64,000 nucleotides of DNA from Cupriavidus gilardii J11. Lineage in GTDB: Bacteria; Pseudomonadota; Gammaproteobacteria; Burkholderiales; Burkholderiaceae. Below, piece after piece: positions 1-64,000 of the stretch. The position numbers and the translations under genes are program-made. The stretch is taken from the NCBI RefSeq assembly GCF_007829435.1, contig NZ_VLJN01000009.1, forward strand, positions 11,367 through 75,366, given 5' to 3'. Below the pieces are notes generated by a model. The model was given only the letters and a program-made list of their open reading frames with translations, did not search any database and was not told the DNA's origin. The first letter of the stretch is position 1; every line of letters starts with the position of its first letter.

Positions 1-185
1 GCCACGCCAGGAAGCGCGTCGGCATTGTCGGGAAATACGACCATCGTGCCCTTGACGCTGGGCTCCTGCCGCGCGGGCGCCTCCGGCTTGCGGCCGCAGG
101 CCCCGAGGGCTAACACGCCAGATATCGCAAGCGCGGCCAGCACGGCGTTGGACAAGGCGAACGAAATGAACCGACGGGTTGGCAT
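1..185 (-). CDS. RND efflux periplasmic adaptor (membrane fusion protein), partial
   Basis: Only the first 61 codons are in the window; the gene runs off the left edge. The start is the ATG at 185. The N terminus has a basic stretch, a hydrophobic segment and a lipobox-like LGAC at residues 27-30, so Cys30 is a probable lipidation site, followed by a charged linker (GRKPEAPARQ). That is the usual beginning of a membrane fusion protein of an HME- or HAE-type RND pump. It lies 59 bp downstream of the CzcC-like outer membrane factor on the same strand, which is the C-then-B order of czc-like heavy-metal efflux operons. The identification rests mainly on this neighbour and the lipoprotein signal, because the conserved hairpin and barrel domains lie outside the window. 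Confidence 0.6.
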   Translation of the reverse strand, partial: MPTRRFISFALSNAVLAALAISGVLALGACGRKPEAPARQEPSVKGTMVVFPDNADALPGV

Positions 186-244
186 AGTCGAATGGAAGAC
201 GGTGAAGGCTGCTGAGTCGGAGGAAACCAAAAGTGCGACGCTCA

Positions 245-1663
245 TCAGGGCGCCGTCGCGGCGTCTGGCGCCGCGGTGGACGACAGGCGGATCGCGGCGA
301 GATAGGCGGACAGCGCCTTGGCGTAGTTGCCCTGTGCCTGCGCGGCATCGAGCCGCGTCTGGCGCAGCGCGCGACGCGCATCGAGCAGGTCGAGCACGCC
401 GCTGGCGCCCTTGCCATAGGCGAACTCGGCGTCGGCCGCCACCCGTTCGGCGGACGGCAGCACGGCGTCGCGCATCTGCAGCCACGACTGCCGCGCGGCA
501 TCGAGCGCCGCGCGCAGCCGGGCGACCTCGTTGCCTGCGGCCAGCAGCACGCGGTTGCGCTCGTCCAATGCCGCGTAGTAGTCGACTTCCGCGCGCGCGG
601 CCTCGCCGCCATGGCTGTGGCGCACATGCAGCGGAATCGTGATGAAGACGCCAAAGCTGTTGCCGCTGCCCTGGTCGTTGGTGGCCGATACCGGATAGTG
701 CTCGGCCTGGGCACCGACCGTGACGTCGGGTACCCGGCCGGCGCGGGCCAGATCGCGCGCGGCCGCCGCGGCGCGCAGGCGCGCTTGCGCGGCAACGACA
801 TCGGGACGGCTTTGCAGCAGCGCCTGGTCGAACGCCGCCACGTCCTGGCCGGCGTCGGGCCATTCCACGGACAACGCGGTATCTTCAAGCGTGCCGGGAA
901 TGCCAATGCGCTGCGCCAGCTCGGCCATGTCGCGCAGATGATCAGCGCGCGCCTCGCGCAGATCGGCCTGCGCCCGCAGTGCATCGAGCCGCAGCTTGGT
1001 CAGATCCGCCCGCGCGATGTCGCCAGCCTTCAACCGGGCCTGGTTGGCCTGCTCGGTGCGCGCATACAGCGCCAGCGTCTCGGTCAGCACGGCCACGCGC
1101 TGCTGGCTGACCGCGGCTTCATAGAAAGCCTGCTCGACCGTGGCGGTTTGCTGTGCGGCCACCGCCTGCACCTGCTCGCCGGCGGCGGCATTGGCGGCGC
1201 GGGCCGCATCGACGCGCAGTTCCGCCTTGTTCGCCGTCTCGATGACCTGGTCGACGCGCGCGATCGAATCGACCGTCTTGCCGCGCCAGCCGCCGGCGCC
1301 CACGCCCGCGTGCGGATTGATGTTCTGCACGCCAAGGCTCAGCACAGGGTTCGGCCGCTGGGCCGCGATCCGGATATCCGCCTCGCTGGCCTGCACGGCG
1401 CGCCTCGCCGCGCGCAGTTCCGCATTGCATTGCATCGCCAGAAGACGCGTCGCCGCGAGGGTCAGCGTCGCGCCCGGCGGCCGGCAACCGGGCTGCGCTT
1501 CCTCGCCCCCAATGGCAGCGGCGGAACTCGCGACATCGGTCGCGGTGGCCGCATTGACCGCGACGGCGGTGGCTCCCAGCATCAGCGACAGCAGGACACG
1601 GGCAAGGCAAAGGCGTGAAGCGGGCACGATCAATGGCACGGTCGGTGCATCCATACGGCACAA
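245..1663 (-). CDS. TolC-family outer membrane efflux protein (CzcC-like)
   Basis: Predicted outer membrane channel of a tripartite RND efflux pump, about 472 aa, the usual size for CzcC/CusC-type factors. A signal peptide is followed by two tandem outer-membrane-efflux-protein repeats. They are rich in Ala, Arg, Leu and Gln and have long coiled-coil helices, as in the stretch around LRAARRAVQASEADIRIAAQ. The conserved phrase RPNPVLSLG marks the first repeat and GASGVLDLLDARRALRQTRL the second. The ATG at 1654 is an alternative start. The gene leads the operon, and the next gene downstream is the adaptor. Family membership suggests export of divalent metals (Co, Zn, Cd, Ni), but the specificity-bearing inner membrane pump is not in view. 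Confidence 0.85.
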   Translation of the reverse strand: MCRMDAPTVPLIVPASRLCLARVLLSLMLGATAVAVNAATATDVASSAAAIGGEEAQPGCRPPGATLTLAATRLLAMQCNAELRAARRAVQASEADIRIAAQRPNPVLSLGVQNINPHAGVGAGGWRGKTVDSIARVDQVIETANKAELRVDAARAANAAAGEQVQAVAAQQTATVEQAFYEAAVSQQRVAVLTETLALYARTEQANQARLKAGDIARADLTKLRLDALRAQADLREARADHLRDMAELAQRIGIPGTLEDTALSVEWPDAGQDVAAFDQALLQSRPDVVAAQARLRAAAAARDLARAGRVPDVTVGAQAEHYPVSATNDQGSGNSFGVFITIPLHVRHSHGGEAARAEVDYYAALDERNRVLLAAGNEVARLRAALDAARQSWLQMRDAVLPSAERVAADAEFAYGKGASGVLDLLDARRALRQTRLDAAQAQGNYAKALSAYLAAIRLSSTAAPDAATAP

Positions 1664-1990
1664 CGTGGGTGTGGCTCAAAACGACCGTGGGCGCGCCTGA
1701 ACGCGCCGGCTCCGTCAATGAATCTGCATCGGGCCGGAATGCGATTGTCACCGCACGATCTCCTCGCCCGGCATTGGAGCGAAGCGGGATTTCATCCGGC
1801 TTTCAGTAAGTTGACGATTGGCTTGCAGTACCGCGTGTTCGTGTCAGGCGCAACAGTGGGGTCGTTCCGTATGGTTCGGCGCCGGCATTGACCCGCGTCA
1901 TTGGGCCTGTCCATGTTTTAAGATGCATACTTTGCGCGGCCGCATGCGATGCATCGTGGCCGTTCCCGGCCCATCCCTCCCCGCCTTGCC
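1664..1990. other. intergenic region between czcC-like gene and TauE permease
   Basis: About 330 bp separate two divergent genes. It must hold promoters for both, but I see no convincing -35/-10 pair, metal-regulator dyad or conserved small ORF. An AT-richer patch around 1912-1930, just before the permease gene, is the likeliest promoter area. Confidence 0.4.
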
Positions 1991-2755
1991 ATGACTGACA
2001 TCCCGCTGCTCTCCGCCCTGTTGACCTTCCTGCTGGGGGGCGCGCTGGGTGCGGTGGGAGGGCTGTTCGGCATCGGCGGCGGCCTGATCGCCATCCCGGC
2101 GCTGGGCCTGCTGTATGGCATGGACCAGCAGCTTGCGCAGGGCACCTCGCTGGTCATGATCGCCCCCAATGTGGTGATCGGCTTCTGGCAATACCGGCGC
2201 CGCGCCGACATCGCACTGCGTACCGCCTTCGTGCTTGGACTGTCCGCCGTGGTGGCCACCTATCTGTTCGCGCGCCTTGCCACCCAGACGGATGCGGTGC
2301 TGCTGCGGCGGATCTTTGCCGGCTTCATGATCGGCATGGCGCTGTACTTCCTGTGGCGGCTGCGGCCGGGCCATGCCGCGCCCGCGCCCCAGGCCAAGGT
2401 GTCGCCGCGCTGGATGCCTGCGGTCGGCATGGTGGGCGGCGCCTTCTCGGGCTTCTTCGGGGTAGGCGGCGGCGTGGTGGCCGCGCCGGCGCTGGTGGGA
2501 CTGTTCGGCTTCCGGCAGGCGGCGGCGCAGGGACTGGCGCTGGCGCTGGTCACGCCGGGCGCCGTGGTGGCGCTAGGCACTTACGCGCAGGCCGGCCACG
2601 TCGATTGGGCCAGCGGCATTCCGCTGTCTTTGGGCGGCATGCTGACCATCTCATGGGGCGTGGCGCTCGCGCACCGGATGCCGGAGCGCCGCTTGCGTGC
2701 GTGGTTCTCGCTGTGCCTGATCGCCACCGCCGCCGTGATGCTGGTGCGCGGCTGA
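1991..2755 (+). CDS. TauE/SafE family permease
   Basis: Integral membrane protein of 254 aa in the sulfite exporter TauE/SafE (DUF81) family, thought to move organic or inorganic sulfur anions across the inner membrane. The fold is a duplicated four-helix unit, and the duplication is visible: a glycine-rich FGIGGG at residues 26-31 and a matching FGVGGG at 156-161, each followed by an Ala/Pro-rich helix. I chose the ATG at 1991 because it gives a short Met-Thr-Asp lead into the first helix. An in-frame ATG at 1949 would add a polar extension untypical of the family. The gene stands alone, 81 bp before the IMPACT gene. The substrate cannot be read from sequence. Confidence 0.88.
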   Translation: MTDIPLLSALLTFLLGGALGAVGGLFGIGGGLIAIPALGLLYGMDQQLAQGTSLVMIAPNVVIGFWQYRRRADIALRTAFVLGLSAVVATYLFARLATQTDAVLLRRIFAGFMIGMALYFLWRLRPGHAAPAPQAKVSPRWMPAVGMVGGAFSGFFGVGGGVVAAPALVGLFGFRQAAAQGLALALVTPGAVVALGTYAQAGHVDWASGIPLSLGGMLTISWGVALAHRMPERRLRAWFSLCLIATAAVMLVRG

Positions 2756-2836
2756 GCGGGAGCGCCACGGCTGCCGTCTTGCAGCGCAAGGACGGCGCTG
2801 CATTACACTTGCGGCTGACCTGCCAATCGCCCCGCC

Positions 2837-3433
2837 TTGCCTGCCTACACGCTCGCCTCCACGGTCCACGCCGAACTCGACATCCGCAAGAGCCGCTTCC
2901 TGGCCCGCGCCATGCCTGTCGACGATCGCGACGCCGCGATGCGCGAACTCGAACTGCTGCGCCAGCAGCATCCCGCCGCCACCCATGTCTGCTGGGCACT
3001 GCTGGCGGGCGGCCAGTCTGGCATGTCGGACGACGGCGAACCGTCCGGCACCGCCGGCCGCCCCATCCTGGAGGTGCTGCGCCACCACGAACTGGACGGC
3101 GTGCTGGCCACGGTGGTGCGCTACTACGGCGGGATCAAGCTGGGAGCCGGCGGACTGGTGCGCGCCTACACCGATGCGATCGCGGCGGCGCTGAAGGACG
3201 CCCAACGCATCGAGCGCATCGCCTGGGGCACGCTGACCGTGGCCGTCGATTTCGCGGACGAGGGCCGCGTGCGGCGCTGGATCGAGCAGGCCGGACACGT
3301 GCTCGCCGACAGCGCCTACGGCAGCGACGTACAACTGGTGATCCGGCTGCCGGCCGCCGAGGTGGACAACGCCCGCGCCTTGCTGCGTGATGCCACGCAT
3401 GGCAAGGCGCGCTTCCCGGACGGCGGACAGTAG
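2837..3433 (+). CDS. yigZ: IMPACT family protein (YigZ-like)
   Basis: 198-aa member of the IMPACT/YigZ (UPF0029) family, small cytosolic proteins with an N-terminal ribosomal-S5-like domain and a C-terminal EF-G-like domain, linked in eukaryotes to control of translation through GCN2. Family hallmarks are clear: KSRFLARA near residues 18-25, DDGEPSGTAGRPIL at 65-78, and VVRYYGGIKLGAGGLVRAY near 91-109. The only in-frame start that keeps the conserved N terminus is TTG at 2837. The reading frame is complete and the length is normal. The biochemical role in bacteria is not settled. Confidence 0.92.
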   Translation: MPAYTLASTVHAELDIRKSRFLARAMPVDDRDAAMRELELLRQQHPAATHVCWALLAGGQSGMSDDGEPSGTAGRPILEVLRHHELDGVLATVVRYYGGIKLGAGGLVRAYTDAIAAALKDAQRIERIAWGTLTVAVDFADEGRVRRWIEQAGHVLADSAYGSDVQLVIRLPAAEVDNARALLRDATHGKARFPDGGQ

Positions 3434-3465
3434 ATCCATTGCCGTGACCGAGGCAGGCCCCGCCG

Positions 3466-4890
3466 TCACGCGGTGGACGAGGCGATGCCCAGGCGCTGAC
3501 GGATCTTCTGCTGGATGGCGGCGCGAACCTCGGCCTTGTCCTCGGGACGGCAGAATTTCAGCGCCCGGAAGTCCCGCCGGGTCACGCCAAGCTCCAGCAA
3601 GGTCTGCTTGATCAGCTTGCGCGCCATCGGGTCCATCTCGTTGCCATTGCCTTCACCATCGAACGGCCGCAGCGCGCAACGCACCGCCTGTTCCACCAGG
3701 GCGGCGCGGCCGGGCCTGCCTTCGAACACTCTCAGCATCCTGGCATACCGCTTGTTGCGGTACCACGCGTACAACAGCCAACCGGCCGCGACCAGCGCGC
3801 CCAGGCCGCCAACCCCCCATCCGATCGGCGTGGTGGCGCCGATCGTCAGTGCGATGACCAGCGCGCCCCCGCCGATCGCCGCCGCGACGAAGCCATACGC
3901 GAGCCGCAGCTTGCCCAGCCGCACATGGTGTCTGGCGGTTTCCAGCGCCCTCTCTGCTCCGATATTGGCGTGCCGGAGCAATCCCCGCGAAATCAGGATC
4001 GCCTCACTGAATTGCCCGCTTGCGGCGTCGTGTGCCCAATGCATGTACTTGCGCGCCCGTTCAGCCTTGTTCGAGGACAGATTCTCCGCGAAGGCGCTGG
4101 CCGCCTCGCCGACATCGCCGCAGGTAAAGACACGGCCCTGGAGCCGGTGACTGATGACCTTCAGTTTATCGGTCGCACGTTTGATCGCCTCGTTGCCGCG
4201 AACGATCGCAAGCCCGCCGCCGACCATATGAAAAATACCGCAGGCGATACCCGCGGCTCCAGCTGCGATGGTGGCGGATTTGACATGGACCACGCATTTG
4301 ACCAGATGCAGCACCTCGCTGAGCCTGGCCGCGTTCCAGACAGCCGCCATGTTCGCGCCCGCCCCGGCACCCTGAATCACCGTATCGCGCAGAAATACGA
4401 TGCTGGTGGCCGACAGTTCGGTGATCGCGGACCGATACTGCGCGGAAGCCGCCTGGTACATCGCATACTCGCGCCCGCACTGCGGCGGGAGGACCATCCC
4501 GGCATCGTATTTCAGGCCCCTGCGCTTCATCTTTTCTTCTTCACAGTACTGGAGCAGCAGATCGTGGCTTTGGGCGTGCCACTCGCATATGGCATGCAGC
4601 CGGTACACCTTCCTGGCCGTCCAGACGAATACCACCGCGGTAATCCCGGCCTCTCCGATGGCCGCGATGCTGCCCAGCAGCGAGCACGCCATCGCGGCCT
4701 TGCCAAGCCCGGCCAATGCATCGCGGGACTGCCTGTAGAACGCGGCGATGGTCGCGCCATATGCCCCCGCCTTCGCCAAGGCAATCGTGTGCCAGCCCAG
4801 GTAGAGCGTGGCATTGGCGCGATAGACACCACGCTGGAATCGGCACGGATCGGTTGCAAGGGGCGGCCTTCCTTTCACGGGCTGCGTCAT
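3466..4890 (-). CDS. unrecognised membrane protein with three hydrophobic regions
   Basis: 474-aa protein that I do not recognise. The ATG at 4890 is chosen because a very strong ribosome binding site (GGAGGAGGT) ends three bases before it. An in-frame ATG at 5071 also has a fair site, but the extra 60 residues look non-coding. Three Gly/Ala-rich hydrophobic stretches lie at about 66-91, 205-231 and 330-376, the last long enough for a helical hairpin. They are separated by long polar helical segments rich in His, Cys and Arg, and the C terminus is a charged helical tail. Composition is less GC-rich than its neighbours, notably around 4160-4600, so it may have been acquired. It stands alone between convergent or unrelated genes. 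Hairpin-forming segments between amphipathic helices occur in pore-forming toxins and secreted effectors, but no diagnostic motif supports that here. Confidence 0.6.
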   Translation of the reverse strand: MTQPVKGRPPLATDPCRFQRGVYRANATLYLGWHTIALAKAGAYGATIAAFYRQSRDALAGLGKAAMACSLLGSIAAIGEAGITAVVFVWTARKVYRLHAICEWHAQSHDLLLQYCEEEKMKRRGLKYDAGMVLPPQCGREYAMYQAASAQYRSAITELSATSIVFLRDTVIQGAGAGANMAAVWNAARLSEVLHLVKCVVHVKSATIAAGAAGIACGIFHMVGGGLAIVRGNEAIKRATDKLKVISHRLQGRVFTCGDVGEAASAFAENLSSNKAERARKYMHWAHDAASGQFSEAILISRGLLRHANIGAERALETARHHVRLGKLRLAYGFVAAAIGGGALVIALTIGATTPIGWGVGGLGALVAAGWLLYAWYRNKRYARMLRVFEGRPGRAALVEQAVRCALRPFDGEGNGNEMDPMARKLIKQTLLELGVTRRDFRALKFCRPEDKAEVRAAIQQKIRQRLGIASSTA

Positions 4891-5218
4891 GGCACCTCCT
4901 CCATTGATGCGCCGTCTTGTTGCCGCCGCGATGCGGTGGTACCGCAAATCAGCGGACCTCGGCTGACACCCATGATCGGCGGCCCATAGGTCGACATGTC
5001 GGAACCCGACCGGGCTACGCGGAACGTCTTGCCGTGGATGGGCAGGAAGTGCAATGGCGCCTTGGTGCATGGTCCTCTCCGGGGTGGCGAAGTGGTTGAC
5101 CCAAGCCAATCTGGCCGCGCATCGACATGCGGCTGTGGTGAAAGCGTGCAAAGCTTGTGATATCGCAACCGTGGTCGAGTCAACGCGTGCAAACCGGCAC
5201 AAACCGAAACAATCGCGG

Positions 5219-6346
5219 TTATCCAATTGCCGTACGGCGCGCCGGTACCGCAGGCGCGGAGGCATCGAAAAAAGCAAAGGCGATGCGCAACGCATCGGGA
5301 CCGGCCGGATCGGCGTAGGCCTGGCCGGCGGCGCCGCCGCTCCAGGCGTGAGCGAGCGCCGGCACGCGAACTAGCCGCACATATGGGCGGCCATCGCGCC
5401 ACCAGTCCTGCACCGTATACGCGTGCCGCTGGCCGCGCCGCACCGCCCGCTCGGGATGCGGAGCGAAGATGGCGGGAGCCGCGCCATGGGGCGAGGCGCT
5501 GAGCGTCAGCCACAGGCCCGCGCTGGCCAGTGCGTTGTCGAAGCTGACGACATGATCGTTGCCGCCGTGGATCAGCAACAAAGGCGGCGGCGTGCGGCCC
5601 GCCAGCCGCATCCGTAGCGCCTGCAATTGCAGCGCCGAATGCGACGACATCGCGCCCCGCATCACCCGCGCCGCCTGCGCACCGTTGCTGGCCAGATGAG
5701 GCACCGCGCCGGAATGCGAGCCGACGGCGGCAAACCGGTCGGGAAAGCGCAGCGCCATGGTCAGCGCCATTGCACCGCCAGCCGAAAGGCCAAACAAATG
5801 CAGCTGGTCGCGCCGCACCGGATGCACGCGGCAGACGTGGTCGACCAAGCCCATCAGCAAGCCGGCCTCCGCCGCGATCTGGGCTTCGCCGCGAAACCAG
5901 TTCCAGCAGCGGTTGCTGTTGGCATGCTGTGATTGTTCGGGCAGCAATACCGCGCAGCGCCTGGCGCGGGCCAGCGAGGCGGCGCGCGTGCACGCGGCGA
6001 AGCTGGCCGCGTCCTGACCGCAGCCGTGCAGCAGCACCAGCATGGGGGCCGGACGGCTCATGCCGATGCCGGCGGGAAGGAAAAGACGGTAACGCCGCTG
6101 CGCGAGCGGGCCGAAGCCCCAGACGCCCTCTTCCCAGCGTCCCCCGCTGCGCACGCGCGGCGCCGCCGCCGGCGTGGCGACGCCCGATAGCACGCGGCGT
6201 GCGGCCTTGCCCTGGTCGTTCACCGCCTTCGTCACGCCGGCCGTGACCGCGCGCGTGACGACGCGCTGCATCCGTTGCATCTGCCGTCCGGCGGACTTGC
6301 CGAGACTGGCCCATGGATTGACGGTACGGCGTCGCTTGGCTGGCAT
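5219..6346 (-). CDS. PHB-depolymerase-type esterase (LpqC family)
   Basis: 375-aa alpha/beta hydrolase of the extracellular short-chain-length PHB depolymerase / feruloyl esterase family (type 1 catalytic domain). The nucleophile elbow is GLSAGG at residues 186-191 (Ser188), the oxyanion-hole phrase LLHGCGQ lies near 105-111, the Asp is probably in GGNDHVV, and the His in ALAHAWSGG. There is no classical signal peptide: the first 50 residues are basic and rich in Lys, Arg and Gln (RQMQRMQRVV). This resembles the phasin-like N terminus of many burkholderial members and suggests binding to intracellular PHB granules or another anionic surface. No substrate-binding or fibronectin domain follows. 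The gene is alone; the substrate, PHB oligomer or another ester, is inferred only from the family. Confidence 0.85.
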   Translation of the reverse strand: MPAKRRRTVNPWASLGKSAGRQMQRMQRVVTRAVTAGVTKAVNDQGKAARRVLSGVATPAAAPRVRSGGRWEEGVWGFGPLAQRRYRLFLPAGIGMSRPAPMLVLLHGCGQDAASFAACTRAASLARARRCAVLLPEQSQHANSNRCWNWFRGEAQIAAEAGLLMGLVDHVCRVHPVRRDQLHLFGLSAGGAMALTMALRFPDRFAAVGSHSGAVPHLASNGAQAARVMRGAMSSHSALQLQALRMRLAGRTPPPLLLIHGGNDHVVSFDNALASAGLWLTLSASPHGAAPAIFAPHPERAVRRGQRHAYTVQDWWRDGRPYVRLVRVPALAHAWSGGAAGQAYADPAGPDALRIAFAFFDASAPAVPARRTAIG

Positions 6347-6418
6347 GCGGGCGGGTATCGGGCAGTGGCGTGGGACAGCGTGCGGCCATTATGGCCGACG
6401 CCGTGCCCATCCCTTGCA

Positions 6419-7177
6419 CTACCCGTGCCAGCCTCGCCGCGCCAGGTCGGCCCCGAGCACCAGCAGGCCGAAGAAAAACACCTGACGGAAGCGCGCGGGC
6501 GGAATGCGGTCGCGCAGTCGCTGTCCGATCCACATGCCGGCCAGCGCGGGCGCCAGTGCGGCCAGCGAGGTCCCAATGACCGGCGCGTGGCCCAGTACGC
6601 CGCCGAGCGCGAGGCTGATGGCCAGCGCGGCGGTCGATACGGTGAAGGACAGGCCCAGCGCCTGCACCAGTTCGTCGCGCGCCAGTCCCAGACCCTGCAG
6701 GTACGGCACGGCCGGAATCACGAACACGCCCGTGACGGCGGTGATGGCGCCCGTGACCAGTCCGGCCAGCGCGCCCAGCCAGCGTTCATGGGCCTTGGGC
6801 ACGGCGGGATGCCATGCCGACAGGCCGGCGAGCGCGTATAGCGCCAGCACGACGCCAAGCGCGGCGGTGGCCTTCGCCATCGCGGACCGCGGTGCCAGTG
6901 CGCCCGCCACCAGCGTGCCGAGCACGATGCCGATCATCATCGGCCAAAGACGCGCCAGCAGCGCGCCGAAGCGGGGGCCACTCCATAGCTGCACGACATT
7001 GGTGACCATCGACGGCGCCACCAGCAGCGCGGCTGCCTGCGCGGGGGGCATCACCAGGCCCAGCATGCCGACCGCCACCGTCGGCAATCCCAGGCCGACC
7101 ACGCCCTTGACGAAGCCCGCAAGCAGGAAGACGCCGCCGATAAACAGCGCGTGGCAGAAGCCGCTGTCGCAAGCCAT
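6419..7177 (-). CDS. TauE/SafE family permease (second copy)
   Basis: 252-aa inner membrane protein of the TauE/SafE family. The N-terminal half carries GFVKGVVGLGLPTVAVG (about residues 21-37), the typical glycine-rich loop, and the second half repeats the helix pattern around VTGAITAVTGVFVIPAVPYL. It is distant in sequence from the permease at 1991. It lies 9 bp downstream of the monooxygenase gene and on the same strand as the truncated P450, so it is probably the last gene of a P450-monooxygenase-permease transcript. It may export a sulfur-containing or carboxylate product, which is inference from context only. Confidence 0.86.
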   Translation of the reverse strand: MACDSGFCHALFIGGVFLLAGFVKGVVGLGLPTVAVGMLGLVMPPAQAAALLVAPSMVTNVVQLWSGPRFGALLARLWPMMIGIVLGTLVAGALAPRSAMAKATAALGVVLALYALAGLSAWHPAVPKAHERWLGALAGLVTGAITAVTGVFVIPAVPYLQGLGLARDELVQALGLSFTVSTAALAISLALGGVLGHAPVIGTSLAALAPALAGMWIGQRLRDRIPPARFRQVFFFGLLVLGADLARRGWHG

Positions 7178-7186
7178 CGGCGCACC

Positions 7187-7546
7187 TTATCCGTTGGCCG
7201 TGCCGTCATGCACGGCGCGGCTGTCCGCGGGCGCCTCGTCGCGCTCGTCCATGCCGTAGTCGCGAAGCACCTGCGCCACACGCAGGCGGTAGCGTTCGAA
7301 GACGCCGCCACGGCCGGCCGCCTGCGCCTGCCGGTGTTCGGCCGTGTTGCGCCACGCCGTCACCGCGGCCTCGTCGCGGAAGAACGACAGCGACAGGATC
7401 TTGCCTGGCGTGGTCAGGCTCTGGAACCGTTCGACCGAAATGAAACCGTCGATGCGTTCCAGTTGCGGGCGCAACGCGGCGGCGATATCGAGGTAAGCGT
7501 CCTGCCGGCCCGGCGCGGGCTCGACTTCAAAGATCACGGCGATCAT
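7187..7546 (-). CDS. antibiotic biosynthesis monooxygenase (ABM) domain protein
   Basis: 119-aa single-domain protein of the dimeric ferredoxin-like alpha/beta barrel class (ABM family). Typical features are the opening beta strand IAVIFEVEPAPG, the conserved phrase LERIDGFISVERFQS (about residues 30-44), KILSLSFFRDEAAVTAWRN, and a final helix ending in YRLRVAQVLRDYG. Members include cofactorless quinol oxygenases, heme-degrading proteins and many of unknown function. The genes beside it, a truncated P450 and a TauE permease on the same strand with a divergent ArsR regulator, suggest a small oxidative detoxification locus. Confidence 0.85.
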   Translation of the reverse strand: MIAVIFEVEPAPGRQDAYLDIAAALRPQLERIDGFISVERFQSLTTPGKILSLSFFRDEAAVTAWRNTAEHRQAQAAGRGGVFERYRLRVAQVLRDYGMDERDEAPADSRAVHDGTANG

Positions 7547-7606
7547 GGCGAATGTCCGAAATGGTGGCGATCAGGTTGGGGGGCGCGGCGCGCCATGCGC
7601 AGCCGC

Positions 7607-7996
7607 TCAAAGGAATTCCGGCATGCGGGCGTTCAGCGAGGGGCGATATCGATAGCACTGTGCCAATCGCGCCGGCTGCACGCCGCGCGCCAGCAGACCC
7701 GAGATGGTAGCGTCCGCGAGCACCGCCGCCAGTGCCTGGCCGGGACACCGGTGCGCGCCGGCCCCGAAGGTGGGGCTCGTGCCCGACGGCTGGCGGGGAA
7801 CGGCGGCCGCGGCGGCGAGCAGCACGGCGTCGACTTCATCCCGGCCGGCGGCCCCCCACAGGCCAATGCCGGCATCGCGGTGGAACGGGCGATGCAGCGC
7901 CAGGCGGCGATACCAGGGATAGGGATCGGGATGGGTGACGGCGGCGAGGGGATCGGCCGGATCATCGGCAGGTGAAAGCGCGGGCGTCGTCGACAT
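7607..7996 (-). pseudogene. internally deleted cytochrome P450
   Basis: The reading frame encodes about 129 aa that join the two ends of a cytochrome P450. The first 45 residues contain the N-terminal phrase DPYPWYRRLA typical of bacterial P450s. After a short Ala-rich junction the sequence is the heme-ligand loop FGAGAHRCPGQALA (Cys is the axial ligand) followed by the L helix and the C-terminal beta region ending SLNARMPEFL. A normal P450 has roughly 380-410 aa, so some 250 residues, including the I helix and the ExxR motif, are missing. The join is in frame and falls in a GC-rich repetitive stretch (about 7800-7850), which fits a slippage deletion. It cannot be a working P450, although it could still be translated. 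Start at 7996; an upstream in-frame ATG at 8059 is less likely. Confidence 0.8.
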
Positions 7997-8185
7997 GGCG
8001 GTGGGGAACGGGACGTGAGCGGCAGTGAAGACGGAAGCCAGTATGGCGCGCCGATGCACGGCGACGTTTCATCGCGAGATGAAATGTCGATGGATTTCCA
8101 CGGCGCCCCCCGCCGGGCTTGCCGTGCTCGCGTCGGCAAGCGATCCGTCTATACTCGGAATCAACCTTTCAACATGGACTGAACC

Positions 8186-8875
8186 ATGGAATACGCACCA
8201 AGCATCAGCCAGCTCGCCGGCCTGCTGGCCGACCCCGGGCGAGCGGCCATGCTGTGGGCCCTGATGGACGGCAGCGCCCGGCCGGCCGGTGAGCTCGGGC
8301 TGATCGCCGGGCTGTCCGCGTCGTCGACCAGCGGGCATCTGGCGCGGCTGGCCGAAGGCGGCCTGCTCGCGGTGGAGACGCATGGCCGCAACCGCTACTA
8401 CCGCCTCGCCACGCCGGAGATCGGCGTTGCGATCGAGGCGCTGGCGACAGCGTCGGCGGCGAGCCGCCCGCCACGGCTGCGCGGCGTGCCGCCATCGCGC
8501 GGCGCCCCAGCCCCGCTGCGCCATGCGCGCACCTGCTATGACCATCTGGCCGGCGAACTGGCCGTGGCGCTGTTCGAGCGCATGACACGCGCGCGCTGGA
8601 TCAGCGTGCACGATCGCGCGGTGCGGCTGTCGGAACACGGCGAGCACGGCCTGGCCGCCATGGGTGTGGACCTGGACGGGGCCAGGGCACGGCGCAGGCA
8701 GTTCGCCTGCACGTGCCCGGACTGGAGCGAGCGCAAGCCGCATCTGGGCGGGGCGCTGGGCGCGGCATTGCTCGACGCCATGCTGGCGAGCCGCTGGATC
8801 GAGCGCATGCCGGCATCGCGGGCGCTGCGCGTGACGCCACGCGGGCAACAGGAAATCGGGCGGCTGGCGCTATAA
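8186..8875 (+). CDS. ArsR-family winged-helix transcriptional regulator
   Basis: 229-aa regulator. The N-terminal half is a winged helix of the ArsR type: ISQLAGLLADPGRAAMLWAL (helix 1-2), then ELGLIAGLSASSTSGHLARL (recognition helix, about residues 33-52) and a wing GLLAVETHGRNRYYRLA. The C-terminal part is an all-alpha region rich in Arg and Leu with Cys residues at CYDHLAGELA and CTCPDW, seen in larger ArsR-like proteins that sense organic ligands or metals. It is divergent from the P450-monooxygenase-permease set, with 189 bp between starts, so it probably represses that transcript. Confidence 0.88.
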   Translation: MEYAPSISQLAGLLADPGRAAMLWALMDGSARPAGELGLIAGLSASSTSGHLARLAEGGLLAVETHGRNRYYRLATPEIGVAIEALATASAASRPPRLRGVPPSRGAPAPLRHARTCYDHLAGELAVALFERMTRARWISVHDRAVRLSEHGEHGLAAMGVDLDGARARRRQFACTCPDWSERKPHLGGALGAALLDAMLASRWIERMPASRALRVTPRGQQEIGRLAL

Positions 8876-8906
8876 GGCGGCCGCGGCAGCAAGCAGGAGG
8901 GCGAAG

Positions 8907-9410
8907 GTGAGCGGACTACTGGACGACGACACGCGGCAGGCGGTGGAACGCCTGCTCGGCATGATCAATTTCGACGACGGCGTGATGGTGGAAAAGCAGC
9001 TCGCCGTGCTGGACGAAGCCCTGGAGGAAGCCGACGACGCGGTCGAGGACGGTGAACTGCTGGCCATGGTGCAGGACGTGATCGACTGGGAGGCCGGCTT
9101 CGAGGTCGAGCAGGACGACGCGGCCACCTTCATCGACTGCCTGAACCAGTTGTGCGCGCGTCTGGATATCGTGCTCGACTGGGGCGTGGAGGACCCCGAT
9201 GACGAGGACTTCCTCGACAGCACCACGGTGCCCGAGCTGATGGAGCAGGCGTTCGACCAGCTGCGCTCGCTTGGCATCACGCTGTGGCACTGGGAGATCG
9301 CCTCGGGCGTCTACGCCGGCTGGCTGGCGCGTGCCGAGGACGACGACGAGATCCTCGCGATCGGCGAAGCGCTGGACGTGGAGCTGCGCACCGGCGACCA
9401 GCCCTTCTGA
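8907..9410 (+). CDS. conserved acidic protein, DUF6630-like
   Basis: 167-aa soluble protein, very rich in Asp and Glu (for example LDEALEEADDAVEDGELLAM). Start is GTG at 8907 with a good ribosome binding site (AGGAGG) about 8 bp upstream. The C-terminal half has the phrase LRSLGITLWHWEIASGVYAGWLARAEDDDE in two adjoining pieces, reminiscent of DUF6630, a family without known function. There are no transmembrane segments or catalytic motifs. It follows the ArsR gene by 31 bp, so the two may be cotranscribed. Confidence 0.65.
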   Translation: MSGLLDDDTRQAVERLLGMINFDDGVMVEKQLAVLDEALEEADDAVEDGELLAMVQDVIDWEAGFEVEQDDAATFIDCLNQLCARLDIVLDWGVEDPDDEDFLDSTTVPELMEQAFDQLRSLGITLWHWEIASGVYAGWLARAEDDDEILAIGEALDVELRTGDQPF

Positions 9411-9440
9411 GCGGCGCCGCGGGGCCGCGGGGCTGGCCGC

Positions 9441-10370
9441 TCAGGCCCTGGCCGCCCGCCGCGGGGCACGGGCCGGCGCCGGGAAGGCCAGCGAACGCTC
9501 CATCAGGTCCAGCAGCGCCCGCACGGCGGCTGGCATCAGCTTGCGGGCGGGCATCAGCACATACACCTTCAACGGCGACGACACATACTGGGGCAACACC
9601 CGCACCAGCAGCCCCTGCCGCACATGCTCTTCGACGAACTTCGGCGACAGCCGCGCGACGCCCAGCCCATCGAGCGCCGCCGCGCGCCGCATGTCGGCAT
9701 TGTGCGTGCGCATGCGCGGCGTCACCGGCAAGGTCGCCAGCTCCACCCCATCGCGCAGGAATTCCCAGCGGCGATCGCCGGCATTGCCCAGCGTCGGCCA
9801 GGCCACCAGTTCCTGTGGCGTGCGGGGCAGCCCGCGCGCCTGCACCAGCGATGGCGCCGCATAGAAGGCGCGTTCGATCAGCACCACCCGCTTGCTGGCG
9901 AAGGAGCTGTCATGCAGCGTGGTATTGGTGGTGACGAAGGCCAGGTCGTAGCCGTGCTTGAGCAGATCGGGCTGGTCCCACGTGAGATCGACTTCCACCT
10001 GCAGGTTCGGATGCAGCGCCATCAGCCGCGACAGGCTGGGCGCCAGATGCTGGGAGCCGATTTCATAGGGCGTGGCGATGCGCAGCGTGCCGCTGACCTG
10101 CTCATTGGCCGAGGCCGCCTCGGCGCTGATCTCGCGCAGCGCCACGAAGTGCGGCGCGACCCGGTCGTACAGTTGCTGGCCTTGCTGTGTCACGCGCACG
10201 CGGCGCGTGGTGCGTTCCAGCAGGCGGGCGCCGACCAGGGACTCCAGGCGTGCAATGGCCGCGCTTGCAGAAGACTTGGGCACCTCCGCGAGTTCGGCGC
10301 CGTGCGTGAAGCTGCCGGCCTCGACCACGCGGCAAAAGATCTCCCAGTCCTTCCATTCGGTCGTTTTCAT
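9441..10370 (-). CDS. LysR-family transcriptional regulator
   Basis: 309-aa LysR-type regulator. The N-terminal helix-turn-helix spans about residues 5-64 (FCRVVEAGSFTHGAELAEV, then SSASAAIARLESLVGARLLE). The C-terminal periplasmic-binding-like effector domain begins near residue 90 (SGTLRIATPYEIG). The subtype resembles CrgA/AaeR-like regulators that often control a divergent oxidoreductase or efflux gene, but no divergent partner is next to it: the Nudix/MBL gene upstream is on the same strand. The final 15 residues are Ala/Arg/Pro-rich. Target and effector are unknown. Confidence 0.88.
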   Translation of the reverse strand: MKTTEWKDWEIFCRVVEAGSFTHGAELAEVPKSSASAAIARLESLVGARLLERTTRRVRVTQQGQQLYDRVAPHFVALREISAEAASANEQVSGTLRIATPYEIGSQHLAPSLSRLMALHPNLQVEVDLTWDQPDLLKHGYDLAFVTTNTTLHDSSFASKRVVLIERAFYAAPSLVQARGLPRTPQELVAWPTLGNAGDRRWEFLRDGVELATLPVTPRMRTHNADMRRAAALDGLGVARLSPKFVEEHVRQGLLVRVLPQYVSSPLKVYVLMPARKLMPAAVRALLDLMERSLAFPAPARAPRRAARA

Positions 10371-10471
10371 AGGTCCTTTCCGCGCGCCTCTACCCTTGCG
10401 GCGCGCGGGCCGGATTGTCCCACGCGACGGCCGCGGCTGCCAGCGGCACAGGCTTGCGGCCGCGCGCGGGA

Positions 10472-12226
10472 CTAGGCCGGCAGCAACTGCCAGACCCCGT
10501 CACGCTCCTGCGCCGCGCCATCGGCGTGCAGCTTCTGCAGGTGCGCGAGCAACGAGCGCCGCGCCACCGGCAGCATGCGTTCGGGGACGTCGTCGTAGAC
10601 GCGGACCAGCACGGTATCGACCGGCGCGGGGCCCAGTTCGCGCAGCGCGTTGACCACCTTGGCTTCGCGATGCTCGCGGTGCCGGATCAGCAGCCGGATG
10701 GCGTCGCGCGGGCGTGCCATCAGGAAGCCGTGGCCCGGCGCCAGCCATTCGAGATCCTCGTCGAGCAACGCGGCGAGCGACGACAGGTAGGCCCGCATGT
10801 CGCCGTCGGGCGGGTTGATGACCACGGTCGATCCCTGCATGACATGGTCGCCGGTAAAGAGGGTCTTTTCCTCTTCCAGCAGGAAGCACAGATGGTTCGA
10901 TGCGTGGCCCGGCGTATGCAACACGCGCAGCGTGACGCCATGGCCCGGGCCGCCGAGCGGCAGCAGGTCGCCGTGCGCGAGGATGCGGTCCGGGGCGAAG
11001 CCGGTGTCCTGCCGTTGCGGGTGGTCGGCGATCCGGCCCATCACCTGCGCGCCAGTGATCGCGCGCAGCCGCGTCGCGCCGGGCGAATGGTCGATATGCG
11101 TATGGGTGACAAGGATCCAGCGGATCGGGCCGGGCGCGGCCGCGACGATGGCCTCGATATGTCCGGCGTCGTCGGGCCCTGGATCGATGACGGCCCATTC
11201 GTTGCGCGGGCCGCCGCCGACCAGATAGCTGTTGGTGCCGGGACCCGTCATGGCGCTGCCATTGGGCGCGGTCACGCGCCACACGCGATCGGACAGCCGC
11301 ACCGCCAGTCCGGGTTCGAGCGCATAGCGCGCGTGGCCGGCGCCGTCGGGATCGATGCGCGCGATCTCCGCATACGGCGGCTCGTCGGGCATCACCGGCC
11401 GGACGCCGTGCGGGCCGGAGGCCCGGCGCGGCATGATCAGCGGAATGTCGCGCTGGCGCCGTGCATGATCGAAGCATGCCTGGGCGCTGTCGAAATGCGC
11501 GACCGACATCAGCACGCGGCGGGTGGCGTTGACCAGCGTGATGTCGCTGTCCCGCGCGACCGCTTCCGCCGGGCGCACCCAGCGATGTTCGACCGCCTCG
11601 ACGCCGTCGTGACGGGCCCGCTGCCCCGGCGGCGCCACCGCGACGAAGAAGCGCGTATCGAAGCGCTTGGGCAGTCCCGGCGGCGTCAGCCAGTGGCTGA
11701 GATAGGCCATGCGGTCGACCGCCAGACGCAAGTCGAAGCGTTCGCAGACCGCGGCAAGCCCCGGGCCTCCATGGGCCACCGCCTCGCGCAGCCACGCCAG
11801 CTGCGTGTCGTCGAAGCGGTCGAAGGTAACCGCCTGCCCCTCGGCGTCGCGCGCGAACAGCAGGCCGGCCTCTTCGCAGCACTCGCGCACCGCGCACAGG
11901 TAGAAGTCCAGGCCCCCTGCCGCGAGGCCGAGGCGCTCGCTGGCGGTGGCGTCGTCCAGGCCGTCGCACAGGCCATGCAGCGCGGCATCCTGCGGGTCGA
12001 GCGTGCCGCCGGGGAATACATAGGCGCCGCTGCTGTGATCGTCCTGGCGTACCGGACGGCGTACCAGCAGCACCTCCATGCCAGCGGGCCCGTCGCGCAG
12101 CACCAGCACGCTGGCGGCATGACGCAGCAAGGACCGGCGCGGCGGCGGTGCGGGAACATCGGCGGAGTCGTGCGTGTGGATCATATCGGGACTAGCGGTG
12201 CGGCCGGCGCGTTGCCTGCCGGTCAT
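10472..12226 (-). CDS. Nudix hydrolase - metallo-beta-lactamase fusion
   Basis: Two-domain soluble protein of 584 aa (570 if the ATG at 12184 is used). The N-terminal Nudix domain has GAYVFPGGTLDP (68-79) and the catalytic helix RECCEEAGLLF (114-124), with an insertion between the Nudix glycine and the helix as in the NUDT19/RP2p type that hydrolyses CoA and acyl-CoA. The C-terminal MBL domain carries the metal motif THTHIDH (374-380), further His in TPGHASNH and a GDHV Asp, and a winged-helix tail like LACTB2. Family knowledge suggests CoA or nucleotide-diphosphate hydrolysis joined to a thioesterase- or nuclease-like hydrolase. The fusion is continuous with no internal stop. The gene is alone, 101 bp from the LysR gene. 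Confidence 0.85.
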   Translation of the reverse strand: MTGRQRAGRTASPDMIHTHDSADVPAPPPRRSLLRHAASVLVLRDGPAGMEVLLVRRPVRQDDHSSGAYVFPGGTLDPQDAALHGLCDGLDDATASERLGLAAGGLDFYLCAVRECCEEAGLLFARDAEGQAVTFDRFDDTQLAWLREAVAHGGPGLAAVCERFDLRLAVDRMAYLSHWLTPPGLPKRFDTRFFVAVAPPGQRARHDGVEAVEHRWVRPAEAVARDSDITLVNATRRVLMSVAHFDSAQACFDHARRQRDIPLIMPRRASGPHGVRPVMPDEPPYAEIARIDPDGAGHARYALEPGLAVRLSDRVWRVTAPNGSAMTGPGTNSYLVGGGPRNEWAVIDPGPDDAGHIEAIVAAAPGPIRWILVTHTHIDHSPGATRLRAITGAQVMGRIADHPQRQDTGFAPDRILAHGDLLPLGGPGHGVTLRVLHTPGHASNHLCFLLEEEKTLFTGDHVMQGSTVVINPPDGDMRAYLSSLAALLDEDLEWLAPGHGFLMARPRDAIRLLIRHREHREAKVVNALRELGPAPVDTVLVRVYDDVPERMLPVARRSLLAHLQKLHADGAAQERDGVWQLLPA

Positions 12227-12316
12227 GGGCTTCGTGGGGGCGTGTTGCGGGCAATCGCGCTAGTGTAAGGGCTTGGCGCGCAGCGGTCATGGCGCGCCGC
12301 GGCGAGGGGCCTCGGC

Positions 12317-13240
12317 TCAGGATGCCGGCGATGGCGCCGTGCCGCTGCGCGCGGGGTTGTCGACGCGGGCACCGGCGTCGGCATTGGCGGCCGGATCGGA
12401 TGAGCCCGGTGCGTTGTCCTCGCCCGCGCGCAGGCGGTAGAAATGCCGGATGATCTGCTGCGCGACGGCAAGGCGGCCGTTGACCGGCGCGGGAAAACGC
12501 ACGATGGCGTCGAGCCGCTCGGTGCCGTTGGGCTCGAACATCACGCGCGGCGCGAACTGGGACAGGTCGAGGAAACGTGTATTGCCATAGCGCAACAGGC
12601 TCTGCCCCGCGGCTTCGAGAAACGGCTCGCACGCCTGCTGCGCGATGTCGAGCAACTGCGCCTCGATGCGGTCCGGGTCGCAGCGCGACGGCAGCGGAAT
12701 GCGCACGGTATCGAGCGTATAGCGTCCCGACTGGGAGTGGTTGCGCACCGCGGTGGTCAGCAGCAGGCTGTTGGGCACCTGCACCGTGAAGCCGGTGAAC
12801 TGCCGGGTCGGCGCGACCTCGACCAGGGTGGTGGTGAGCACGTCCATGTCGACCACCTCGCCGGCGTACTGGCCGATCTCGACCAGGTCGCCCAACTGGA
12901 ACGGCCGCGTCAGCATGCGCATGAACGCGCCGAGGAAACACATCACCAGTTCCTTGCCCGAGATCAGCAGGCCGGCGGCGAAGGCGGCCAGCGAAATCGC
13001 GACGCTCTTCAGCTCGGACAACCACATGCCGAGCAGCAGCAGGAAGACCAGTGCCCCGATCAGGTTGCGCGACGCGACGGTCCAGGTGCGATAGGTACGC
13101 AGGTTGTCCTTGTCGGCAAGCTGGCGGGACACGAAGAAGCGATTCGACAGCTTGACCAGCAGCGCACCGATCAGCACGATCAGCGCGCTCATCGCGATAT
13201 GCACGAGGATATTGTCGTTGGCGACGAAGTTCAGCTTCAT
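12317..13240 (-). CDS. MscS-type mechanosensitive ion channel
   Basis: 307-aa small-conductance mechanosensitive channel. An N-terminal pair of helices (IAMSALIVLIGALLVKL and LIGALVFLLLLGMWL) precedes the pore-lining helix VAISLAAFAAGLLISGKELV and the beta domain with the family phrase RPFQLGDLVEIGQYAGEV. The C-terminal alpha/beta vestibule follows, ending in a disordered Ala/Asp/Pro-rich tail of about 40 residues. It relieves turgor on osmotic downshift by releasing solutes through the inner membrane. The N-terminal portion is short, so it belongs to the minimal MscS group. Upstream lies the repeat element at 13321. Confidence 0.9.
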   Translation of the reverse strand: MKLNFVANDNILVHIAMSALIVLIGALLVKLSNRFFVSRQLADKDNLRTYRTWTVASRNLIGALVFLLLLGMWLSELKSVAISLAAFAAGLLISGKELVMCFLGAFMRMLTRPFQLGDLVEIGQYAGEVVDMDVLTTTLVEVAPTRQFTGFTVQVPNSLLLTTAVRNHSQSGRYTLDTVRIPLPSRCDPDRIEAQLLDIAQQACEPFLEAAGQSLLRYGNTRFLDLSQFAPRVMFEPNGTERLDAIVRFPAPVNGRLAVAQQIIRHFYRLRAGEDNAPGSSDPAANADAGARVDNPARSGTAPSPAS

Positions 13241-13320
13241 GGCGGCGAAAGCGCACGACGGGCGCGGGCTGCGTGGAGGTTCTGGATTCTACCGGGTGGG
13301 GAGGTGCGGGCTTGGTTTGG

Positions 13321-13468
13321 GGGAATGCTGTGGCTGCCCTCTCCCCCGACCCCTCTCCCGCTTTGCGGGGGAGGGGAGCACACCGACAGCGTCCGATACC
13401 GCACCGGTTTTCTCCCCTCTCCCGCAACGCGGGAGAGGGGCGGGGGAGAGGGCAGTCACAGCATTCCC
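13321..13468. repeat. composite palindromic repeat, copy A
   Basis: Intergenic element of 148 bp whose two ends form an almost perfect inverted repeat of about 40 bp: 13321-13361 against 13429-13468, with one mismatch and one indel. Each arm contains the C/T-rich core CCCCTCTCCCGC, which also forms a local hairpin with its own complement. The RNA could fold as one long hairpin or as two short ones. Copies B (43101) and C (57920) share the cores and outer CTGCCCTCTCCC arms but have unrelated loop sequence. It lies between the upstream ends of the MscS gene and the 3' end of the flavoprotein operon, where it may also act as a transcription or mRNA-stability barrier. Confidence 0.85.
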
Positions 13469-13480
13469 AAGCCGCAACCG

Positions 13481-15127
13481 TCAATAAACATCCCGCCGAT
13501 ACCTCCCCTCCTCCGTCAGCGCCAGCACCGCCTCTTCGCCCAGCACCTCCACCAGCGCCGCATGGACGCCGGTCGCCATCCCCTGCAGGCTGCCGCACAC
13601 ATAGATCGACGCGCCCTCGCCCACCCATGTCCGCAACTCGTCGGCCGCCGCCCGCACGGCGTCCTGCACATAGCGCAATCGCCCGCCATCGCGCGACCAC
13701 ACCAGATCGGCGCGTGCCAGCAGTCCCCGCTGGCGCCAGGCGCCCAGTTCGCCGGCGAAGAACGCGTCATGCGCGGCGCTGCGTTCGCCGAACAGCAGCC
13801 AGTTGCGGCCGTGTCCCCGGGCCGCGCGCGCCTTCAGCAGCGCGCGCAGCCCTGCCATGCCGGTGCCGTTGCCGATCAGGATCAGCGGACGGTCGTCGTC
13901 GGGTGGGCGAAAGGCGCGGTTGCCGCGGATGCGCAAGGCAATGTCGCCATCGAGCGGTGCGTGTGCCGTCAGCCAGCCCGAAGCCAGGCCCAGGCTGCCA
14001 TCGGGCCGCCGCGCCTGTCGCACCAGCAGTTCGATTCCGCCATCGGCGGGCAACGACGCGATCGAGTACTCCCGATGCGGCAACGGCGGCAGCGCATCGA
14101 TCAGCCCCTGCGCATCGAGTTCGCGCAGCGCGGCCGTCGCGCTCCGCGGCAGGCGCAGCCGTGTCGACAGCGCCTCGGCCAACGTCATGTCCATCCCGTC
14201 GCAGCGCACCGTCGCCGCACCGTCGTGGCCCAGCTCGCTCAGCCAGTCCCTGACCTCGTCGTCGGCGTGGCGCGCGCCCACTTCGGCGATATCGCCGGCC
14301 TGCCAGGCGGGCGCTTCGTCGCCGGCCGGCACCAGCGTCAGATGGAAAGCCGGGGCGCCCGCGCTGCCGGCGTTGAGCAGCACCCTCTGGCGCAGGCGCC
14401 AGCGCCCGTAACGCGGCGCGTCCCAATCCGCGATCTCGGCGCCGCCGGCCAGCGCCGACAGGTGGTTCTGCCAATGGCGCAACGCACCCGGGTCGCCATT
14501 GTCGACCTCGACCGGGTCGAACAAGGGCTGCGCATGATGACGCTGCAGCCATTCGGACAACCCCCTTCCGTAGGCGCAGAACCGCGCATAGCTGCTGTCG
14601 CCCAGCGCCAGCAGGCCATAGCGTAACGACCGCAGGCTGCCGGATTGCGCCGCGCGGGAGAGCTTGCGCGTGAAGCCAGCGGCGCTGTCCGGCGCATCGC
14701 CTTCGCCCGTGGTGCTCACGATGAACAGCGCCTGCCTGCAGCGCGTCAGCAGTGCGGCATCGAGATCGGCAAAGGACAGCATGCGCGCCGGCAAGCCGGC
14801 CTGCCGCAACGCCGTCGCGGTCTGCGTGGCAAGCTGTTCGCCAAAGCCGGTCTGGCTGGCATAGGCGACCAGCGTGACGTCTTCATCGGCCTGCGCGCCC
14901 GCTTCGCTGCCGGTGCCGGCGCGGCGCCAGCGATGGCGCAGCACGATGGCCGCGCAGAAACCCGCGTAGGCCGCGGCCACGCCGGCCGCGCTGGCCCACT
15001 TGTCCGGCGCGGCCCATGCAAGCGCCCCGCCGGCCGCGGCCAGCAGCCAGGCGCCCGCGAGAACCATCGCCCGTGAGCGCGGCGGTGCGGCAGATGGTGC
15101 GGAAGCGTTCAAGACGGACCGCGTCAT
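13481..15127 (-). CDS. sulfite-reductase-like flavoprotein (flavodoxin + FNR domains)
   Basis: 548-aa diflavin reductase of the CysJ/P450-reductase type. A membrane anchor (about residues 20-60, two hydrophobic helices) precedes a flavodoxin domain with the FMN loop YASQTGFGEQLATQ and the second loop ALGDSSYARFC. The FNR part has the FAD phrase REYSIASLP, the NADPH-binding GNGTGMAGLRALL and the family C-terminal GRYRRDVY. Its start (ATG at 15127) overlaps the stop of the ApbE gene by four bases (ATGA). Together with the PepSY membrane protein it probably takes electrons from NADPH to periplasmic acceptors such as ferric siderophores; PepSY-flavoprotein fusions in pseudomonads support this. 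The same pair could instead serve another periplasmic reductase. Confidence 0.85.
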   Translation of the reverse strand: MTRSVLNASAPSAAPPRSRAMVLAGAWLLAAAGGALAWAAPDKWASAAGVAAAYAGFCAAIVLRHRWRRAGTGSEAGAQADEDVTLVAYASQTGFGEQLATQTATALRQAGLPARMLSFADLDAALLTRCRQALFIVSTTGEGDAPDSAAGFTRKLSRAAQSGSLRSLRYGLLALGDSSYARFCAYGRGLSEWLQRHHAQPLFDPVEVDNGDPGALRHWQNHLSALAGGAEIADWDAPRYGRWRLRQRVLLNAGSAGAPAFHLTLVPAGDEAPAWQAGDIAEVGARHADDEVRDWLSELGHDGAATVRCDGMDMTLAEALSTRLRLPRSATAALRELDAQGLIDALPPLPHREYSIASLPADGGIELLVRQARRPDGSLGLASGWLTAHAPLDGDIALRIRGNRAFRPPDDDRPLILIGNGTGMAGLRALLKARAARGHGRNWLLFGERSAAHDAFFAGELGAWRQRGLLARADLVWSRDGGRLRYVQDAVRAAADELRTWVGEGASIYVCGSLQGMATGVHAALVEVLGEEAVLALTEEGRYRRDVY

Positions 15128-16206
15128 GCCAGCATCGCCGCAAAGGCCGGCGTCACAACCTCTGCAAACCCGTCGGGCGTGCGAACGAGCATGCGGGCGG
15201 CGATGCCATGGCGTTCGGCCAGCCGCGCGCCGGCATCGGGGCCGAGCACGGTCAGCGCCGTCGACCACGCATCGGCCAGCATGCATTGCCGATGCAGCAC
15301 GGTGACCGACGCCAGCGCATGTTGTGTGGGATACCCGGTACGCGGGTCGATGGTGTGAGCATAGCGCTGGCCGTCGCTATCGAAATAGCGGCGGTAGTCG
15401 CCCGAGGTCGCCACCGACAGTCCGTGCAGCGCGACCACGGTGAGCTGGTATTCCGGACGCTGTTCGGGCCGCTGTCCGGCCCGCGCGGAAATCGCGGGCG
15501 GGCTTTCCAGTTCGACCCACCATGGCATGCCGTCAGGCTTCACCCCCTCGCCCCGCAGTTCGCCCCCGACCTCGACCAGATGATGGACGACGCCTTGCGC
15601 GCGCAACCACGCCGAGACGGCGTCGACGGCGTAGCCCTTGGCGATCGCGCACAGGTCCAGCGACAGGCCGCCCGGCTGGCACACGCGCCGGCCGTCGCTA
15701 TCCACTTCGACACGGCGCCATCCGCAGCGTGCGCGCGCGGCGTCGATGTCCGCCAACGCCGGCGGCGCCGTGCGCGGACCCGACGGCCCGAAACCCCACA
15801 GGTCGACCAGCGGCCCGGCCGTGGGATCGTAGGCGCCGCCGCTGTCGCCCGCGATCGTCAGCGCCGCCTCCAGTACCGCGAAGCAGGCGGCCGGCAACAC
15901 GTGCCAGCTGCCCGGCCCGGCGCGGTTGAAGCGGCCGATATCCGAGTCCTCGCGCCAGTTGCTCATTTCGGCGACGACCCGATCCAGCACCGACTGGACG
16001 CCGGCGGCCAGCCGGTCCTCGACATCGCCGCCACCGTCGTCATCGAGCAGCCCCTGCACCGACCAGCTGGTGCCCATGCTGAGCCCGTGCGCGCGGAACA
16101 TCGGTGCCGACGCGGGTGGCAGTGCAGGCGGGCCGTCGAGATGGACCGGGACCAGCACGCGCCGGTCCGACGATGCCCGCGGGGATGCCTGCACGGATGC
16201 CGCCAT
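15124..16206 (-). CDS. apbE: FAD:protein FMN transferase (ApbE)
   Basis: 360-aa ApbE-family flavin transferase, which links FMN covalently to Thr or Ser of target proteins using FAD and Mg2+. Recognised by GLSMGTSWSVQ near the N terminus, MSNWREDSDIGRFN, the substrate segment LSLDLCAIAKGYAVDAVSAW, the VEVGGELRGEG loop and HTIDPRTGYPTQHALASVTV with the metal-binding region. No lipobox or signal peptide is seen, unlike many periplasmic ApbEs, so it may act in the cytoplasm. It sits within the PepSY operon, 4-bp overlap with the flavoprotein gene and 16 bp after the DUF4198 gene, which suggests that one of the operon's redox proteins carries covalent FMN. Confidence 0.92.
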   Translation of the reverse strand: MAASVQASPRASSDRRVLVPVHLDGPPALPPASAPMFRAHGLSMGTSWSVQGLLDDDGGGDVEDRLAAGVQSVLDRVVAEMSNWREDSDIGRFNRAGPGSWHVLPAACFAVLEAALTIAGDSGGAYDPTAGPLVDLWGFGPSGPRTAPPALADIDAARARCGWRRVEVDSDGRRVCQPGGLSLDLCAIAKGYAVDAVSAWLRAQGVVHHLVEVGGELRGEGVKPDGMPWWVELESPPAISARAGQRPEQRPEYQLTVVALHGLSVATSGDYRRYFDSDGQRYAHTIDPRTGYPTQHALASVTVLHRQCMLADAWSTALTVLGPDAGARLAERHGIAARMLVRTPDGFAEVVTPAFAAMLA

Positions 16207-16222
16207 GTCGCGAGCCTGCCGC

Positions 16223-17059
16223 TTACTGCGGCAACACCTCGAAGGTCGCCATGTAGGCGGCGCGCCGTTCGGCCGCGCGGGGAATGCTGGTCTTGTTGTC
16301 GCGCACTTCCGCTTCGATCCAGTACATGCCGGGCGCCGGCCATTTGATGGCGAAGCGGCCCTCCGCGTCGGTACTCAGCTTGAACGCGCCAAGCTGGTCG
16401 CGATAGCGGTTCCCGCCGGGCACCACCTCGACCTCGACATTGGCGGCCGGCTTGCCATCGAGCAGCAGCTGGAAGTTGGCCGGCTCGCCGGCGAACAGGT
16501 CGTTCGGATGCGTGCCCGGTGCCAGTTCCAGCCCGCGGCCGGTGGTCTTGAACACCTCCGTGGTGGGCTTGCCGGCGGTGACGAACGTTTCGAGCCGCGT
16601 ATCGGACTGGGTGATCTTCAGTTCCTGCGCATTGGCCGGCACGGCCTTGGCCAGGCCCTCGGCGCTGCCGCGATAGCGCTTGGCCTGGCCATTCTCCTTG
16701 TAGCTGGCGAACACGCCGTGATTGACCACCGCCATCTTGTAGGTGCCCGGCTGCGTCAGGTGCACATCGAAGGTGCTGCGATAGCGCCCGGTGCTGGCGT
16801 TCTCGACCTTGGCGGCGCTGCCGTCCGGCGCGCTGACGGAAAGGTTGTCCAGCTTCAGCGGGAAATGTTCGAAGTAGAACAGGTCGTTGGACACCGCCGC
16901 ATCCACCGTCACCCACGGGTCGTTGCCCGACAGCACGGTGGCCGACGGCAGCAGCCACTGCCGGTGGGCGTGGGCGGCCAGCGGCACCAGCGCGGCCAGC
17001 GCCAGCGCCGAAATGCGGGCGCAAGCCCGGGCGGAAAGACGGATCTTGGAAGGCTTCAT
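16223..17059 (-). CDS. DUF4198 periplasmic protein
   Basis: 278-aa secreted protein with a signal peptide (basic start, hydrophobic LALAALVPLAAHAH, predicted cleavage after AHA). The mature protein begins HRQWLLPSATVLSG, the signature of DUF4198, a family with Ig-like and transthyretin-like beta folds found with metal transporters (NikM-like). The C-terminal half is a carboxypeptidase-regulatory-like fold with YRDQLGAFKLSTDAEGRFAIKWPAPGMYW. The start at 17059 has a good site (AGGAG). Third gene of the PepSY operon. It probably binds a metal or supports cofactor handling in the periplasm; this is inference from operon context. Confidence 0.85.
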   Translation of the reverse strand: MKPSKIRLSARACARISALALAALVPLAAHAHRQWLLPSATVLSGNDPWVTVDAAVSNDLFYFEHFPLKLDNLSVSAPDGSAAKVENASTGRYRSTFDVHLTQPGTYKMAVVNHGVFASYKENGQAKRYRGSAEGLAKAVPANAQELKITQSDTRLETFVTAGKPTTEVFKTTGRGLELAPGTHPNDLFAGEPANFQLLLDGKPAANVEVEVVPGGNRYRDQLGAFKLSTDAEGRFAIKWPAPGMYWIEAEVRDNKTSIPRAAERRAAYMATFEVLPQ

Positions 17060-17121
17060 CGACGAGCTCCTGAGCGCGAGGTATGGATGGATCGAAGGAA
17101 AGGGAAAACCGGCCCGCGGCT

Positions 17122-17655
17122 TCACGGCTTCACGGTGACGGTCACCGCGCCGAGTTCGTGCTCGCCCCTGGCCTGGGCGGACTTCGACGCCTGCGGCGGC
17201 CAGCTGAACGGCACGCGCAGCAACTCGCGGCCGCCGACTTCGCGCGCCGCCTCGACCACCAGCTGGTAGTCGCCGGCCGGCAGCGTAGCGAGCGGCGCCT
17301 TGCCCGCGGCAAACGACACGCTGTGCTCGCCGGGAGCGCGCGTGGCGCCGGAAATCCCGTCGGCCGGCATCTGCATGTCGCGGCCAGCCTTGCGCCACCA
17401 CTGGCGCATGTCCTTGAGCCACTTGGTGCCCTCGGCGTTCTTCAGCTTGACGTCGTACCAGACCGCCAGCGTGGACACCGGGCTCTGGTCGGCACGCTCG
17501 ACCCACATCGCCACATAGGGCCTGTGATACTCGGCCACCGACAGGCGCGGTATCTCGACCTTGACATTGAGCTCCGCCGCGCCGGCAGCTCCAGCGAATC
17601 CGGTCAGGGGCAACGCGGCCACGCCGCTCAACGTAACGGACAGCAAACGACGCAT
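17122..17655 (-). CDS. DUF2271 periplasmic protein
   Basis: 177-aa exported protein. A signal peptide ending AGAAGA/AE is followed by ELNVKVEIPRL and the family core YVAMWVERADQSPVSTLAVWYD, with the KWLKDMRQWWRKAG helix and the phrase DGISGATRAPGEH (about residues 100-112). That last part resembles the flavinylation motif DG(x)SGAT used by ApbE in FMN-binding proteins: Thr in SGAT would be the attachment site. With apbE in the same operon, this protein is a strong candidate for a covalently flavinylated electron carrier between the membrane PepSY protein and its acceptor. The motif is visible; covalent FMN is inference. Confidence 0.85.
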   Translation of the reverse strand: MRRLLSVTLSGVAALPLTGFAGAAGAAELNVKVEIPRLSVAEYHRPYVAMWVERADQSPVSTLAVWYDVKLKNAEGTKWLKDMRQWWRKAGRDMQMPADGISGATRAPGEHSVSFAAGKAPLATLPAGDYQLVVEAAREVGGRELLRVPFSWPPQASKSAQARGEHELGAVTVTVKP

Positions 17656-17668
17656 CGATAAAACCTCG

Positions 17669-18307
17669 TTAATGGATAAACAGGATGGCCAGCAGCAACG
17701 GCACGACGAGGCCCAGCCCGACCATCGGCCAGGTGGCCACCCGTCCGGCCGCGTGCAGCTTCAGCAGGAACAGGCCCGTGATCGAAAACACCAGGCACGC
17801 CAGTGCGAACACATCGATAAACAGGCTCCACGCCGCGCCGGTGTTGCGGCCCTTGTGCAGGTCGTTCAGGTACGAAATCCAGCCGCGCGTGGTCAGCTCA
17901 TACTGCGCCTCGCCGCTTTCGCGATCGATGCTGACCCACGCGTCGCCGCCGGGGCGCGGCAGCGCCACGTAGATTTCATCCGGCGACCACTCGGCGGCGC
18001 GGTCCTGCGCATCGACGCCGAACTCGCGCGCGAGCCAGTCGACGACCGCCGTCGGCAGCGGTGCCTTGTCGCTCCGTGCCGGCTCGCGCAGCGCGGCGAT
18101 CACCGGCTGCGGCGCGACGGCGTTGCGCGTGACCACGGTTGGCGCGGCTTCGATCTGGCCGGCATGGTTCAACGTGAACCCGGTCACGGCGAACAACAGC
18201 ATGCCGATCAGGCACAGCGCGGAGCTGATCCAGTGCCATTGATGCAAGTGCTTTAGCCAGAAGGCGCGGCGTTGCTGGCTCGCGCCGAGGGAGGATTGGG
18301 TCATCAC
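17669..18307 (-). CDS. PepSY-associated transmembrane protein
   Basis: 212-aa membrane protein, first gene of the operon. An N-terminal helix with conserved His residues (LKHLHQWHWISSALCLIGML) is followed by a periplasmic PepSY-like segment (about 50-140), then helices around AWSLFIDVFALACLVFSITG and PMVGLGLVVPLLLAILF. The histidines in HLHQWHW and in NDLHKGR could ligate heme, as proposed for PepSY_TM ferric reductases. It likely passes electrons across the inner membrane. Spacing to the DUF2271 gene is 13 bp. A Fur-like box lies about 130 bp upstream at 18437. Confidence 0.85.
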   Translation of the reverse strand: MMTQSSLGASQQRRAFWLKHLHQWHWISSALCLIGMLLFAVTGFTLNHAGQIEAAPTVVTRNAVAPQPVIAALREPARSDKAPLPTAVVDWLAREFGVDAQDRAAEWSPDEIYVALPRPGGDAWVSIDRESGEAQYELTTRGWISYLNDLHKGRNTGAAWSLFIDVFALACLVFSITGLFLLKLHAAGRVATWPMVGLGLVVPLLLAILFIH

Positions 18308-18734
18308 GGTGTATCGGTGCCACGGTTGGCGCGGCGGTGTTGCAAAGGCGCCGGACCGGAGCGGCGTCGACAGGGAAAAGTGATTGCGTCGACGCCTCGG
18401 GATCGTTTGCTATGCCCCACAAAGGCAAGACGAAAGGATAATTGTTCTCATTTGGAACCGCAATCGTCCCGTGGAAGGCACGTATTACAGCACGTTACGC
18501 CCGAATCGACGCAGGGCACGGTAACGTCAACGCTGCACCCTCACCCACGCTGTGCGGCCGGCTTCATGTCGGCCGCATGAAAGATGGCGCCAAACGCATC
18601 TTACTAGCACGAAATCGTGCCAGGACCTACATATGGAAAGTCCTATGCGCGTCGGGCATCAAGCTGCCTGCCGGCGCGCCGTTATCGAGCCCACAACCAT
18701 AACTTCACCAGGGTCAGAGACGGGGAACATTGCG
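18308..18734. other. divergent regulatory region
   Basis: 427 bp between the PepSY operon and the chemoreceptor gene. It contains the Fur-like box at 18437-18455. The rest is A/T-richer than the genes around it, and I see no conserved ORF: the possible upstream starts of the chemoreceptor add residues with no family similarity. Confidence 0.5.
18437..18455. promoter_or_regulatory. Fur-like box upstream of the PepSY operon
   Basis: The 19-mer GATAATTGTTCTCATTTGG keeps the GATAAT half-site and a degenerate second half (TCATT) of the Fur consensus. The function of the operon, probable iron reduction, agrees with control by iron. The match is partial. Confidence 0.5.
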
Positions 18735-20288
18735 ATGCTGGAACGCCTTAGCTTAAGAAAGAAACTGCTGCTGCCATTGGTATTGACGTGGCTGTGCCTG
18801 CTGGCCATCGTGCTCTGGAATGCCTGGCAGATGCGCGAGCTGCGGCTGGAAGAACGCCGGACCGACCTCGTCCACGTGACCGAGACGGTGCTCACCATCA
18901 TCGGGCAGTACGATGCCGAAGCGCGTGCCGGCAAGATGAGCGCCGAGGAAGCGCAGAAGCGCTCGATTGCGAAGATCCGCTCCATCCGGTTCGGCGTCGA
19001 CGGTTACTTCACCGTGATGCGCTCGGACACCACGCTGGTCATGCATCCGATCAAGCCGGAGCTGGACGGCAAGAACATGGGCGACTTCAAGGACCCGGCC
19101 GGCAACTATCTGTTCCGGGACATCGCCGCCGTGGCCAAGGGTGAGGGACGCGGTTTCGTCCATTACCTGTGGCCGAAACCCGGCGCCGACGCCCCCCAGC
19201 CAAAGCTCAGCTATGTGGCATCGTTCAAGCCCTGGGACTGGAACTTCATCACCGGCGTGTATCTGGACGACCTCGACGCCGCCTTCCGCGCGTCGCTGTG
19301 GCGCTCGCTGGGGCTGCTCGTGGTGATCGGCACGCTGATGACGCTGGTGGTCGTGCGCATCGCCAACGGCCTGCACCGGCAACTGGGCGGCGAGCCGGTG
19401 CTGACCTCGCAGATCGCGACGCGCATCGCCGAGGGCGATCTGGCCAGCCCGGTGCAGGTCGCCCCGGGCGACCAGCGCAGCGTGCTGTTCGCCATGCAGC
19501 AGATGCAGCGGCGGTTGACCGGCGCCATCGCCACGATCCGGGGATCGGCCGATTCGATCGCCGGCGCCGCCAAGCAGATCGCCGCAGGCAACGCGGACCT
19601 GTCCCGCCGCAGCGAGGAGCAGGCCGCCTCCCTGGAAGAAACCGCCGCCAGCATGGAACAGCTCACCAGCACGGTACGCCAGACCGCCGACAACGCGCGC
19701 CAGGCCAGCCGGCTGGCCGAGGGCGCATCGGATATCGCCACGCGCGGCGGCGAGATCGTGCAGCAGGTCGTCGTCACCATGGGCGACATCAAGGAGGCGT
19801 CCGGAAAGGTGGTGGACATCATCGGCGTGATCGAAGGCATCGCCTTCCAGACCAACATCCTGGCGCTCAACGCGGCGGTGGAAGCCGCGCGCGCGGGCGA
19901 TCAGGGGCGCGGTTTCGCGGTCGTCGCCGGTGAAGTTCGCAGCCTGGCCCAACGCAGCGCCACCGCCGCCAAGGAGATCAAGGCGTTGATCGGCAATTCG
20001 GCGCAGCGCGTGGACGACGGCGCGGTGCTGGTGGAAAACGCCGGCAAGGCCATGCACGAGATCGTCGATGCGATCAAGCGGGTCACCGACCTGATGGGCG
20101 AGATGCGCGCCGCCACCGAGGAGCAGACCGGCGGCATCGAGCAGGTGAACCAGGCGGTCACGCAGATGGACCAGATGGCCCAGCAGAACGCGGCGCTGGT
20201 CGAACAGGCGGCCGCGGCGGCGGCGTCGCTGGAGGATCAGGCGGACGCGCTGCATCGCGCGGTTGGGACGTTCCGGCTCGCTATGTGA
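18735..20288 (+). CDS. methyl-accepting chemotaxis protein with single Cache domain
   Basis: 517-aa chemoreceptor. TM1 lies at about residues 11-31, a periplasmic single-Cache (sCache_2) sensor at about 35-180 with [20 protein letters not shown] and [20 protein letters not shown]2 near 190-212, then a HAMP and the signalling hairpin. The tip sequence is [20 protein letters not shown], matching 36H-type MCPs, with methylation helices rich in Glu and Gln. There is no C-terminal CheR-tethering pentapeptide; the protein ends TFRLAM. sCache_2 domains commonly sense small carboxylates such as lactate, pyruvate or C2-C4 acids. I chose the ATG at 18735 because TM1 follows directly. Confidence 0.92.
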
Positions 20289-20354
20289 TCTCGCGCGGCG
20301 GCCACCGCGGCAACCTTCAGCCCTTCCGGCGCAGCCCGCTCGATGTACTGCTGG

Positions 20355-20730
20355 GACGATGGAGCCTCGATCTACTTGATGTTCTTCCCACTGCTCGACT
20401 TCGCGTCGAAAATCGGCAGCAAGCGTCCTGTTGCCGCCGGCAATTTATCGAAGCGCAGCGGACCGGCTGCGGTTGGCTCTTGCAATGCGGGGCAGGAAGT
20501 CGCGAGTGGCAGCGCGCTGCCGCGCCGAGATCTCGCCGTCGGCAAACAGGCGATCGTTGATTCGCTTGAGCTCGTCTACCGGCTTCTCTTCAGCCAGGAC
20601 TACGAGATCGAACAGCGTAGGGGCACGCATAACCACCGGCAGGGCGGCTTCCGTCCCGCGTCGCCGGATTTGACCACAGGTGCATGCCAGCACGAAGCGT
20701 TACGCCATGCCAGGTAAAGGACCTCGTCAT
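20355..20730 (-). pseudogene. decayed gene of unknown family
   Basis: A minus-strand coding-like signal is spread over several frames. It begins with MTRSFTWHGVTLRAG at 20730, with GGGAGAG upstream. It continues in another frame as APTLFDLVVLAEEKPVDELK and RINDRLFADGEISARQRAAT, then in a third as FDKLPAATGRLLPIFDAKSS before a stop. The middle stretch has the even amino-acid usage of a real protein, unlike the Arg/Ala-rich shadow frames. I cannot name the family. Two or more frameshifts make it a remnant, unless the sequence here is faulty. Confidence 0.35.
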
Positions 20731-20942
20731 GATGCTCTCCCGGAGAGAACCTTGCCGCGACTTTACCTCGGATCGGCTTTGCACCATGGCGCCATAGTGG
20801 CCATGCAAAGGGCACTTCCTTAGCGTGATCGGGTGATGTACTTGGGGAGCCGCACCTCCTCGCCCGTCTCGCATGGCGGCGCATGGCGGCCATGTCTCGA
20901 TGGGTCCGAACGAGATCAACCAAGCTTGCAGAAAATTCTTGT

Positions 20943-20970
20943 TGTAATGAGATCAATTCTCATTTACTAT
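20943..20970 (+). promoter_or_regulatory. sigma-70-like promoter overlapped by a Fur-like dyad
   Basis: TTGTAA (20943-20948) and TACTAT (20965-20970) are spaced by 16 bp. Between and across them lies AATGAGATCAATTCTCATT (20946-20964), an inverted repeat with 7-bp arms AATGAGA/TCTCATT. It resembles Fur boxes of the TGAGAATnATTCTCA type. A repressor bound here would block the promoter. The only downstream plus-strand products are the hairpin-rich region and the small cysteine protein at 21383. Confidence 0.55.
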
Positions 20971-21118
20971 GGCATCACTGTCCGACGCCCAGCACGCAGC
21001 GAAGCCTCAAGTTCCGCAGCGTCCGGCTAGCGGCAGAACGGCCAGCCTCCGTCTGGCGGCCAAAGGTTTTCAGCGGCGGCGCGCCTTCGCGTCGCCCGTC
21101 ACGGTCTTTTGTGGGGAC

Positions 21119-21330
21119 CGCTCCGTACCGCGGAGCGTTTGGCAGTAGCCAGTCGCCAGAGGATCGGGAAAGCAACCAGACCCCGCTTTCCCGATCGCAA
21201 CCCTCCGGCGGCAAGCAAAGCCACCTTTTTATTCCTGCGCGCCGTGCCCGGCACGGCGCGCCTCTCCAGGCGCCGTCGCGCGCCATCCGGCGCGGCAGCC
21301 GGAATACCGGCCGGCAAGCACGCCGGCCGG
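21119..21330 (+). ncRNA. hairpin-rich leader or small RNA region
   Basis: Five strong inverted repeats lie in 210 bp: 21119-21137 (6-bp stem), 21162-21196 (12-bp perfect stem GATCGGGAAAGC, 11-nt loop), 21207-21230 (weak stem followed by TTTTT, a possible terminator), 21237-21261 (12-bp near-perfect palindrome) and 21307-21330 (9-bp stem CCGGCCGGC). No frame through here looks coding. With the Fur-box promoter at 20943 it could be an iron-regulated small RNA of about 250 nt, or a long 5' leader of the gene at 21383. I do not recognise a known RNA family. Confidence 0.4.
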
Positions 21331-21382
21331 CCTCATCGATTCGCCTCGACTGTCTCCACACCAGACCACATGGAGCAGCAAG

Positions 21383-21634
21383 ATGAACCGTCTCTTCAAA
21401 CCCATCAATGAGATCAGGCGCATTCTGGCCGTGCACCTGCGTCAGCAACCGGGCTGTCACGATTGCCGGCTGCGCGCGGTATGCGTGCACCGTCCCGACC
21501 ATACCGGCTGCAACTGGAGCGCCGAGGTGGATTTTCCCCAACGCAGCGACGACGATGCCATACGCGATCTGCGACAGGCCCGCCGCGTCATCATGCTGGC
21601 GCGCGAGCGCTACAACGTCAGTCCAGCCCCGTAG
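21383..21634 (+). CDS. small four-cysteine protein of unknown function
   Basis: 83-aa protein that I do not recognise. It has a compact cysteine cluster: Cys25, Cys28, Cys34 and Cys43 in PGCHDCRLRAVCVHRPDHTG and just after it, with His in between, suggesting a zinc or Fe-S site. N-terminal helix NRLFKPINEIRRILAVHLR and C-terminal helix DAIRDLRQARRVIMLARER flank it. The ATG at 21383 follows GAGCAGCAAG, a modest ribosome site. The frame has normal codon usage and ends before the DMT exporter, which is convergent. If transcribed from 20943 it would be iron-regulated, which fits a metal-binding protein. Confidence 0.6.
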   Translation: MNRLFKPINEIRRILAVHLRQQPGCHDCRLRAVCVHRPDHTGCNWSAEVDFPQRSDDDAIRDLRQARRVIMLARERYNVSPAP

Positions 21635-21720
21635 CGCCAGGCGATACGGCCCCTTCGCTGGCGGTGCCTGGCGGTCATGTCTGATGCACCGTTGAGTCGA
21701 CGGCTTGCCAGCCGGGCGCT

Positions 21721-22632
21721 TCACGGACGGCCCGTCGCCGGCACCGCGACGGCGCGAGCCGGCCGCAACACCAGCCAGACCGCCACGCCGATCAGCGCGC
21801 CTCCGGCGGCATGGGCCCACGACAGCGTTTCGCCAAGAAACACCGCGCCCCACACGATGCCGAATGGCGGGATCAGGAACGTCACCGTCAGCGCCCGCAC
21901 CGGCCCGATATCGGCAATCAGGCGGAAATACAGGATATAAGCCAGCGCCGTGCAGACGACGCCCAGCGCCACCATCGCCGCCCACACCGTGGGCGTGGCA
22001 TCGGGCAAGGTGTTGTGCCGCAGCAGCGCCGCGGCGGAAAACGGCAACAGGAACAGCGTCGCCCCGACCATGCTGCCAGCCGCGACAAGGCGAGCATCCA
22101 GCCCGCCGCGCTCGGTGATCCATCGCCGGGTGAGGAATCCCGCCAGCCCGTAGCATGCCGTCGCCGCCAGGCACGCCAGCGCGCCCAGCAGCACCTGTGG
22201 CGTGAAGGCCACTGGGCCGGTGCGCGTCAGCACGGCGACGCCCGCGACACCAATCACCACGCCGGCCGCCTTGGCAAGCGTCAATCGCTCGGCGAAGCAC
22301 AGCGCGCCGATCACGACGCCCATCAGCGGCGTCATGGCATTGAAGACGGCAGAGTAGCCGGCCGGCAACCAGAGCGCGGCCACGGAATACATCACGAACG
22401 GAATCCCGGAATTGATGACGCCAAGCGCCATCACCGCGCGCCACTTCCCTTGCATCCGCCAGCGCATGCGCATCAGCGCCAGACAGCCCGCCAGCGCGGC
22501 CGCACCCACCAGCACACGTACGAACGCCGCAGGCAAGGGCCCAAGCACCGGCGCACCGATGCGGATAAACAGGAAGCTCGCGCCCCAGATGGCGGAAAGG
22601 GTGAGGAGGCGAACGAGATCGGAGGTGGCCAT
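21721..22632 (-). CDS. EamA-family DMT exporter
   Basis: 303-aa membrane protein of the drug/metabolite transporter superfamily with ten predicted helices in two EamA repeats. The first has SAIWGASFLFIRIGAPVLGP and ends IGVAGVAVLTRTGP; the second has ALACLAATACYGLAGFLTRR and FLIPPFGIVWGAVFLGETLS. Proteins of this group (RhtA/YdcZ/RarD relatives) export amino acids or other small metabolites. The gene is alone. Substrate is not predictable. Confidence 0.88.
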   Translation of the reverse strand: MATSDLVRLLTLSAIWGASFLFIRIGAPVLGPLPAAFVRVLVGAAALAGCLALMRMRWRMQGKWRAVMALGVINSGIPFVMYSVAALWLPAGYSAVFNAMTPLMGVVIGALCFAERLTLAKAAGVVIGVAGVAVLTRTGPVAFTPQVLLGALACLAATACYGLAGFLTRRWITERGGLDARLVAAGSMVGATLFLLPFSAAALLRHNTLPDATPTVWAAMVALGVVCTALAYILYFRLIADIGPVRALTVTFLIPPFGIVWGAVFLGETLSWAHAAGGALIGVAVWLVLRPARAVAVPATGRP

Positions 22633-22838
22633 GATGGGTCCGGAGAAGCGGCGGCGCCGCCGGCAGCGGGATTAAACGCCGCCGCCGGATGCGCTGCAAG
22701 CCGTTTTCGGACATCTGCCCCTTCGCGGGGCCTCGCCCGCGGCGCCCGCGCCACACCGATGTGGCGGCTACGCTGCAGCCGGCTCCCCCGGAAGTAGGGA
22801 ATGGCGTCACGAACGTGACAAAACGTATTCGATCAAAT
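22633..22838. other. gap upstream of the DMT exporter
   Basis: Very GC-rich sequence with no open frame of coding character. A short dyad GTCACgaacGTGAC lies near 22807-22820, just before the possible small RNA. A promoter for the exporter must lie here but is not recognisable. Confidence 0.4.
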
Positions 22839-22839
22839 T

Positions 22840-22920
22840 AAACTCTGTACTGCGCCAGAGTTAATTGACCCCTCCGACGCATTCCCGACGAGCCGCCAGG
22901 CAACTGGCGGCTTCTTTTTT
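22840..22920 (+). ncRNA. candidate small RNA with intrinsic terminator
   Basis: An 80-nt stretch with two hairpins in plus orientation: AACTCTG...CAGAGTT (about 22843-22865) and the perfect terminator stem GCCGCCAG-gcaa-CTGGCGGC followed by TTCTTTTTT (22892-22920). A weak promoter-like pair (GTGACA about 22815, AAATTA about 22836) lies just upstream. No plus-strand gene ends here, since the exporter runs the other way, so the terminator must serve a short transcript. No known RNA family is recognised. Confidence 0.45.
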
Positions 22921-23198
22921 CTCCCGTTTCTTTCGTTCCGCCTCCGGTGATCGGCAGCATAGCGCCGAACAGCCGCCGGACGGAAGACGCCCTGTGGCGC
23001 AAATGCCTCTTGTCGCATGCCGCGCGGGCTTGTGGTACGGTAGGCGTCACGCGCGACTTCGCGTCCAGTGCCGGCCGGAATGCCGGCGGCACCGTTACGA
23101 ACCAGAACAGCAGGCTGTGGGGGGCCAGCGGTCCACAGGACGTCGCCGGCCGCGAGCCCGCCGCCGTCGACCCGCGGAAGCCGTACTGCACGTTGTCG

Positions 23199-25178
23199 AT
23201 GCAAAGACTCTTCACGCTTTCGCTGAAGACGCGAATAGCGCTGGTGACCACCTCCCTCGCCGCGATCATGGGCGGCGGCATCCTGCTGGCATCGCTGCAT
23301 GCCGCCCATGAGGACCTGCGCCACGCGTTGCAGGAGCAGCAGGATTCCGTGGTCAAGCTGACGGCGGAGCAGCTTGACACCGCGATGCAGGCCCGGTTTG
23401 CGATGCTGTCCCATCTGGCCGGGCAGCTGTCGGGCAGCATGGATGCGCCTCCCGCGCTGCTGCAGCAGAAAATGCTGCACACCCTGCCCATACCGGAGAC
23501 CTTTGACGCCGCGCTGATCGCCGACGCCAGCGGTCGGACGCTGACCCACCGGGGGGGACGCGCGTCCATCGTGGACCGCTTCTACTTCCAGGAAGTCGCG
23601 CGCACCAAGGCGCCGATCGTCAGCTGGCCGATCCGGGCACGCTCGGGCGAAGGCCGCGAGGGCGTGCTGATCGCCGTGCCCATTCTGTCGCGCGACCAGC
23701 GCTTCCTGGGCTTGCTGGGAGGCTGGATAGACCTGAGCCGGCCCAATTTCCTGGTCGAGGTCTCGCACAGCGCGGTGGGAGCCACCGGCTACTACTGCGT
23801 GGTGTCGGCCGGCGCGCGTCCCGTCTACGTGCAGCACCGGTCCTCGGAGCTGATCGGCCGCCCGGCCCGCGCCATCGGCGAAACCTGCGGCGCGGACCAG
23901 CGTCCTGGCGCATGGGAATTCCTGCGGCCGCGGGCACCAGTGATCGGCCGGTACCTGATGTCCACAACCGGATGGGAACTGGTGTCGGTGTTGCCGGCGG
24001 AAGAAGCCTTCCATCCTCTTCGCGGCATGCAACAGCGATTCATCACGTTGTCGCTGGCGGCGGTGGCGGTGGGGGCGCTGCTGAACTGGCTGTTCGTGCG
24101 CGGCATGCTGGCGCCGCTATCGAGGCTGCGGCGGGTGGTCGAGGACAGCGTGCAGGACCCGGCGGCCTACGAGCGGCTGTCCGCCGACCGGCACGACGAG
24201 ATCGGCGTGGTGTCGGGTGCCTTCGCGGCATTGATGCGCAAGGTCCATGAACGCACCGAGCAGCGCAACCGGAGCGAGCAGCGACTGCGGGCGGTCACCG
24301 ACACGCTGCCCTCGCTGCTCAGCTTCATCGACACCGACCAGCGCTACGTGTTCAACAACGCCGCCTACGAGCGCGCCTTCGGCATTCCGGTCAATGCCTT
24401 GCGCGGCAAGACCGTGCGCGAGGTCCTGGGCGAGGCGCGCTACGCGGCAATCCAGCCGCGCCTGCAACAGGCGCTCGCCGGCCAGACGGTGGTGTTCGAG
24501 ACCGAGCATCCCGATCCACAGTACCACTGCCTGGAGACCAGCCTGCGTCCGGAGTGGAGTGCCGACGGCAGGGAAGTGACCGGCGTGCACATCCACGTGC
24601 AGGACGTGACCGAACGCAAGCTCGAAGCGATCCGGCTGGCGCAGATGTCGCGGCTCGATCCGCTGACGCAGGACTTCAACCGGGCGGCCTTCTCCACGTT
24701 GCTGCCCGAAGCGATGGCGCGCTGCCGGGCCGGCGGCAAGCTGATGGCGGTGATGTACCTCGACCTGGATCGCTTCAAGGCCGTCAACGATACCCACGGG
24801 CACGTGACCGGCGACCTGCTGCTGCAGAACCTGTCCAAGCGGGTGCGCCGCTGTGTGCGCGAGCGCGACGCGGTAGCGCGCCTTGGCGGAGACGAGTTCG
24901 CCGTGATCCTGGAAGACATCGGGGAGCCCCAGGCAGCGGAACGGGTTGCAGCGGCCATCCTGCATTCGGTCGGCCGGCCCTTCTTCATCGACGGCGTGTT
25001 CCTCAACGTCAACGTCAGCATCGGTATCGCGCTCTATCGCGACGAAACGATCGACGAACAGGAGCTGACGCGCCGGGCCGACGCCCTGCTCTACCGCGCC
25101 AAGGCCGCCGGACGCGGGCGCTACGAAATCGGTCCTGCTGAACCGGCCGGGCGCACGCCCGGCGAAATCCCGTCCTGA
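23199..25178 (+). CDS. membrane diguanylate cyclase (Cache-HAMP-PAS-GGDEF)
   Basis: 659-aa sensor enzyme making cyclic di-GMP from two GTP. Order: TM1 (about 10-33), periplasmic double-Cache sensor (34-280, with FDAALIADASGRTLTHRGGR), TM2 (near 285-305), HAMP, PAS (370-480, LPSLLSFIDTDQRYVFNNAA) and GGDEF (490-650). The active-site motif RLGGDEFAVIL is intact and an inhibitory I-site RERD lies five residues before GGDEF. The usual DPLTGLPNR at the domain start reads DPLTQDFNR. The start is ATG at 23199. A TTG two codons earlier is possible, and in-frame ATGs further upstream add residues without family similarity. Four short Pro/Gly-rich residues end the protein. It lies just before fumC but is probably separate. 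Confidence 0.92.
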   Translation: MQRLFTLSLKTRIALVTTSLAAIMGGGILLASLHAAHEDLRHALQEQQDSVVKLTAEQLDTAMQARFAMLSHLAGQLSGSMDAPPALLQQKMLHTLPIPETFDAALIADASGRTLTHRGGRASIVDRFYFQEVARTKAPIVSWPIRARSGEGREGVLIAVPILSRDQRFLGLLGGWIDLSRPNFLVEVSHSAVGATGYYCVVSAGARPVYVQHRSSELIGRPARAIGETCGADQRPGAWEFLRPRAPVIGRYLMSTTGWELVSVLPAEEAFHPLRGMQQRFITLSLAAVAVGALLNWLFVRGMLAPLSRLRRVVEDSVQDPAAYERLSADRHDEIGVVSGAFAALMRKVHERTEQRNRSEQRLRAVTDTLPSLLSFIDTDQRYVFNNAAYERAFGIPVNALRGKTVREVLGEARYAAIQPRLQQALAGQTVVFETEHPDPQYHCLETSLRPEWSADGREVTGVHIHVQDVTERKLEAIRLAQMSRLDPLTQDFNRAAFSTLLPEAMARCRAGGKLMAVMYLDLDRFKAVNDTHGHVTGDLLLQNLSKRVRRCVRERDAVARLGGDEFAVILEDIGEPQAAERVAAAILHSVGRPFFIDGVFLNVNVSIGIALYRDETIDEQELTRRADALLYRAKAAGRGRYEIGPAEPAGRTPGEIPS

Positions 25179-25257
25179 CGGTCGGGACATGCGGCGGCCG
25201 CCGGTGCGGCGTATCCTACGGGACTCATCGTTGGAAACGCGATCACAGGAGCCCGCC

Positions 25258-26664
25258 ATGCCCGAACCCGCCGTTGCCGCTACCCGCATCGAAAAGGACA
25301 GCCTCGGTGATGTCGCCGTCCCCGCCGACCATCTGTGGGGCGCGCAAACCGAACGCTCCCGGCAGAACTTCCGCATCGGCAGCGAGAAGATGCCGCCGGC
25401 GCTGATCGAGGCGTTCGCGATCCTGAAGCGCTGCGCCGCGCGCGCGAACCAGGAGCTGGGCGTGCTGGAGCCCAGGCTGGCCCAGGCCATAGAGCAGGCC
25501 GCCGACGAAATCATCGAAGGCAAATGGCCGCAGGAGTTTCCGCTGTCGGTATGGCAGACCGGCTCCGGCACGCAGACCAATATGAACCTGAACGAGGTCA
25601 TCGCCAACCGCGCCATCCAGCTTCTCGGCGGCGAAGTCGGCAGCAAGCGTCCGGTCCATCCGAACGACCACGTCAACGCCAGCCAGTCGAGCAACGACAG
25701 CTTCCCCACCGCGATGCATATCGCGGCGGCGCGCGCGGTGCAGCGGCAACTGCTGCCGGCACTGGAGACGCTGCAGAAGGCGTTGGGCACCAAGGTCGAA
25801 GCCTTCGCCGACATCGTCAAGGTCGGCCGTACCCACCTGCAGGACGCGGTGCCGTTGACGCTGGGGCAGGAATTCTCAGGCTACCAGGCACAGGTGGCCG
25901 ACGCGCAGGCGCGCCTGCACCAGGCCGTGCTGCGCGCGATGCCGGTGCCGCAGGGCGGCACCGCCGTGGGCACCGGGCTGAACGCGCCGGCCGGGTTCGC
26001 CGCCGCCTTCGCGCGCGCGCTGGCTGATTACACCGGCTTGCCGTTCGAGCCCGCGCCGAACCGCTATGCATTGCAGGCCGCGCACGACGCGCTGGCCGAC
26101 CTGTCCGGCGCGCTCAATACCACGGCGTCGTCGTTCCTGAAGATCGCGCGCGACTTCATGCTGCTCGGCTCTGGCCCGCGCGCCGGCTTCGCGGAATTGC
26201 AGCTGCCGGCCAATGAACCGGGCTCTTCGATCATGCCGGGCAAGGTCAACCCGACGCAGGCCGAGGCGCTGGCGATGGTGTGCTGCCGCGTGATCGGCAA
26301 CCACACCACCATCACGCTGGCCAACGGGCTCGGCACGCTTGAGCTGAATGCCTACAAGCCGGTGATCATCTACAGCCTGCTGCAATCGGTCACGCTGCTG
26401 GCCGATGCGGCCGCCAGCTTCGCCGACCATATGGTCGCCGGGGTGGAAGCGGACCGCAACCGCATCGCCGAACTGCTGGAACGCTCGCTGATGCCCGTGA
26501 CCGCGCTCAATCCGCATATCGGCTACGACAAGGCCGCGGAAATCGCCAAGCTGGCGGTCAAACGCAACCTGTCGCTGCGCGAGGCCGCGATCGAATCCGG
26601 GCATGTCAGCGCGGAGCAGTTCGAGCAGTGGATCGACCTGCGGGGGATGACCAGGGAGGTTTGA
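25258..26664 (+). CDS. fumC: fumarate hydratase, class II
   Basis: 468-aa homotetrameric, iron-independent fumarase interconverting fumarate and L-malate in the TCA cycle. The fumarase/aspartase signature GSSIMPGKVNPTQAEA is intact and contains the catalytic Ser loop. TGSGTQTNMNLNEVIANRA and HPNDHVNASQSSNDSFPTAM build the substrate sites, and VGRTHLQDAVPLTLGQEFSG the catalytic His region. Start ATG at 25258 with CAGGAG six bases upstream. Class II enzymes replace iron-sulfur fumarases under iron limitation or oxidative stress; regulation cannot be read here. Confidence 0.96.
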   Translation: MPEPAVAATRIEKDSLGDVAVPADHLWGAQTERSRQNFRIGSEKMPPALIEAFAILKRCAARANQELGVLEPRLAQAIEQAADEIIEGKWPQEFPLSVWQTGSGTQTNMNLNEVIANRAIQLLGGEVGSKRPVHPNDHVNASQSSNDSFPTAMHIAAARAVQRQLLPALETLQKALGTKVEAFADIVKVGRTHLQDAVPLTLGQEFSGYQAQVADAQARLHQAVLRAMPVPQGGTAVGTGLNAPAGFAAAFARALADYTGLPFEPAPNRYALQAAHDALADLSGALNTTASSFLKIARDFMLLGSGPRAGFAELQLPANEPGSSIMPGKVNPTQAEALAMVCCRVIGNHTTITLANGLGTLELNAYKPVIIYSLLQSVTLLADAAASFADHMVAGVEADRNRIAELLERSLMPVTALNPHIGYDKAAEIAKLAVKRNLSLREAAIESGHVSAEQFEQWIDLRGMTREV

Positions 26665-26694
26665 GGAGATCGGGCCGCCGGGCGCGCGCCGATA

Positions 26695-26724
26695 GAAAAA
26701 AGCGCACCGCGCATGAGGTGCGCT
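26695..26724 (-). terminator. rho-independent terminator of the catabolic operon
   Basis: On the minus strand, AGCGCACC and GGTGCGCT form an 8-bp stem with an 8-nt loop, followed by TTTTTTC. It sits 27 bp beyond the stop of the SMP-30 gene. On the plus strand the same stem follows fumC without a U-tract, so the direction served is the minus strand. Confidence 0.8.
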
Positions 26725-26750
26725 GACCGGATATCGCCGCCATCGCAGGC

Positions 26751-27635
26751 TCAGCTGGCGAACAGCGGCTCCTGCATGCCCTTCACGCCCAGACCGGTGA
26801 TCGAAAACAGCGCGCCGGCCAGCGGTTCCTTTTTTCTTTCCTCCTCGTCGAGGAACACCGTGCCGGACGTGACATACATGACGTCGAGGTTCTCGCCGCC
26901 GAATGCGCACATGGTCGGATGCGTCACGGGCACCGGGATGAACCGGTCGAGCCTTCCCGTGGGATCGAAGCGGCCGATGGCGCCAGCGCCGATCAACGCT
27001 GCCCAGTAGTACCCCTCGGCGTCGAAGGTCGCGCCATCGACGCGCCAGGGTACATGGCTGGTGTCGAGGAACGGTGTCTTCTCTCGAATCTCGCCGCTGT
27101 CCATGTCCAGCCGATAGCGCCACATGATGTCGCCCCGGCTGTCGCCGAAGATCATGGTCTCGTCGTCCGGGCTGAAGGCCATGCCGTTGGCGACAATAAA
27201 GCCCGTATCCATCCTGCGGCATGTCCGGTCAGGGTCGAGCCGGAAAAGACTGCCGCCGGGGTTGTCATTCCCGGGATCGCGCGAGCCGCACCAGTACCGG
27301 CCACGCCTGTCGCAGCGGCCGTCGTTGAGCCGGTTGTCCGGCTTGTCCGGTTCCGGATCGACAATCAGCGCGTGCTTGCCGCCATCGAGGTCCAGCTTGT
27401 GGAAGCCGGTCTGCAGCGCGGCAATGATGTCCCCCGACCTTGTGAACACATAGGAGCCGATGTTCGCCGGCATCTTCCACGTCGTGACAGATCCATCCGT
27501 CTCCAGCCGGTTGAGCGTCGGCGCGCGCGTATCCACCCAATACAGGCGCTGCTCAACCGGATGCCATACCGGCGTTTCGCCAACGATGTTCCGGCATTCG
27601 GCGACGACCTTGATCTCGTGGTCATTCTTTTTCAT
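26751..27635 (-). CDS. SMP-30/gluconolactonase-family lactonase
   Basis: 294-aa six-bladed beta-propeller hydrolase of the SMP-30/LRE family, usually a metal-dependent lactonase. Metal-site residues lie in NIVGETPVWHP (Glu), RLNDGRCDRRGRYWCGS (Asn/Asp) and FSPDDETMIFGDSRG (Asp). WRVDGATFDAEGYYWAAL supplies the last metal ligand. Last gene of the long minus-strand operon, 6 bp after the Bug receptor. It may open a lactone produced from a hydroxyacid in the pathway. The terminal gene position and the terminator downstream support membership. Confidence 0.9.
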   Translation of the reverse strand: MKKNDHEIKVVAECRNIVGETPVWHPVEQRLYWVDTRAPTLNRLETDGSVTTWKMPANIGSYVFTRSGDIIAALQTGFHKLDLDGGKHALIVDPEPDKPDNRLNDGRCDRRGRYWCGSRDPGNDNPGGSLFRLDPDRTCRRMDTGFIVANGMAFSPDDETMIFGDSRGDIMWRYRLDMDSGEIREKTPFLDTSHVPWRVDGATFDAEGYYWAALIGAGAIGRFDPTGRLDRFIPVPVTHPTMCAFGGENLDVMYVTSGTVFLDEEERKKEPLAGALFSITGLGVKGMQEPLFAS

Positions 27636-27641
27636 TGCGGC

Positions 27642-28601
27642 CTACTCCGGCTTGATATCCATCTTCTTCGCCTGGGCGATTTGCGCCGCGAACGAATCCA
27701 TCGCGAGTTTCGTGAACGCGTCCTGATCGCGGTATGTGATCTGCTGCTGGAGGGTGCTCATCTGGGCCTTGAAGGACTCCGACTCCACGGTCTTGCGGCA
27801 GAGCTCGCCCAGGCGTGCCTTCACCTGCGCGCTCACGCCCTTCGGCGCGAATACGCCCACCTGGGCGGGGTCCAGCGACGGCAAGCCCGCTTCCTTCAGT
27901 GTCGGGGCATCGATACCGGGGACGCGCTCGTTTGCCACCACACCGAGAATGCGCACCGGTTTGCCGCGGCTGCCATTCAGTGTCCCGATGGCGAAATCAA
28001 GCCGCCTGGCCATCAATTCGGGATAGATCGGTGCCTCTCCCTTGTACGGCACTTCCACTGCCTGCAATTGCAGCGTATCGAGCAGATTGCGCCCCACCAT
28101 ATTGCCCAGGCTGTTCGGACCGAAATGGCCATAGCTGAGCTTGCCGGGCTTGGCCTTGATATCGGCAATCAGTTCCTGGATCGTCTTGTAGGGGGATTCC
28201 GCCGGCACCATGACGGTAAAGACGTTGTCGTACACCTTGCAGATGTACTGGAAATCCTTGGCCCCATAGCCGGGATGACGCATGGTGTAGCTGACGGCCG
28301 CGATCGGCGTGATCGGACCGAAGCCGATCGTATATCCATCCGGCTTCGCGCGCGCCACCAGCTGGGCGCCGATCATGCCCGATGCGCCTTCCCGGTTCAT
28401 CACGACGAAATTCGCGCCGGACACCTCCGAGATGGATCGTGCGAAGGCGCGTGCGGTGGCGTCGATGATGCCGCCAGCCGACCAGCCCACGAGCACTTGC
28501 ACGGGCTGATCGGGATACGTCTGCGCCGCCACGGGCGACGCGGCCAATATGCCCGCCAGCGCGGCGCAGGCGAGCGTGGAAAACGTGGTCTTGTATTGCA
28601 A
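27642..28601 (-). CDS. Bug-family tripartite tricarboxylate transporter receptor (first)
   Basis: About 319-aa periplasmic solute receptor of the Bug/TctC family. Signal peptide FSTLACAALAGILAASPVAAQ is followed by TYPDQPVQVLVGWSAGGIID, the family N terminus that binds a carboxylate through water-mediated contacts. The middle has AQLVARAKPDGYTIGFGPI and VEVPYKGEAPIYPELMARRL. I chose TTG at 28601 because GGAGGAG lies six bases before it; the ATG at 28616 lies before this ribosome site. No TctA/TctB membrane genes are in the window, as is common for burkholderial Bug genes. A dicarboxylate or similar acid is the probable ligand. Confidence 0.9.
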   Translation of the reverse strand: MQYKTTFSTLACAALAGILAASPVAAQTYPDQPVQVLVGWSAGGIIDATARAFARSISEVSGANFVVMNREGASGMIGAQLVARAKPDGYTIGFGPITPIAAVSYTMRHPGYGAKDFQYICKVYDNVFTVMVPAESPYKTIQELIADIKAKPGKLSYGHFGPNSLGNMVGRNLLDTLQLQAVEVPYKGEAPIYPELMARRLDFAIGTLNGSRGKPVRILGVVANERVPGIDAPTLKEAGLPSLDPAQVGVFAPKGVSAQVKARLGELCRKTVESESFKAQMSTLQQQITYRDQDAFTKLAMDSFAAQIAQAKKMDIKPE

Positions 28602-28644
28602 GGCTGTCTCCTCCATTGCTGGATCGATTATGGGAATGGCTCGG

Positions 28645-29391
28645 CTAGATGCCGGTATTGCCGACCGTCAACCCGCCGCAGACATACAGCACCTGTCCCG
28701 TCACGAAAGACGCCTGCTCCGATGCGAAAAAGCCGACGGCATGCGCGACGTCGCGCGGCTCGCCGATCCGCTTCACGGGGATCCCCGCGACGATGGCCTT
28801 CGTGGTGGGGCTGTCGGGCGGATTGGAGCGAGCGAACAGTTCCGTGTTGATCGGACCGGGCCCCACGGCATTCACGGTGATGCCATGCTGGCCAAGCTCC
28901 AGCGCCCAGGTCCGTGTCAGGCTGATCAGGCCCGCCTTCGTGGCGCCGTATATGGAGCGCCCTTCCTTGCCGAGCGCGGCGCGGCTGGTGATATTGACGA
29001 TGCGGCCCCAGCGCGCGCGCTTCATGGCGGGCAGCGCCGCCTGCGCGCATAGCAGGGCCGCCCGCAGGTTCGTGTTGTTGAGCCGGTCAAACGCTTCCAC
29101 CGTGACTTGTTCCAGCCGCAACGGACCGCCCACTGCCGCGTTGTTGACAACGCAGAGGATCTCCTCTTCCCTGGTGAGGCTCTCCAGCGTGCCGGCAAGC
29201 GCATCGGCATCCGACAGGTCGACCTGCACGTGCCGTGACCGCTCGACCGCGGCCGCGGGCGCGTCACGGTCCAGATTGATCACGGACATGCCGGCGCCCG
29301 TCAGTTCCCTGATGATTTCCGCGCCGATGCCGCGGCTGCCCCCCGTCACGAGGGCCGTGCGGCCTCTCGCGTTGCTTGCTGTCGTTGCCAT
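28645..29391 (-). CDS. short-chain dehydrogenase/reductase (first)
   Basis: 248-aa classical SDR. The NAD(P)-binding TGGSRGIG lies at residues 16-23, the NNAAVGG motif near 83-89, a catalytic Ser in NITSRAALG and the catalytic Tyr/Lys in YGATKAG. The C-terminal phrase FVTGQVLYVCGGLTVG is typical of FabG-like enzymes acting on 3-hydroxyacyl or hydroxyacid substrates. Asp after the second beta strand (NLDRDAP) suggests NAD preference. Position between the Bug receptor and an MmgE/PrpD gene suggests oxidation of a hydroxyacid or hydroxyacyl-CoA in the pathway. Confidence 0.9.
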   Translation of the reverse strand: MATTASNARGRTALVTGGSRGIGAEIIRELTGAGMSVINLDRDAPAAAVERSRHVQVDLSDADALAGTLESLTREEEILCVVNNAAVGGPLRLEQVTVEAFDRLNNTNLRAALLCAQAALPAMKRARWGRIVNITSRAALGKEGRSIYGATKAGLISLTRTWALELGQHGITVNAVGPGPINTELFARSNPPDSPTTKAIVAGIPVKRIGEPRDVAHAVGFFASEQASFVTGQVLYVCGGLTVGNTGI

Positions 29392-29417
29392 GGTGTTGTC
29401 TTCTCCTTTGCCCGCCG

Positions 29418-30752
29418 CTACAGCGTCGGCTGTTCTTCCAGTCGCGCGAGCCGCGCGTAGAGGTCGGTCGCGTCACCCACATAGCCGCCGTACGCCAGGC
29501 AATCGAGGAACTTGGCCTTGATGGCCGCCTCGGCAAGCGGATTCTGGGCGTGGCCGCTGGCGCGATGCACCGCGTTCGACCGCGTCGTGCCGTCCTTGCC
29601 GACCAGGGTCACGCGGTCTTCGTATGCCGCGCCGGGTGTCTCCGGGTCATAGCGCTCATCGATGACGACGCGCACGCGGCGCATCAGCGCCTGGATGTCC
29701 GGCCTCAGCACGAACTCGTCGGTAAGTTCGAGCAGACCGACCTTCCCGCTCACCACGGCGCAGGCCATCGCAAACTGCATGCTGAACTTCGCGGCGAGCG
29801 CGGTTTGCGGCTGGGCGTTGCGCAGCGCCAGCGCATGCTCCCTGCTGAGCGTTACCTCGATCCGTTCGACGGCGTCAGCGACGACGGCCTGCTCCTGCAG
29901 CATCGACAGCACAGCGTCCAGCGCGCGGTGGGTGTAGTAGCAGGTCGGATATTTCTTGAGATTGACGCGGCGCTTCGGCAGTTGCCACAGGGTTCCCAGT
30001 CCATCGGCCGCGCGCGTCGTATCGACCTTCCCTTCCGGGGATACCGCCATCAGGAAGCCGCGCGGGTGCTCGATGGCATCGGGCGATGCAGTAAAGCCGA
30101 CCCTGGCCAGCCGTGCCGCCACGACACCGGCCTGCGCCGCGCGCCCCACATGGAAGGATTTCGACATGGCGCCGAAGTTGGACATCAGCCCGGCGCTCTG
30201 GCTTGCGGCCAGGCCCAATGCATGGGCCGCCTTGCCGGCGTCGAGACCGTACAGCACCGCGGCCGACGCCGCCGCCGCAATGGCACCGAAGATGCCGGTC
30301 GGGTGCCATCCCTTCATCTGGTGGAAGCCGGATTCGCGGTCGACAAGCTCCGCCCAGACTTCATAGCCGCCGACATAGGCATCCACCATCGCCGCACCGG
30401 ACGCTTTCACCTCGTCCGCGATCGCCAGGATTGCCGGGATCAACACCGCGCTCGGATGTCCGCGCAGGCACGAGTCGTCATAGTCCAGTACGTGGGCCGC
30501 GATGCCGTTGAGCATCGCCGCGTCGGCCACGCCCGCCCGCTGGTCGGAGAACCACAGGCGCGACGATCCCGCGGCCTCCGGTTGAAACACCTGCATGGCC
30601 AGCGTGACCGCTTCGTCCCGACTGCCGGCCACCATGCAGCCGATGCAATCGATCATCCCTTCCTTCGCGGCCTGCCGCACGTTGTCCGGCGCGCCCTGCG
30701 ATGCCACCTTCGCGAGGAAGCCCCCCAGCTCCTGGGTCAGTCCTTGAACCAT
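29418..30752 (-). CDS. MmgE/PrpD family protein (first)
   Basis: 444-aa member of the MmgE/PrpD family, which includes 2-methylcitrate dehydratase, iminodisuccinate epimerase and cis-aconitate decarboxylase-like enzymes. Features are the all-alpha N-terminal domain (DCIGCMVAGSRDEAVTLAMQ), the phrase HVLDYDDSCLRGHPSAVLIP near 90, GFHQMKGWHPTGIFGAIAAA, and the C-terminal domain with VEVTLSREHALALRN. No metal-binding residues are diagnostic. A PrpD-type gene also occurs in the itaconate gene set of P. aeruginosa. The stop is 26 bp before the next start. Confidence 0.88.
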   Translation of the reverse strand: MVQGLTQELGGFLAKVASQGAPDNVRQAAKEGMIDCIGCMVAGSRDEAVTLAMQVFQPEAAGSSRLWFSDQRAGVADAAMLNGIAAHVLDYDDSCLRGHPSAVLIPAILAIADEVKASGAAMVDAYVGGYEVWAELVDRESGFHQMKGWHPTGIFGAIAAAASAAVLYGLDAGKAAHALGLAASQSAGLMSNFGAMSKSFHVGRAAQAGVVAARLARVGFTASPDAIEHPRGFLMAVSPEGKVDTTRAADGLGTLWQLPKRRVNLKKYPTCYYTHRALDAVLSMLQEQAVVADAVERIEVTLSREHALALRNAQPQTALAAKFSMQFAMACAVVSGKVGLLELTDEFVLRPDIQALMRRVRVVIDERYDPETPGAAYEDRVTLVGKDGTTRSNAVHRASGHAQNPLAEAAIKAKFLDCLAYGGYVGDATDLYARLARLEEQPTL

Positions 30753-30773
30753 CGTCGTCCCCTTGTTCTATAT

Positions 30774-31535
30774 TCAGATCATCACGGCGCCGCCGTTGAT
30801 GTCGATGGTCGCACCGGTGATGAAGCCGGCTGCATCGCTTGCCAGGAACGCGGCCAATGCGCCCACCTCTTCCGGCTTGCCCATGCGGCCAACCGGAATG
30901 CTGGCCACCATTCGGGCCTGCACCTCGGGCGCGGAGCCGCTGGTCATCGGGGTTTCGATGCGTCCCGGTGCCAGGGCATTGACGGTGATGCCATGCGGTG
31001 CAAAATCCTTGGCCAGCGAGCGCGTGAACCCGAGCATTCCGGACTTCGTCGTCACGTAGTGAATGGCCGCCACGCCGCCCGGCGATCTGCCACCCTTCGA
31101 TGAGATATTCACGATGCGGCCCCACCGGTTCTTCACCATGCCGGGCAGCACAAGCTGGCTGAGGCGGAACGGCGCGGTGATATTGACCTTCAGGACCAGA
31201 TCCCACTCGTCGAGCGACACGTCGATCGTCTCTACCCGCTTGCCGTTGCGCTTGGGCGAGATCCCCGCGTTGTTGACGAGAATCGCCACACGCTCCCATG
31301 CATCGCCAAGCCGCTGCGGCAATTGAGCGATCTGCTCGTCCTTCGCGAGATCGAGTTCGATGCCGCGCGCACGGATGCCTGCGGCGTTGAGCCTTGCCAC
31401 GGCCTCATCGAGCGCGGCACGCTGGATATCCAGCAGCACGACCTCGTGTCCCGCGCGCCCCAGCGCCTCGGCGATCGCATAGCCGATGCCCATGGCGGCA
31501 CCCGTGACAATGGCAATTCTTTCCTCTGCCCTCAT
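30774..31535 (-). CDS. short-chain dehydrogenase/reductase (second)
   Basis: 253-aa classical SDR with TGAAMGIG at residues 11-18, LVNNAGISPKRNGK, catalytic Ser in NISSKGGRS, YVTTKSG as the Tyr/Lys motif and the C-terminal FITGATIDINGGAVMI. It is clearly a different enzyme from the SDR at 28645 (low similarity outside the motifs). Asp in VLLDIQRAAL suggests NAD(H). It lies directly between the OYE gene (4 bp apart) and the MmgE/PrpD gene, so the operon has two dehydrogenase steps. Confidence 0.9.
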   Translation of the reverse strand: MRAEERIAIVTGAAMGIGYAIAEALGRAGHEVVLLDIQRAALDEAVARLNAAGIRARGIELDLAKDEQIAQLPQRLGDAWERVAILVNNAGISPKRNGKRVETIDVSLDEWDLVLKVNITAPFRLSQLVLPGMVKNRWGRIVNISSKGGRSPGGVAAIHYVTTKSGMLGFTRSLAKDFAPHGITVNALAPGRIETPMTSGSAPEVQARMVASIPVGRMGKPEEVGALAAFLASDAAGFITGATIDINGGAVMI

Positions 31536-31539
31536 TGGA

Positions 31540-32730
31540 TCAGTCTCCCCTCGGTGTCATGTCGGCCGCGCGCCCGATCCCGTCCCGGCGCGTCGACAGA
31601 TGGTCTTCGAATCCCGCTTCGGCGCGCTTCTTCAGCCAGTACCCATAGCTCGGCGGCACCTTCGAGTAAGCATCCGCGACCCCCAGCTTCACCGCGGCAT
31701 CCAGCACCCAGTGCGGGTTGTGCAGCAGCTCGCGGCCAACGCCGATAAGGTCCGCCCGCGCTTCCTGCAACACGGCCTCGGCCTGATCCGCATGCATGAT
31801 CAATCCAACCGCCATGGTCAGAATGCCGCTTTCCCGGCGGATCCTTTCCGCGTAGGGCACCTGATAGCCGAAGCCTTGCGGCGTGGCGTGCGATACGATG
31901 GATTGCGGCGTCATGCCGCCGCTGCTGCAGTCCACCACGTCCACGCCGCGCTCCTTGAGCACGCACGCCAGCGCGACGCTGTCATCCAGCGACCAGCCAT
32001 CTTCGTCAACCGCCGAGGTGCGATAGAACAGCGGCATGTCGTCCGGCAACGCGCGACGCACCTCGTCGACGACTTCGATCACGAAGCGCATGCGGTTGGC
32101 GAGCGAGCCGCCATATTCGTCGGTGCGCTGGTTCGCCGTCGGTGAAAGGAACTGATGAAGGAGGTAGCCATGCGCCCCGTGGATTTCCACCACATCGAAC
32201 CCCGCCTGCACCGCGCGTCTTGCCGCCTGGCCCCACGCCTCGACCTGGGACTGGATGTCGGCCCTGGACATGGCTCTCGGCACCGAAGCGCGAGGGCTGT
32301 GCGCGATGGCGCTGGGACCGATGATTTCCCACGGCTCGCCATGGTCCACGCCCGGACATTGATCCATCGGGGCGCGCCCTTCCCATGGAAGCGTGTTGCG
32401 CGCCTTCCGGCCCGAGTGCCCCAACTGGATGCCCGCTACCGCGCCAAATCGGTGGAGCACCGACGTCACCTGCCGCATGCCGTCGATGAAGTCGTCCTTC
32501 CACAGGCCCAGGTCGTTGGGCGTGGTGCATCCGCGGGGATCGACTTTCGTCGATTCCATGAAGACCAGACCCACGCCGCCGATCGCATACTTGGCAAGGT
32601 GGGCCACATGCCACTCGTTGATATAGCCGTTGGTTGCCGAGTAGGTCAGCATCGGCGGCAACACAATGCGATTGCGCAACCGGACACCGCGCAACGCGAT
32701 CGGCGAAAAGAGGATGGGATGCGGCGTCAT
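31540..32730 (-). CDS. NADH:flavin oxidoreductase (old yellow enzyme family)
   Basis: 396-aa FMN-dependent TIM-barrel ene-reductase of the NamA/YqjM-like or 2,4-dienoyl-CoA reductase N-domain class. Seen are the N-terminal LRNRIVLPPMLTYSATNGY, GIQLGHSGRKARN (FMN contacts), the HGAHGYLLHQFLSP active-site loop and TDEYGGSLANRMRFVIEVV. The C-terminal FeS and NAD domains of dienoyl-CoA reductases are missing. I chose ATG at 32730 because TGAGG lies before it and the CoA-transferase gene stops 7 bp upstream. It probably reduces or isomerises an alpha,beta-unsaturated intermediate. Confidence 0.88.
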   Translation of the reverse strand: MTPHPILFSPIALRGVRLRNRIVLPPMLTYSATNGYINEWHVAHLAKYAIGGVGLVFMESTKVDPRGCTTPNDLGLWKDDFIDGMRQVTSVLHRFGAVAGIQLGHSGRKARNTLPWEGRAPMDQCPGVDHGEPWEIIGPSAIAHSPRASVPRAMSRADIQSQVEAWGQAARRAVQAGFDVVEIHGAHGYLLHQFLSPTANQRTDEYGGSLANRMRFVIEVVDEVRRALPDDMPLFYRTSAVDEDGWSLDDSVALACVLKERGVDVVDCSSGGMTPQSIVSHATPQGFGYQVPYAERIRRESGILTMAVGLIMHADQAEAVLQEARADLIGVGRELLHNPHWVLDAAVKLGVADAYSKVPPSYGYWLKKRAEAGFEDHLSTRRDGIGRAADMTPRGD

Positions 32731-32737
32731 GGCTGCC

Positions 32738-33904
32738 TCACGCATCCCGGGAGGCAACCGCCGCGATCTGCGGCAACAGTTCGGCCGTGTGTTGCCCCAG
32801 CGCCGGAGCCCCGAGCCGGTAAGGCGGGCGCTCCCCGTCGAATGTGATCGGCAACCCCACGGTCGGGAACGCGCCGTCAGGCCCCTGCTGGATCATGCCG
32901 AGCGCCTGCGTCTGCGCGTCCTTCACGACCTGTTCGATGGTCTGCACCGGGGCGTTGGGCACGCCGGCGGCATCGAGAACCGCGGAAAGCTGTACCGAGT
33001 CGTGCCGCGCGGCAAACGCTTCGATGATCGGAATCAATTCCTGCTGATTGCGCACGCGTGCCGCGTTGGTGCGGAACCGCTCGTCGGTGGCCAGTTCCTC
33101 CCGCCCCATCGCCTTGGCGAGCTTGGCAAAGAGGCCGTCGTTGCCGGCGCCGACCACCACCCAGCCGTCGGTTGTCTTGAACGCCTGATAGGGAACGATG
33201 CCTGCCGCGCCCGAGCCCTGCGGCAATTGCGGCTTGCCGCTCATCTGCTGCCGGCAGATTGGCGTGGCGGTCCATGCCAGCGCGGTCTCGAACAGCGAGG
33301 TGCGGATATGGGTGCCGACGCCGGTGCGGCGACGTTCGATCAGCGCACCCATTACCCCGATGGCGCCCCACATGCCAGAGCCCATATCGATGATGGACAC
33401 GCCCACGCGGATCGGCGGACGGTCGGGGCTTTCGCCCGTGATGCTCATCATGCCGCCGTAGGCCTGCATCAGCGGGTCATAGCCGGGCTTGGCCGCCATC
33501 GGCCCTTCGTGACCGAACGCGCCGATCTCACAGTAGATGAGCGCCGGGTTCTCGTTGCGCAGGCCGATCGGCCCCACGCCGAGCGCTTCGGCGGCGCCCG
33601 CGCGCATATTGCAGATCACGACATCCGCGCTGTCGATGATCATCCGCCGCAGCGCATCGCGCTGTTGCGGGTCCTGCAAATCCACGGCGACGCTTTGCTT
33701 GTCCCGGTTGAAAGCGGTGAAGTGCGGGCCAGCGCCCTCATGGAAGGGGGGCCCCCAGCCTCGGGCGGCATCGCCCCCGCGCGGGTTCTCCACCTTGATC
33801 AGTTCGGCGCCCATCGACGCCAGGATGAAGCCCGTATACGGCGCCGCGACGCTATGTCCGAGCTCAACGACGGTATACCCCGCGAGCGGTTGCGGATGTG
33901 ACAT
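32738..33904 (-). CDS. CaiB/BaiF family CoA-transferase (Ict-like)
   Basis: 388-aa class III CoA-transferase. Start ATG at 33904 has AGGAGAGGAC directly before it. Typical phrases are YTVVELGHSVAAPYTGFILA, GAELIKVENPRGGDAARGWG, FNRDKQSVAVDL, YCEIGAFGHEGP and VGVSIIDMGSGMWGAIG; the Asp in IIDMG fits the catalytic aspartate that forms the anhydride with the substrate. These enzymes move CoA from succinyl-CoA or another donor to an organic acid. Beside a CitE-type lyase and a hot-dog hydratase, itaconate or a related C5 dicarboxylate is the likeliest acceptor, as for Ict (PA0882) of P. aeruginosa. Specificity cannot be proved from sequence. Confidence 0.9.
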   Translation of the reverse strand: MSHPQPLAGYTVVELGHSVAAPYTGFILASMGAELIKVENPRGGDAARGWGPPFHEGAGPHFTAFNRDKQSVAVDLQDPQQRDALRRMIIDSADVVICNMRAGAAEALGVGPIGLRNENPALIYCEIGAFGHEGPMAAKPGYDPLMQAYGGMMSITGESPDRPPIRVGVSIIDMGSGMWGAIGVMGALIERRRTGVGTHIRTSLFETALAWTATPICRQQMSGKPQLPQGSGAAGIVPYQAFKTTDGWVVVGAGNDGLFAKLAKAMGREELATDERFRTNAARVRNQQELIPIIEAFAARHDSVQLSAVLDAAGVPNAPVQTIEQVVKDAQTQALGMIQQGPDGAFPTVGLPITFDGERPPYRLGAPALGQHTAELLPQIAAVASRDA

Positions 33905-33929
33905 GTCCTCTCCTGTTCTATGCCGCCGG

Positions 33930-34808
33930 TCAGGCGGAACCCTTGGCGCGTTCGAGAATCTGGTAGGCGCGATCGGCAACGGGCTTGTCGACCATGAGGT
34001 CTTCGAACTTCACCGCGCCCACGCCGCGCGACAGCCCTTCCTCGTAGACAGCGAGCATGGCGCGTGCGCGCTCGATGTCGGCACGCGAAGGGCCGAATGC
34101 CTCATTGAGCAGCGGCACCTGCGCCGGGTGCACGCAGGTAGCGCAGGCAAACCCGAGACCGCGCGACCGTTTCAGCATGGCCCTGTAACCGTCGTTGTCC
34201 GCCAGCGCGGAGACGCCGGCCAGCGTGCCGACCGGAAGGATTCCGGCGGCTCTGGCGGCGTGCACGCCCATCATCTTTGCCACGTACAGCGCGTCGGCGG
34301 TGGGCTCGGCATGCAGGTCGGTGGCGAGGTCCTCCCCGCCGACGGCAAGGCCGACCATGCGTGCATGCGCCCGCGCGATGTCGGGCAGCTTCTCCAATGC
34401 CGCGGCCGACTCCACCAGTGCGAGGATCCCGGTCTGTCCCGACGGCATGCCAAGCGCCTGCTCGCGCGCATCGATCAGTTCACTCAGCAGCTGCAGGTGT
34501 TCGGGGCCCATTACCTTCGGCACGACAAGCCCCTTCACGCCCGGCGCGACGGCGGCCTGGATGTCCTCCACGGCCAGATCGAGTTCGCGGTTGATGCGGA
34601 CCAGCACGTCCGCGCCGCCCTGGCCCACCGTCGTCACGGCATTGCCCAGCATGGCCCGCGCGGCGGGCTTGTCCTGCGGCGCGACGGAGTCTTCGAGGTC
34701 CAGGATGATGGCGTCGGCGCCGCGCGTGTGCGCCTTGTCGATAAAGCGCTGACCATTGGCGGGGCAGAACAGCAGCGACCGCCATGCCGGAAGTTGGCGG
34801 GCGCGCAT
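33930..34808 (-). CDS. HpcH/HpaI-CitE family lyase (citramalyl-CoA lyase-like)
   Basis: 292-aa TIM-barrel lyase of the CitE-like group acting on 3-hydroxy-acyl-CoA. Characteristic are SLLFCPANGQRFIDKA, the metal-ligand motif ILDLEDSVAPQDK, RINREL, LVVPKVMGPEHL, ALVESAAALEKLPDIARA and GLAVGGEDLATDL. The start (ATG 34808) overlaps the stop of the hydratase gene by one base (TGATG), implying translational coupling. Citramalyl-CoA lyase splits (S)-citramalyl-CoA to acetyl-CoA and pyruvate; malyl-CoA or methylmalyl-CoA lyase is the alternative. Coupling to the hydratase gene makes sequential reactions likely. Confidence 0.9.
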   Translation of the reverse strand: MRARQLPAWRSLLFCPANGQRFIDKAHTRGADAIILDLEDSVAPQDKPAARAMLGNAVTTVGQGGADVLVRINRELDLAVEDIQAAVAPGVKGLVVPKVMGPEHLQLLSELIDAREQALGMPSGQTGILALVESAAALEKLPDIARAHARMVGLAVGGEDLATDLHAEPTADALYVAKMMGVHAARAAGILPVGTLAGVSALADNDGYRAMLKRSRGLGFACATCVHPAQVPLLNEAFGPSRADIERARAMLAVYEEGLSRGVGAVKFEDLMVDKPVADRAYQILERAKGSA

Positions 34809-35680
34809 CAGGCCGCCCCGAACTTCAGCGTGCAGACCGCCGCCTGGTTGCCGGCATCGTCGCTGGCCCACACGTCCAGCGTGTCTCCGTCCAAGGCGCT
34901 CCCCGACACCACCAGCTTGCCGCCCACGAACAGCGGCTTGACCAGGCGCGCCGTCAACGAGTCGAGCCTGCGGCCGCCGGCGCGCTTCAGCGCCTCTTCG
35001 ATGGCAAGGTGCAGCGTGAGCGCGCCGTTCATCACGCAGCCGGGATAGCCCTCTTCATTGCGCGCGTAATCGGCGTCATAGTGGATGCGATGGCCATTCC
35101 ACGTCAGCGCGGAGTAGCGGAAGACCGTGACCGGATCCATGTCGAAGGACTCGGTCCATGCCGCCTCACGCGCGGGCTCCGCCGCCTTGTCGCTCTGGCT
35201 TGCACCGGTCGGCGCACCGCGATAGACCACTTCCTGCTGTTCGACGACCGCCGGCTTGCCGTCCACCTCGATCGTGTGGCGGACCGTCAGGAACACTAGC
35301 GTGCCGCTGCGGCCCTGCTTCTGTTCGATCCGAGCGATCTCCGACCGCTTGCAAGCGCGGTCACCCACGCGCAACACGCCGGGGAAGGAGACCTTGCGAC
35401 CGACGAACATGCGCCGGGGCAGCGGAATCGGCGGCAGGAAGTCGCCCTTCCGGGGATGGCCATCATGACCGATCTGCGAGCGCCGGGCGTTGGCGGTGAA
35501 GAACATGGAGTACCAGTGCGGCGGTATCACGCTGCCGTGCCGATACTGGCTTTCGTCCTGGTCGAGCATGGCCGCCATGCGGCGCACGGCGGGCAGCGTG
35601 ATTTCATCGTCGACGGAAATCGAGCGGCCGATCCAGTCCGAGAACCGGGCGGCGATGTCTTGATCTTGCGGGGCGGTCAT
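34808..35680 (-). CDS. hot-dog acyl-CoA hydratase (mesaconyl/itaconyl-CoA hydratase-like)
   Basis: 290-aa double hot-dog protein of the HTD2/FAS1-like dehydratase family, which includes mesaconyl-C4-CoA hydratase and itaconyl-CoA hydratase (Ich, PA0878). The N-terminal domain runs to about 140 (with PPHWYSMFFTANARRSQIGH and GRKVSFPGVLRVGDRA). The C-terminal one carries the catalytic DPVTVFRYSALTWNGHRIHY with the hydratase Asp/His pair, then NGALTLHLAIEEAL. It would hydrate the unsaturated CoA thioester into the substrate of the lyase. Adjacent genes overlap or abut: stop overlaps the lyase start, and the acyl-CoA dehydrogenase stop is 9 bp upstream. Confidence 0.88.
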   Translation of the reverse strand: MTAPQDQDIAARFSDWIGRSISVDDEITLPAVRRMAAMLDQDESQYRHGSVIPPHWYSMFFTANARRSQIGHDGHPRKGDFLPPIPLPRRMFVGRKVSFPGVLRVGDRACKRSEIARIEQKQGRSGTLVFLTVRHTIEVDGKPAVVEQQEVVYRGAPTGASQSDKAAEPAREAAWTESFDMDPVTVFRYSALTWNGHRIHYDADYARNEEGYPGCVMNGALTLHLAIEEALKRAGGRRLDSLTARLVKPLFVGGKLVVSGSALDGDTLDVWASDDAGNQAAVCTLKFGAA

Positions 35681-35689
35681 GGCGGCTCC

Positions 35690-36895
35690 TCAGTACGAGC
35701 GCGGCATCCCCAGCACGTGCTGGGCGATGTTGGCCAGGATGAGGTTGGTGGATACCGGCGCAATGCGCGCCAGACGCGCCTCGCGCCATTTGCGTTCCAC
35801 GTGGTACTCCCGCGCAAAGCCAAAGCCACCGTGCGTCTGCATGCACGCTTCCGCCGCATTCCACAGGCATTCGGCGGCGAGATAGCGCGCCATGTTCGCC
35901 TCCGCGCCACAGGGTGCGCCCGCCTCGAACAACGCGGTGGCACGGCGCACCATCATGTCCGCCGCCTCCATCTGTACGTAGGACTGCGCGATCGGGAATT
36001 GAATCGCCTGGTTGGCGCCGATGGGCCGGCCGAACACCACGCGTTCGGATGCGTAGGCCTTGGCCTTGCGCACGAACCAGCGCGTGGACCCGATGGCCTC
36101 CGCGGCCGTGATCATGCGCTCGGCATTCATGCCGTCCAGGATGTAGCGGAAGCCCTGGCCTTCCTCGCCGACCAGCGCGTCGGCGGGAACGTCGAGGTCT
36201 TCGAAGAACACCTCGGTGGCGTGATGATTGACCATGGCCTTGATCGGACGGATGGTCAGGCCATGGCCGAGCGCCTTGCGGATATCGACGAGGAAGGTCG
36301 ACACGCCATCGACCTTCTTCTTCACTTCGGATGCCGGGGTGGTGCGGGCCAGTACAAGCATCAGGTCGGAATGCTCGGCACGCGAGGTCCATACCTTTTG
36401 TCCGTTGATGCGATAGCCCGTCGCGGTACGTTGCGCGCGCGTCTTCAGTTGCGTGGTGTCAGATCCGGTGGTCGGCTCCGTCACGCCAAACGCCTGGAGC
36501 CGCAGCTTGCCGGACGCGATGTCGGGCAGGTACTTGCGCTTCTGCTCTTCGCTGCCATGACGCAGTACCGTGCCCATGATGTACATCTGCGCGTGGCCAG
36601 CGGCAGCGTGGCAACCGGCGGCACAGATCTCTTCCATGATCACGGCGGCAGCCCGCAGGGGCAGGCCGGAGCCGCCATACTCTTCGGGAATCAGCGCTGC
36701 GAGGAACCCGGCTTCGGTCAGCGCCGCGATGAAGTCGGTCGGATAGGCGCCGCGTTCATCGAGGTCCAGCCAATACTCCTCGGGGAAGTTGGCGCAGACA
36801 CGGCGCACGGCATCCCGGATGTCGGGAAAGTCTTCGCCGAGCTGCATGGAAATGTTCTGGTGCGAGACGCCCGGCTCGCTCTTTGCGTTGGACAT
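35690..36895 (-). CDS. acyl-CoA dehydrogenase
   Basis: 401-aa FAD-dependent acyl-CoA dehydrogenase. N-terminal alpha domain with IPEEYGGSGLPLRAAAVIME, a beta domain with FGVTEPTTGSDTTQLKTRA (FAD-binding) and INGQKVWTSRAEHSDLMLVL, and a C-terminal domain with GRPIGANQAIQFPIAQSYVQ and QTHGGFGFAREYHVER. It is the first gene of the 26751-36895 operon. A similar dehydrogenase (PA0879) lies beside ich in P. aeruginosa, possibly forming the unsaturated CoA ester from methylsuccinyl-CoA or a similar compound. The electron acceptor would be an ETF, not encoded here. Confidence 0.92.
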   Translation of the reverse strand: MSNAKSEPGVSHQNISMQLGEDFPDIRDAVRRVCANFPEEYWLDLDERGAYPTDFIAALTEAGFLAALIPEEYGGSGLPLRAAAVIMEEICAAGCHAAAGHAQMYIMGTVLRHGSEEQKRKYLPDIASGKLRLQAFGVTEPTTGSDTTQLKTRAQRTATGYRINGQKVWTSRAEHSDLMLVLARTTPASEVKKKVDGVSTFLVDIRKALGHGLTIRPIKAMVNHHATEVFFEDLDVPADALVGEEGQGFRYILDGMNAERMITAAEAIGSTRWFVRKAKAYASERVVFGRPIGANQAIQFPIAQSYVQMEAADMMVRRATALFEAGAPCGAEANMARYLAAECLWNAAEACMQTHGGFGFAREYHVERKWREARLARIAPVSTNLILANIAQHVLGMPRSY

Positions 36896-36992
36896 TCGAT
36901 TCGTCTCCGTGGTTGATGAGAAGAATCGTAGCTGCCATTACGTGCGCGTTGGACCTGTGCCCGCACATATCATCTGGCTGATGGCGATGTGA

Positions 36993-37916
36993 TTACGTCT
37001 TGACGATCGCGTATCCCGACTGGCAAACCTGGACACGCGGGCGCTCCGGCGCGGCCGCGCGCTGCGGGAAATGCCTGTCGATGGACTCGCGCAGCAGATC
37101 CATCATGCTTTGCTGCAATGCCTCGCGCTGCCAGCTGTGCACGCCAATGCCAACCGCGAGCGCCTGGCCGCCCAGGCTCGCGGGTATCCGCGTGGCAATG
37201 ACGGAGGAGCCTTGCGTCACGGAGTCGATGCTGAAGGCGAAGCCGGTCTGGCGACACTCCGCTATCTCGCGCATCAGCGCCTTGCTGTCCACGGGTTCCG
37301 GAAAGTCAATCTCCATCGCCGAGACATTGCGCACGATGCGCAGGATTTCATCGTCCGCCATGGTGCTGAGCAACACCTTCCCCACCGCGGAGCGGCAGAT
37401 CGGACGAAGCAGGCCAGGCTTCAGCCCGACGCGCGAAGAGCGCGCCGACACGATGTGGATGTACTGCGCGTGAATGCCGTTCTGCATGGCAAGCATCACG
37501 ACGTGGCCGGAGCGGCTCGCCAGCGTCTCCATGAAATCGAGGATGTTGCCTTGTGACAGCACGCGCTGATGCACCCACATGCCGAGAAAGCTAACGCGCA
37601 GCGTCGGCTGGAACGTGCGCGTGTGGCGATCGTAATAGAGATAGCCCAGATCGCTGAGACCGTGCAGCAGTACCGAGGTGCTCGACTGAGGATAGCCGAG
37701 CCGCTGCGCGACCTCGCCAACGGTCAGGTCCCGTTGCTCGACGGCAAACAGTTCGAGTACTTCCAGGCTGCGGTGTATCGATCCGACCGTCTTGCCATAA
37801 GGGAGGTCGGGTGCCACACGGGTCAGGGGAATGTCGTCTGTCGGGTTGGCGGGCTCCATTTGCGCGGACTCCTCGATGTTGGCTGACTCTACCTTCACGT
37901 TCGCGCCTTTGGACAC
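36993..37916 (-). CDS. IclR-family regulator (first)
   Basis: 307-aa IclR-type regulator. A disordered acidic lead of about 35 residues precedes the winged helix SIHRSLEVLELFAVEQRDLT-VGEVAQRLGYPQSSTSVLLHG (about 47-87). The effector domain then starts near RTFQPTLRVSFLGMWV and includes the conserved RSAVGKVLLSTM and SIDSVTQGSSVIATRI. It is the last of three cotranscribed-looking genes (Bug, MmgE/PrpD, IclR) and lies 97 bp before the acyl-CoA dehydrogenase operon. It probably controls that operon or the whole island in response to the substrate acid. Confidence 0.9.
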   Translation of the reverse strand: MSKGANVKVESANIEESAQMEPANPTDDIPLTRVAPDLPYGKTVGSIHRSLEVLELFAVEQRDLTVGEVAQRLGYPQSSTSVLLHGLSDLGYLYYDRHTRTFQPTLRVSFLGMWVHQRVLSQGNILDFMETLASRSGHVVMLAMQNGIHAQYIHIVSARSSRVGLKPGLLRPICRSAVGKVLLSTMADDEILRIVRNVSAMEIDFPEPVDSKALMREIAECRQTGFAFSIDSVTQGSSVIATRIPASLGGQALAVGIGVHSWQREALQQSMMDLLRESIDRHFPQRAAAPERPRVQVCQSGYAIVKT

Positions 37917-37990
37917 GATGCGCTACGGGATTCCGGACATCGGCCCAAGACGCGACGGAGCGCACGTGCATTCGCACGAGCGCTCCTGCC

Positions 37991-39376
37991 TTACGCGACC
38001 ACGGGGGCGGTGCCAATCACCCCGGCGAGAAATGTCGCGACCGGTTGGGTGATGACGCGCGCGGCGAACAGTTCGCGCCCCAGCGTCTTCGCACGCGCGG
38101 TGCCCACGCCAGCCGTCTGCAATCGCCGGTCCCAGATGCCGATCGCCGTTTCGGCATCGTGATACAGCCACGTTGCCGGCGCCTCGGACGCGTGGCGCAC
38201 GAAGACGCGGCCACCCTTGGCGCGGACGGTAACCGTGGAGGCGAGCTTGCCGCCCTCATCGCTGGGCACGATTTCGATGCGCTTGACCAGATCGAGAATC
38301 GCAGGGTCGGCGCGCCGTTCCAGCGACACGTCGTACTCCAGATCGCCGAGCAGCAGCATCGCCGCGACGGCGAATGACGTGCTGGCCAGCGCCTGGATCG
38401 GCAAGTCGAACGGTCCCTTGTATTGCGTCCCCGGATAGTCGAAGAAGTCGCGCCACAGCGTGACCTCGACGCTTTCGATCTGGCTGACGTCGATGCCGTC
38501 GTCGTGCAGCAGCTTGGCGGCGCGCACTGACGCCATGTTGTCGCCAAGGGTCGACCACGGCTTGGCATAGATGTCGAGAATGGCATCGCGCCGCAGCGGC
38601 CGCGACCATGCCTGGGGGGTCTCCGTCAGCCCGGCAAGCGACTGGAGAAAGCCTTTCATGCCATCCAGGGCAGTCGCCGCACCGTTGATGCCGCGCTGCG
38701 CCATCCGGGCCGCCAGCAGTCCGCCCCGTGCCGCATGGGCATTCTGCATGCGCCATTCATCGGAACCGCTACGGAGCGGGGCCAACGTGCCGCCACTCAT
38801 GCTCGCAGCCATCGCCAGCGCATTGGCCGTCTGTTGCGGGTTCAGTTGCAGCGCCACGCTGGCGGCGGCGGCGGCCCCGATGATGCCCAATGCCGGACTC
38901 GTTCTAATGCCGCGCTTGATCAGCGCCTTGGCCACATGCTGGTCGGCGCCGAGCCAGTTCAACACGGTGTAGCCAGCGATCAGGCTGCGCAGCGCCAGGC
39001 TTACCGAGCCGTTCTCGTGCTCCGTCACGCCGATGGCCACCGGTGCAATCAGCGATCCCGGGTGACACCAGGAGGAGGGATCGGAGTCGTCATGGAAATG
39101 CGCGTGCACGGCTACCGCGTTGGCCGTCACGGCCTCGGACAACGATGCGCGGGCACCCGTTGCCCATACCAGAACACCGTCGTCTCCCGCTTTCGGCTCG
39201 ATGATTTCACAGACGGCGCGTGTGGTGAGCTCATGCTTCGCGATCTGCGAGAGGCCGATTGCATCGAGCATGCACGTCTTCGCCTTTTGCCAGACGTCGT
39301 CTTCGAGCGCGCAGGTTCCAAATTGCGCGACCTCGTGGCCCAGGCGGGCCAGCACGCTGTCCTGATCCTGCATCAT
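37991..39376 (-). CDS. MmgE/PrpD family protein (second)
   Basis: 461-aa MmgE/PrpD protein, paralogous to the one at 29418 but well diverged. Seen are KAKTCMLDAIGLSQIAKHEL, VAVHAHFHDDSDPSSWCHPG (the family's H-x-D-D region near 95), NAHAARGGLLAARMAQRGIN and SVEVTLWRDFFDYPGTQYKG. The start is the first of two ATGs at 39376/39373 and overlaps the Bug stop by four bases, with AAGGAGG upstream. With two PrpD-like enzymes in one island, one may isomerise or dehydrate the imported acid before CoA activation. Confidence 0.88.
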   Translation of the reverse strand: MMQDQDSVLARLGHEVAQFGTCALEDDVWQKAKTCMLDAIGLSQIAKHELTTRAVCEIIEPKAGDDGVLVWATGARASLSEAVTANAVAVHAHFHDDSDPSSWCHPGSLIAPVAIGVTEHENGSVSLALRSLIAGYTVLNWLGADQHVAKALIKRGIRTSPALGIIGAAAAASVALQLNPQQTANALAMAASMSGGTLAPLRSGSDEWRMQNAHAARGGLLAARMAQRGINGAATALDGMKGFLQSLAGLTETPQAWSRPLRRDAILDIYAKPWSTLGDNMASVRAAKLLHDDGIDVSQIESVEVTLWRDFFDYPGTQYKGPFDLPIQALASTSFAVAAMLLLGDLEYDVSLERRADPAILDLVKRIEIVPSDEGGKLASTVTVRAKGGRVFVRHASEAPATWLYHDAETAIGIWDRRLQTAGVGTARAKTLGRELFAARVITQPVATFLAGVIGTAPVVA

Positions 39377-40356
39377 TGGTTCGCCTCCTTGCTCTTTGCC
39401 AGAATGCCCGACCAGAAGCTGACCTGCTCCTTCAGGAAGTTGGCCGATTGCGCGGGCGAGTAATTCGCCACGGTCATGCCCTGCTTCTCGACCCACTGCG
39501 CCATTTCCGGCGTTTTCATGATGTCCTGTACCTGCTCGCGCAACCATTGCAGCCGGTCGGCCGGCACTTTCGCGGGCGCGGCCATGCCGAGCCAGCCGTC
39601 CACGACGTAGCCCTTGAAGCCCGCCTCCTGCATCGTGGGCACGCCTTGCAGGACCGGCGAGCGCTTGGCGGAGGTCACCGCGATGGCGCGCACCTTCCCC
39701 GCGCGGATCTGCGGCTCGGCAGTGGTAACGGCATCGAACATCATCGGCACCACGCCCGCCATCACGTCCGCCATGGCCGGACCGGCGCCGCGGTACGGCA
39801 CGTGCTGCATGGGCACGCCGCTCATCTGCTGCAGCAGTTCACCGGACAGATGTGGGGTGGTGCCCTTGCCGGGCGATGCGTAGCTCAGGTGGAGCTTGCC
39901 GGTTTTCGCAAGGGCCAGCAGTTCGGAGAGATCCTTGGCCGGAACGTTCGGCGCGGTCACCAGGACATTGGTCGACAGCGTCAGCACCGAAACCATGGCG
40001 AAGTCCTTGATGACGTCGTACGGCGGCTTGGGCGGAAGGCTCACGTTGATGGCATGCGAGGTGATGATCATGCCCAGCGTGTAGCCATCCGGTTCGGCCT
40101 TTGCCACCACGTCCATGCCGATATTGCCGCCGGCACCCGCGCGGTTCTCGACGACAAAGGCGGCGCCGGTCCGCTCCGTAAGCTTCATGGCGATCATGCG
40201 GGCGAGTACGTCCGTGGTACCGCCCGGTGCGAATGGCACGACTATCCTGACCGGGCGGTCCGGATAGGCCGCGCTGGCTGACAGCGGCGCGATCTGAAGC
40301 ACCAGGGCAGCACTCATCGCGGCGACGGTCCTGCCCAGCTTTCCAAGGCACATCAT
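39373..40356 (-). CDS. Bug-family receptor (second)
   Basis: 327-aa periplasmic Bug/TctC receptor. Signal peptide MSAALVLQIAPLSASA, then AYPDRPVRIVVPFAPGGTTD, VVENRAGAGGNIGMDVVAKA and the second-lobe VPMQHVPYRGAGPAMADVMA, which frames the ligand pocket. First gene of the Bug-PrpD-IclR transcript and divergent from the IclR gene at 40527, with 170 bp holding two dyads between. It shares only about the family core with the receptor at 27642, so the two may bind different acids. Confidence 0.92.
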   Translation of the reverse strand: MMCLGKLGRTVAAMSAALVLQIAPLSASAAYPDRPVRIVVPFAPGGTTDVLARMIAMKLTERTGAAFVVENRAGAGGNIGMDVVAKAEPDGYTLGMIITSHAINVSLPPKPPYDVIKDFAMVSVLTLSTNVLVTAPNVPAKDLSELLALAKTGKLHLSYASPGKGTTPHLSGELLQQMSGVPMQHVPYRGAGPAMADVMAGVVPMMFDAVTTAEPQIRAGKVRAIAVTSAKRSPVLQGVPTMQEAGFKGYVVDGWLGMAAPAKVPADRLQWLREQVQDIMKTPEMAQWVEKQGMTVANYSPAQSANFLKEQVSFWSGILAKSKEANQ

Positions 40357-40468
40357 GGTTTGTCTCCCCTCACCGTATCCGGCGTTGGTGTTGTGTGAAA
40401 TCGGATTCCGGCAGAGCCCTGCTGACCCCTCCTGCCACCGCCGTGGAACTATCGTGTACGGATTGCTT

Positions 40469-40487
40469 GTATTCGCTGTGCGAATAC
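40469..40487. promoter_or_regulatory. perfect dyad, probable IclR operator
   Basis: GTATTCGC-TGT-GCGAATAC, 8-bp arms. It lies between the divergent Bug and IclR genes, 40 bp before the IclR start, where an autoregulating IclR protein would bind. Confidence 0.55.
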
Positions 40488-40488
40488 G

Positions 40489-40508
40489 CTAATCTCTGTG
40501 CAAATTAG
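40489..40508. promoter_or_regulatory. second dyad in the same intergenic region
   Basis: CTAAT-n10-ATTAG, shorter arms than the dyad at 40469 and just downstream of it. It may be a second regulator site or part of the promoter; the short arms make this weak. Confidence 0.3.
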
Positions 40509-40526
40509 AATACGGGATTCGTACCG

Positions 40527-41351
40527 ATGGCGCAACAAGCTGAAACCGAAGGCGGGGAAGGAAAAGACCGTCAGTTCGTTACCGCGCTGGCGCGAGGCAT
40601 TCGCATCCTGCAATGCTTCGACACCTACACGCCGGAACTGAGCTGCTCCGAGCTGGCGAAGAGGACGGGCTTGCCGCAACCGACGGTCTGGCGGCTCTGC
40701 CATACGCTGCTGGAGTGCGGGATGCTGGTGACCGTGAATGGCGACAAGCTGCGCCCGGGCCTGGCGGTGCTTCAGCTTGGCTACAGTGCGATTTCGGGAT
40801 TGAGCATCCTCGAACTGGCTCGTCCAAAGATGCAGGCCCTTGCGTCGGCGCACGGCGCGGCCTGCGGACTTGCCATCCGCGACGGGTACAACATGGTGTT
40901 CGTCGCGCGCTGCGAGGGCGAGAGCCAACTCATCATGAACCTTCGGGTCGGGTCAACGGTGCCGCTCGCCACATCGGCACTGGGCTGGGCCTATATCGCG
41001 GGCCAGCGCGGCACCAACCGGGCGACGCTGCTTGCCGAGCTGCGCGCGCACGATCCCGCGGCGATGGAACGAGTCGCCGTGGATCTCGACGCCGCGCTGC
41101 GCGAGTACGACCGACACGGATACATCATCAATGAAGGGGTATTTCACAGGGCGTACACGACCGTGTCGGTGCCCATCATCGATGCCGACGGGTCGGTGGC
41201 CTATACGCTGAACTGCGGCGCCGCCACCGGTGCAGTGTCTGCCGAAGCGCAGAAACGCCTGATTGCCCCCGAACTGATCGCGCTGGCCAACTCCCTTCAG
41301 GCCGTTATCCGGCAAGGCCGGCTACAGAGCCCGGCCGAGCCCCAGGTGTAA
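40527..41351 (+). CDS. IclR-family regulator (second)
   Basis: 274-aa IclR-type regulator. Winged helix at about residues 15-75: FVTALARGIRILQCFDTYTP, then CSELAKRTGLPQPTVWRLCH as the recognition region. The effector domain begins near GYSAISGLSILELARPKMQA and includes SALGWAYIAGQ and FHRAYTTVSVPIID. Start ATG at 40527. Divergent from the Bug-PrpD-IclR operon, with a strong dyad at 40469 between them. It probably controls that operon and itself. Confidence 0.9.
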   Translation: MAQQAETEGGEGKDRQFVTALARGIRILQCFDTYTPELSCSELAKRTGLPQPTVWRLCHTLLECGMLVTVNGDKLRPGLAVLQLGYSAISGLSILELARPKMQALASAHGAACGLAIRDGYNMVFVARCEGESQLIMNLRVGSTVPLATSALGWAYIAGQRGTNRATLLAELRAHDPAAMERVAVDLDAALREYDRHGYIINEGVFHRAYTTVSVPIIDADGSVAYTLNCGAATGAVSAEAQKRLIAPELIALANSLQAVIRQGRLQSPAEPQV

Positions 41352-41431
41352 GGAACGGCGCAATAGCAGCCCCGGCACGGCACGCCCATTGCACACACCC
41401 ATTGCGATGCCACGCACTCCATGCTACCGTC

Positions 41432-41636
41432 CGCTCTCCAGGAGACTGCGACCGACCGCCGTGCCCGCACGGCCTCGCTGCTGCCGAAGGCGTACCCCCG
41501 AAACGCTCAGGACCACAGACTGGATAGGAAAACAAACTGGAGAGCGCCGTTGTCGCCATTGAGCCGATAGCGGCCGCCGAAGGGGCAAGCCGGACCCGGT
41601 GGCGGGGCGGCGAATCTCTCAGGCAAAAGGACAGTG
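41432..41636 (+). ncRNA. tandem glycine riboswitch
   Basis: Two gcvT-type aptamers in series. Aptamer 1 (about 41432-41530) has GGAGACTGCG, CTGCCGAAGG and GAAACGCTCAGGA. Aptamer 2 (about 41537-41636) has CTGGAGAGCG, GCCGCCGAAGGGGCAAGC and the highly conserved CGAATCTCTCAGGCAAAAGG (41611-41630). The leader GCTCTCCAG (41433-41441) is exactly complementary to CTGGAGAGC (41537-41545), which could form the leader-linker contact of tandem glycine riboswitches or an alternative fold. A terminator follows directly, so glycine binding probably prevents termination and switches dadA on. Confidence 0.9.
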
Positions 41637-41691
41637 GGGGCAGCCGGTTCCGGCCATCGACACGATGGCCCGTACCGGCTGCCCCTTTTTG
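41637..41691 (+). terminator. riboswitch expression-platform terminator
   Basis: Long stem GGGGCAGCCGG...CCGGCTGCCCC with a CCGGCCATCG/GATGGCC upper part and an ACAC loop, followed by TTTTT (41685-41689). It lies between the aptamers and the dadA start at 41710, so it acts as an attenuator. Confidence 0.85.
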
Positions 41692-41709
41692 CATCCTGGA
41701 GCCTGAAAA

Positions 41710-43029
41710 ATGAAAGTCATCGTCATGGGAGCCGGCGTCATCGGCGTGGCCTCGGCATGGTATCTGGCCAAGGCCGGTCACGAAGTGGTGGTATTGGAGC
41801 GCAACGCCGGCGCGGCGCGCGAGACCAGCTTCGGCAACGGCGGCCAGATCTCGGTCAGCCATGCGGAACCGTGGGCCAATCCCACCGCGCCGTTCAAGCT
41901 GTTGAGCTGGCTGGGCCGCGAGGACGCACCGCTGCTGTTCCGGCTGCGTGCAGATCCGGCGCAATGGTCGTGGGGCCTGAAGTTCCTGCGCGAATGCTCG
42001 GCACGCCGCTCCACGCACAACATGATCCAGCTGCTGAACCTTGGCACCTACAGCCGGGCCAGCCTGCAGGCGCTGCGCGCCGAAACCGGCATCGAATACG
42101 ATCATCTGGCCCGCGGCATCCTGCACTTCTACACCAGCCAGAAGGAATTCGATGCCGCCATCGAGCCGGCCCGCATCATGCGCGAGCTCGGCTGCGAGCG
42201 TCGCGTGATCGGCCCGGACGAGGTGGTGCGCATCGAACCGGCACTGGCGCAGATCGCACCGCGGCTGGCGGGCGCCACCTACACCAGCGAAGACGAGTCC
42301 GGCGACGTCCACCGCTTCACCACCGGCCTGGCCGAGCGTTGCCGGGAGATTGGCGTGACCTTCCGCTACGGAGTCCGCGTGCAGCGGCTGCATGCCGGGG
42401 GCGGACGGATGACCGGCGTCGAGATCGCCGACGAGACCGGGGCGTATGGCATCGAAAAGGCCGATGCGTATGTGCTCGCACTGGGCAGCTTCAGCCCGAT
42501 GCTGGCGCGTCCGCTCGGGGTCAAGCTCGACATCTACCCGGCCAAGGGGTATTCGGCCACGCTGCCCGTGCTCGACCCCGGGCGGGCGCCCAGCGTCAGC
42601 CTCACCGATGACGAGTACAAGCTGGTGTTCTCGCGCTTCGGCGACCGGCTGCGTATCGCCGGCACCGCCGAACTGAACGGCTATTCGATGGACCTGAACC
42701 CGGTGCGCTGCGAAGCGATCGTGCGGCGCACGCTGGAGGTCTTCCCGGGCATGAGCCGGCCCGAGCTGGCGCGCTATTGGACCGGGCTGCGTCCCGCCAC
42801 GCCGGGCAATGTGCCTTACATCGGCGCCAGTGCGATTGAAGGGCTGTACCTGAACACGGGCCACGGCACGCTGGGCTGGACCCACGGCTGCGGTTCCGGC
42901 CGGGCCATCGCCGACATCATCAGCGGGCGCCGGCCCGAGGTCGATTTCGCATTCTGCGGTCCGCTGCCGGCGGCATCGCGGCCGATGGTGGGCGGTGTTG
43001 GCATGGGCGTGGAAGAGGCGCTGCAATAG
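41710..43029 (+). CDS. dadA: D-amino acid dehydrogenase
   Basis: 439-aa FAD-dependent oxidoreductase of the DadA type (DAO superfamily) that oxidises D-amino acids, or glycine-type substrates, to 2-oxoacids plus ammonia and passes electrons to the quinone pool. N-terminal dinucleotide fold VIVMGAGVIGVASAWYLAKA, then RNAGAARETSFGNGGQISVS. The C-terminal phrase GTLGWTHGCGSGRAIADIIS is typical of DadA. Complete length for the family. A tandem glycine riboswitch with terminator controls it, so glycine, possibly with the glycine cleavage system elsewhere, should induce it; glycine may be a substrate or signal. No racemase gene follows. Confidence 0.92.
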   Translation: MKVIVMGAGVIGVASAWYLAKAGHEVVVLERNAGAARETSFGNGGQISVSHAEPWANPTAPFKLLSWLGREDAPLLFRLRADPAQWSWGLKFLRECSARRSTHNMIQLLNLGTYSRASLQALRAETGIEYDHLARGILHFYTSQKEFDAAIEPARIMRELGCERRVIGPDEVVRIEPALAQIAPRLAGATYTSEDESGDVHRFTTGLAERCREIGVTFRYGVRVQRLHAGGGRMTGVEIADETGAYGIEKADAYVLALGSFSPMLARPLGVKLDIYPAKGYSATLPVLDPGRAPSVSLTDDEYKLVFSRFGDRLRIAGTAELNGYSMDLNPVRCEAIVRRTLEVFPGMSRPELARYWTGLRPATPGNVPYIGASAIEGLYLNTGHGTLGWTHGCGSGRAIADIISGRRPEVDFAFCGPLPAASRPMVGGVGMGVEEALQ

Positions 43030-43044
43030 TCCGGGGAACCGGAG

Positions 43045-43089
43045 GCGTACCCGTTTCTGCGGACGCCTTCGTTCGCAGAAACGGGTACG
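43045..43089. repeat. inverted pair of the GTACCCGTTTCTGCG motif
   Basis: Copy 43045-43061 (plus) and its reverse complement at 43074-43089, separated by 12 bp, forming a 16-bp perfect stem. It lies 15 bp after dadA and may help end transcription. The same 16-17 bp word recurs at 56766, 56831, 58073 and 60590. Confidence 0.75.
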
Positions 43090-43100
43090 GTGGGTGCTGT

Positions 43101-43227
43101 GACTGCCCTCTTCCCGCCCCCTCTCCCGCTGTGCGGGAGAGGGGGGAAAACCACGGGCATTTTCCAGATGCTGCCGGTGTTCTCCCCTCTCCCGCAACGC
43201 GGGAGAGGGGCGGGGGAGAGGGCAGTC
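43101..43227. repeat. composite palindromic repeat, copy B
   Basis: 127 bp with outer arms GACTGCCCTC.../...GAGGGCAGTC and two internal hairpins built on CCCTCTCCCGC. Same architecture as copy A at 13321 and copy C at 57920. It abuts the truncated UxaA-like gene remnant at 43262. Confidence 0.85.
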
Positions 43228-43261
43228 CCATTCCTTCGCCACAACGCATCTCAAATTTCCC

Positions 43262-43480
43262 CATGTCCGCTTCCATGCGCGCATACATGGGTGTATTGCT
43301 GGCCAGCATGATCGTCGGTGCTGGCGGCGAGCCGAAGCACGAACCGCGGCCCGTAGTGAAGCAGACCAGGTTGGCGCCGCCGGCTATCTGGCCCGTGGCG
43401 GAAACGGGGTCGTAGCCCGGCGTATCCATGAATACCAGGCCGTGCTGTGTGACACGCTCCGCGCATTCGTAGACCTCCAT
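43262..43480 (-). pseudogene. UxaA/GarD-family dehydratase C-terminal fragment
   Basis: About 73 residues match the middle of the C-terminal region of altronate/galactarate dehydratases (UxaA family): EVYECAERVTQHGLVFMDTP, GYDPVSATGQIAGGANLVCF and TTGRGSCFGSPPAPTIMLAS, ending NTPMYARMEADM. Upstream residues in this frame do not continue the family. Downstream the fragment runs into repeat copy B after ADM, so both ends are missing. It is a relic of a sugar-acid dehydratase gene, in the minus direction. Confidence 0.75.
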
Positions 43481-43656
43481 CAGCGGAGCGCGCCGGGCGC
43501 GCTGCTGGCGAAGCCGGAAACTTCGGCGCCGACCCCGTGCAGAAATTGTTTCGCGCGTTCAATGGTAGGGGTTGGCTGGCACGTAGCGCTGTTGTGCCAG
43601 CCAAGCGAAACACCGCTCTCGGGGATGACAGGACGCAGACAGGAAGAGCCCGGCGG

Positions 43657-44535
43657 CTATCGGGAAATCGCCCCTGCGGTGGCGATGACAAGATCGGCAA
43701 AGCGCCGTTCGTCGTCGCTTCCTCGCCACCGCGGCTTGGCGACGGCGATGTTGACGGCAGCCTGCGCAATGCCGGTGTGATCGACCACCGGCGCGGCGGT
43801 GGAGTAATCGCCGAGCAAGTATTCCTCTTCGGTATGCGCATAGCCGCGCGCCCGCACTTCCGCCAGGCGGGCCAGGATGGCGGCGGGCTCCGTCACCGTG
43901 AAGCGCGTGTGCTGGACCAGCCGCGACTTGCGCAACACGTCGCTGACAGCGCCATCCGGCAGCGTGGCGAGAATGGCCAGCCCCGGCGCGGTACAGAACG
44001 CAGGCATGCGTGAGCCCACTTGGAAATCGCGCGACAGCACATGGCGGCTGACGATGCGGGACACGAATACCACGTCGGCTTCGTCGAGCACACTGAGATT
44101 GGTGGCCTCTTCCGTCTCGAGCGCGAGCTGTTGCACGAAGGGCAGCGCGCGGTCGAGCAACTCGTTGGACGCGACGTAGTGATAGGCAAAGTCGAGGAGC
44201 CGCGGCGAGAGTTCGTACTTCTTGGTGGCTTCGTCCCGGCGCAGATAGCCGAGGGAGGTCAGCGTAAACGCAAAGCGCTGGATGGCGCTGATGTCCAGGC
44301 CGGTCAGTGCGGAGATCTGCGACAGCGATAGATGGCGGCGCGACGCGTCGAACGCCATCAGCACTTTAAGGGCGCGCTCGACGGCAGTCACATACAGCTT
44401 GGACTGCGCCGGCGACGGCGCGCCGGCGTGGGTCTCGTCATCGGCACGGCTGAGGGACGGGGCTGCGTCCTGCCCGGGAGCGACGGTCTCGGCGTCGGGT
44501 GCTGCACCGGTTCTGATCTTCTTTGTCTTGGCCAT
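43657..44535 (-). CDS. IclR-family regulator (third)
   Basis: 292-aa IclR-type regulator with a disordered 45-residue N-terminal tail (AAPDAETVAPGQDAAPSLSR). The winged helix follows: VTAVERALKVLMAFDASRRH with LSQISALTGLDISAIQRFAF (recognition region). The effector domain is from about 120: PRLLDFAYHYVASNELLDRA, GSRMPAFCTAPGLAILATL and EEYLLGDYSTAAPVVDHTG. It is the last gene in a minus-strand run with two enoyl-CoA hydratases, a Bug receptor and an acyl-CoA ligase, and likely their regulator. Confidence 0.9.
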   Translation of the reverse strand: MAKTKKIRTGAAPDAETVAPGQDAAPSLSRADDETHAGAPSPAQSKLYVTAVERALKVLMAFDASRRHLSLSQISALTGLDISAIQRFAFTLTSLGYLRRDEATKKYELSPRLLDFAYHYVASNELLDRALPFVQQLALETEEATNLSVLDEADVVFVSRIVSRHVLSRDFQVGSRMPAFCTAPGLAILATLPDGAVSDVLRKSRLVQHTRFTVTEPAAILARLAEVRARGYAHTEEEYLLGDYSTAAPVVDHTGIAQAAVNIAVAKPRWRGSDDERRFADLVIATAGAISR

Positions 44536-44630
44536 GAGCCCGGAGTCTACAAGAGGAATCCGACATTTTATCGTCGTGCCGCCGATAATCGCCCTTCATG
44601 CCGTACAGCGCCGTGATGCAGCCGCGGCGA

Positions 44631-45416
44631 TCAGCGGCCGATAAACACCGGTTTGCGCTTCTGCGCGAATGCCTCCGTGGCGTTGCGATAGTCCTCGCTG
44701 CCCTCGGCGCGGCGGGTTGCCTCTGCGATCGCGTCTTCGGCCGCGTCCAGCCTGCCGGCGGCGATGGCATTCAGTTGCAGCTTGATGCCGGCAATCGACA
44801 ACGGTGCGCTTTCCATCATCGGCGCGCCGAAAGCCAGCGCGCCCTCCACCGTGTCGCTGTCGACCAGCGTATCGAGAAAGCCTGCGGCGTGGGCCTCCGC
44901 GGCATCGACCAGTTTCCCCGTGTACAACCAACGGCGCGCGGTGCTCAGGCCGATCAGGTGAGTCAGGCGGATCAGCTGGATGGACGGATACATCAGCCCC
45001 AGCTTCGCCACGGGCACACCGGCACGCGTGGTCGCATCGCCGACCCGGAAGTCGCAGCACATGGCGAGGCTCAGGCCGCCGCCCACACAGTTTCCGCTAA
45101 CCGCAGCCACCACCGGCACCGGCGTGGATTGCACCGCCGCGTAAGCCTGCTGAATGCGGGCCCGGTAAGCGTCCGCGGCCACTGGATCGGTCAGCACCTC
45201 TCGGAACGCGATGATGTCGTCGCCGGCGCAGAACTGGCCGGCCGCGCCGGTCAGTACCACCAGCCGCAAGCTGGAGTCGTCGGCGAAGCCGCCAAAGGTG
45301 TCGCGCAGTTTCGTCCAGGCCTGCAGGTCGCAGGCATTGCGGCGGTAGGGGCGATTAATAGTGACGATGGCAATGCGTCCGCCGTCACGACGCTCGACCA
45401 GAATTTCAGATGACAT
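44631..45416 (-). CDS. enoyl-CoA hydratase/isomerase (second of the module)
   Basis: 261-aa crotonase-fold protein. The start is ATG at 45416. Oxyanion-hole segments are AGQFCAGDDIIAFREVL (first) and AVSGNCVGGGLSLAMCCDFR (second). The usual catalytic Glu pair lies around KLGLMYPSIQLIRLTHLIG, where only some positions match, so either hydratase or isomerase activity is possible. It sits between the Bug receptor and the IclR gene in the acyl-CoA module. Confidence 0.88.
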   Translation of the reverse strand: MSSEILVERRDGGRIAIVTINRPYRRNACDLQAWTKLRDTFGGFADDSSLRLVVLTGAAGQFCAGDDIIAFREVLTDPVAADAYRARIQQAYAAVQSTPVPVVAAVSGNCVGGGLSLAMCCDFRVGDATTRAGVPVAKLGLMYPSIQLIRLTHLIGLSTARRWLYTGKLVDAAEAHAAGFLDTLVDSDTVEGALAFGAPMMESAPLSIAGIKLQLNAIAAGRLDAAEDAIAEATRRAEGSEDYRNATEAFAQKRKPVFIGR

Positions 45417-45526
45417 GTTGGATTCCTGCGAGTGTGCGGCCGGCCGGGGCCGGCCGCTGCGATACATGGACCGGAACGCCGGGCACCCGACCGGCGCCGT
45501 CCAATGCCGGTCTCATTGCCCCGGAT

Positions 45527-46513
45527 TCATTGTGAGGCGATGCGCGTTTCCTGGATGACCTTGGCCCACTTCGCCACCTCCTCACGCACGCGACTGTCGG
45601 CCTCTTCGGGCGTGGTGACAACCACGTCGATGCCCTGTGCATGGAAGCGCGCCTTCACGTCCGCTGTCTGCAGCGTCTTCTGCAGTTCGGCGTTGAGCCG
45701 GGTCACGATCGGCTTTGTCGTACCGGCGCGTACCAGCACGCCGTATGTCGACGGCACCTCGAAGTCCCGCAAGCCGGCCTCAGCGGCGGTCGGCACGCTG
45801 GGCAGAGCAGCCACCCGGCCAGGCGTCGCCACTGCCAAAGCCTTGACCTTGCCCGAGCGCAGGCTGCCGATGGCGGTCGGGGTGGTGGCGAACATCACCT
45901 GGATCTGACCGCCTAGCAGGTCCGCGATCGCCGGGGCCGCGCCCTTGTAGGGCACGTGCAACAGATCGACCTTGGCTTGCCGCTTAAACATTTCGGCGGC
46001 CACGTGTTCGATCGAACCGTTACCGGACGAGCCAAAAGCAATCTGCCCGGGCCTGGACGCCGCCAGCTTGACCAGGTCCTGCACGTTGCCGACGCCCAGG
46101 TCCTTGTTGACGAGCAGCACGATCGGTAGGTTCCCCACCACCGCTACCGGCGTGAAATCGCCGGTCAGGTTGTAGCCATTGCCGCCGCCCAGCAGGGTCG
46201 CGTTGATTGAGTAGGACGTCAGTGCCGCCATCAGCAGCGTGTAGCCGTCCGCCGGTGCCTTCGCCACCTGCTGCGCTCCAATATTGCCCGAGAAGCCCGG
46301 CTTGTTATCCACCACGACGGGCTTGCCCAGCCCCTCGGCAAGTTTCTGGGCCAGCGTGCGGCCCACCACGTCCACTGCGCCGCCTGCCGCGTAAGGAACC
46401 ACGAAGTTGATGGGCTTCTGCGGCCAAGCCGGTTCCGCCATGACGTGCCCCGGGCCGGCCACGGCCAGGGTGGCGAGGACGGAAGCGAGACTGGTACGTA
46501 CGAACGAGAGCAT
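45527..46513 (-). CDS. Bug-family receptor (third)
   Basis: 328-aa periplasmic Bug/TctC receptor. The start is the ATG at 46513, giving a signal peptide LASVLATLAVAGPGHVMA followed by EPAWPQKPINFVVPYAAGGA. Lobe motifs include VDNKPGFSGNIGAQQVAKAP and VDLLHVPYKGAAPAIADLLG. It is in the minus-strand acyl-CoA module after the ligase gene (110 bp), again without TctA/B genes. It may bring a carboxylic acid for the ligase to activate. Confidence 0.92.
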   Translation of the reverse strand: MLSFVRTSLASVLATLAVAGPGHVMAEPAWPQKPINFVVPYAAGGAVDVVGRTLAQKLAEGLGKPVVVDNKPGFSGNIGAQQVAKAPADGYTLLMAALTSYSINATLLGGGNGYNLTGDFTPVAVVGNLPIVLLVNKDLGVGNVQDLVKLAASRPGQIAFGSSGNGSIEHVAAEMFKRQAKVDLLHVPYKGAAPAIADLLGGQIQVMFATTPTAIGSLRSGKVKALAVATPGRVAALPSVPTAAEAGLRDFEVPSTYGVLVRAGTTKPIVTRLNAELQKTLQTADVKARFHAQGIDVVVTTPEEADSRVREEVAKWAKVIQETRIASQ

Positions 46514-46623
46514 TTTCCTACTCACTCCAGATTGAGATTGCTTGCCTTGCAATGCGACGATCATCGGTCGCGCCGTGAGGGCGCGCCGCCTTGGGGTTGT
46601 GCCGGTCGCCGGAGAACGCAGGC

Positions 46624-48222
46624 TCAGGCTCTCTTCTTGCCGACTTTGTAGCCGGTCTGCTCCAGGTCCCACACGCCCTTCACGTCGCGCGAGAGCAACT
46701 TCTTTTGGATACGCTGAGTGGGCGTTTTCGGAAACTCGTCGATCAGCGCCACGTAGCGAGGAATCTGAAAGTAAGGCATGCGTTGTTCGCTCCACTGGAT
46801 CAGCGCCAGCGGGTCGAATGGCGCGTGGCCATCGCCGGCACGCGGGCGGATGAATATCTTCAGTTCGTCCTCCCCCAGGTCGCTGGGCACGCCGACCAGC
46901 GCGCACTCTTCCACGTCAGGGTGTTCGGCGATCACGCGCTCGACTTCCCACGCGGAGATATTGATACCGCGCCGGCGCACCGTGTCCTTCTTGCGGCCAG
47001 CGAAGTAGAGAAAGCCGTCTTCGTCGCGGCGCGCCAGGTCGCCGGTGCAGAACCAGTCGTCGCGCATTGCCGTTATCTGGGCTTCCGGGTTCCGGAAGTA
47101 ACCAAGGAACTCCAGCCCGGGCACGCGCGAGCGCACGACGATCTCGCCGGGTTCGCCGACGGCGACCGGCTTTCCATCGTCGTCGGTCAGGTCGACGTCG
47201 AAGTAGGCCAGCGCCTTGCCGATTGAGCCGGCCGGACCCGCTGGGTTCACCGTGACAAAGGTGATCATCTCGGACAGCCCGTAGCCTTCTCGCATCTCCA
47301 CGCCAAAGCGTTCCGAGAAAGCTGACCATAGCTCCGGTGGGCAGCCGCCGCCCCACGCCACTCGCACCTTGTGCTGACGGTCATTGTCGCGGGGAGGCTG
47401 CTTGAGGAGCATCGGTACCACGCTGCCAAGATAGTGGATGTGCGTCACGCCATAGCGCCGTACATCGTCCCAAAAGCGCGAAGCGCTGAAGCGCTCGACC
47501 ATGGCCAGCGTGGTGCGGCCGATCAGGGCCGAGATCACCACCGCGACGCCGGCGCCGTGATGCAGCGATTCCCACAGTAGGAATACATCGCCGGGCTGGG
47601 CCCCCGTCAGGCGCAGAATGCCCATCGGGCCGGCCCGCAACGTGCGATCCGACTTCAGCACGCCCTTGGGCGCACCGGTGGTGCCCGAGCTAGGGGTCAG
47701 CGCGAGAATAGAGTCGGCGTCCGGATGGCAGTCGGGCGCTTCATCCGCCAGCGCGCCGAAAGCGCCGAACTCGTCCTGCCCCTCGCGTTCACCCCGCCAG
47801 ACGATGGTGCAGGCGTCGAGCCGGCTGCCGAGCGAGGCGACCGCAGGCGCGTATTCCACGTCCGCCAGCAGCGCTTGCGGCTCGAACTGATCGAACAGGT
47901 GTTCCAGTGCGGCACCGTGCAGATGCACGTTGACCGGCACGCGCACCAGCCCGAGGCGGCACAATGCGAAAATTGCGACGATGTGATCGGGATGGCTGGG
48001 CAGCATGAGGGCGACGCGATCGCCCATTTTCAGACCCCGCGCGGCCAGGCCATTGGCAACCTGATTTACGCGCCGGTTCAGCTGCGCAACCGTGATCGTC
48101 TCGTCGCCGAAATGACAGTAGATGTGATCCGGCGTCTCGCTGGCACGTCGAGCCAGTAACTGGGAGATGGTTTCGCTGCCCACGGGCGCGATGTCGATGT
48201 GGCGATCCAGGGTATTGGTCAT
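46624..48222 (-). CDS. AMP-dependent acyl-CoA ligase (CaiC-like)
   Basis: 532-aa ANL-family adenylating enzyme. It has the phosphate loop TPSSGTTGAPKGVLKS, GYGLSEMITFVTVNPAG (A5), FCTGDLARRDEDGFLYFAGR (A7-A8 hinge) and a C-terminal RIQKKLLSRD with the catalytic Lys. Closest in character to CaiC/crotonobetaine or medium-chain carboxylate ligases. Start ATG at 48222 keeps the conserved N terminus; the upstream ribosome site is weak. It lies 84 bp after the crotonase gene at 48306. The substrate, perhaps the acid imported by the neighbouring Bug receptor, is unknown. Confidence 0.9.
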   Translation of the reverse strand: MTNTLDRHIDIAPVGSETISQLLARRASETPDHIYCHFGDETITVAQLNRRVNQVANGLAARGLKMGDRVALMLPSHPDHIVAIFALCRLGLVRVPVNVHLHGAALEHLFDQFEPQALLADVEYAPAVASLGSRLDACTIVWRGEREGQDEFGAFGALADEAPDCHPDADSILALTPSSGTTGAPKGVLKSDRTLRAGPMGILRLTGAQPGDVFLLWESLHHGAGVAVVISALIGRTTLAMVERFSASRFWDDVRRYGVTHIHYLGSVVPMLLKQPPRDNDRQHKVRVAWGGGCPPELWSAFSERFGVEMREGYGLSEMITFVTVNPAGPAGSIGKALAYFDVDLTDDDGKPVAVGEPGEIVVRSRVPGLEFLGYFRNPEAQITAMRDDWFCTGDLARRDEDGFLYFAGRKKDTVRRRGINISAWEVERVIAEHPDVEECALVGVPSDLGEDELKIFIRPRAGDGHAPFDPLALIQWSEQRMPYFQIPRYVALIDEFPKTPTQRIQKKLLSRDVKGVWDLEQTGYKVGKKRA

Positions 48223-48305
48223 GAAGGCTAAGGCGTCCGCGTGCGGCGCGCCGTGATGTCGATGGGCTCTTCCGATACGTCGTGAAAAGTGTGGCAATAC
48301 CGGCT

Positions 48306-49091
48306 TCAGCTTGCCGCCGCGGCCGCACGGCGTCGCGCGCGCTCCTCGAAGAAGGCTTCCATCATGCGCGCCGGCTCACCCGAAGCGTAGGCCTCGCGGT
48401 GGTAGCGGATGCCCGCCTCGATCGACTGGCGGAAGCGCGCTTCGGTCATCTCGCGCAGCCATGCCTTGTCCAGTCTCATGGCCAGGCGTGGCTTGGCGGC
48501 GAGGTCCGCGGCTATCGCGAGCGAGCGCTCGAGCACCGTTTCGCGCGGCACCAGATGGTGAACCAGGCCGATATCGAAGCACTCCTGCGCCTGCATCATG
48601 CGGCCCGTCAGCGTCAGTTCGATCGTGCGCGACATGCCGAGCATTTCCTTCATGATCCACGGCCCGGTGATGCTGGCGATCCCGGCGTTGATCTCCGGCT
48701 GCCCCATTTGCACCTCGGGATGCGCGACGCGGATATCGCCCAGCAGCGTCACCTGGAACGCCGATCCCGCGGCAGTGCCGTTGAGCGCCATCACCAGCGG
48801 CTTGGACAGGCTGCGCAGCGTGTCGTAGAAGGTTTCCCACTCCCGCAGCCAGACTTCGGCACGCTCCTCGTCGAAATCATGGGCCTCTTCCAGGTCCTGT
48901 CCTGCGGAGAACGCACGCTCGCCGGTCCCGGTCATGACGATGGCCCCCACTGCGTCGTCGCGCGAAAACTCGTTCAGCGCGGCAAGGATCTCGGCACGCA
49001 TGGCCGTGTTCCACGCGTTCAGGCGCTCGGGACGATTCAGGGTCAGGATACCCACCGCATCCGAATAGGCCGTCTTAATGTATGTCGCCAT
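48306..49091 (-). CDS. enoyl-CoA hydratase/isomerase (first of the module)
   Basis: 261-aa crotonase-fold enzyme, start ATG at 49091. Oxyanion-hole segments: ERAFSAGQDLEEAHDFD (first) and ALNGTAAGSAFQVTLLGDIR (second); HPEVQMGQPEINAGIASITG provides the region for the catalytic Glu residues. The C-terminal helix ends in an Arg/Ala tail. First gene of the acyl-CoA module, preceded by a palindrome at 49096, a likely operator. Beta-oxidation-like processing of the acid activated by the ligase is inferred. Confidence 0.9.
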   Translation of the reverse strand: MATYIKTAYSDAVGILTLNRPERLNAWNTAMRAEILAALNEFSRDDAVGAIVMTGTGERAFSAGQDLEEAHDFDEERAEVWLREWETFYDTLRSLSKPLVMALNGTAAGSAFQVTLLGDIRVAHPEVQMGQPEINAGIASITGPWIMKEMLGMSRTIELTLTGRMMQAQECFDIGLVHHLVPRETVLERSLAIAADLAAKPRLAMRLDKAWLREMTEARFRQSIEAGIRYHREAYASGEPARMMEAFFEERARRRAAAAAS

Positions 49092-49095
49092 TGTG

Positions 49096-49112
49096 TTATT
49101 GCTTAGCAATAA
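49096..49112. promoter_or_regulatory. palindrome at the acyl-CoA module promoter
   Basis: TTATTGC-TTA-GCAATAA, a perfect 7-3-7 dyad in the 5' leader of the minus-strand module, four bases before its start codon and just after an AT-rich promoter-like stretch (about 49121-49137). It is placed to block transcription or translation, and the IclR regulator at 43657 is the obvious candidate. Confidence 0.55.
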
Positions 49113-49137
49113 AGTTGTGGTGATATGGAATATATTC

Positions 49138-49549
49138 GCGTCGGCCCGACGGTGCAACCTCGGTGTTGCTAGGGGTTTACCCGTTATGTTCGGCTAGGCT
49201 GACGAATCGGAAAGGGAAAGGTGCGACTTCGCTGGGGCAATAAAGCGCCAGGTCCAAACCGTCCTAAGTGGGATCGCTGATAGTTGGCAACGCTTTCTGG
49301 TGTCGTGTTGGAGAATCGGGGCGCGCGCACTTCGGAACGCTGCATTTGGCATGATGCAGTTAAGCCTCGACTCCATGACCCTCGCACGTAGCCAAGCCAC
49401 TCATTCGCGCCCAGCGAGCGCATCTGGGCTCGACGCAAGAAAGGAGGTGACCGATTGCATGCGCGTCAGCCACCCGGCTTTATGCCAAGCAGGAGAACCC
49501 CAGCCAGCACCCAAGGGGACGCGACAGGAGAGTTCGGCCGCGACGGGCA
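49138..49549. other. decayed, lower-GC intergenic DNA
   Basis: No gene is recognisable here. A strong ribosome-binding-like AAAGGAGGTGA (49440-49450) precedes an ATG at 49459, but the frame after it has no protein-like composition. The stretch continues into the gene fragments at 49550 and 49731. Confidence 0.4.
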
Positions 49550-49735
49550 TCAATACGGAGTCGCCCCCTTGTATGGCACGTGGACGTAGCGCGCCTTCGC
49601 TGCCGTTTGCAGCAGGGCTGCGGACATATGGTTGGAGGTTCCTACGCCAGCGCTCCCATAGTTCAGCAGCGGCTCCCGTTGTCCCGCAGCAATCAGATCG
49701 GAAACGGAGCGGCGCGCCGCGGCGGGATCGAACAT
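49550..49735 (-). pseudogene. Bug receptor fragment
   Basis: About 60 residues match the centre of Bug receptors: SDLIAAGQREPLLNYGSAGV, then GTSNHMSAALLQTAAK and VHVPYKGATPY. A stop follows at 49550, and neither signal peptide nor first lobe remains upstream. Relic of a fourth Bug gene. Confidence 0.7.
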
Positions 49736-50100
49736 GGTGGTGGAGGCCGCGCTGCGCTGCGCGATGGTGCCGGCCGAGAACACGCTGCTGGGCCCGCTGG
49801 TCAACCGGATCAACCGCACGCCGATCGACACCATGCACGCCGAGGTCACCAATTCGGTGACAGTGATTGCCACCGCCTCCAGCGCAAGGCCACCATGCAG
49901 GAACTGGAAGACGCGCTGGCCGACGTGCCATTGCCGCCCGGGGATCTTGTGGTGGGATCGTTCGATGCGGAGGATGTTGCCATCGAGGTGACCTTGCTCG
50001 CCACCTCGGTGGAGGGAGGCCCATGGACGGACTGGTGGAACGGCTCGGTGCGTTGCCGTCGGTCCGGCAGGCGTTCTGGAGCCATAGCACTCGCGACCAG
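49731..50100 (+). pseudogene. MgtC/SapB-family fragment with frameshifts
   Basis: C-terminal part of an MgtC/SapB-like membrane protein on the plus strand, in three successive frames: AENTLLGPLVNRINRTPIDT (frame from 49734), QELEDALADVPLPPGDLVVG with DVAIEVTLLATSVEGGPWTD (frame from 49895), and GLVERLGALPSVRQAFWSHS (frame from 50023). The first phrase is the end of the last membrane helix plus the start of the cytoplasmic ACT-like domain. The N-terminal membrane portion is missing. It faces the Bug fragment, and the junction lies near 49733. Confidence 0.65.
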
Positions 50101-50157
50101 GCGCGGCCTTCATGCACGCTTCGGCCGATGGCCGCCCGGCCATCCGGCACGCCGCGC

Positions 50158-50823
50158 CTACTGCTCGGCGGCCTCGTCCTCGGCGCGCGCGCTCGCCATC
50201 AGTTCCCGCTTGGTATCCATGATGTGTTCCTCGAGCAAAGCCACCACGGTCGCGATATCGCGGCGGCGGCAGGCCTCAACGAGGCGGCGGTGATCGCGCT
50301 GGGGCTTTTCCTTGCCGGTCGCCATCGACATGGCCACATGGGTGTAGCGGTCGGTGTTCAGGCAGTACTCCTCGATCAGCCGGCGCAATCTGCGGTTATT
50401 GGCCGGCGCCGATAGCGCCAGGTGAAAGCGGCGGTTGTACTCGGCCCACTCGTTCAGGTCCGTGGAGGCCTCGTAGGCATCTAGGATCTGGTCCATCGTG
50501 TCGAAGTCGCGCTCCACCATATTCGGCACGCCCAGCTTGGCCGCATGGCATTCGAGCGCCACGCGGATGTCCAGCAGTTCGCAGATCTGCTCCACGTTCA
50601 TCCGCACCACGGTGGCGCCGCGATTGGCGCGGTAGACCACCAGACCCTCCGCCTCCAGCTGGCGCAGCGCCTCCCGCACCGGGATGCGGCTCGCGCCGAA
50701 GCGCTCGGCCAGCGAGTCCTGGCGCAGCACCGCGCCGCCGGCGAGCACGCCGGTCAGGATTTCGCCGCGCAACACATTGCGGATCGTTTGATGCACGGGC
50801 TGCGCCCGCGAGGTCGTAGCCAT
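50158..50823 (-). CDS. GntR-family regulator, FCD subfamily
   Basis: 221-aa GntR regulator. The N-terminal winged helix (about 5-70) has HQTIRNVLRGEILTGVLAGG and LAERFGASRIPVREALRQLE (recognition helix), followed by an FCD domain with helices around ICELLDIRVALECHAAKLGV and NRRFHLALSAPANNRRLRRL, whose His/Asp/His residues bind a metal and carboxylate effector. Divergent from the Liv-type transporter, with an AT-rich gap between; the transporter is its likely target. Effector acid unknown. Confidence 0.9.
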   Translation of the reverse strand: MATTSRAQPVHQTIRNVLRGEILTGVLAGGAVLRQDSLAERFGASRIPVREALRQLEAEGLVVYRANRGATVVRMNVEQICELLDIRVALECHAAKLGVPNMVERDFDTMDQILDAYEASTDLNEWAEYNRRFHLALSAPANNRRLRRLIEEYCLNTDRYTHVAMSMATGKEKPQRDHRRLVEACRRRDIATVVALLEEHIMDTKRELMASARAEDEAAEQ

Positions 50824-50966
50824 GGCTCGTGAAATTAAAAAAACTGTTGCGATTTGTAACCACCGAATTATACTCGAATCCGATTCATCAAATCTGGATC
50901 CAATCCTTATAGTTTTGCTATCAATTCGACAACCTATTGCCTACATTTAACCGTTTGGGAGATTCC
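50824..50966. other. divergent GntR/liv promoter region
   Basis: 143-bp AT-rich gap between the GntR gene and the transporter operon. Promoters for both must lie here. GntR-FCD operator half-sites (TTGT/ACAA type) are only suggested by GATTTGTAACC near 50852, and no clear dyad was seen. Confidence 0.4.
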
Positions 50967-52104
50967 ATGTCTTCGTCAATCCGATCCACCTTCGCCGCGC
51001 TGGCGGCGGGCGCCCCCCCCCGGCCGGGGGCCCCCCGCCTCGACCGTGCTGATGGCCCAGGCCGTGTCCGCACAGGAGGTCCAGATGGGCGCCGTGCTGT
51101 CGCTGACCGGCTCCAACGCCACGGTCGGAGAGGACGTGCGCCGCGCCGTCGCGCTGGCGGTCGAGCACGTCAACGCCAAGGGCGGCGTGCTTGGCAAGAA
51201 GTTCGGCGTGATCGTCGAGGACTCGGGCGGTAATGCGACCACGGCGCTGAACGCGGCGCGCAAGCTGGCCAGCGTGGACAAGGTGCCGGTGGTGATCGGC
51301 GAATACTCGTCGGGCATCACGCTGCCGATGGCGCAATACCTGGTGAAGGAAGGTGTCACGCACATCAATATCGCCAGCACCAGCGTCAAGGTGCGGGACC
51401 TGGGAGCGACCTCGTTCAACCTGATCGGCCTGGAAAACCTGGGCAACAAGTTCTCGGCGGCCGACACCTGGGCGCTGGGCTACCGCAAGGTCGCGGTGAT
51501 CGCGCCGAACAATGCCTATGGCCAGGGCGTCGCGCACGGCTTCAAGGAGGAATTCGAGAAGCTCGGCGGCAAGGTCGTGGCCGAAGTGCTCTACACCCAG
51601 GGCCAGTCGACCTATCGCCGCGAGCTGCAGCAGATCGAGCGGGCGGCGCCGGATGCCTACGTGTACACGGCCTATGGCCAGGAATCGGCGGTGATCAACC
51701 GCGAGGCGTTCGAGCTGGGCCTGCGCGGCAAGCCGTGGTACGCGATCCTGCTCAGCATGAGCCTGTCGGACACGCCTGCGCAGATCGCCAAGGGCCAGCT
51801 GGGCATGGAAGTCGGCTCGGTACAGGGCGCCGCGGGCAAAGCCTATAGCGACGCCTTCGCCGCCAAGTACAAGGAAGGCCCCAAGACCTCCTACACCGGC
51901 TATGCCTACGATGCCGTGCTGATGACCGCCGCCGCCATCGAGCGCGCCAAGTCCACCGAGCCGGCCGCGGTACAGGCCGCGCTCAAGGAAGTGGGCAAGA
52001 ACTACCAGGGCGTGACCGGTCCGATCACCTTCGATGCGGACCGCCAGCGCATCGACCCGCCCTACGCCAAGCTGAAGTACGACGGCAAGGTCGTGCCGCG
52101 CTGA
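50967..52104 (+). CDS. Liv-type ABC transporter substrate-binding protein, frameshifted signal peptide
   Basis: Periplasmic receptor of the branched-chain amino acid (HAAT/LivK) type. The natural start is ATG at 50967, giving SSSIRSTFAALAAG, but the frame shifts by one base in a run of C and G (51011-51037). The downstream frame contains LMAQAVSAQ then EVQMGAVLSLTGSNATVGED and runs to 52104 (352 codons from the GTG at 51046). Motifs AVALAVEHVNAKGG and YGQGVAHGFKEEFEKLGGKV are normal for LivK. One extra C in the homopolymer run would explain the shift. Either a sequencing fault or a recent mutation that would abolish export. First gene of the liv operon. Confidence 0.85.
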
Positions 52105-52216
52105 TCGGCCCGCTTTTCCGCGGCCGCTTTTTCGCGCACCGCCGCGCAGGCTCCCGGGCCCGCGCGGTGCCATCCCGGGCTTTCCTGCGCTTTCGGCGCT
52201 CTTCCCTGCATACGTC

Positions 52217-53136
52217 ATGCTTCAATTTCTGGTCGACACGCTGCTCCGCGCGTCAGACCTGGCGCTGATCGCGCTGGGTCTCAGCATGGTCTACGGACTC
52301 GTGAAATTCCCCAACATCGCGCATGTGCAATACGCCATGCTCGGTGCCTATATCGCCTGGACGCTGCATGCGCTGGGCATCCCTCTCGCGCTTGCCATCG
52401 CGCTCGCCTGCGCCGCCACCGGCGGGCTCCGCTGTGCGTGGCCGCGATCGGGCTGACACTGCTGACGCACCAGCTGGTGTTCCGCCGCCTGCTGCGCTCC
52501 GGGCCGGCCATCGCCATGATCGGCTCGCTGGCGGTCGCCATGCTGGTCGTCGCCATCGCGCAGGGCCTGGCGGGCTCGTTCCCGCGCATGTTCGATCTGC
52601 CCATCGAGGCGCCGGTAATCGTCTTCGGCGCGCGGCTGTCGCACACGCAGCTGTGGTTCGTCGGCGCCACCGTGGTGCTGCTGGTGCTGTACACCGCGGT
52701 CCTGTTCTACACCCGCGTCGGCCGCGCGATGCGCGCCCTCGCCTGCAATCCGGCGCTCGCCGCGGCCTCGGGCCTGAATGCCCATCGGCTCACGCAGCTG
52801 GCCGTGTTCGGCAGCGGCGCAGTCGCGGGCCTGGGCGGCAGCATGCTGGCGCTGTCCACCGGCGCGCATATCAACCTCGGCCATGACCTGCTGCTGCCCG
52901 TGTTCGCCGCCGCCATTCTCGGCGGCCTGGGCAATCCGCTCGGCGCCGTGGCCGGCGCGGCGCTGATCGCGCTGACGGAGACGGCGGTGACCAACCTGAA
53001 CTTCGGCTGGCTGCTGGGCCGCGACATCGCTTTCCTGCCGGTCGCCTATATCGGCGCGGCATCGTTCCTGATCCTGCTGCTGGCGCTGCTGTTCAAGCCC
53101 TACGGCCTGTTCGACCGCGAGGTGCGCCGTGTTTGA
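52217..53136 (+). CDS. livH: Liv-type ABC permease LivH, frameshifted
   Basis: Inner membrane permease of the LivH type, in two frames. The first 70 codons from ATG 52217 (VDTLLRASDLALIALGLSMV) end in a false tail after about 52425. The second frame resumes with VAAIGLTLLTHQLVFRRLLR and runs to 53136 with QAGL-type helices, FGSGAVAGLGGSML and FAAAILGGLGNPLGAVAGAA. A one-base deletion (or two-base insertion) between 52420 and 52436 explains it. As for the receptor gene, this is either an error or inactivation. Stop overlaps the LivM start by eight bases. Confidence 0.85.
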
Positions 53137-54016
53137 TTTCCTGATCTCCTCCCTGACCGTGGCCGGCATCTACGCGCTGATGGCGCTCGGCCTGAACCTG
53201 CAGGCGGGGTATGCTGGCCTGCTCAACTTCGGCCATATCGCCTTCGCCGGGCTGGGCGCGTACGCGACCGGCATCGCGCTGCAGGCGGGCTGGTCGCCGG
53301 TGGTGGGCATCGCGGCCGGCGTGCTGGCGGCGATGCTGCTGGGCTGGTGCATGGCGCGGCTGGGCCGGCAACTGGGCTCGGACTACTGGGGCATCGCCAC
53401 GCTGGCCATCGCCGAGATCCTGCGCACGGTGGCCGTCAACGAAGACTGGCTGACCGGCGGCGCCAACGGCATCAGCGGCCTGACCTCGCCCTTCGACGGG
53501 CTGGCCCGGCCTTGGAACGCGCTCGCGTTCCTCGCCGTGGTAATGCTGGCGGTCGCGGTGTTCGCGCTGCTGTGCCGGCGCCTGGGCAACGGCCGCTTCG
53601 GCCGCGCGCTGCGGCTGATGCGCGAGGAACCGCAACTGGCCGCCTGCATGGGCTACGACCTGCGCGCGCTCAAGACGCGCTCGGTGATGGCCGGCGCCGC
53701 GCTCACCGCGCTGGCGGGCACCTTCTACGCCTACTACATGAGCTTCGTGGGCCCCGACTACATGCTGGCCTCGGAGACGTTCCTGCTGTGGACGATGCTG
53801 ATGATCGGCGGCCTGGGCAATACCGCGGGCGTGCTGGTGGGCGTGGTGCTGGTGCAGGCCGCCTACGTGCTGGTGCCTTTCGCCAAGGACCATCTGCAAT
53901 TCAGCTCCGACCTGGCCGGTGCGCTTCGGCTCGGCCTGGTGGGCTTCATCCTGCTGGCCTGCCTGCTGTGGCGCTCCGAGGGTCTGGTGCCCGAACGATT
54001 GAGGAAGATCGCATGA
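53129..54016 (+). CDS. livM: Liv-type ABC permease LivM
   Basis: 295-aa second permease, intact. Start is GTG at 53129, overlapping the livH stop. Helices include VAGIYALMALGLNLQAGYAG and LLNFGHIAFAGLGAYATGIA; the EAA-like loop contains ALRLMREEPQLAACMGYDLR, typical of LivM, and LLWTMLMIGGLGNTAGVLVG is the conserved segment near the C terminus. Cotranscribed with livH and overlapping the livG start by four bases (ATGA at 54013). Confidence 0.92.
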   Translation: MFDFLISSLTVAGIYALMALGLNLQAGYAGLLNFGHIAFAGLGAYATGIALQAGWSPVVGIAAGVLAAMLLGWCMARLGRQLGSDYWGIATLAIAEILRTVAVNEDWLTGGANGISGLTSPFDGLARPWNALAFLAVVMLAVAVFALLCRRLGNGRFGRALRLMREEPQLAACMGYDLRALKTRSVMAGAALTALAGTFYAYYMSFVGPDYMLASETFLLWTMLMIGGLGNTAGVLVGVVLVQAAYVLVPFAKDHLQFSSDLAGALRLGLVGFILLACLLWRSEGLVPERLRKIA

Positions 54017-54831
54017 TCCAGGGAATCGACAAGACCGCGCCGGCGCTGCTGGACGTGCGCGGCGTGGCCAAGGCCTTCGGCGGCAACCGCGTGCTGGAGG
54101 ATGTGAGCTTCAGCATCGGCGCGGGCGAGATCGTCGGCCTGCTAGGCCCCAACGGCTCGGGCAAGAGCACGCTGCTCAATACGGTGACCGGCTTCGAGGC
54201 CATCGACGCCGGCAGCATCGCCTTCGATGGCGAGCGCATCGACCGGCTGCCGGCCCATCGCATCGTCGGCGCCGGCATCGCGCGCACCTTCCAGCTGCCG
54301 TCGATGCCGGCCAGGATGTCGGTGCTCGAGGTGGCGATGGCCGCCGCCATCGGCCATCACGGCTTCTGGGGCACCCTGGCCGGCAGCCGCGGCACGCGCG
54401 AGGCCGAGCGCCAGGCGCGCGACAAGGCCAGCGCGCTGATCGACGAACTGCTGCTCACGCGCGTGCGGGACCTGCCCGCCGCCGCGGTCTCCGGCGGCCA
54501 GAAGAAGCTGCTCGGCATCGTCTGCGCGCTGATGGCGGAGCCCCGCATGCTGATGCTGGACGAGCCGACCGCCGGCGTGCATCCCAACCTGCGCCGCGAT
54601 ATCGTCGGCGCGCTGCAGCGTCTGAACGCCCAGGGAATGACGCTGGTGATCGTCGAGCACGACATGCATTTCATCCGCGAGGTATGCACCCGCTGCGTGG
54701 TGCTGGACCGCGGCCATATCGTCGCCAGTTGCGCCCCCGCCGACCTCGCCTCGCATCCGCGCGTGCTCGAGGCCTACCTTGGCGCCCCCACGCCCGCCGC
54801 GGCCGCCCCGCAACCGATGGAGTCCGCATGA
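54013..54831 (+). CDS. livG: Liv-type ABC ATPase LivG
   Basis: 272-aa ATPase of branched-chain amino acid uptake systems. Walker A GPNGSGKST at about 45-53, signature SGGQKKLLGIV near 160, Walker B LMLDEPTAGVHP and a switch His in IVEHDMHFIRE. The RTFQLPSM segment with Q-loop is normal. Starts at 54013 (overlap with livM) and overlaps livF by four bases. Final 15 residues Ala/Pro-rich. Confidence 0.93.
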   Translation: MIQGIDKTAPALLDVRGVAKAFGGNRVLEDVSFSIGAGEIVGLLGPNGSGKSTLLNTVTGFEAIDAGSIAFDGERIDRLPAHRIVGAGIARTFQLPSMPARMSVLEVAMAAAIGHHGFWGTLAGSRGTREAERQARDKASALIDELLLTRVRDLPAAAVSGGQKKLLGIVCALMAEPRMLMLDEPTAGVHPNLRRDIVGALQRLNAQGMTLVIVEHDMHFIREVCTRCVVLDRGHIVASCAPADLASHPRVLEAYLGAPTPAAAAPQPMESA

Positions 54832-55547
54832 TCAAAGTAGAAAACGTGGTCGCCGGCTACAGCGCCGAGGTCGACATCCTGCGCGGCATGACCATGCATG
54901 CGCGGCATGCGGAGATCGTGACGCTGCTAGGACCGAACGGCTGCGGCAAGTCGACCCTGCTCAAGACCATCGCCGGCTTCCTGCTGCCGCGCGAGGGCAG
55001 CATCACCATCGATGGCAAGGACGTATCGCGCGAGCCGGTGCACCACAAGGTGCGCCACGTCGGCGTCGGCTTCGTGCCGCAGACCGAGAACGTCTTCAGC
55101 GCGCTGAGCGTGCGCGAGAACCTGCAGATCGGCGGGCAATTCCTGCCCGACGCCGAGGTGGCGGCGCGCATCGAGGAACTATGCACGCTGTATCCCGTGC
55201 TGCGGCGCAAGCTGGGCGCGCCCGCCGCTTCGCTCTCCGGCGGCGAGCGGCAGATTCTCGCCCTGGGGCGTGCGCTGATGCCCCGCCCGCGCCTGCTGCT
55301 GCTCGACGAGCCGTCCGCCGGCCTGTCGCCCAAGGTGCTGCTCGAAGTGTTCGAGGCGATCCGGCAGGTGCGCGCCAAGGAGGAGGTCACGATCCTGATG
55401 GTGGAGCAGAACGCCATGGAAGCGCTGCGCATTTCCGATCGCGCCTATGTGCTGTCGCTGGGCACAGTGGCGCTGACGGGCAACGCAGCGGATTTGATGG
55501 CCGACCCTAAGGTGCGAGAGCTGTACCTCGGCGGCCGGGTGGACTGA
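54828..55547 (+). CDS. livF: Liv-type ABC ATPase LivF
   Basis: 239-aa ATPase partner. Walker A GPNGCGKST, Q-loop GVGFVPQTENVFSALSVREN, signature LSGGERQILALGRAL, Walker B LLLLDEPSAGLSP and MVEQNAMEALRISDRAYVL as H-loop region. Start ATG at 54828 overlaps livG. Last gene of the operon; a short hairpin at 55556 follows. Confidence 0.93.
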   Translation: MIKVENVVAGYSAEVDILRGMTMHARHAEIVTLLGPNGCGKSTLLKTIAGFLLPREGSITIDGKDVSREPVHHKVRHVGVGFVPQTENVFSALSVRENLQIGGQFLPDAEVAARIEELCTLYPVLRRKLGAPAASLSGGERQILALGRALMPRPRLLLLDEPSAGLSPKVLLEVFEAIRQVRAKEEVTILMVEQNAMEALRISDRAYVLSLGTVALTGNAADLMADPKVRELYLGGRVD

Positions 55548-55555
55548 ACACGCGA

Positions 55556-55588
55556 TTCTCCCCCTCTCCCGCAAGCGGGAGGAAGAAC
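55556..55588. repeat. single-hairpin remnant of the palindromic repeat family
   Basis: TTCTCCCCCTCTCCCGC-aa-GCGGGAGGAAGAA: one hairpin of the type found twice in copies A-C, placed 9 bp after livF. It may be a decayed copy or act as a transcription end for the operon. Confidence 0.55.
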
Positions 55589-55629
55589 ACCCAAATACGG
55601 AAAGGCGCCGCGTCGCGCCTCGCACAAGC

Positions 55630-56475
55630 ATGACGACTTTATTGCAAGCGGAAACCAACACCGCCGGGTTCTCCGTCGCCTTTATCGGCGGCGGCAGCAT
55701 GGCTTCGGCATTGATCGGCGGGCTGATCCGGGGCGGCATGCCGCCCGCAGCCATCCACGTGGTCGAGCCGGTGGCGGCGACGCGGGAACGGCTCAGCGCC
55801 GAGTACGGCGTGGGCGTGGCGCCGCTGGCCGATGCCGCCCTGGGCGGCATTGACATGGTGGTATGGGCGGTCAAGCCGCAGCACTTCGCCGAGGCCGCGC
55901 GCCAGGTGACTCGCTTCACCGGGCAGGCGCTGCACGTGAGCGTGGCGGCGGGCATTTCGACGCCGAGCATGGCGCAATGGCTGGGTACCGGTCGCGTGGT
56001 GCGGGCCATGCCGAACACACCTGCGCTGATCGGCAAGGGCATCACCGGTTTGTTCGCCGCCGAGGGCGTATCGGCCGCGGACCGCGGCATGGTGCAGACC
56101 CTCGTCGCGCCCACCGGCGACCTGCTGTGGGTGGAGCAAGAGCGACTGATCGATGCCGTCACGGCCGTGTCGGGGTCGGGACCGGCCTACATCTTCTACG
56201 TGATGGAAAGCATGGTGGCAGCCGGGGTGCAGATGGGGCTGAGCGCCGAACAGGCGCGGCGCCTCGTCGGCGCGACCGTCGCCGGCGCGGCGGCGCTCGC
56301 CAACGCCTCGGGCGATTCGCTCAAAGCGCTGCGCGAACGCGTGACCTCCAAGGGCGGCACCACCTTCGCCGCGATTACCTCGCTGGCCAAGGCCGGTCTG
56401 CCGGATGCCTTCGTCGAGGCCATGTGGGCGGCCAACCATCGCGCGGCGGAGATCTCGGCCCAGCAGGGCGGCTAG
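55630..56475 (+). CDS. proC: pyrroline-5-carboxylate reductase
   Basis: 281-aa enzyme for the last step of proline synthesis, reducing 1-pyrroline-5-carboxylate with NADPH. N-terminal Rossmann fold AFIGGGSMASALIGGLIRGG, VAAGISTPSMAQWLG and MPNTPALIGKGITG. The C-terminal dimer domain has the signature VSGSGPAYIFYVMESMVAAG and LRERVTSKGGTTFAAI. Start ATG at 55630. Normal length. No neighbouring proline gene; it follows the liv operon by 82 bp. Confidence 0.95.
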   Translation: MTTLLQAETNTAGFSVAFIGGGSMASALIGGLIRGGMPPAAIHVVEPVAATRERLSAEYGVGVAPLADAALGGIDMVVWAVKPQHFAEAARQVTRFTGQALHVSVAAGISTPSMAQWLGTGRVVRAMPNTPALIGKGITGLFAAEGVSAADRGMVQTLVAPTGDLLWVEQERLIDAVTAVSGSGPAYIFYVMESMVAAGVQMGLSAEQARRLVGATVAGAAALANASGDSLKALRERVTSKGGTTFAAITSLAKAGLPDAFVEAMWAANHRAAEISAQQGG

Positions 56476-56510
56476 CTGTCCACCGCGGTGGCGGCCCCTA
56501 CTCCCGCTGC

Positions 56511-56714
56511 TCACCTTAGTCGACGACTCGCCCAACACCCACGCCATGGCGAGACCGACCGCTGCCGCTCGATGGCATAGTCGACGGAATCGGTCTGATG
56601 CATGCCAGGATGCTCGCCGGACTGTGCGGCCCGGTTCGCATCCGGATACATCGACTTGAACGTTGCATCCGTCAAGCGGCGCAGTTCCGGGGATCTTGCG
56701 GTTCGGCAGGCCAT
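56511..56714 (-). pseudogene. probable cupin-domain remnant
   Basis: A minus-strand stretch encodes TFKSMYPDANRAAQSGEHPG and then MHQTDSVDYAIE before losing similarity. The second phrase resembles the HxTxSVDYxxVLxGE core of small cupins, and the expected strand afterwards is replaced by Arg/Trp-rich residues. Probably a truncated or frameshifted cupin gene. Confidence 0.4.
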
Positions 56715-56765
56715 TCAATGATCCGGAAGACGGTGCCGCCAGAGGGCGGAAGCACAGCCCCAGTG

Positions 56766-56782
56766 GCGTACCCATTTCTGCG
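56766..56782 (+). repeat. GTACCCGTTTCTGCG motif, variant
   Basis: GCGTACCCATTTCTGCG, one mismatch from the other copies. It is intergenic, between proC and the 2-hydroxyacid dehydrogenase. Confidence 0.6.
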
Positions 56783-56830
56783 TAACAACACCCCGCATTC
56801 CCGCCGCAATATCACGCCACTCCACTGGAC

Positions 56831-56846
56831 CGTACCCGTTTCTGCG
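56831..56846 (+). repeat. GTACCCGTTTCTGCG motif
   Basis: CGTACCCGTTTCTGCG, exact copy, 65 bp after the previous one and about 120 bp before the 2-hydroxyacid dehydrogenase start. Confidence 0.65.
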
Positions 56847-56963
56847 TACGCCCCGCCGCCAGCACAGCACCACATCCCGCGACGCGCCGGTACAATCCAC
56901 GATCCACAACCCGAGCGCACCGCCAGAGGTGCGCCGCCTGTCTTTTCTCCCTCGCCCGTCATC

Positions 56964-57893
56964 ATGAAGCCCCTGCTGCTGATCCTGAACCCGCTCTCCG
57001 AAGACCATCTGGCCCGCATTGCCGAACACTTCGCCGTGCGCTACGCACCCGATGACGCAAGTCGCGCCGCCTGCGTCGCCGCCGATGGCCGCGACATTCG
57101 CGCCGTGCTGACCATCGGCGCGATCGGCCTGACCGCGTCCGAGATGGACGCCATGCCGCGGCTGGAGCTGGTATGCGCGCTCGGTGCGGGTTACGAGAAC
57201 ATCGACGTGGCGCACGCCCGTGCGCGCGGCATCGTGCTTGCCAACGGCGCGGGCACCAACGACAGCGCGGTGGCCGATCACGCCATGGCGCTGCTGCTCG
57301 GCGCCGTGCGCGCCGTGCCGGAACTGGACCGCGCCACGCGTGCAGGGATCTGGCGTACCGAGTTGCCGCTGCGGCCTGGCGTCAGCGGCAAACGGCTCGG
57401 CATCCTCGGGCTCGGCACGATCGGCCAGCGCATCGCCACGCGGGCCGCAAGCTTCGATCTGGAGATCGGCTATCACAACCGGCGCGAGCGCGCGGTGCCG
57501 TATCGCTATTTCGACAGCGTGATGGCGCTGGCCGATTGGAGCGACTTTCTGGTGATCGCGACGCCGGGCGGACCGGAAACGCGCCACCTGGTGGGCGAAT
57601 CCGTGCTGCGTGCGTTAGGACCGAACGGTTTTCTCGTCAATATCGCGCGCGGCAGCGTGGTCGACAGCGAGGCGCTGGCGCAGGCGCTGAAGGACGGCAG
57701 CGTGGGCGGGGCCGGGCTGGACGTTTACGAAAGCGAGCCCGCGCCTCCCACGGTGCTGCTCGACTGCCCGAACCTGGTACTGACGCCGCATGTCGCTGGC
57801 TGGTCGCCCGAAGCGATCGATGCCACCGTGCGGCTGTTTCTGGACAATGCCCGGCGGCATTTCGCGGGGGAGGCGGTGTTGACGCCGATCTGA
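56964..57893 (+). CDS. 2-hydroxyacid dehydrogenase (hydroxypyruvate/glyoxylate reductase type)
   Basis: 309-aa D-isomer-specific 2-hydroxyacid dehydrogenase. Catalytic and cofactor motifs: GLGTIGQRIATRAA (nucleotide fold, about 148-161), NIARGSVVDSEAL with the substrate Arg, DVYESEPAPP with Glu and TPHVAGWSPEA with the catalytic His. The start ATG at 56964 lies just before KPLLLILNPL, typical of the family. Closest in style to GhrB/GyaR. Reduces glyoxylate, hydroxypyruvate or 2-ketogluconate. A role near the Entner-Doudoroff genes is possible but not shown. Confidence 0.88.
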   Translation: MKPLLLILNPLSEDHLARIAEHFAVRYAPDDASRAACVAADGRDIRAVLTIGAIGLTASEMDAMPRLELVCALGAGYENIDVAHARARGIVLANGAGTNDSAVADHAMALLLGAVRAVPELDRATRAGIWRTELPLRPGVSGKRLGILGLGTIGQRIATRAASFDLEIGYHNRRERAVPYRYFDSVMALADWSDFLVIATPGGPETRHLVGESVLRALGPNGFLVNIARGSVVDSEALAQALKDGSVGGAGLDVYESEPAPPTVLLDCPNLVLTPHVAGWSPEAIDATVRLFLDNARRHFAGEAVLTPI

Positions 57894-57919
57894 CGGTTGG
57901 GGCATGGCGGATTTCTGAT

Positions 57920-58041
57920 ACTGCCCTCTCCCCCGCCCCTCTCCCGCGAGCGGGAGAGGGGAGAACACCGTTGGCGTTCGAAGCCCTGTCGGTTTGCTCC
58001 CCTCTCCCGCGTTGCGGGAGAGGGGCGGGGGAGAGGGCAGT
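57920..58041. repeat. composite palindromic repeat, copy C
   Basis: 122 bp with arms ACTGCCCTCTCCCCC.../...GGGGGAGAGGGCAGT and two inner CCCCTCTCCCGC hairpins, as in copies A and B; the loop between is unrelated. It lies between the convergent ends of the 2-hydroxyacid dehydrogenase and the histidine kinase. Confidence 0.88.
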
Positions 58042-58072
58042 CAACACCTCCAGCCACAGCCCCAAATCACCC

Positions 58073-58088
58073 CGCAGAAACGGGTACG
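58073..58088 (-). repeat. GTACCCGTTTCTGCG motif, reverse copy
   Basis: CGCAGAAACGGGTACG, exact reverse complement of the motif. It lies 31 bp from copy C and ends right at the stop of the histidine kinase gene. Confidence 0.65.
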
Positions 58089-59465
58089 CTACCCCTGCCC
58101 CCTCACCGCCGCGCCACACGGAAATACCACCCCCACCCGCAATCCCGGCGCGTTGTCCTCCAGCGAAACGGTCGCCCGATGCACCTGCGCGATCTCGGCG
58201 ACGATGGCCAGTCCGAGTCCGCTGCCACCACTGGGCGCGTCGGGCACGCGATAGAAGCGGTCTAGCACACGCGGGCGCTGATCCGCCGGGATCCCGGGCC
58301 CATTGTCGGCCACGAACAGTTCGACGCGCGCGCCACCGGCACCGCGATCCGTCTGCACAGGCCGCACACCGACATCGACCCGCCCTCCCGCGGGCACATA
58401 GCGCAGCGCGTTGTCGACCAGATTGGTCAGCAGAATGCGCAGCGCATCGGCATCACCGTCGACCGTGCAGACATCGGCCTCATCGTGTTGCAAAGGCGTC
58501 TCCAACCCAAGGTCGATGCCGCGATCGAGCGCGCTCTGCGTCAGTTCCGCGACCACGTCGGCCGCCAGCGCGGGCAGCGCCACGGCGCCATGTGCCGGCC
58601 GCGTGGTGCCGGGTTCGTGCCGCGCCAGCGTCAGCAACTGCGTCACCAGATGCGTCAACCGGTGCAGCCCGTCGCGCAGCCGGGCGACGGCCTGCTGGCG
58701 CGCCTGCGCACTGTCGGCGCGTTCGACCAGCTGCGCCTGCAATTGCAGCGCGGCCAATGGCGTGCGCAGCGCGTGAGCCGCGTCGGCAATAAAGGCGCGC
58801 TGCGTGTCGATCGCTTCCGACAGCCGCGCCAGCAGCTGATTCAGCGCGGTGGTCAGCGGCGCGATCTCCGCCGGCATCTCGCTGACGGCCAGCGGCGACA
58901 GCGTGTTGGCGTCGCGTTGGCCGACCTGCCTGGCGATCTCGCGTACCGGACGCAGGCCGCGGCCCACCGCCAGCCACACCGCCCACCCGATCAGCGGCAA
59001 TAGCAGCAGCAAGGGCGCGACGGTACGCAGCGCCATGCGCGCAGCCAGCTCACGCCGCGCGCTCAGCGGCTGCGCGATCTGCACGACCGCGGCGCCGAGC
59101 TGCACGCTGTAGATGCGAAAGTCGCCATGATCGGTCCGCACATTGGAGAAGCCCAGTTCGGCGCGCGGCGGCAGCGCGGGACGGGCATGCGACAGGTAGA
59201 GGCTGCGTCCGTTGCCATCCCAGATGTGGATCACCACATCCTCGTCGGAGCGGAACAGGCCGTCGCCCGCGGGCGGCGGCGGCAGTGGCAGCGGCGCGCC
59301 ATTGAACTGCGCCGGCAGCGCCGCCGCCATCTGCCGCATCTGGTAGTCGAACAACGCGTTGGCCTCCTGGCGTGCCTGCCCGTAGATCAGCACCGACGCC
59401 GCCGCGATCCCGGCGGCCAGCCCGAGCGCGAGCCAGCCCAGCAGGGTCCGTTGGATCGAACGCAT
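58089..59465 (-). CDS. sensor histidine kinase (OmpR-type two-component system)
   Basis: 458-aa kinase, QseC/TctE-like. TM1 at about 8-28 (LLGWLALGLAAGIAAASVLI), a short periplasmic sensor, TM2 near 170-190 (LRTVAPLLLLLPLIGWAVWL), HAMP, H-box FIADAAHALRTPLAAL (phosphorylated His), N-box NLVDNALRYVP and G-boxes DNGPGIPADQRP and GSGLGLAIV. Start ATG 59465 overlaps the regulator stop by one base (TGATG). Paired with the response regulator upstream. TctE-like kinases often control tricarboxylate uptake, but the sensor signal is unknown. Confidence 0.93.
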   Translation of the reverse strand: MRSIQRTLLGWLALGLAAGIAAASVLIYGQARQEANALFDYQMRQMAAALPAQFNGAPLPLPPPPAGDGLFRSDEDVVIHIWDGNGRSLYLSHARPALPPRAELGFSNVRTDHGDFRIYSVQLGAAVVQIAQPLSARRELAARMALRTVAPLLLLLPLIGWAVWLAVGRGLRPVREIARQVGQRDANTLSPLAVSEMPAEIAPLTTALNQLLARLSEAIDTQRAFIADAAHALRTPLAALQLQAQLVERADSAQARQQAVARLRDGLHRLTHLVTQLLTLARHEPGTTRPAHGAVALPALAADVVAELTQSALDRGIDLGLETPLQHDEADVCTVDGDADALRILLTNLVDNALRYVPAGGRVDVGVRPVQTDRGAGGARVELFVADNGPGIPADQRPRVLDRFYRVPDAPSGGSGLGLAIVAEIAQVHRATVSLEDNAPGLRVGVVFPCGAAVRGQG

Positions 59466-60217
59466 CAGCCAGCCTCTCCCGTGCCCGCGCCCGCCGCACC
59501 ATCGGCGGCGCCATCGCCGTCCAGCTTCGGGCACACATAGCCGACACCGCGGATATTGCGGATCAACCCGGTGCCAAGCTTCTTGCGCAGGCCATGGATA
59601 TAGACCTCGACGGTATTGCTGCCCACCTCGTCGTCCCAGCCGTACAGCTTTTCCTGCAGCTGCGCCACCGACCACACCTTGCCGGGACGGGACAGCAGCG
59701 CCGCCAGCAGCGCATACTCGCGCGCGGACAGCCGCACCGGGTCGCCTGCCAACGTGACTTCGCGCGTGGACGGATTCAGCGCGATCGCGCCATGGCGGAC
59801 CACCGGTTCGGCCCGGCCCTGCGCGCGCCGGGTCAGTGCATGGATGCGCGCCACCAGCTCCTGCAGGTCGAACGGCTTGACCAGATAGTCGTCGGCGCCC
59901 GCGTTCAGTCCGGCCACGCGGTCGGACACCGCGTCGCGCGCGGTCAGGATCAGCACCGGCGTGCGAAGCCCGCGTGCGCGCATGGCGGTCAGCACGTCGA
60001 GCCCGGAGCGGCGTGGCAACCCCAGGTCGAGCAACACGAGGTCGTGGGCGGCCTCGGCGCCGGCACCGGGTGCGCCAGCGGCGTCCAGCGGCTGCGTCGC
60101 CGCGGACAGGCCGCTTTCGCCATCGCGCAGCCAGTCGACCGCAAACCCCTCCTGCCGCAGGGCCAGGCGCACGGACTCGCCGATCATGGCGTCGTCCTCG
60201 ATCAGCAGAATACGCAT
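59465..60217 (-). CDS. OmpR-family response regulator
   Basis: 250-aa regulator. The receiver has the acidic IEDD, phospho-Asp in LLDLGLPRRSG, LILTARDAVSDRVAGLNAGA and the conserved Lys in YLVKPFD. The winged-helix DNA-binding domain follows, with LSAREYALLAALLSRPGKVW and SNTVEVYIHGLRKKLG. A tail of about 15 Ala/Gly/Asp residues ends it. Start ATG 60217, four bases after the glk stop (60222), so it may be read through from glk. Cotranscribed with the kinase. Confidence 0.93.
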   Translation of the reverse strand: MRILLIEDDAMIGESVRLALRQEGFAVDWLRDGESGLSAATQPLDAAGAPGAGAEAAHDLVLLDLGLPRRSGLDVLTAMRARGLRTPVLILTARDAVSDRVAGLNAGADDYLVKPFDLQELVARIHALTRRAQGRAEPVVRHGAIALNPSTREVTLAGDPVRLSAREYALLAALLSRPGKVWSVAQLQEKLYGWDDEVGSNTVEVYIHGLRKKLGTGLIRNIRGVGYVCPKLDGDGAADGAAGAGTGEAG

Positions 60218-60221
60218 GGTG

Positions 60222-61223
60222 TCAGCCCGCCATGACATCGGGCGTGCGCCCCGGTGCGTCGATGGCCTCGGCCAGCGCATGCGCCAGGCCGGGCAGCGCG
60301 GGATAGCGGGCCGTGATGACGTACACCGGCACCGGCTCCAGATAGGCCCGCATGCGCCCCTTGTCCAGAAAGCGCGACGAAAACGACGACGACGCCACCG
60401 CGTCGACAAAGCGCGGCACGATGCCGCCACCCACGTAGACACCGCCCCGCGCGCCCAGCACCAGCGCGATATCGGCGGCAAAGGAACCAAGCAGCCCGCA
60501 GAACGCCTCGAAGGCGCGGCGGCACAGCGGATCGCCGCCCTCCAGCGCGCCCTGCGTGACCTGCGCCGCCGACAGCGGCGCGGCCAGGGGCGTACCCGTT
60601 TCTGCGCACAGCGCCGCGTGAATATGCGATAGCCCCATGCCCGACAGCAGCCGCTCGGCCGACACGCGTCCGTGCTGCCGTTTCGCGCTGCGCCATGCGA
60701 TCCATTCGTCGTCGGTCGCTGGCGCCAGCTCGACATGCCCGCCCTCGCCCGCCAGCGCAATCGGCGCGGCACCGTGCCGTCCCGGGATCAGGCCCGAGAC
60801 ACCCAGCCCCGTTCCCGGGCCGATCAACGCAAGCGGCGCGCCGGCCGCGGGCGTGCCGGAGCGCAAGCGGGCAAGATCGTCCGCGCGCAGATACGGCAGC
60901 GCGAGCGCCAGCGCGGTGAAGTCGTTCAGCGCCAGCAGCGTGTCCAGCCCCAGCGCCCGCCGCACCGACTCGATCGAAAAGGCCCACGCATGATTGGTCA
61001 GCTTGACCTGATCCCCGGTGACCGGATTGGCCAGCCCGATGGCCGCATGCCTCGGCGCGATGCCCGGCTGCCGGTCCAGATAGTGGCGCATCGCCGCTTC
61101 GATCGACGGGAAGTCGGCCACCTGCAATGCGGTCACCGCACCGATCGAGCCAGGCGCGGTTTGCAGGGCGAAGCGGATATTGGTGCCGCCGACATCGGCG
61201 AGCAATCGGGGATAGTGCGACAT
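60222..61223 (-). CDS. glk: glucokinase
   Basis: 333-aa ATP-dependent hexokinase of the Glk type, phosphorylating glucose to glucose 6-phosphate. Phosphate-1 motif LLADVGGTNIRFAL, adenosine/GTP-like GPGTGLGVSGLIPG and GEGGHVELAPATDDEWIAWR with the sugar-binding Glu/His, and ALSAAQVTQ region. The 17-bp motif found elsewhere in the window lies inside this frame at 60590-60606 (encoding AETGTP). Start ATG at 61223. With pgl and zwf upstream it feeds glucose into the Entner-Doudoroff pathway. Confidence 0.93.
   Translation of the reverse strand: MSHYPRLLADVGGTNIRFALQTAPGSIGAVTALQVADFPSIEAAMRHYLDRQPGIAPRHAAIGLANPVTGDQVKLTNHAWAFSIESVRRALGLDTLLALNDFTALALALPYLRADDLARLRSGTPAAGAPLALIGPGTGLGVSGLIPGRHGAAPIALAGEGGHVELAPATDDEWIAWRSAKRQHGRVSAERLLSGMGLSHIHAALCAETGTPLAAPLSAAQVTQGALEGGDPLCRRAFEAFCGLLGSFAADIALVLGARGGVYVGGGIVPRFVDAVASSSFSSRFLDKGRMRAYLEPVPVYVITARYPALPGLAHALAEAIDAPGRTPDVMAG
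60590..60606 (+). repeat. GTACCCGTTTCTGCG motif inside glk
   Basis: GCGTACCCGTTTCTGCG, identical to the copies in intergenic DNA, but here inside the glk reading frame (antisense), coding for part of CAETGTPLA. Confidence 0.6.
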
Positions 61224-61259
61224 GATCAGAAGGGTCCGGCTTACGGCTTGCGTGATCGA

Positions 61260-61940
61260 TCAGGCGGTGAAGACATCGAAGTCGTGCCGATGCCGCGTGG
61301 CAACCAGTCCGACCGGCAGCGCCGCGCTCGGCGCGGCGATCGCCCGCTCGAACACAGCCAGCTTGGCGGTACCGGCAATGGCGAGGAATGCCCGGCGCGC
61401 GGCCAGCAGTGCGGCCAGGTTCAGCGTGATGCGCGGGTGCGGGGCCAGCGTGGGCCGCGTCATCAGATAGCCCGGCATATCGGCGTCCAGAGCCTGCGCC
61501 AGTTCCGGCGCGTCGGGGAACAGCGACGCGGTGTGGCCGTCCTCGCCCATGCCGAGCACCACCACATCGGGCTGCCGGTAGCCGGCGTTCAGCCGCGCGA
61601 CCGCGCTCGCCGGTTCAGCGGCCTCCTGCGCATCCGCGACCAGCGGCAGGAACGACGCGGCGGCGGCCGCCTCGCGCAGCAGGTGGCGGCGCACCAGGTC
61701 GCCATTGCTGTCCTCGTGCCCGGGCGGCACCGCGCGCTCGTCAACCAGCGTCACCGTCACCGCCTGCCAGCGCACCGGCCGAAAGCACAGCCGCTCGAAC
61801 ATCGGCACCGGCGATTTGCCGCCCGATACGGCCAGCACCGCGCTGCCCTGTTCGTCGATCAGCAGATCCAGCGCATGGCTGATCGCCATCGCCAGCGCCT
61901 CGGCCTGATCGGTCGTGGAAGGATGTTCGAAGCGTCGCAT
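61260..61940 (-). CDS. pgl: 6-phosphogluconolactonase
   Basis: 226-aa DevB-type lactonase hydrolysing 6-phosphogluconolactone. The motif AVSGGKSPVPMFERLC, VTLVDERAVPPGHEDSN and VVLGMGEDGHTASLFPDAPE carries the catalytic His/Asp region of the family, close to the glucosamine-6-phosphate isomerase fold. The segment PRITLNLAALLAARRAFLAI is typical. Between glk (36 bp) and zwf (30 bp), on the same strand. Complete. Confidence 0.94.
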   Translation of the reverse strand: MRRFEHPSTTDQAEALAMAISHALDLLIDEQGSAVLAVSGGKSPVPMFERLCFRPVRWQAVTVTLVDERAVPPGHEDSNGDLVRRHLLREAAAAASFLPLVADAQEAAEPASAVARLNAGYRQPDVVVLGMGEDGHTASLFPDAPELAQALDADMPGYLMTRPTLAPHPRITLNLAALLAARRAFLAIAGTAKLAVFERAIAAPSAALPVGLVATRHRHDFDVFTA

Positions 61941-61970
61941 CGCCGGCCCCTATCGTCGCGCGTTGCGCAT

Positions 61971-63425
<1,455 letters not shown>

Positions 63426-63693
63426 CCTGAACTCCTTAACGCCTGGTGGGGTCTGTGAGGATGTGCGCGATCGTTTGTATGACCGGCGCGCATGGGCACT
63501 GAACCGATGGGGGCAGTTTACGTGAGTCGCGGGCGCATTGCGAGCCACGCACATGACGCTCCCCCGTCGCCGGCATGCGGCCCGTGCACCGGTCGCCGAT
63601 CTGCGCTAGCCTGAATGTGACCGCCAGAGCCAGCGCGCGTTGCATGTCTGACGCCATCGCGGCTGGCCTCACTCCCCCCAGGAGAACCATCGC
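63426..63693. other. divergent zwf/edd control region
   Basis: About 270 bp. A good ribosome site (CAGGAG) precedes edd at 63681. I see no obvious HexR-type dyad or -35/-10 pair, although a regulator site is expected. Confidence 0.5.
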
Positions 63694-64000
63694 ATGCCTT
63701 GCCATCCCGTATTGGAACAGGTCACCGCGCGCATCGTCGCGCGCAGCGCCGCCGCCCGGCAGGCCTATCTGGCCCGCGCACAGGCCATGGCCGGCAGCAA
63801 GGTGGAGCGCGCCCAGCTGTCTTGCACCAATCTTGCCCACGGCGTCGCGGCCATGCCCGAAGCCGCCAAGATCCGCCTGAAGGAGCAGCAGCGGCCCAAC
63901 CTGGCCATCGTCTCTTCCTACAACGACATGCTGTCGGCGCACCAGCCGCTGGGCGAGTTTCCGCCGTGGCTCAAGGAGGCCGCGCTGGAAGCCGGCGGCA
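63694..64000 (+). CDS. edd: phosphogluconate dehydratase, partial
   Basis: First 102 codons, running off the right edge. Edd converts 6-phosphogluconate to 2-keto-3-deoxy-6-phosphogluconate and is an Fe-S protein of the IlvD/Edd family. The N terminus reads VLEQVTARIVARSAAARQAYLA, LSCTNLAHGVAAM (with the Cys that binds the cluster in this family) and NLAIVSSYNDMLSAHQPLGEF, a close match to Edd. Start ATG 63694. Divergent from zwf-pgl-glk, so the window ends at the entry of the Entner-Doudoroff pathway. Confidence 0.92.
   Translation, partial: MPCHPVLEQVTARIVARSAAARQAYLARAQAMAGSKVERAQLSCTNLAHGVAAMPEAAKIRLKEQQRPNLAIVSSYNDMLSAHQPLGEFPPWLKEAALEAGG

Follow-up and report, generated by a model that had tools for sequence, protein, structure and literature searches.

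The closest described relative of the RNA examined here is the iron-sparing small RNA (sRNA) BrrF (ncS63) of B. cenocepacia, whose B. thailandensis counterpart is BTH_s39 (PMC7377471). That report states that iron depletion induces BrrF more than 50-fold in B. cenocepacia, that the low-iron repression of acnA, fumA, sdhA, sdhC, sodB and katB needs BrrF, with acnA a strong target, and that control of the tested targets is lost or weakened, sdhC and sdhA excepted, when the BrrF 5' end is mutated (pBrrF-d3) (PMC7377471, Sass and Coenye). It also describes BrrF as a product of hemP mRNA processing that is encoded behind hemP in every case, places its 3' end in B. cenocepacia at a U run, and states that Cupriavidus holds only BrrF nucleotides 4–76 (PMC7377471). 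RyhB of E. coli and PrrF of Pseudomonas aeruginosa, as presented there, are preceded by a direct Fur-box promoter and have iron-enzyme genes such as sodB and sdh among their targets (PMC7377471).

The analyses presented here concern a locus within a 64,000-nt stretch of Cupriavidus gilardii J11 DNA (hereafter the window; contig NZ_VLJN01000009.1, positions 11,367–75,366), for which homology, covariation, conservation of the Fur box, the types of locus and the conservation of seeds and targets were all established from sequence. We consider it highly probable that the RNA encoded at 21106–21232 is brrF2, a paralogue of BrrF that is driven by a Fur-controlled promoter and spares iron when iron is low. 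In kind it would be a known BrrF sRNA; what appears to be new is a hemP-free paralogous locus that has its own Fur promoter and is followed by a conserved small protein, and we found no description of a hemP-free brrF copy in the open-access papers searched. If true, this reading adds to the BrrF iron-sparing sRNA a form that does without hemP and is controlled by Fur directly, and it revises two published claims, namely that hemP precedes brrF in every case and that Cupriavidus has the 5' part only.

The BrrF-type RNA and its promoter

At a permissive threshold, the candidate RNA matches all 130 positions of RF02692, the BTH_s39 family model, with 59.9 bits (E 7e-14), and so lies below the gathering score of that family (77 bits). 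None of the 40 relatives searched reached this score either, though 24 of them match: the matching relatives are all 24 genomes from the genus of the window, and the 16 genomes from other families of the order give no match. Across the family, 107 of 150 genomes, in 13 of 25 genera, match the model and 59 of the 150 reach the gathering score, in a search whose stricter filters were able to lose weak matches. At the Rfam gathering threshold, the only match of any family within the window is a glycine riboswitch aptamer elsewhere (RF00504, 41527–41644, plus strand, 66.1 bits); the window contains no tRNA or tmRNA. Membership of the RyhB or PrrF families was considered and rejected, there being no Rfam match to either in the window at gathering or in 20900–21400 up to E 10; the likeness of promoter arrangement and of predicted targets is one of analogy only. 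A riboswitch was likewise rejected, since no Rfam riboswitch was found in 20900–21400 up to E 10 and the matches other than BTH_s39 were at chance level.

Table 1. Features of the brrF2 locus and its neighbours, in window coordinates
Feature	Position	Strand	Remarks
Chemoreceptor gene	18552–20288		5' neighbour of the brrF2 locus
Sigma-70 type promoter	20942–20970	+	From sequence; kept in alignment; start inferred
Fur box AATGAGATCAATTCTCATT	20946–20964	+	Predicted; overlaps the -35 element and spacer
Leader	20977–21105	+	Poorly conserved; promoter to conserved RNA
brrF2, probable BrrF/BTH_s39-type sRNA	21106–21232	+	RF02692 positions 1–130
5' seed UUUUGUGGGG	21107–21116	+	Complementary to fumA and sodB leaders
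Helix 1 hairpin	21119–21137	+	Both bases differ at 5 of 7 pairs when brrF1 and brrF2 types are compared
SL3 hairpin, 11-nt loop	21162–21196	+	Compensatory changes at some pairs
SL3 loop seed AGACCCC	21178–21184	+	Complementary to sdhC Shine-Dalgarno GGGGUCU
U tract TTTTTATT	21226–21233	+	Expected sRNA 3' end; homologue ends at a U run
GC hairpin without U tract	21237–21261	+	hemP-linked copies have a hairpin with T4–5 at the equivalent place
83-aa conserved protein, Cys25/28/34/43, core HRPDHTGCNWSAEVDFP	21383–21634	+	
EamA transporter gene	21721–22632	-	Convergent; 3' neighbour of the mini-protein

The 127-nt core (21106–21232) folds with -57 kcal/mol (z -4.8), as good a fold being obtained in none of 200 shuffles, and agrees with the secondary structure of RF02692 in its model match, its compensatory changes and its covariation. 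In helix 1 the covariation score is 0.442, against 0.047–0.127 for slid controls, and is reached by none of 500 shuffles. Of five measures compared with shuffles for the helices, two are unremarkable, namely changes on both sides of a pair (72 of 500 shuffles equally high) and additional pair types (496 of 500). The alignments A1 and A2, the latter comprising 26 of 52 distinct copies, were built solely from copies containing TTTTGTGGGGACC, and the invariance of the TTTTGTGGGGACC columns is therefore by construction; the RF02692 searches are free of that selection. The strong stem-loops described in the initial annotation are thus real, as judged from the z-score of the core and the covariation of helix 1, and the stem covariation that it had put forward as a check is found in helix 1 and, as compensatory changes at some pairs, in SL3. 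Its possible internal terminator at 21207–21230, a short closing stem followed by TTTTTATT, is best taken as the 3' end of the sRNA, and the hairpin at 21237–21261 is stronger than that closing stem.

Upstream of the RNA, a -35 element TTGTAA (20942–20947) and a -10 element TACTAT (20965–20970) are separated by a 17-bp spacer, and transcription is likely to start near A20977. The dyad at 20946–20964 is the sole zero-mismatch match in the window to AATGAGA-N5-TCTCATT; two window sites have at most three mismatches, against 0.53 expected, and at least two such sites arise in 9 of 100 shuffles. The promoter pair with a Fur-like dyad first noticed in the window is borne out by its relatives: the promoter is kept in their alignment, and a predicted Fur box (15–17 of 19 identities to a consensus) occurs 117–200 nt 5' of the RNA in all 35 distinct brrF2 copies. 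No hemP ORF is present in the leader (20977–21105), and brrF2 thereby departs from the published description of BrrF as lying downstream of, and being processed from, hemP mRNA. The last nucleotides of the leader, before CUUUU, read ACCG(A/T) in 33 of 35 brrF2 copies and ACGGT in the window, resembling the BrrF cut between CGA and GUAUU given in the published account (PMC7377471).

Set beside BrrF/BTH_s39, brrF2 shows full-length homology, a fold recognized by the family model with two 5' hairpins and a third hairpin bearing an AGACCCC loop, the same 5' arm UUGUGGGGACC, a U run at the expected 3' end, and predicted sites in sdhC, fumA and sodB. It is unlike BrrF in having its own Fur-box promoter at the above distance and no hemP, in starting with CUUUU rather than GUAUU, in falling under the Rfam gathering score, in that no acnA site was found near the start, and in preceding a Fur-family paralogue gene, a mini-protein gene, or both.

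Two locus types in the genus

Genomes of the genus carry two types of copy, brrF1 behind hemP and brrF2 directly behind a Fur promoter without hemP. The two are paralogous RNAs that share the 5' arm and helix 1; they differ in that the brrF1 Fur box precedes hemP and is 442–555 nt away from the RNA in each of 17 distinct copies, and that the brrF1 RNA is followed by a hairpin with T4–5. A T run of at least four accompanies this hairpin in all 17 distinct brrF1 copies (T4–5), against one of 35 distinct brrF2 copies (L006), three Ts being present in L003–L005. Both types occur together in 14 of 24 genomes, and brrF2 stands alone in the other 10, which include that of the window and one assembly that is 54% complete (G012). 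The hemP-linked sRNA was accordingly not found in the window genome or in nine more from the genus, of which one is incomplete; in the window genome hemP itself lies on another contig (L119, C18) and has a good Fur box, AATGATAACGATTCTCATT, with no brrF behind it.

That brrF2 might be a decaying, functionless duplicate of the hemP-linked brrF1 would fit with its having no hemP and with its score under the Rfam cut-off, but we find this scarcely credible, considering that every one of the 24 genomes of the genus has brrF2 and 14 have brrF1, that the sdhC seed, the SL3 loop AGACCCC, is kept in 35 of 35 distinct brrF2 copies but in 8 of 17 distinct brrF1 copies, and that the helices of brrF2 carry compensatory changes. 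In a second genus (g40), which we take to be perhaps Ralstonia, two second brrF copies (L255, L257) have a Fur box about 395 nt upstream and no AGACCCC loop, and look as if control of sdhC had passed to brrF2.

Two seeds and their predicted targets

Candidate targets (sdhC, fumA, sodB and acnA) were scanned between -30 and +5 around the start only, using the best match per genome (15 sdhC, 15 fumA and 13 sodB, with further paralogues left out; a sodB match was absent in 2 of 15 genomes, and acnA was covered in 10 of 15). All 15 genomes of the genus that were scanned have GGGGTCT at sdhC, with which the SL3 loop is predicted to pair at -14.1 kcal/mol; the motif occurs at none of 351 background starts, which derive from heuristic gene and start calls at mixed loci. 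Outside the genus, with BrrF status taken from the family-wide model search described above, GGGGTCT lies 5' of sdhC in 25 of 25 BrrF-positive genomes, which represent 12 other genera, and in 1 of 22 BrrF-negative genomes of the family, a comparison that covers 47 of 60 genomes (4 of the window's genus, 4 without sdhC and 5 with truncated or weak matches were left out) and whose start-choice rule favours GGGGTC-like or AGGAGA-like sites in both groups. The lone BrrF-negative genome with the motif is 1.2 Mb in size, and its genus also has a BrrF-positive member.

In all 15 genomes of the genus scanned for fumA, the 5' arm UUUUGUGGGG is predicted to pair with the fumA leader, just upstream of the start, at -15.9 to -18.1 kcal/mol. 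In other genera, classed as BrrF-positive or BrrF-negative in the same way as for sdhC, a pairing of -13 kcal/mol or better is found in 25 of 28 BrrF-positive and 1 of 18 BrrF-negative genomes, a contrast obtained from 46 of 60 genomes (4 of the window's genus and 10 without fumA left out) with the Cupriavidus 5' arm used for every genus, and one to which composition may contribute, the BrrF-negative genomes being more distant, often reduced and AT-rich. The exact Cupriavidus fumA words recur in 1 of the 28 BrrF-positive genomes of other genera, so that the pairing alone is kept. Neither the sdhC nor the fumA family counts are independent, because the genomes are related. With sodB, the 5' arm is predicted to pair at -11.9 to -16.3 kcal/mol in 13 of 13 genomes of the genus, the window's sodB being the weakest (-11.9), with 10.8% of background starts as good.

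At acnA there was no notable pairing within -30 to +5 in 10 genomes, the window's not among them, 19–98% of background starts doing equally well; acnA was accordingly rejected as a brrF2 target within that interval, a result which speaks against carry-over of the full BrrF regulon, or else would mean that the site lies elsewhere. The fumC gene (25189–26664, plus strand) lies 3.6 kb downstream of the mini-protein gene, and no notable pairing was seen at its start in the window (25258); in B. cenocepacia, BrrF is reported to activate fumC through a site 65–75 nt upstream (PMC7377471).

If borne out, the evolutionary comparison lends evidence to the existence of two seeds with separate targets: the sdhC Shine-Dalgarno sequence, with which the SL3 loop goes together across 12 other genera, and fumA and sodB, at which the 5' arm is directed. 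This two-seed reading predicts that mutations of the 5' end should spare sdhC and sdhA, which is what the B. cenocepacia study describes (PMC7377471). The proposal in the initial annotation of an iron-regulated sRNA of RyhB-like role is well supported, by inference, from BrrF homology, the Fur-box promoter, covariation and complementarity to sdhC, fumA and sodB, and brrF2 is very probably made at iron shortage to shut down iron-using enzymes. Counted among the points against the brrF2 reading is a tagRNA-seq study (PMC7563307).

We suggest the following course of events. With iron plentiful, Fur-Fe would sit on the box at 20946–20964 and block the promoter; when iron is short, the promoter would fire at about 20977 and give a transcript of about 255 nt ending at the U tract near 21230, which would probably be trimmed at about 21106, as BrrF is. 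The 5' arm would then pair immediately before the start of fumA and, less strongly in the window genome, before that of sodB, and the SL3 loop AGACCCC with the sdhC Shine-Dalgarno sequence, and these pairings may block translation or hasten decay of the mRNAs for iron enzymes, so that iron is spared.

The downstream genes and a possible feedback unit

Behind the RNA, the 83-aa ORF with Cys25/28/34/43 that had been called from the window alone proves to be a real gene, with 24 orthologous loci at 63–79% identity (the closest named relatives being in C. cauae and C. gilardii) and a dN/dS of 0.11–0.26 in nine comparisons with the window copy, indicative of purifying selection. Metal binding, as proposed in the initial annotation, is a possibility at most: all four cysteines are kept in the window and in 24 of 24 orthologous loci, but a paralogue found elsewhere in the window genome and in others (46–51% identity) has Arg at Cys34 and has sometimes lost Cys28, and it is Cys25 and Cys43 that are invariant among 42 sequences when orthologues and paralogues are considered together. 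The mini-protein matches no Pfam and no NCBIfam family up to E 10, has no match in a plasmid collection, and gave a single chance-level match (E 0.77) in a profile search of the PDB. Its AlphaFold model is a small alpha/beta fold predicted with confidence (pLDDT 92), for which the best Foldseek match has E 0.15 and a VIA Z of 6.5 to the MamM C-terminal domain lies in the range of common arrangements. An iron or metal role is suggested from position alone.

A Fur-family gene stands between brrF2 and the mini-protein gene in 18 of 24 orthologous loci and is absent in the remaining six and in the window. In one example examined, its product scores 145.7 bits against PF01475 and, across 132 residues, shares 64% identity with the canonical-looking Fur encoded in the window genome. 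We infer that this fur paralogue was lost in the window lineage. In genus g40 the order Fur box, brrF2, fur paralogue, mini-protein was found in the four loci that were read, and 13 of 13 genomes of that genus have a mini-protein match no more than about 1 kb away from a brrF match; since the full order is present in both genera, the unit probably predates their split. The brrF2 RNA would then be the 5' leader of a brrF2–fur paralogue–mini-protein unit, which in the window is missing the fur paralogue, and as such a fraction of the transcripts might extend into the mini-protein gene. With regard to the riboregulated leader put forward in the initial annotation, read-through from brrF2 into the downstream genes is plausible, given that the hairpin mostly has no U tract and that a fur gene follows in the majority of relatives.

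Two other explanations bear on this arrangement. According to the first, brrF2 ends before 21235 and the mini-protein is an unrelated neighbour, with its own promoter and no iron role. BrrF does end at a U run in B. cenocepacia (PMC7377471), the mini-protein paralogue has no Fur box within 200 nt upstream at 15 loci, and at two further loci of the genus, L090 (G010) and L365 (G004), brrF2 and the fur paralogue are present and no mini-protein was seen behind them. To be weighed against these points are a four-element order (Fur box–brrF2–fur paralogue–mini-protein) that is retained at 18 of the 24 orthologous loci, its recurrence in the four g40 loci read, and the finding that 34 of 35 distinct brrF2 copies have no clear terminator between the RNA and the genes. 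We regard an unrelated neighbour as a serious possibility, if somewhat short of probable. Upstream of the mini-protein paralogue (L002:1501-1737, L027-L060), ATTCAATTGG and CCTAGATT-like words are found about 20 nt apart at many of the 15 loci examined for a Fur box.

According to the second, the structured RNA is mainly a cis-acting leader, of an attenuator or riboswitch-like kind, of a fur paralogue–mini-protein operon rather than a trans-acting sRNA. Its position upstream of the fur paralogue and the mini-protein in most relatives, and the hairpin after the RNA that mostly has no U tract of the sort seen in hemP-linked copies, are what would be expected of such a leader. The RNA nevertheless persists where the fur paralogue is missing (the window and 6 of 24 loci) and where no mini-protein follows brrF2–fur (L090, L365); moreover, the homologous sRNA has BrrF-dependent trans targets, and both seeds fit targets whose sites track the presence of the RNA across genera. 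We therefore judge a mainly cis-acting role to be improbable, and retain the reading of brrF2 as a trans-acting, iron-sparing sRNA.

Considering how brrF2 could have arisen, we tentatively put forward a scenario that is possible rather than probable, in which, in the common ancestor of Cupriavidus and the second genus, a copy of brrF left its place in the hemP mRNA and came directly under a Fur promoter, a read-through feedback unit was formed, and brrF2 became the main BrrF. The copy would have landed before a fur paralogue and the four-Cys mini-protein gene, and a weakened terminator would have allowed one Fur-controlled transcript to yield the sRNA, a second Fur and the mini-protein, such that an sRNA, a regulator and a possible metal sensor might constitute a feedback unit on one promoter. 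Degeneration of the hemP-linked copy at the sdhC seed, or its loss, would on this scenario have left brrF2 as the main BrrF.

Finally, a second Fur-like dyad, AAGGATAATTGTTCTCATT, occurs in the window at 18434–18452 (plus strand), with two mismatches to AATGAGA-N5-TCTCATT. The dyad is flanked by the chemoreceptor gene on one side and by PepSY_TM_like_2, DUF2271 and ApbE genes on the minus strand (15127–18307) on the other, and because this dyad adjoins it, the PepSY_TM_like_2/DUF2271/ApbE cluster may be iron-regulated too.
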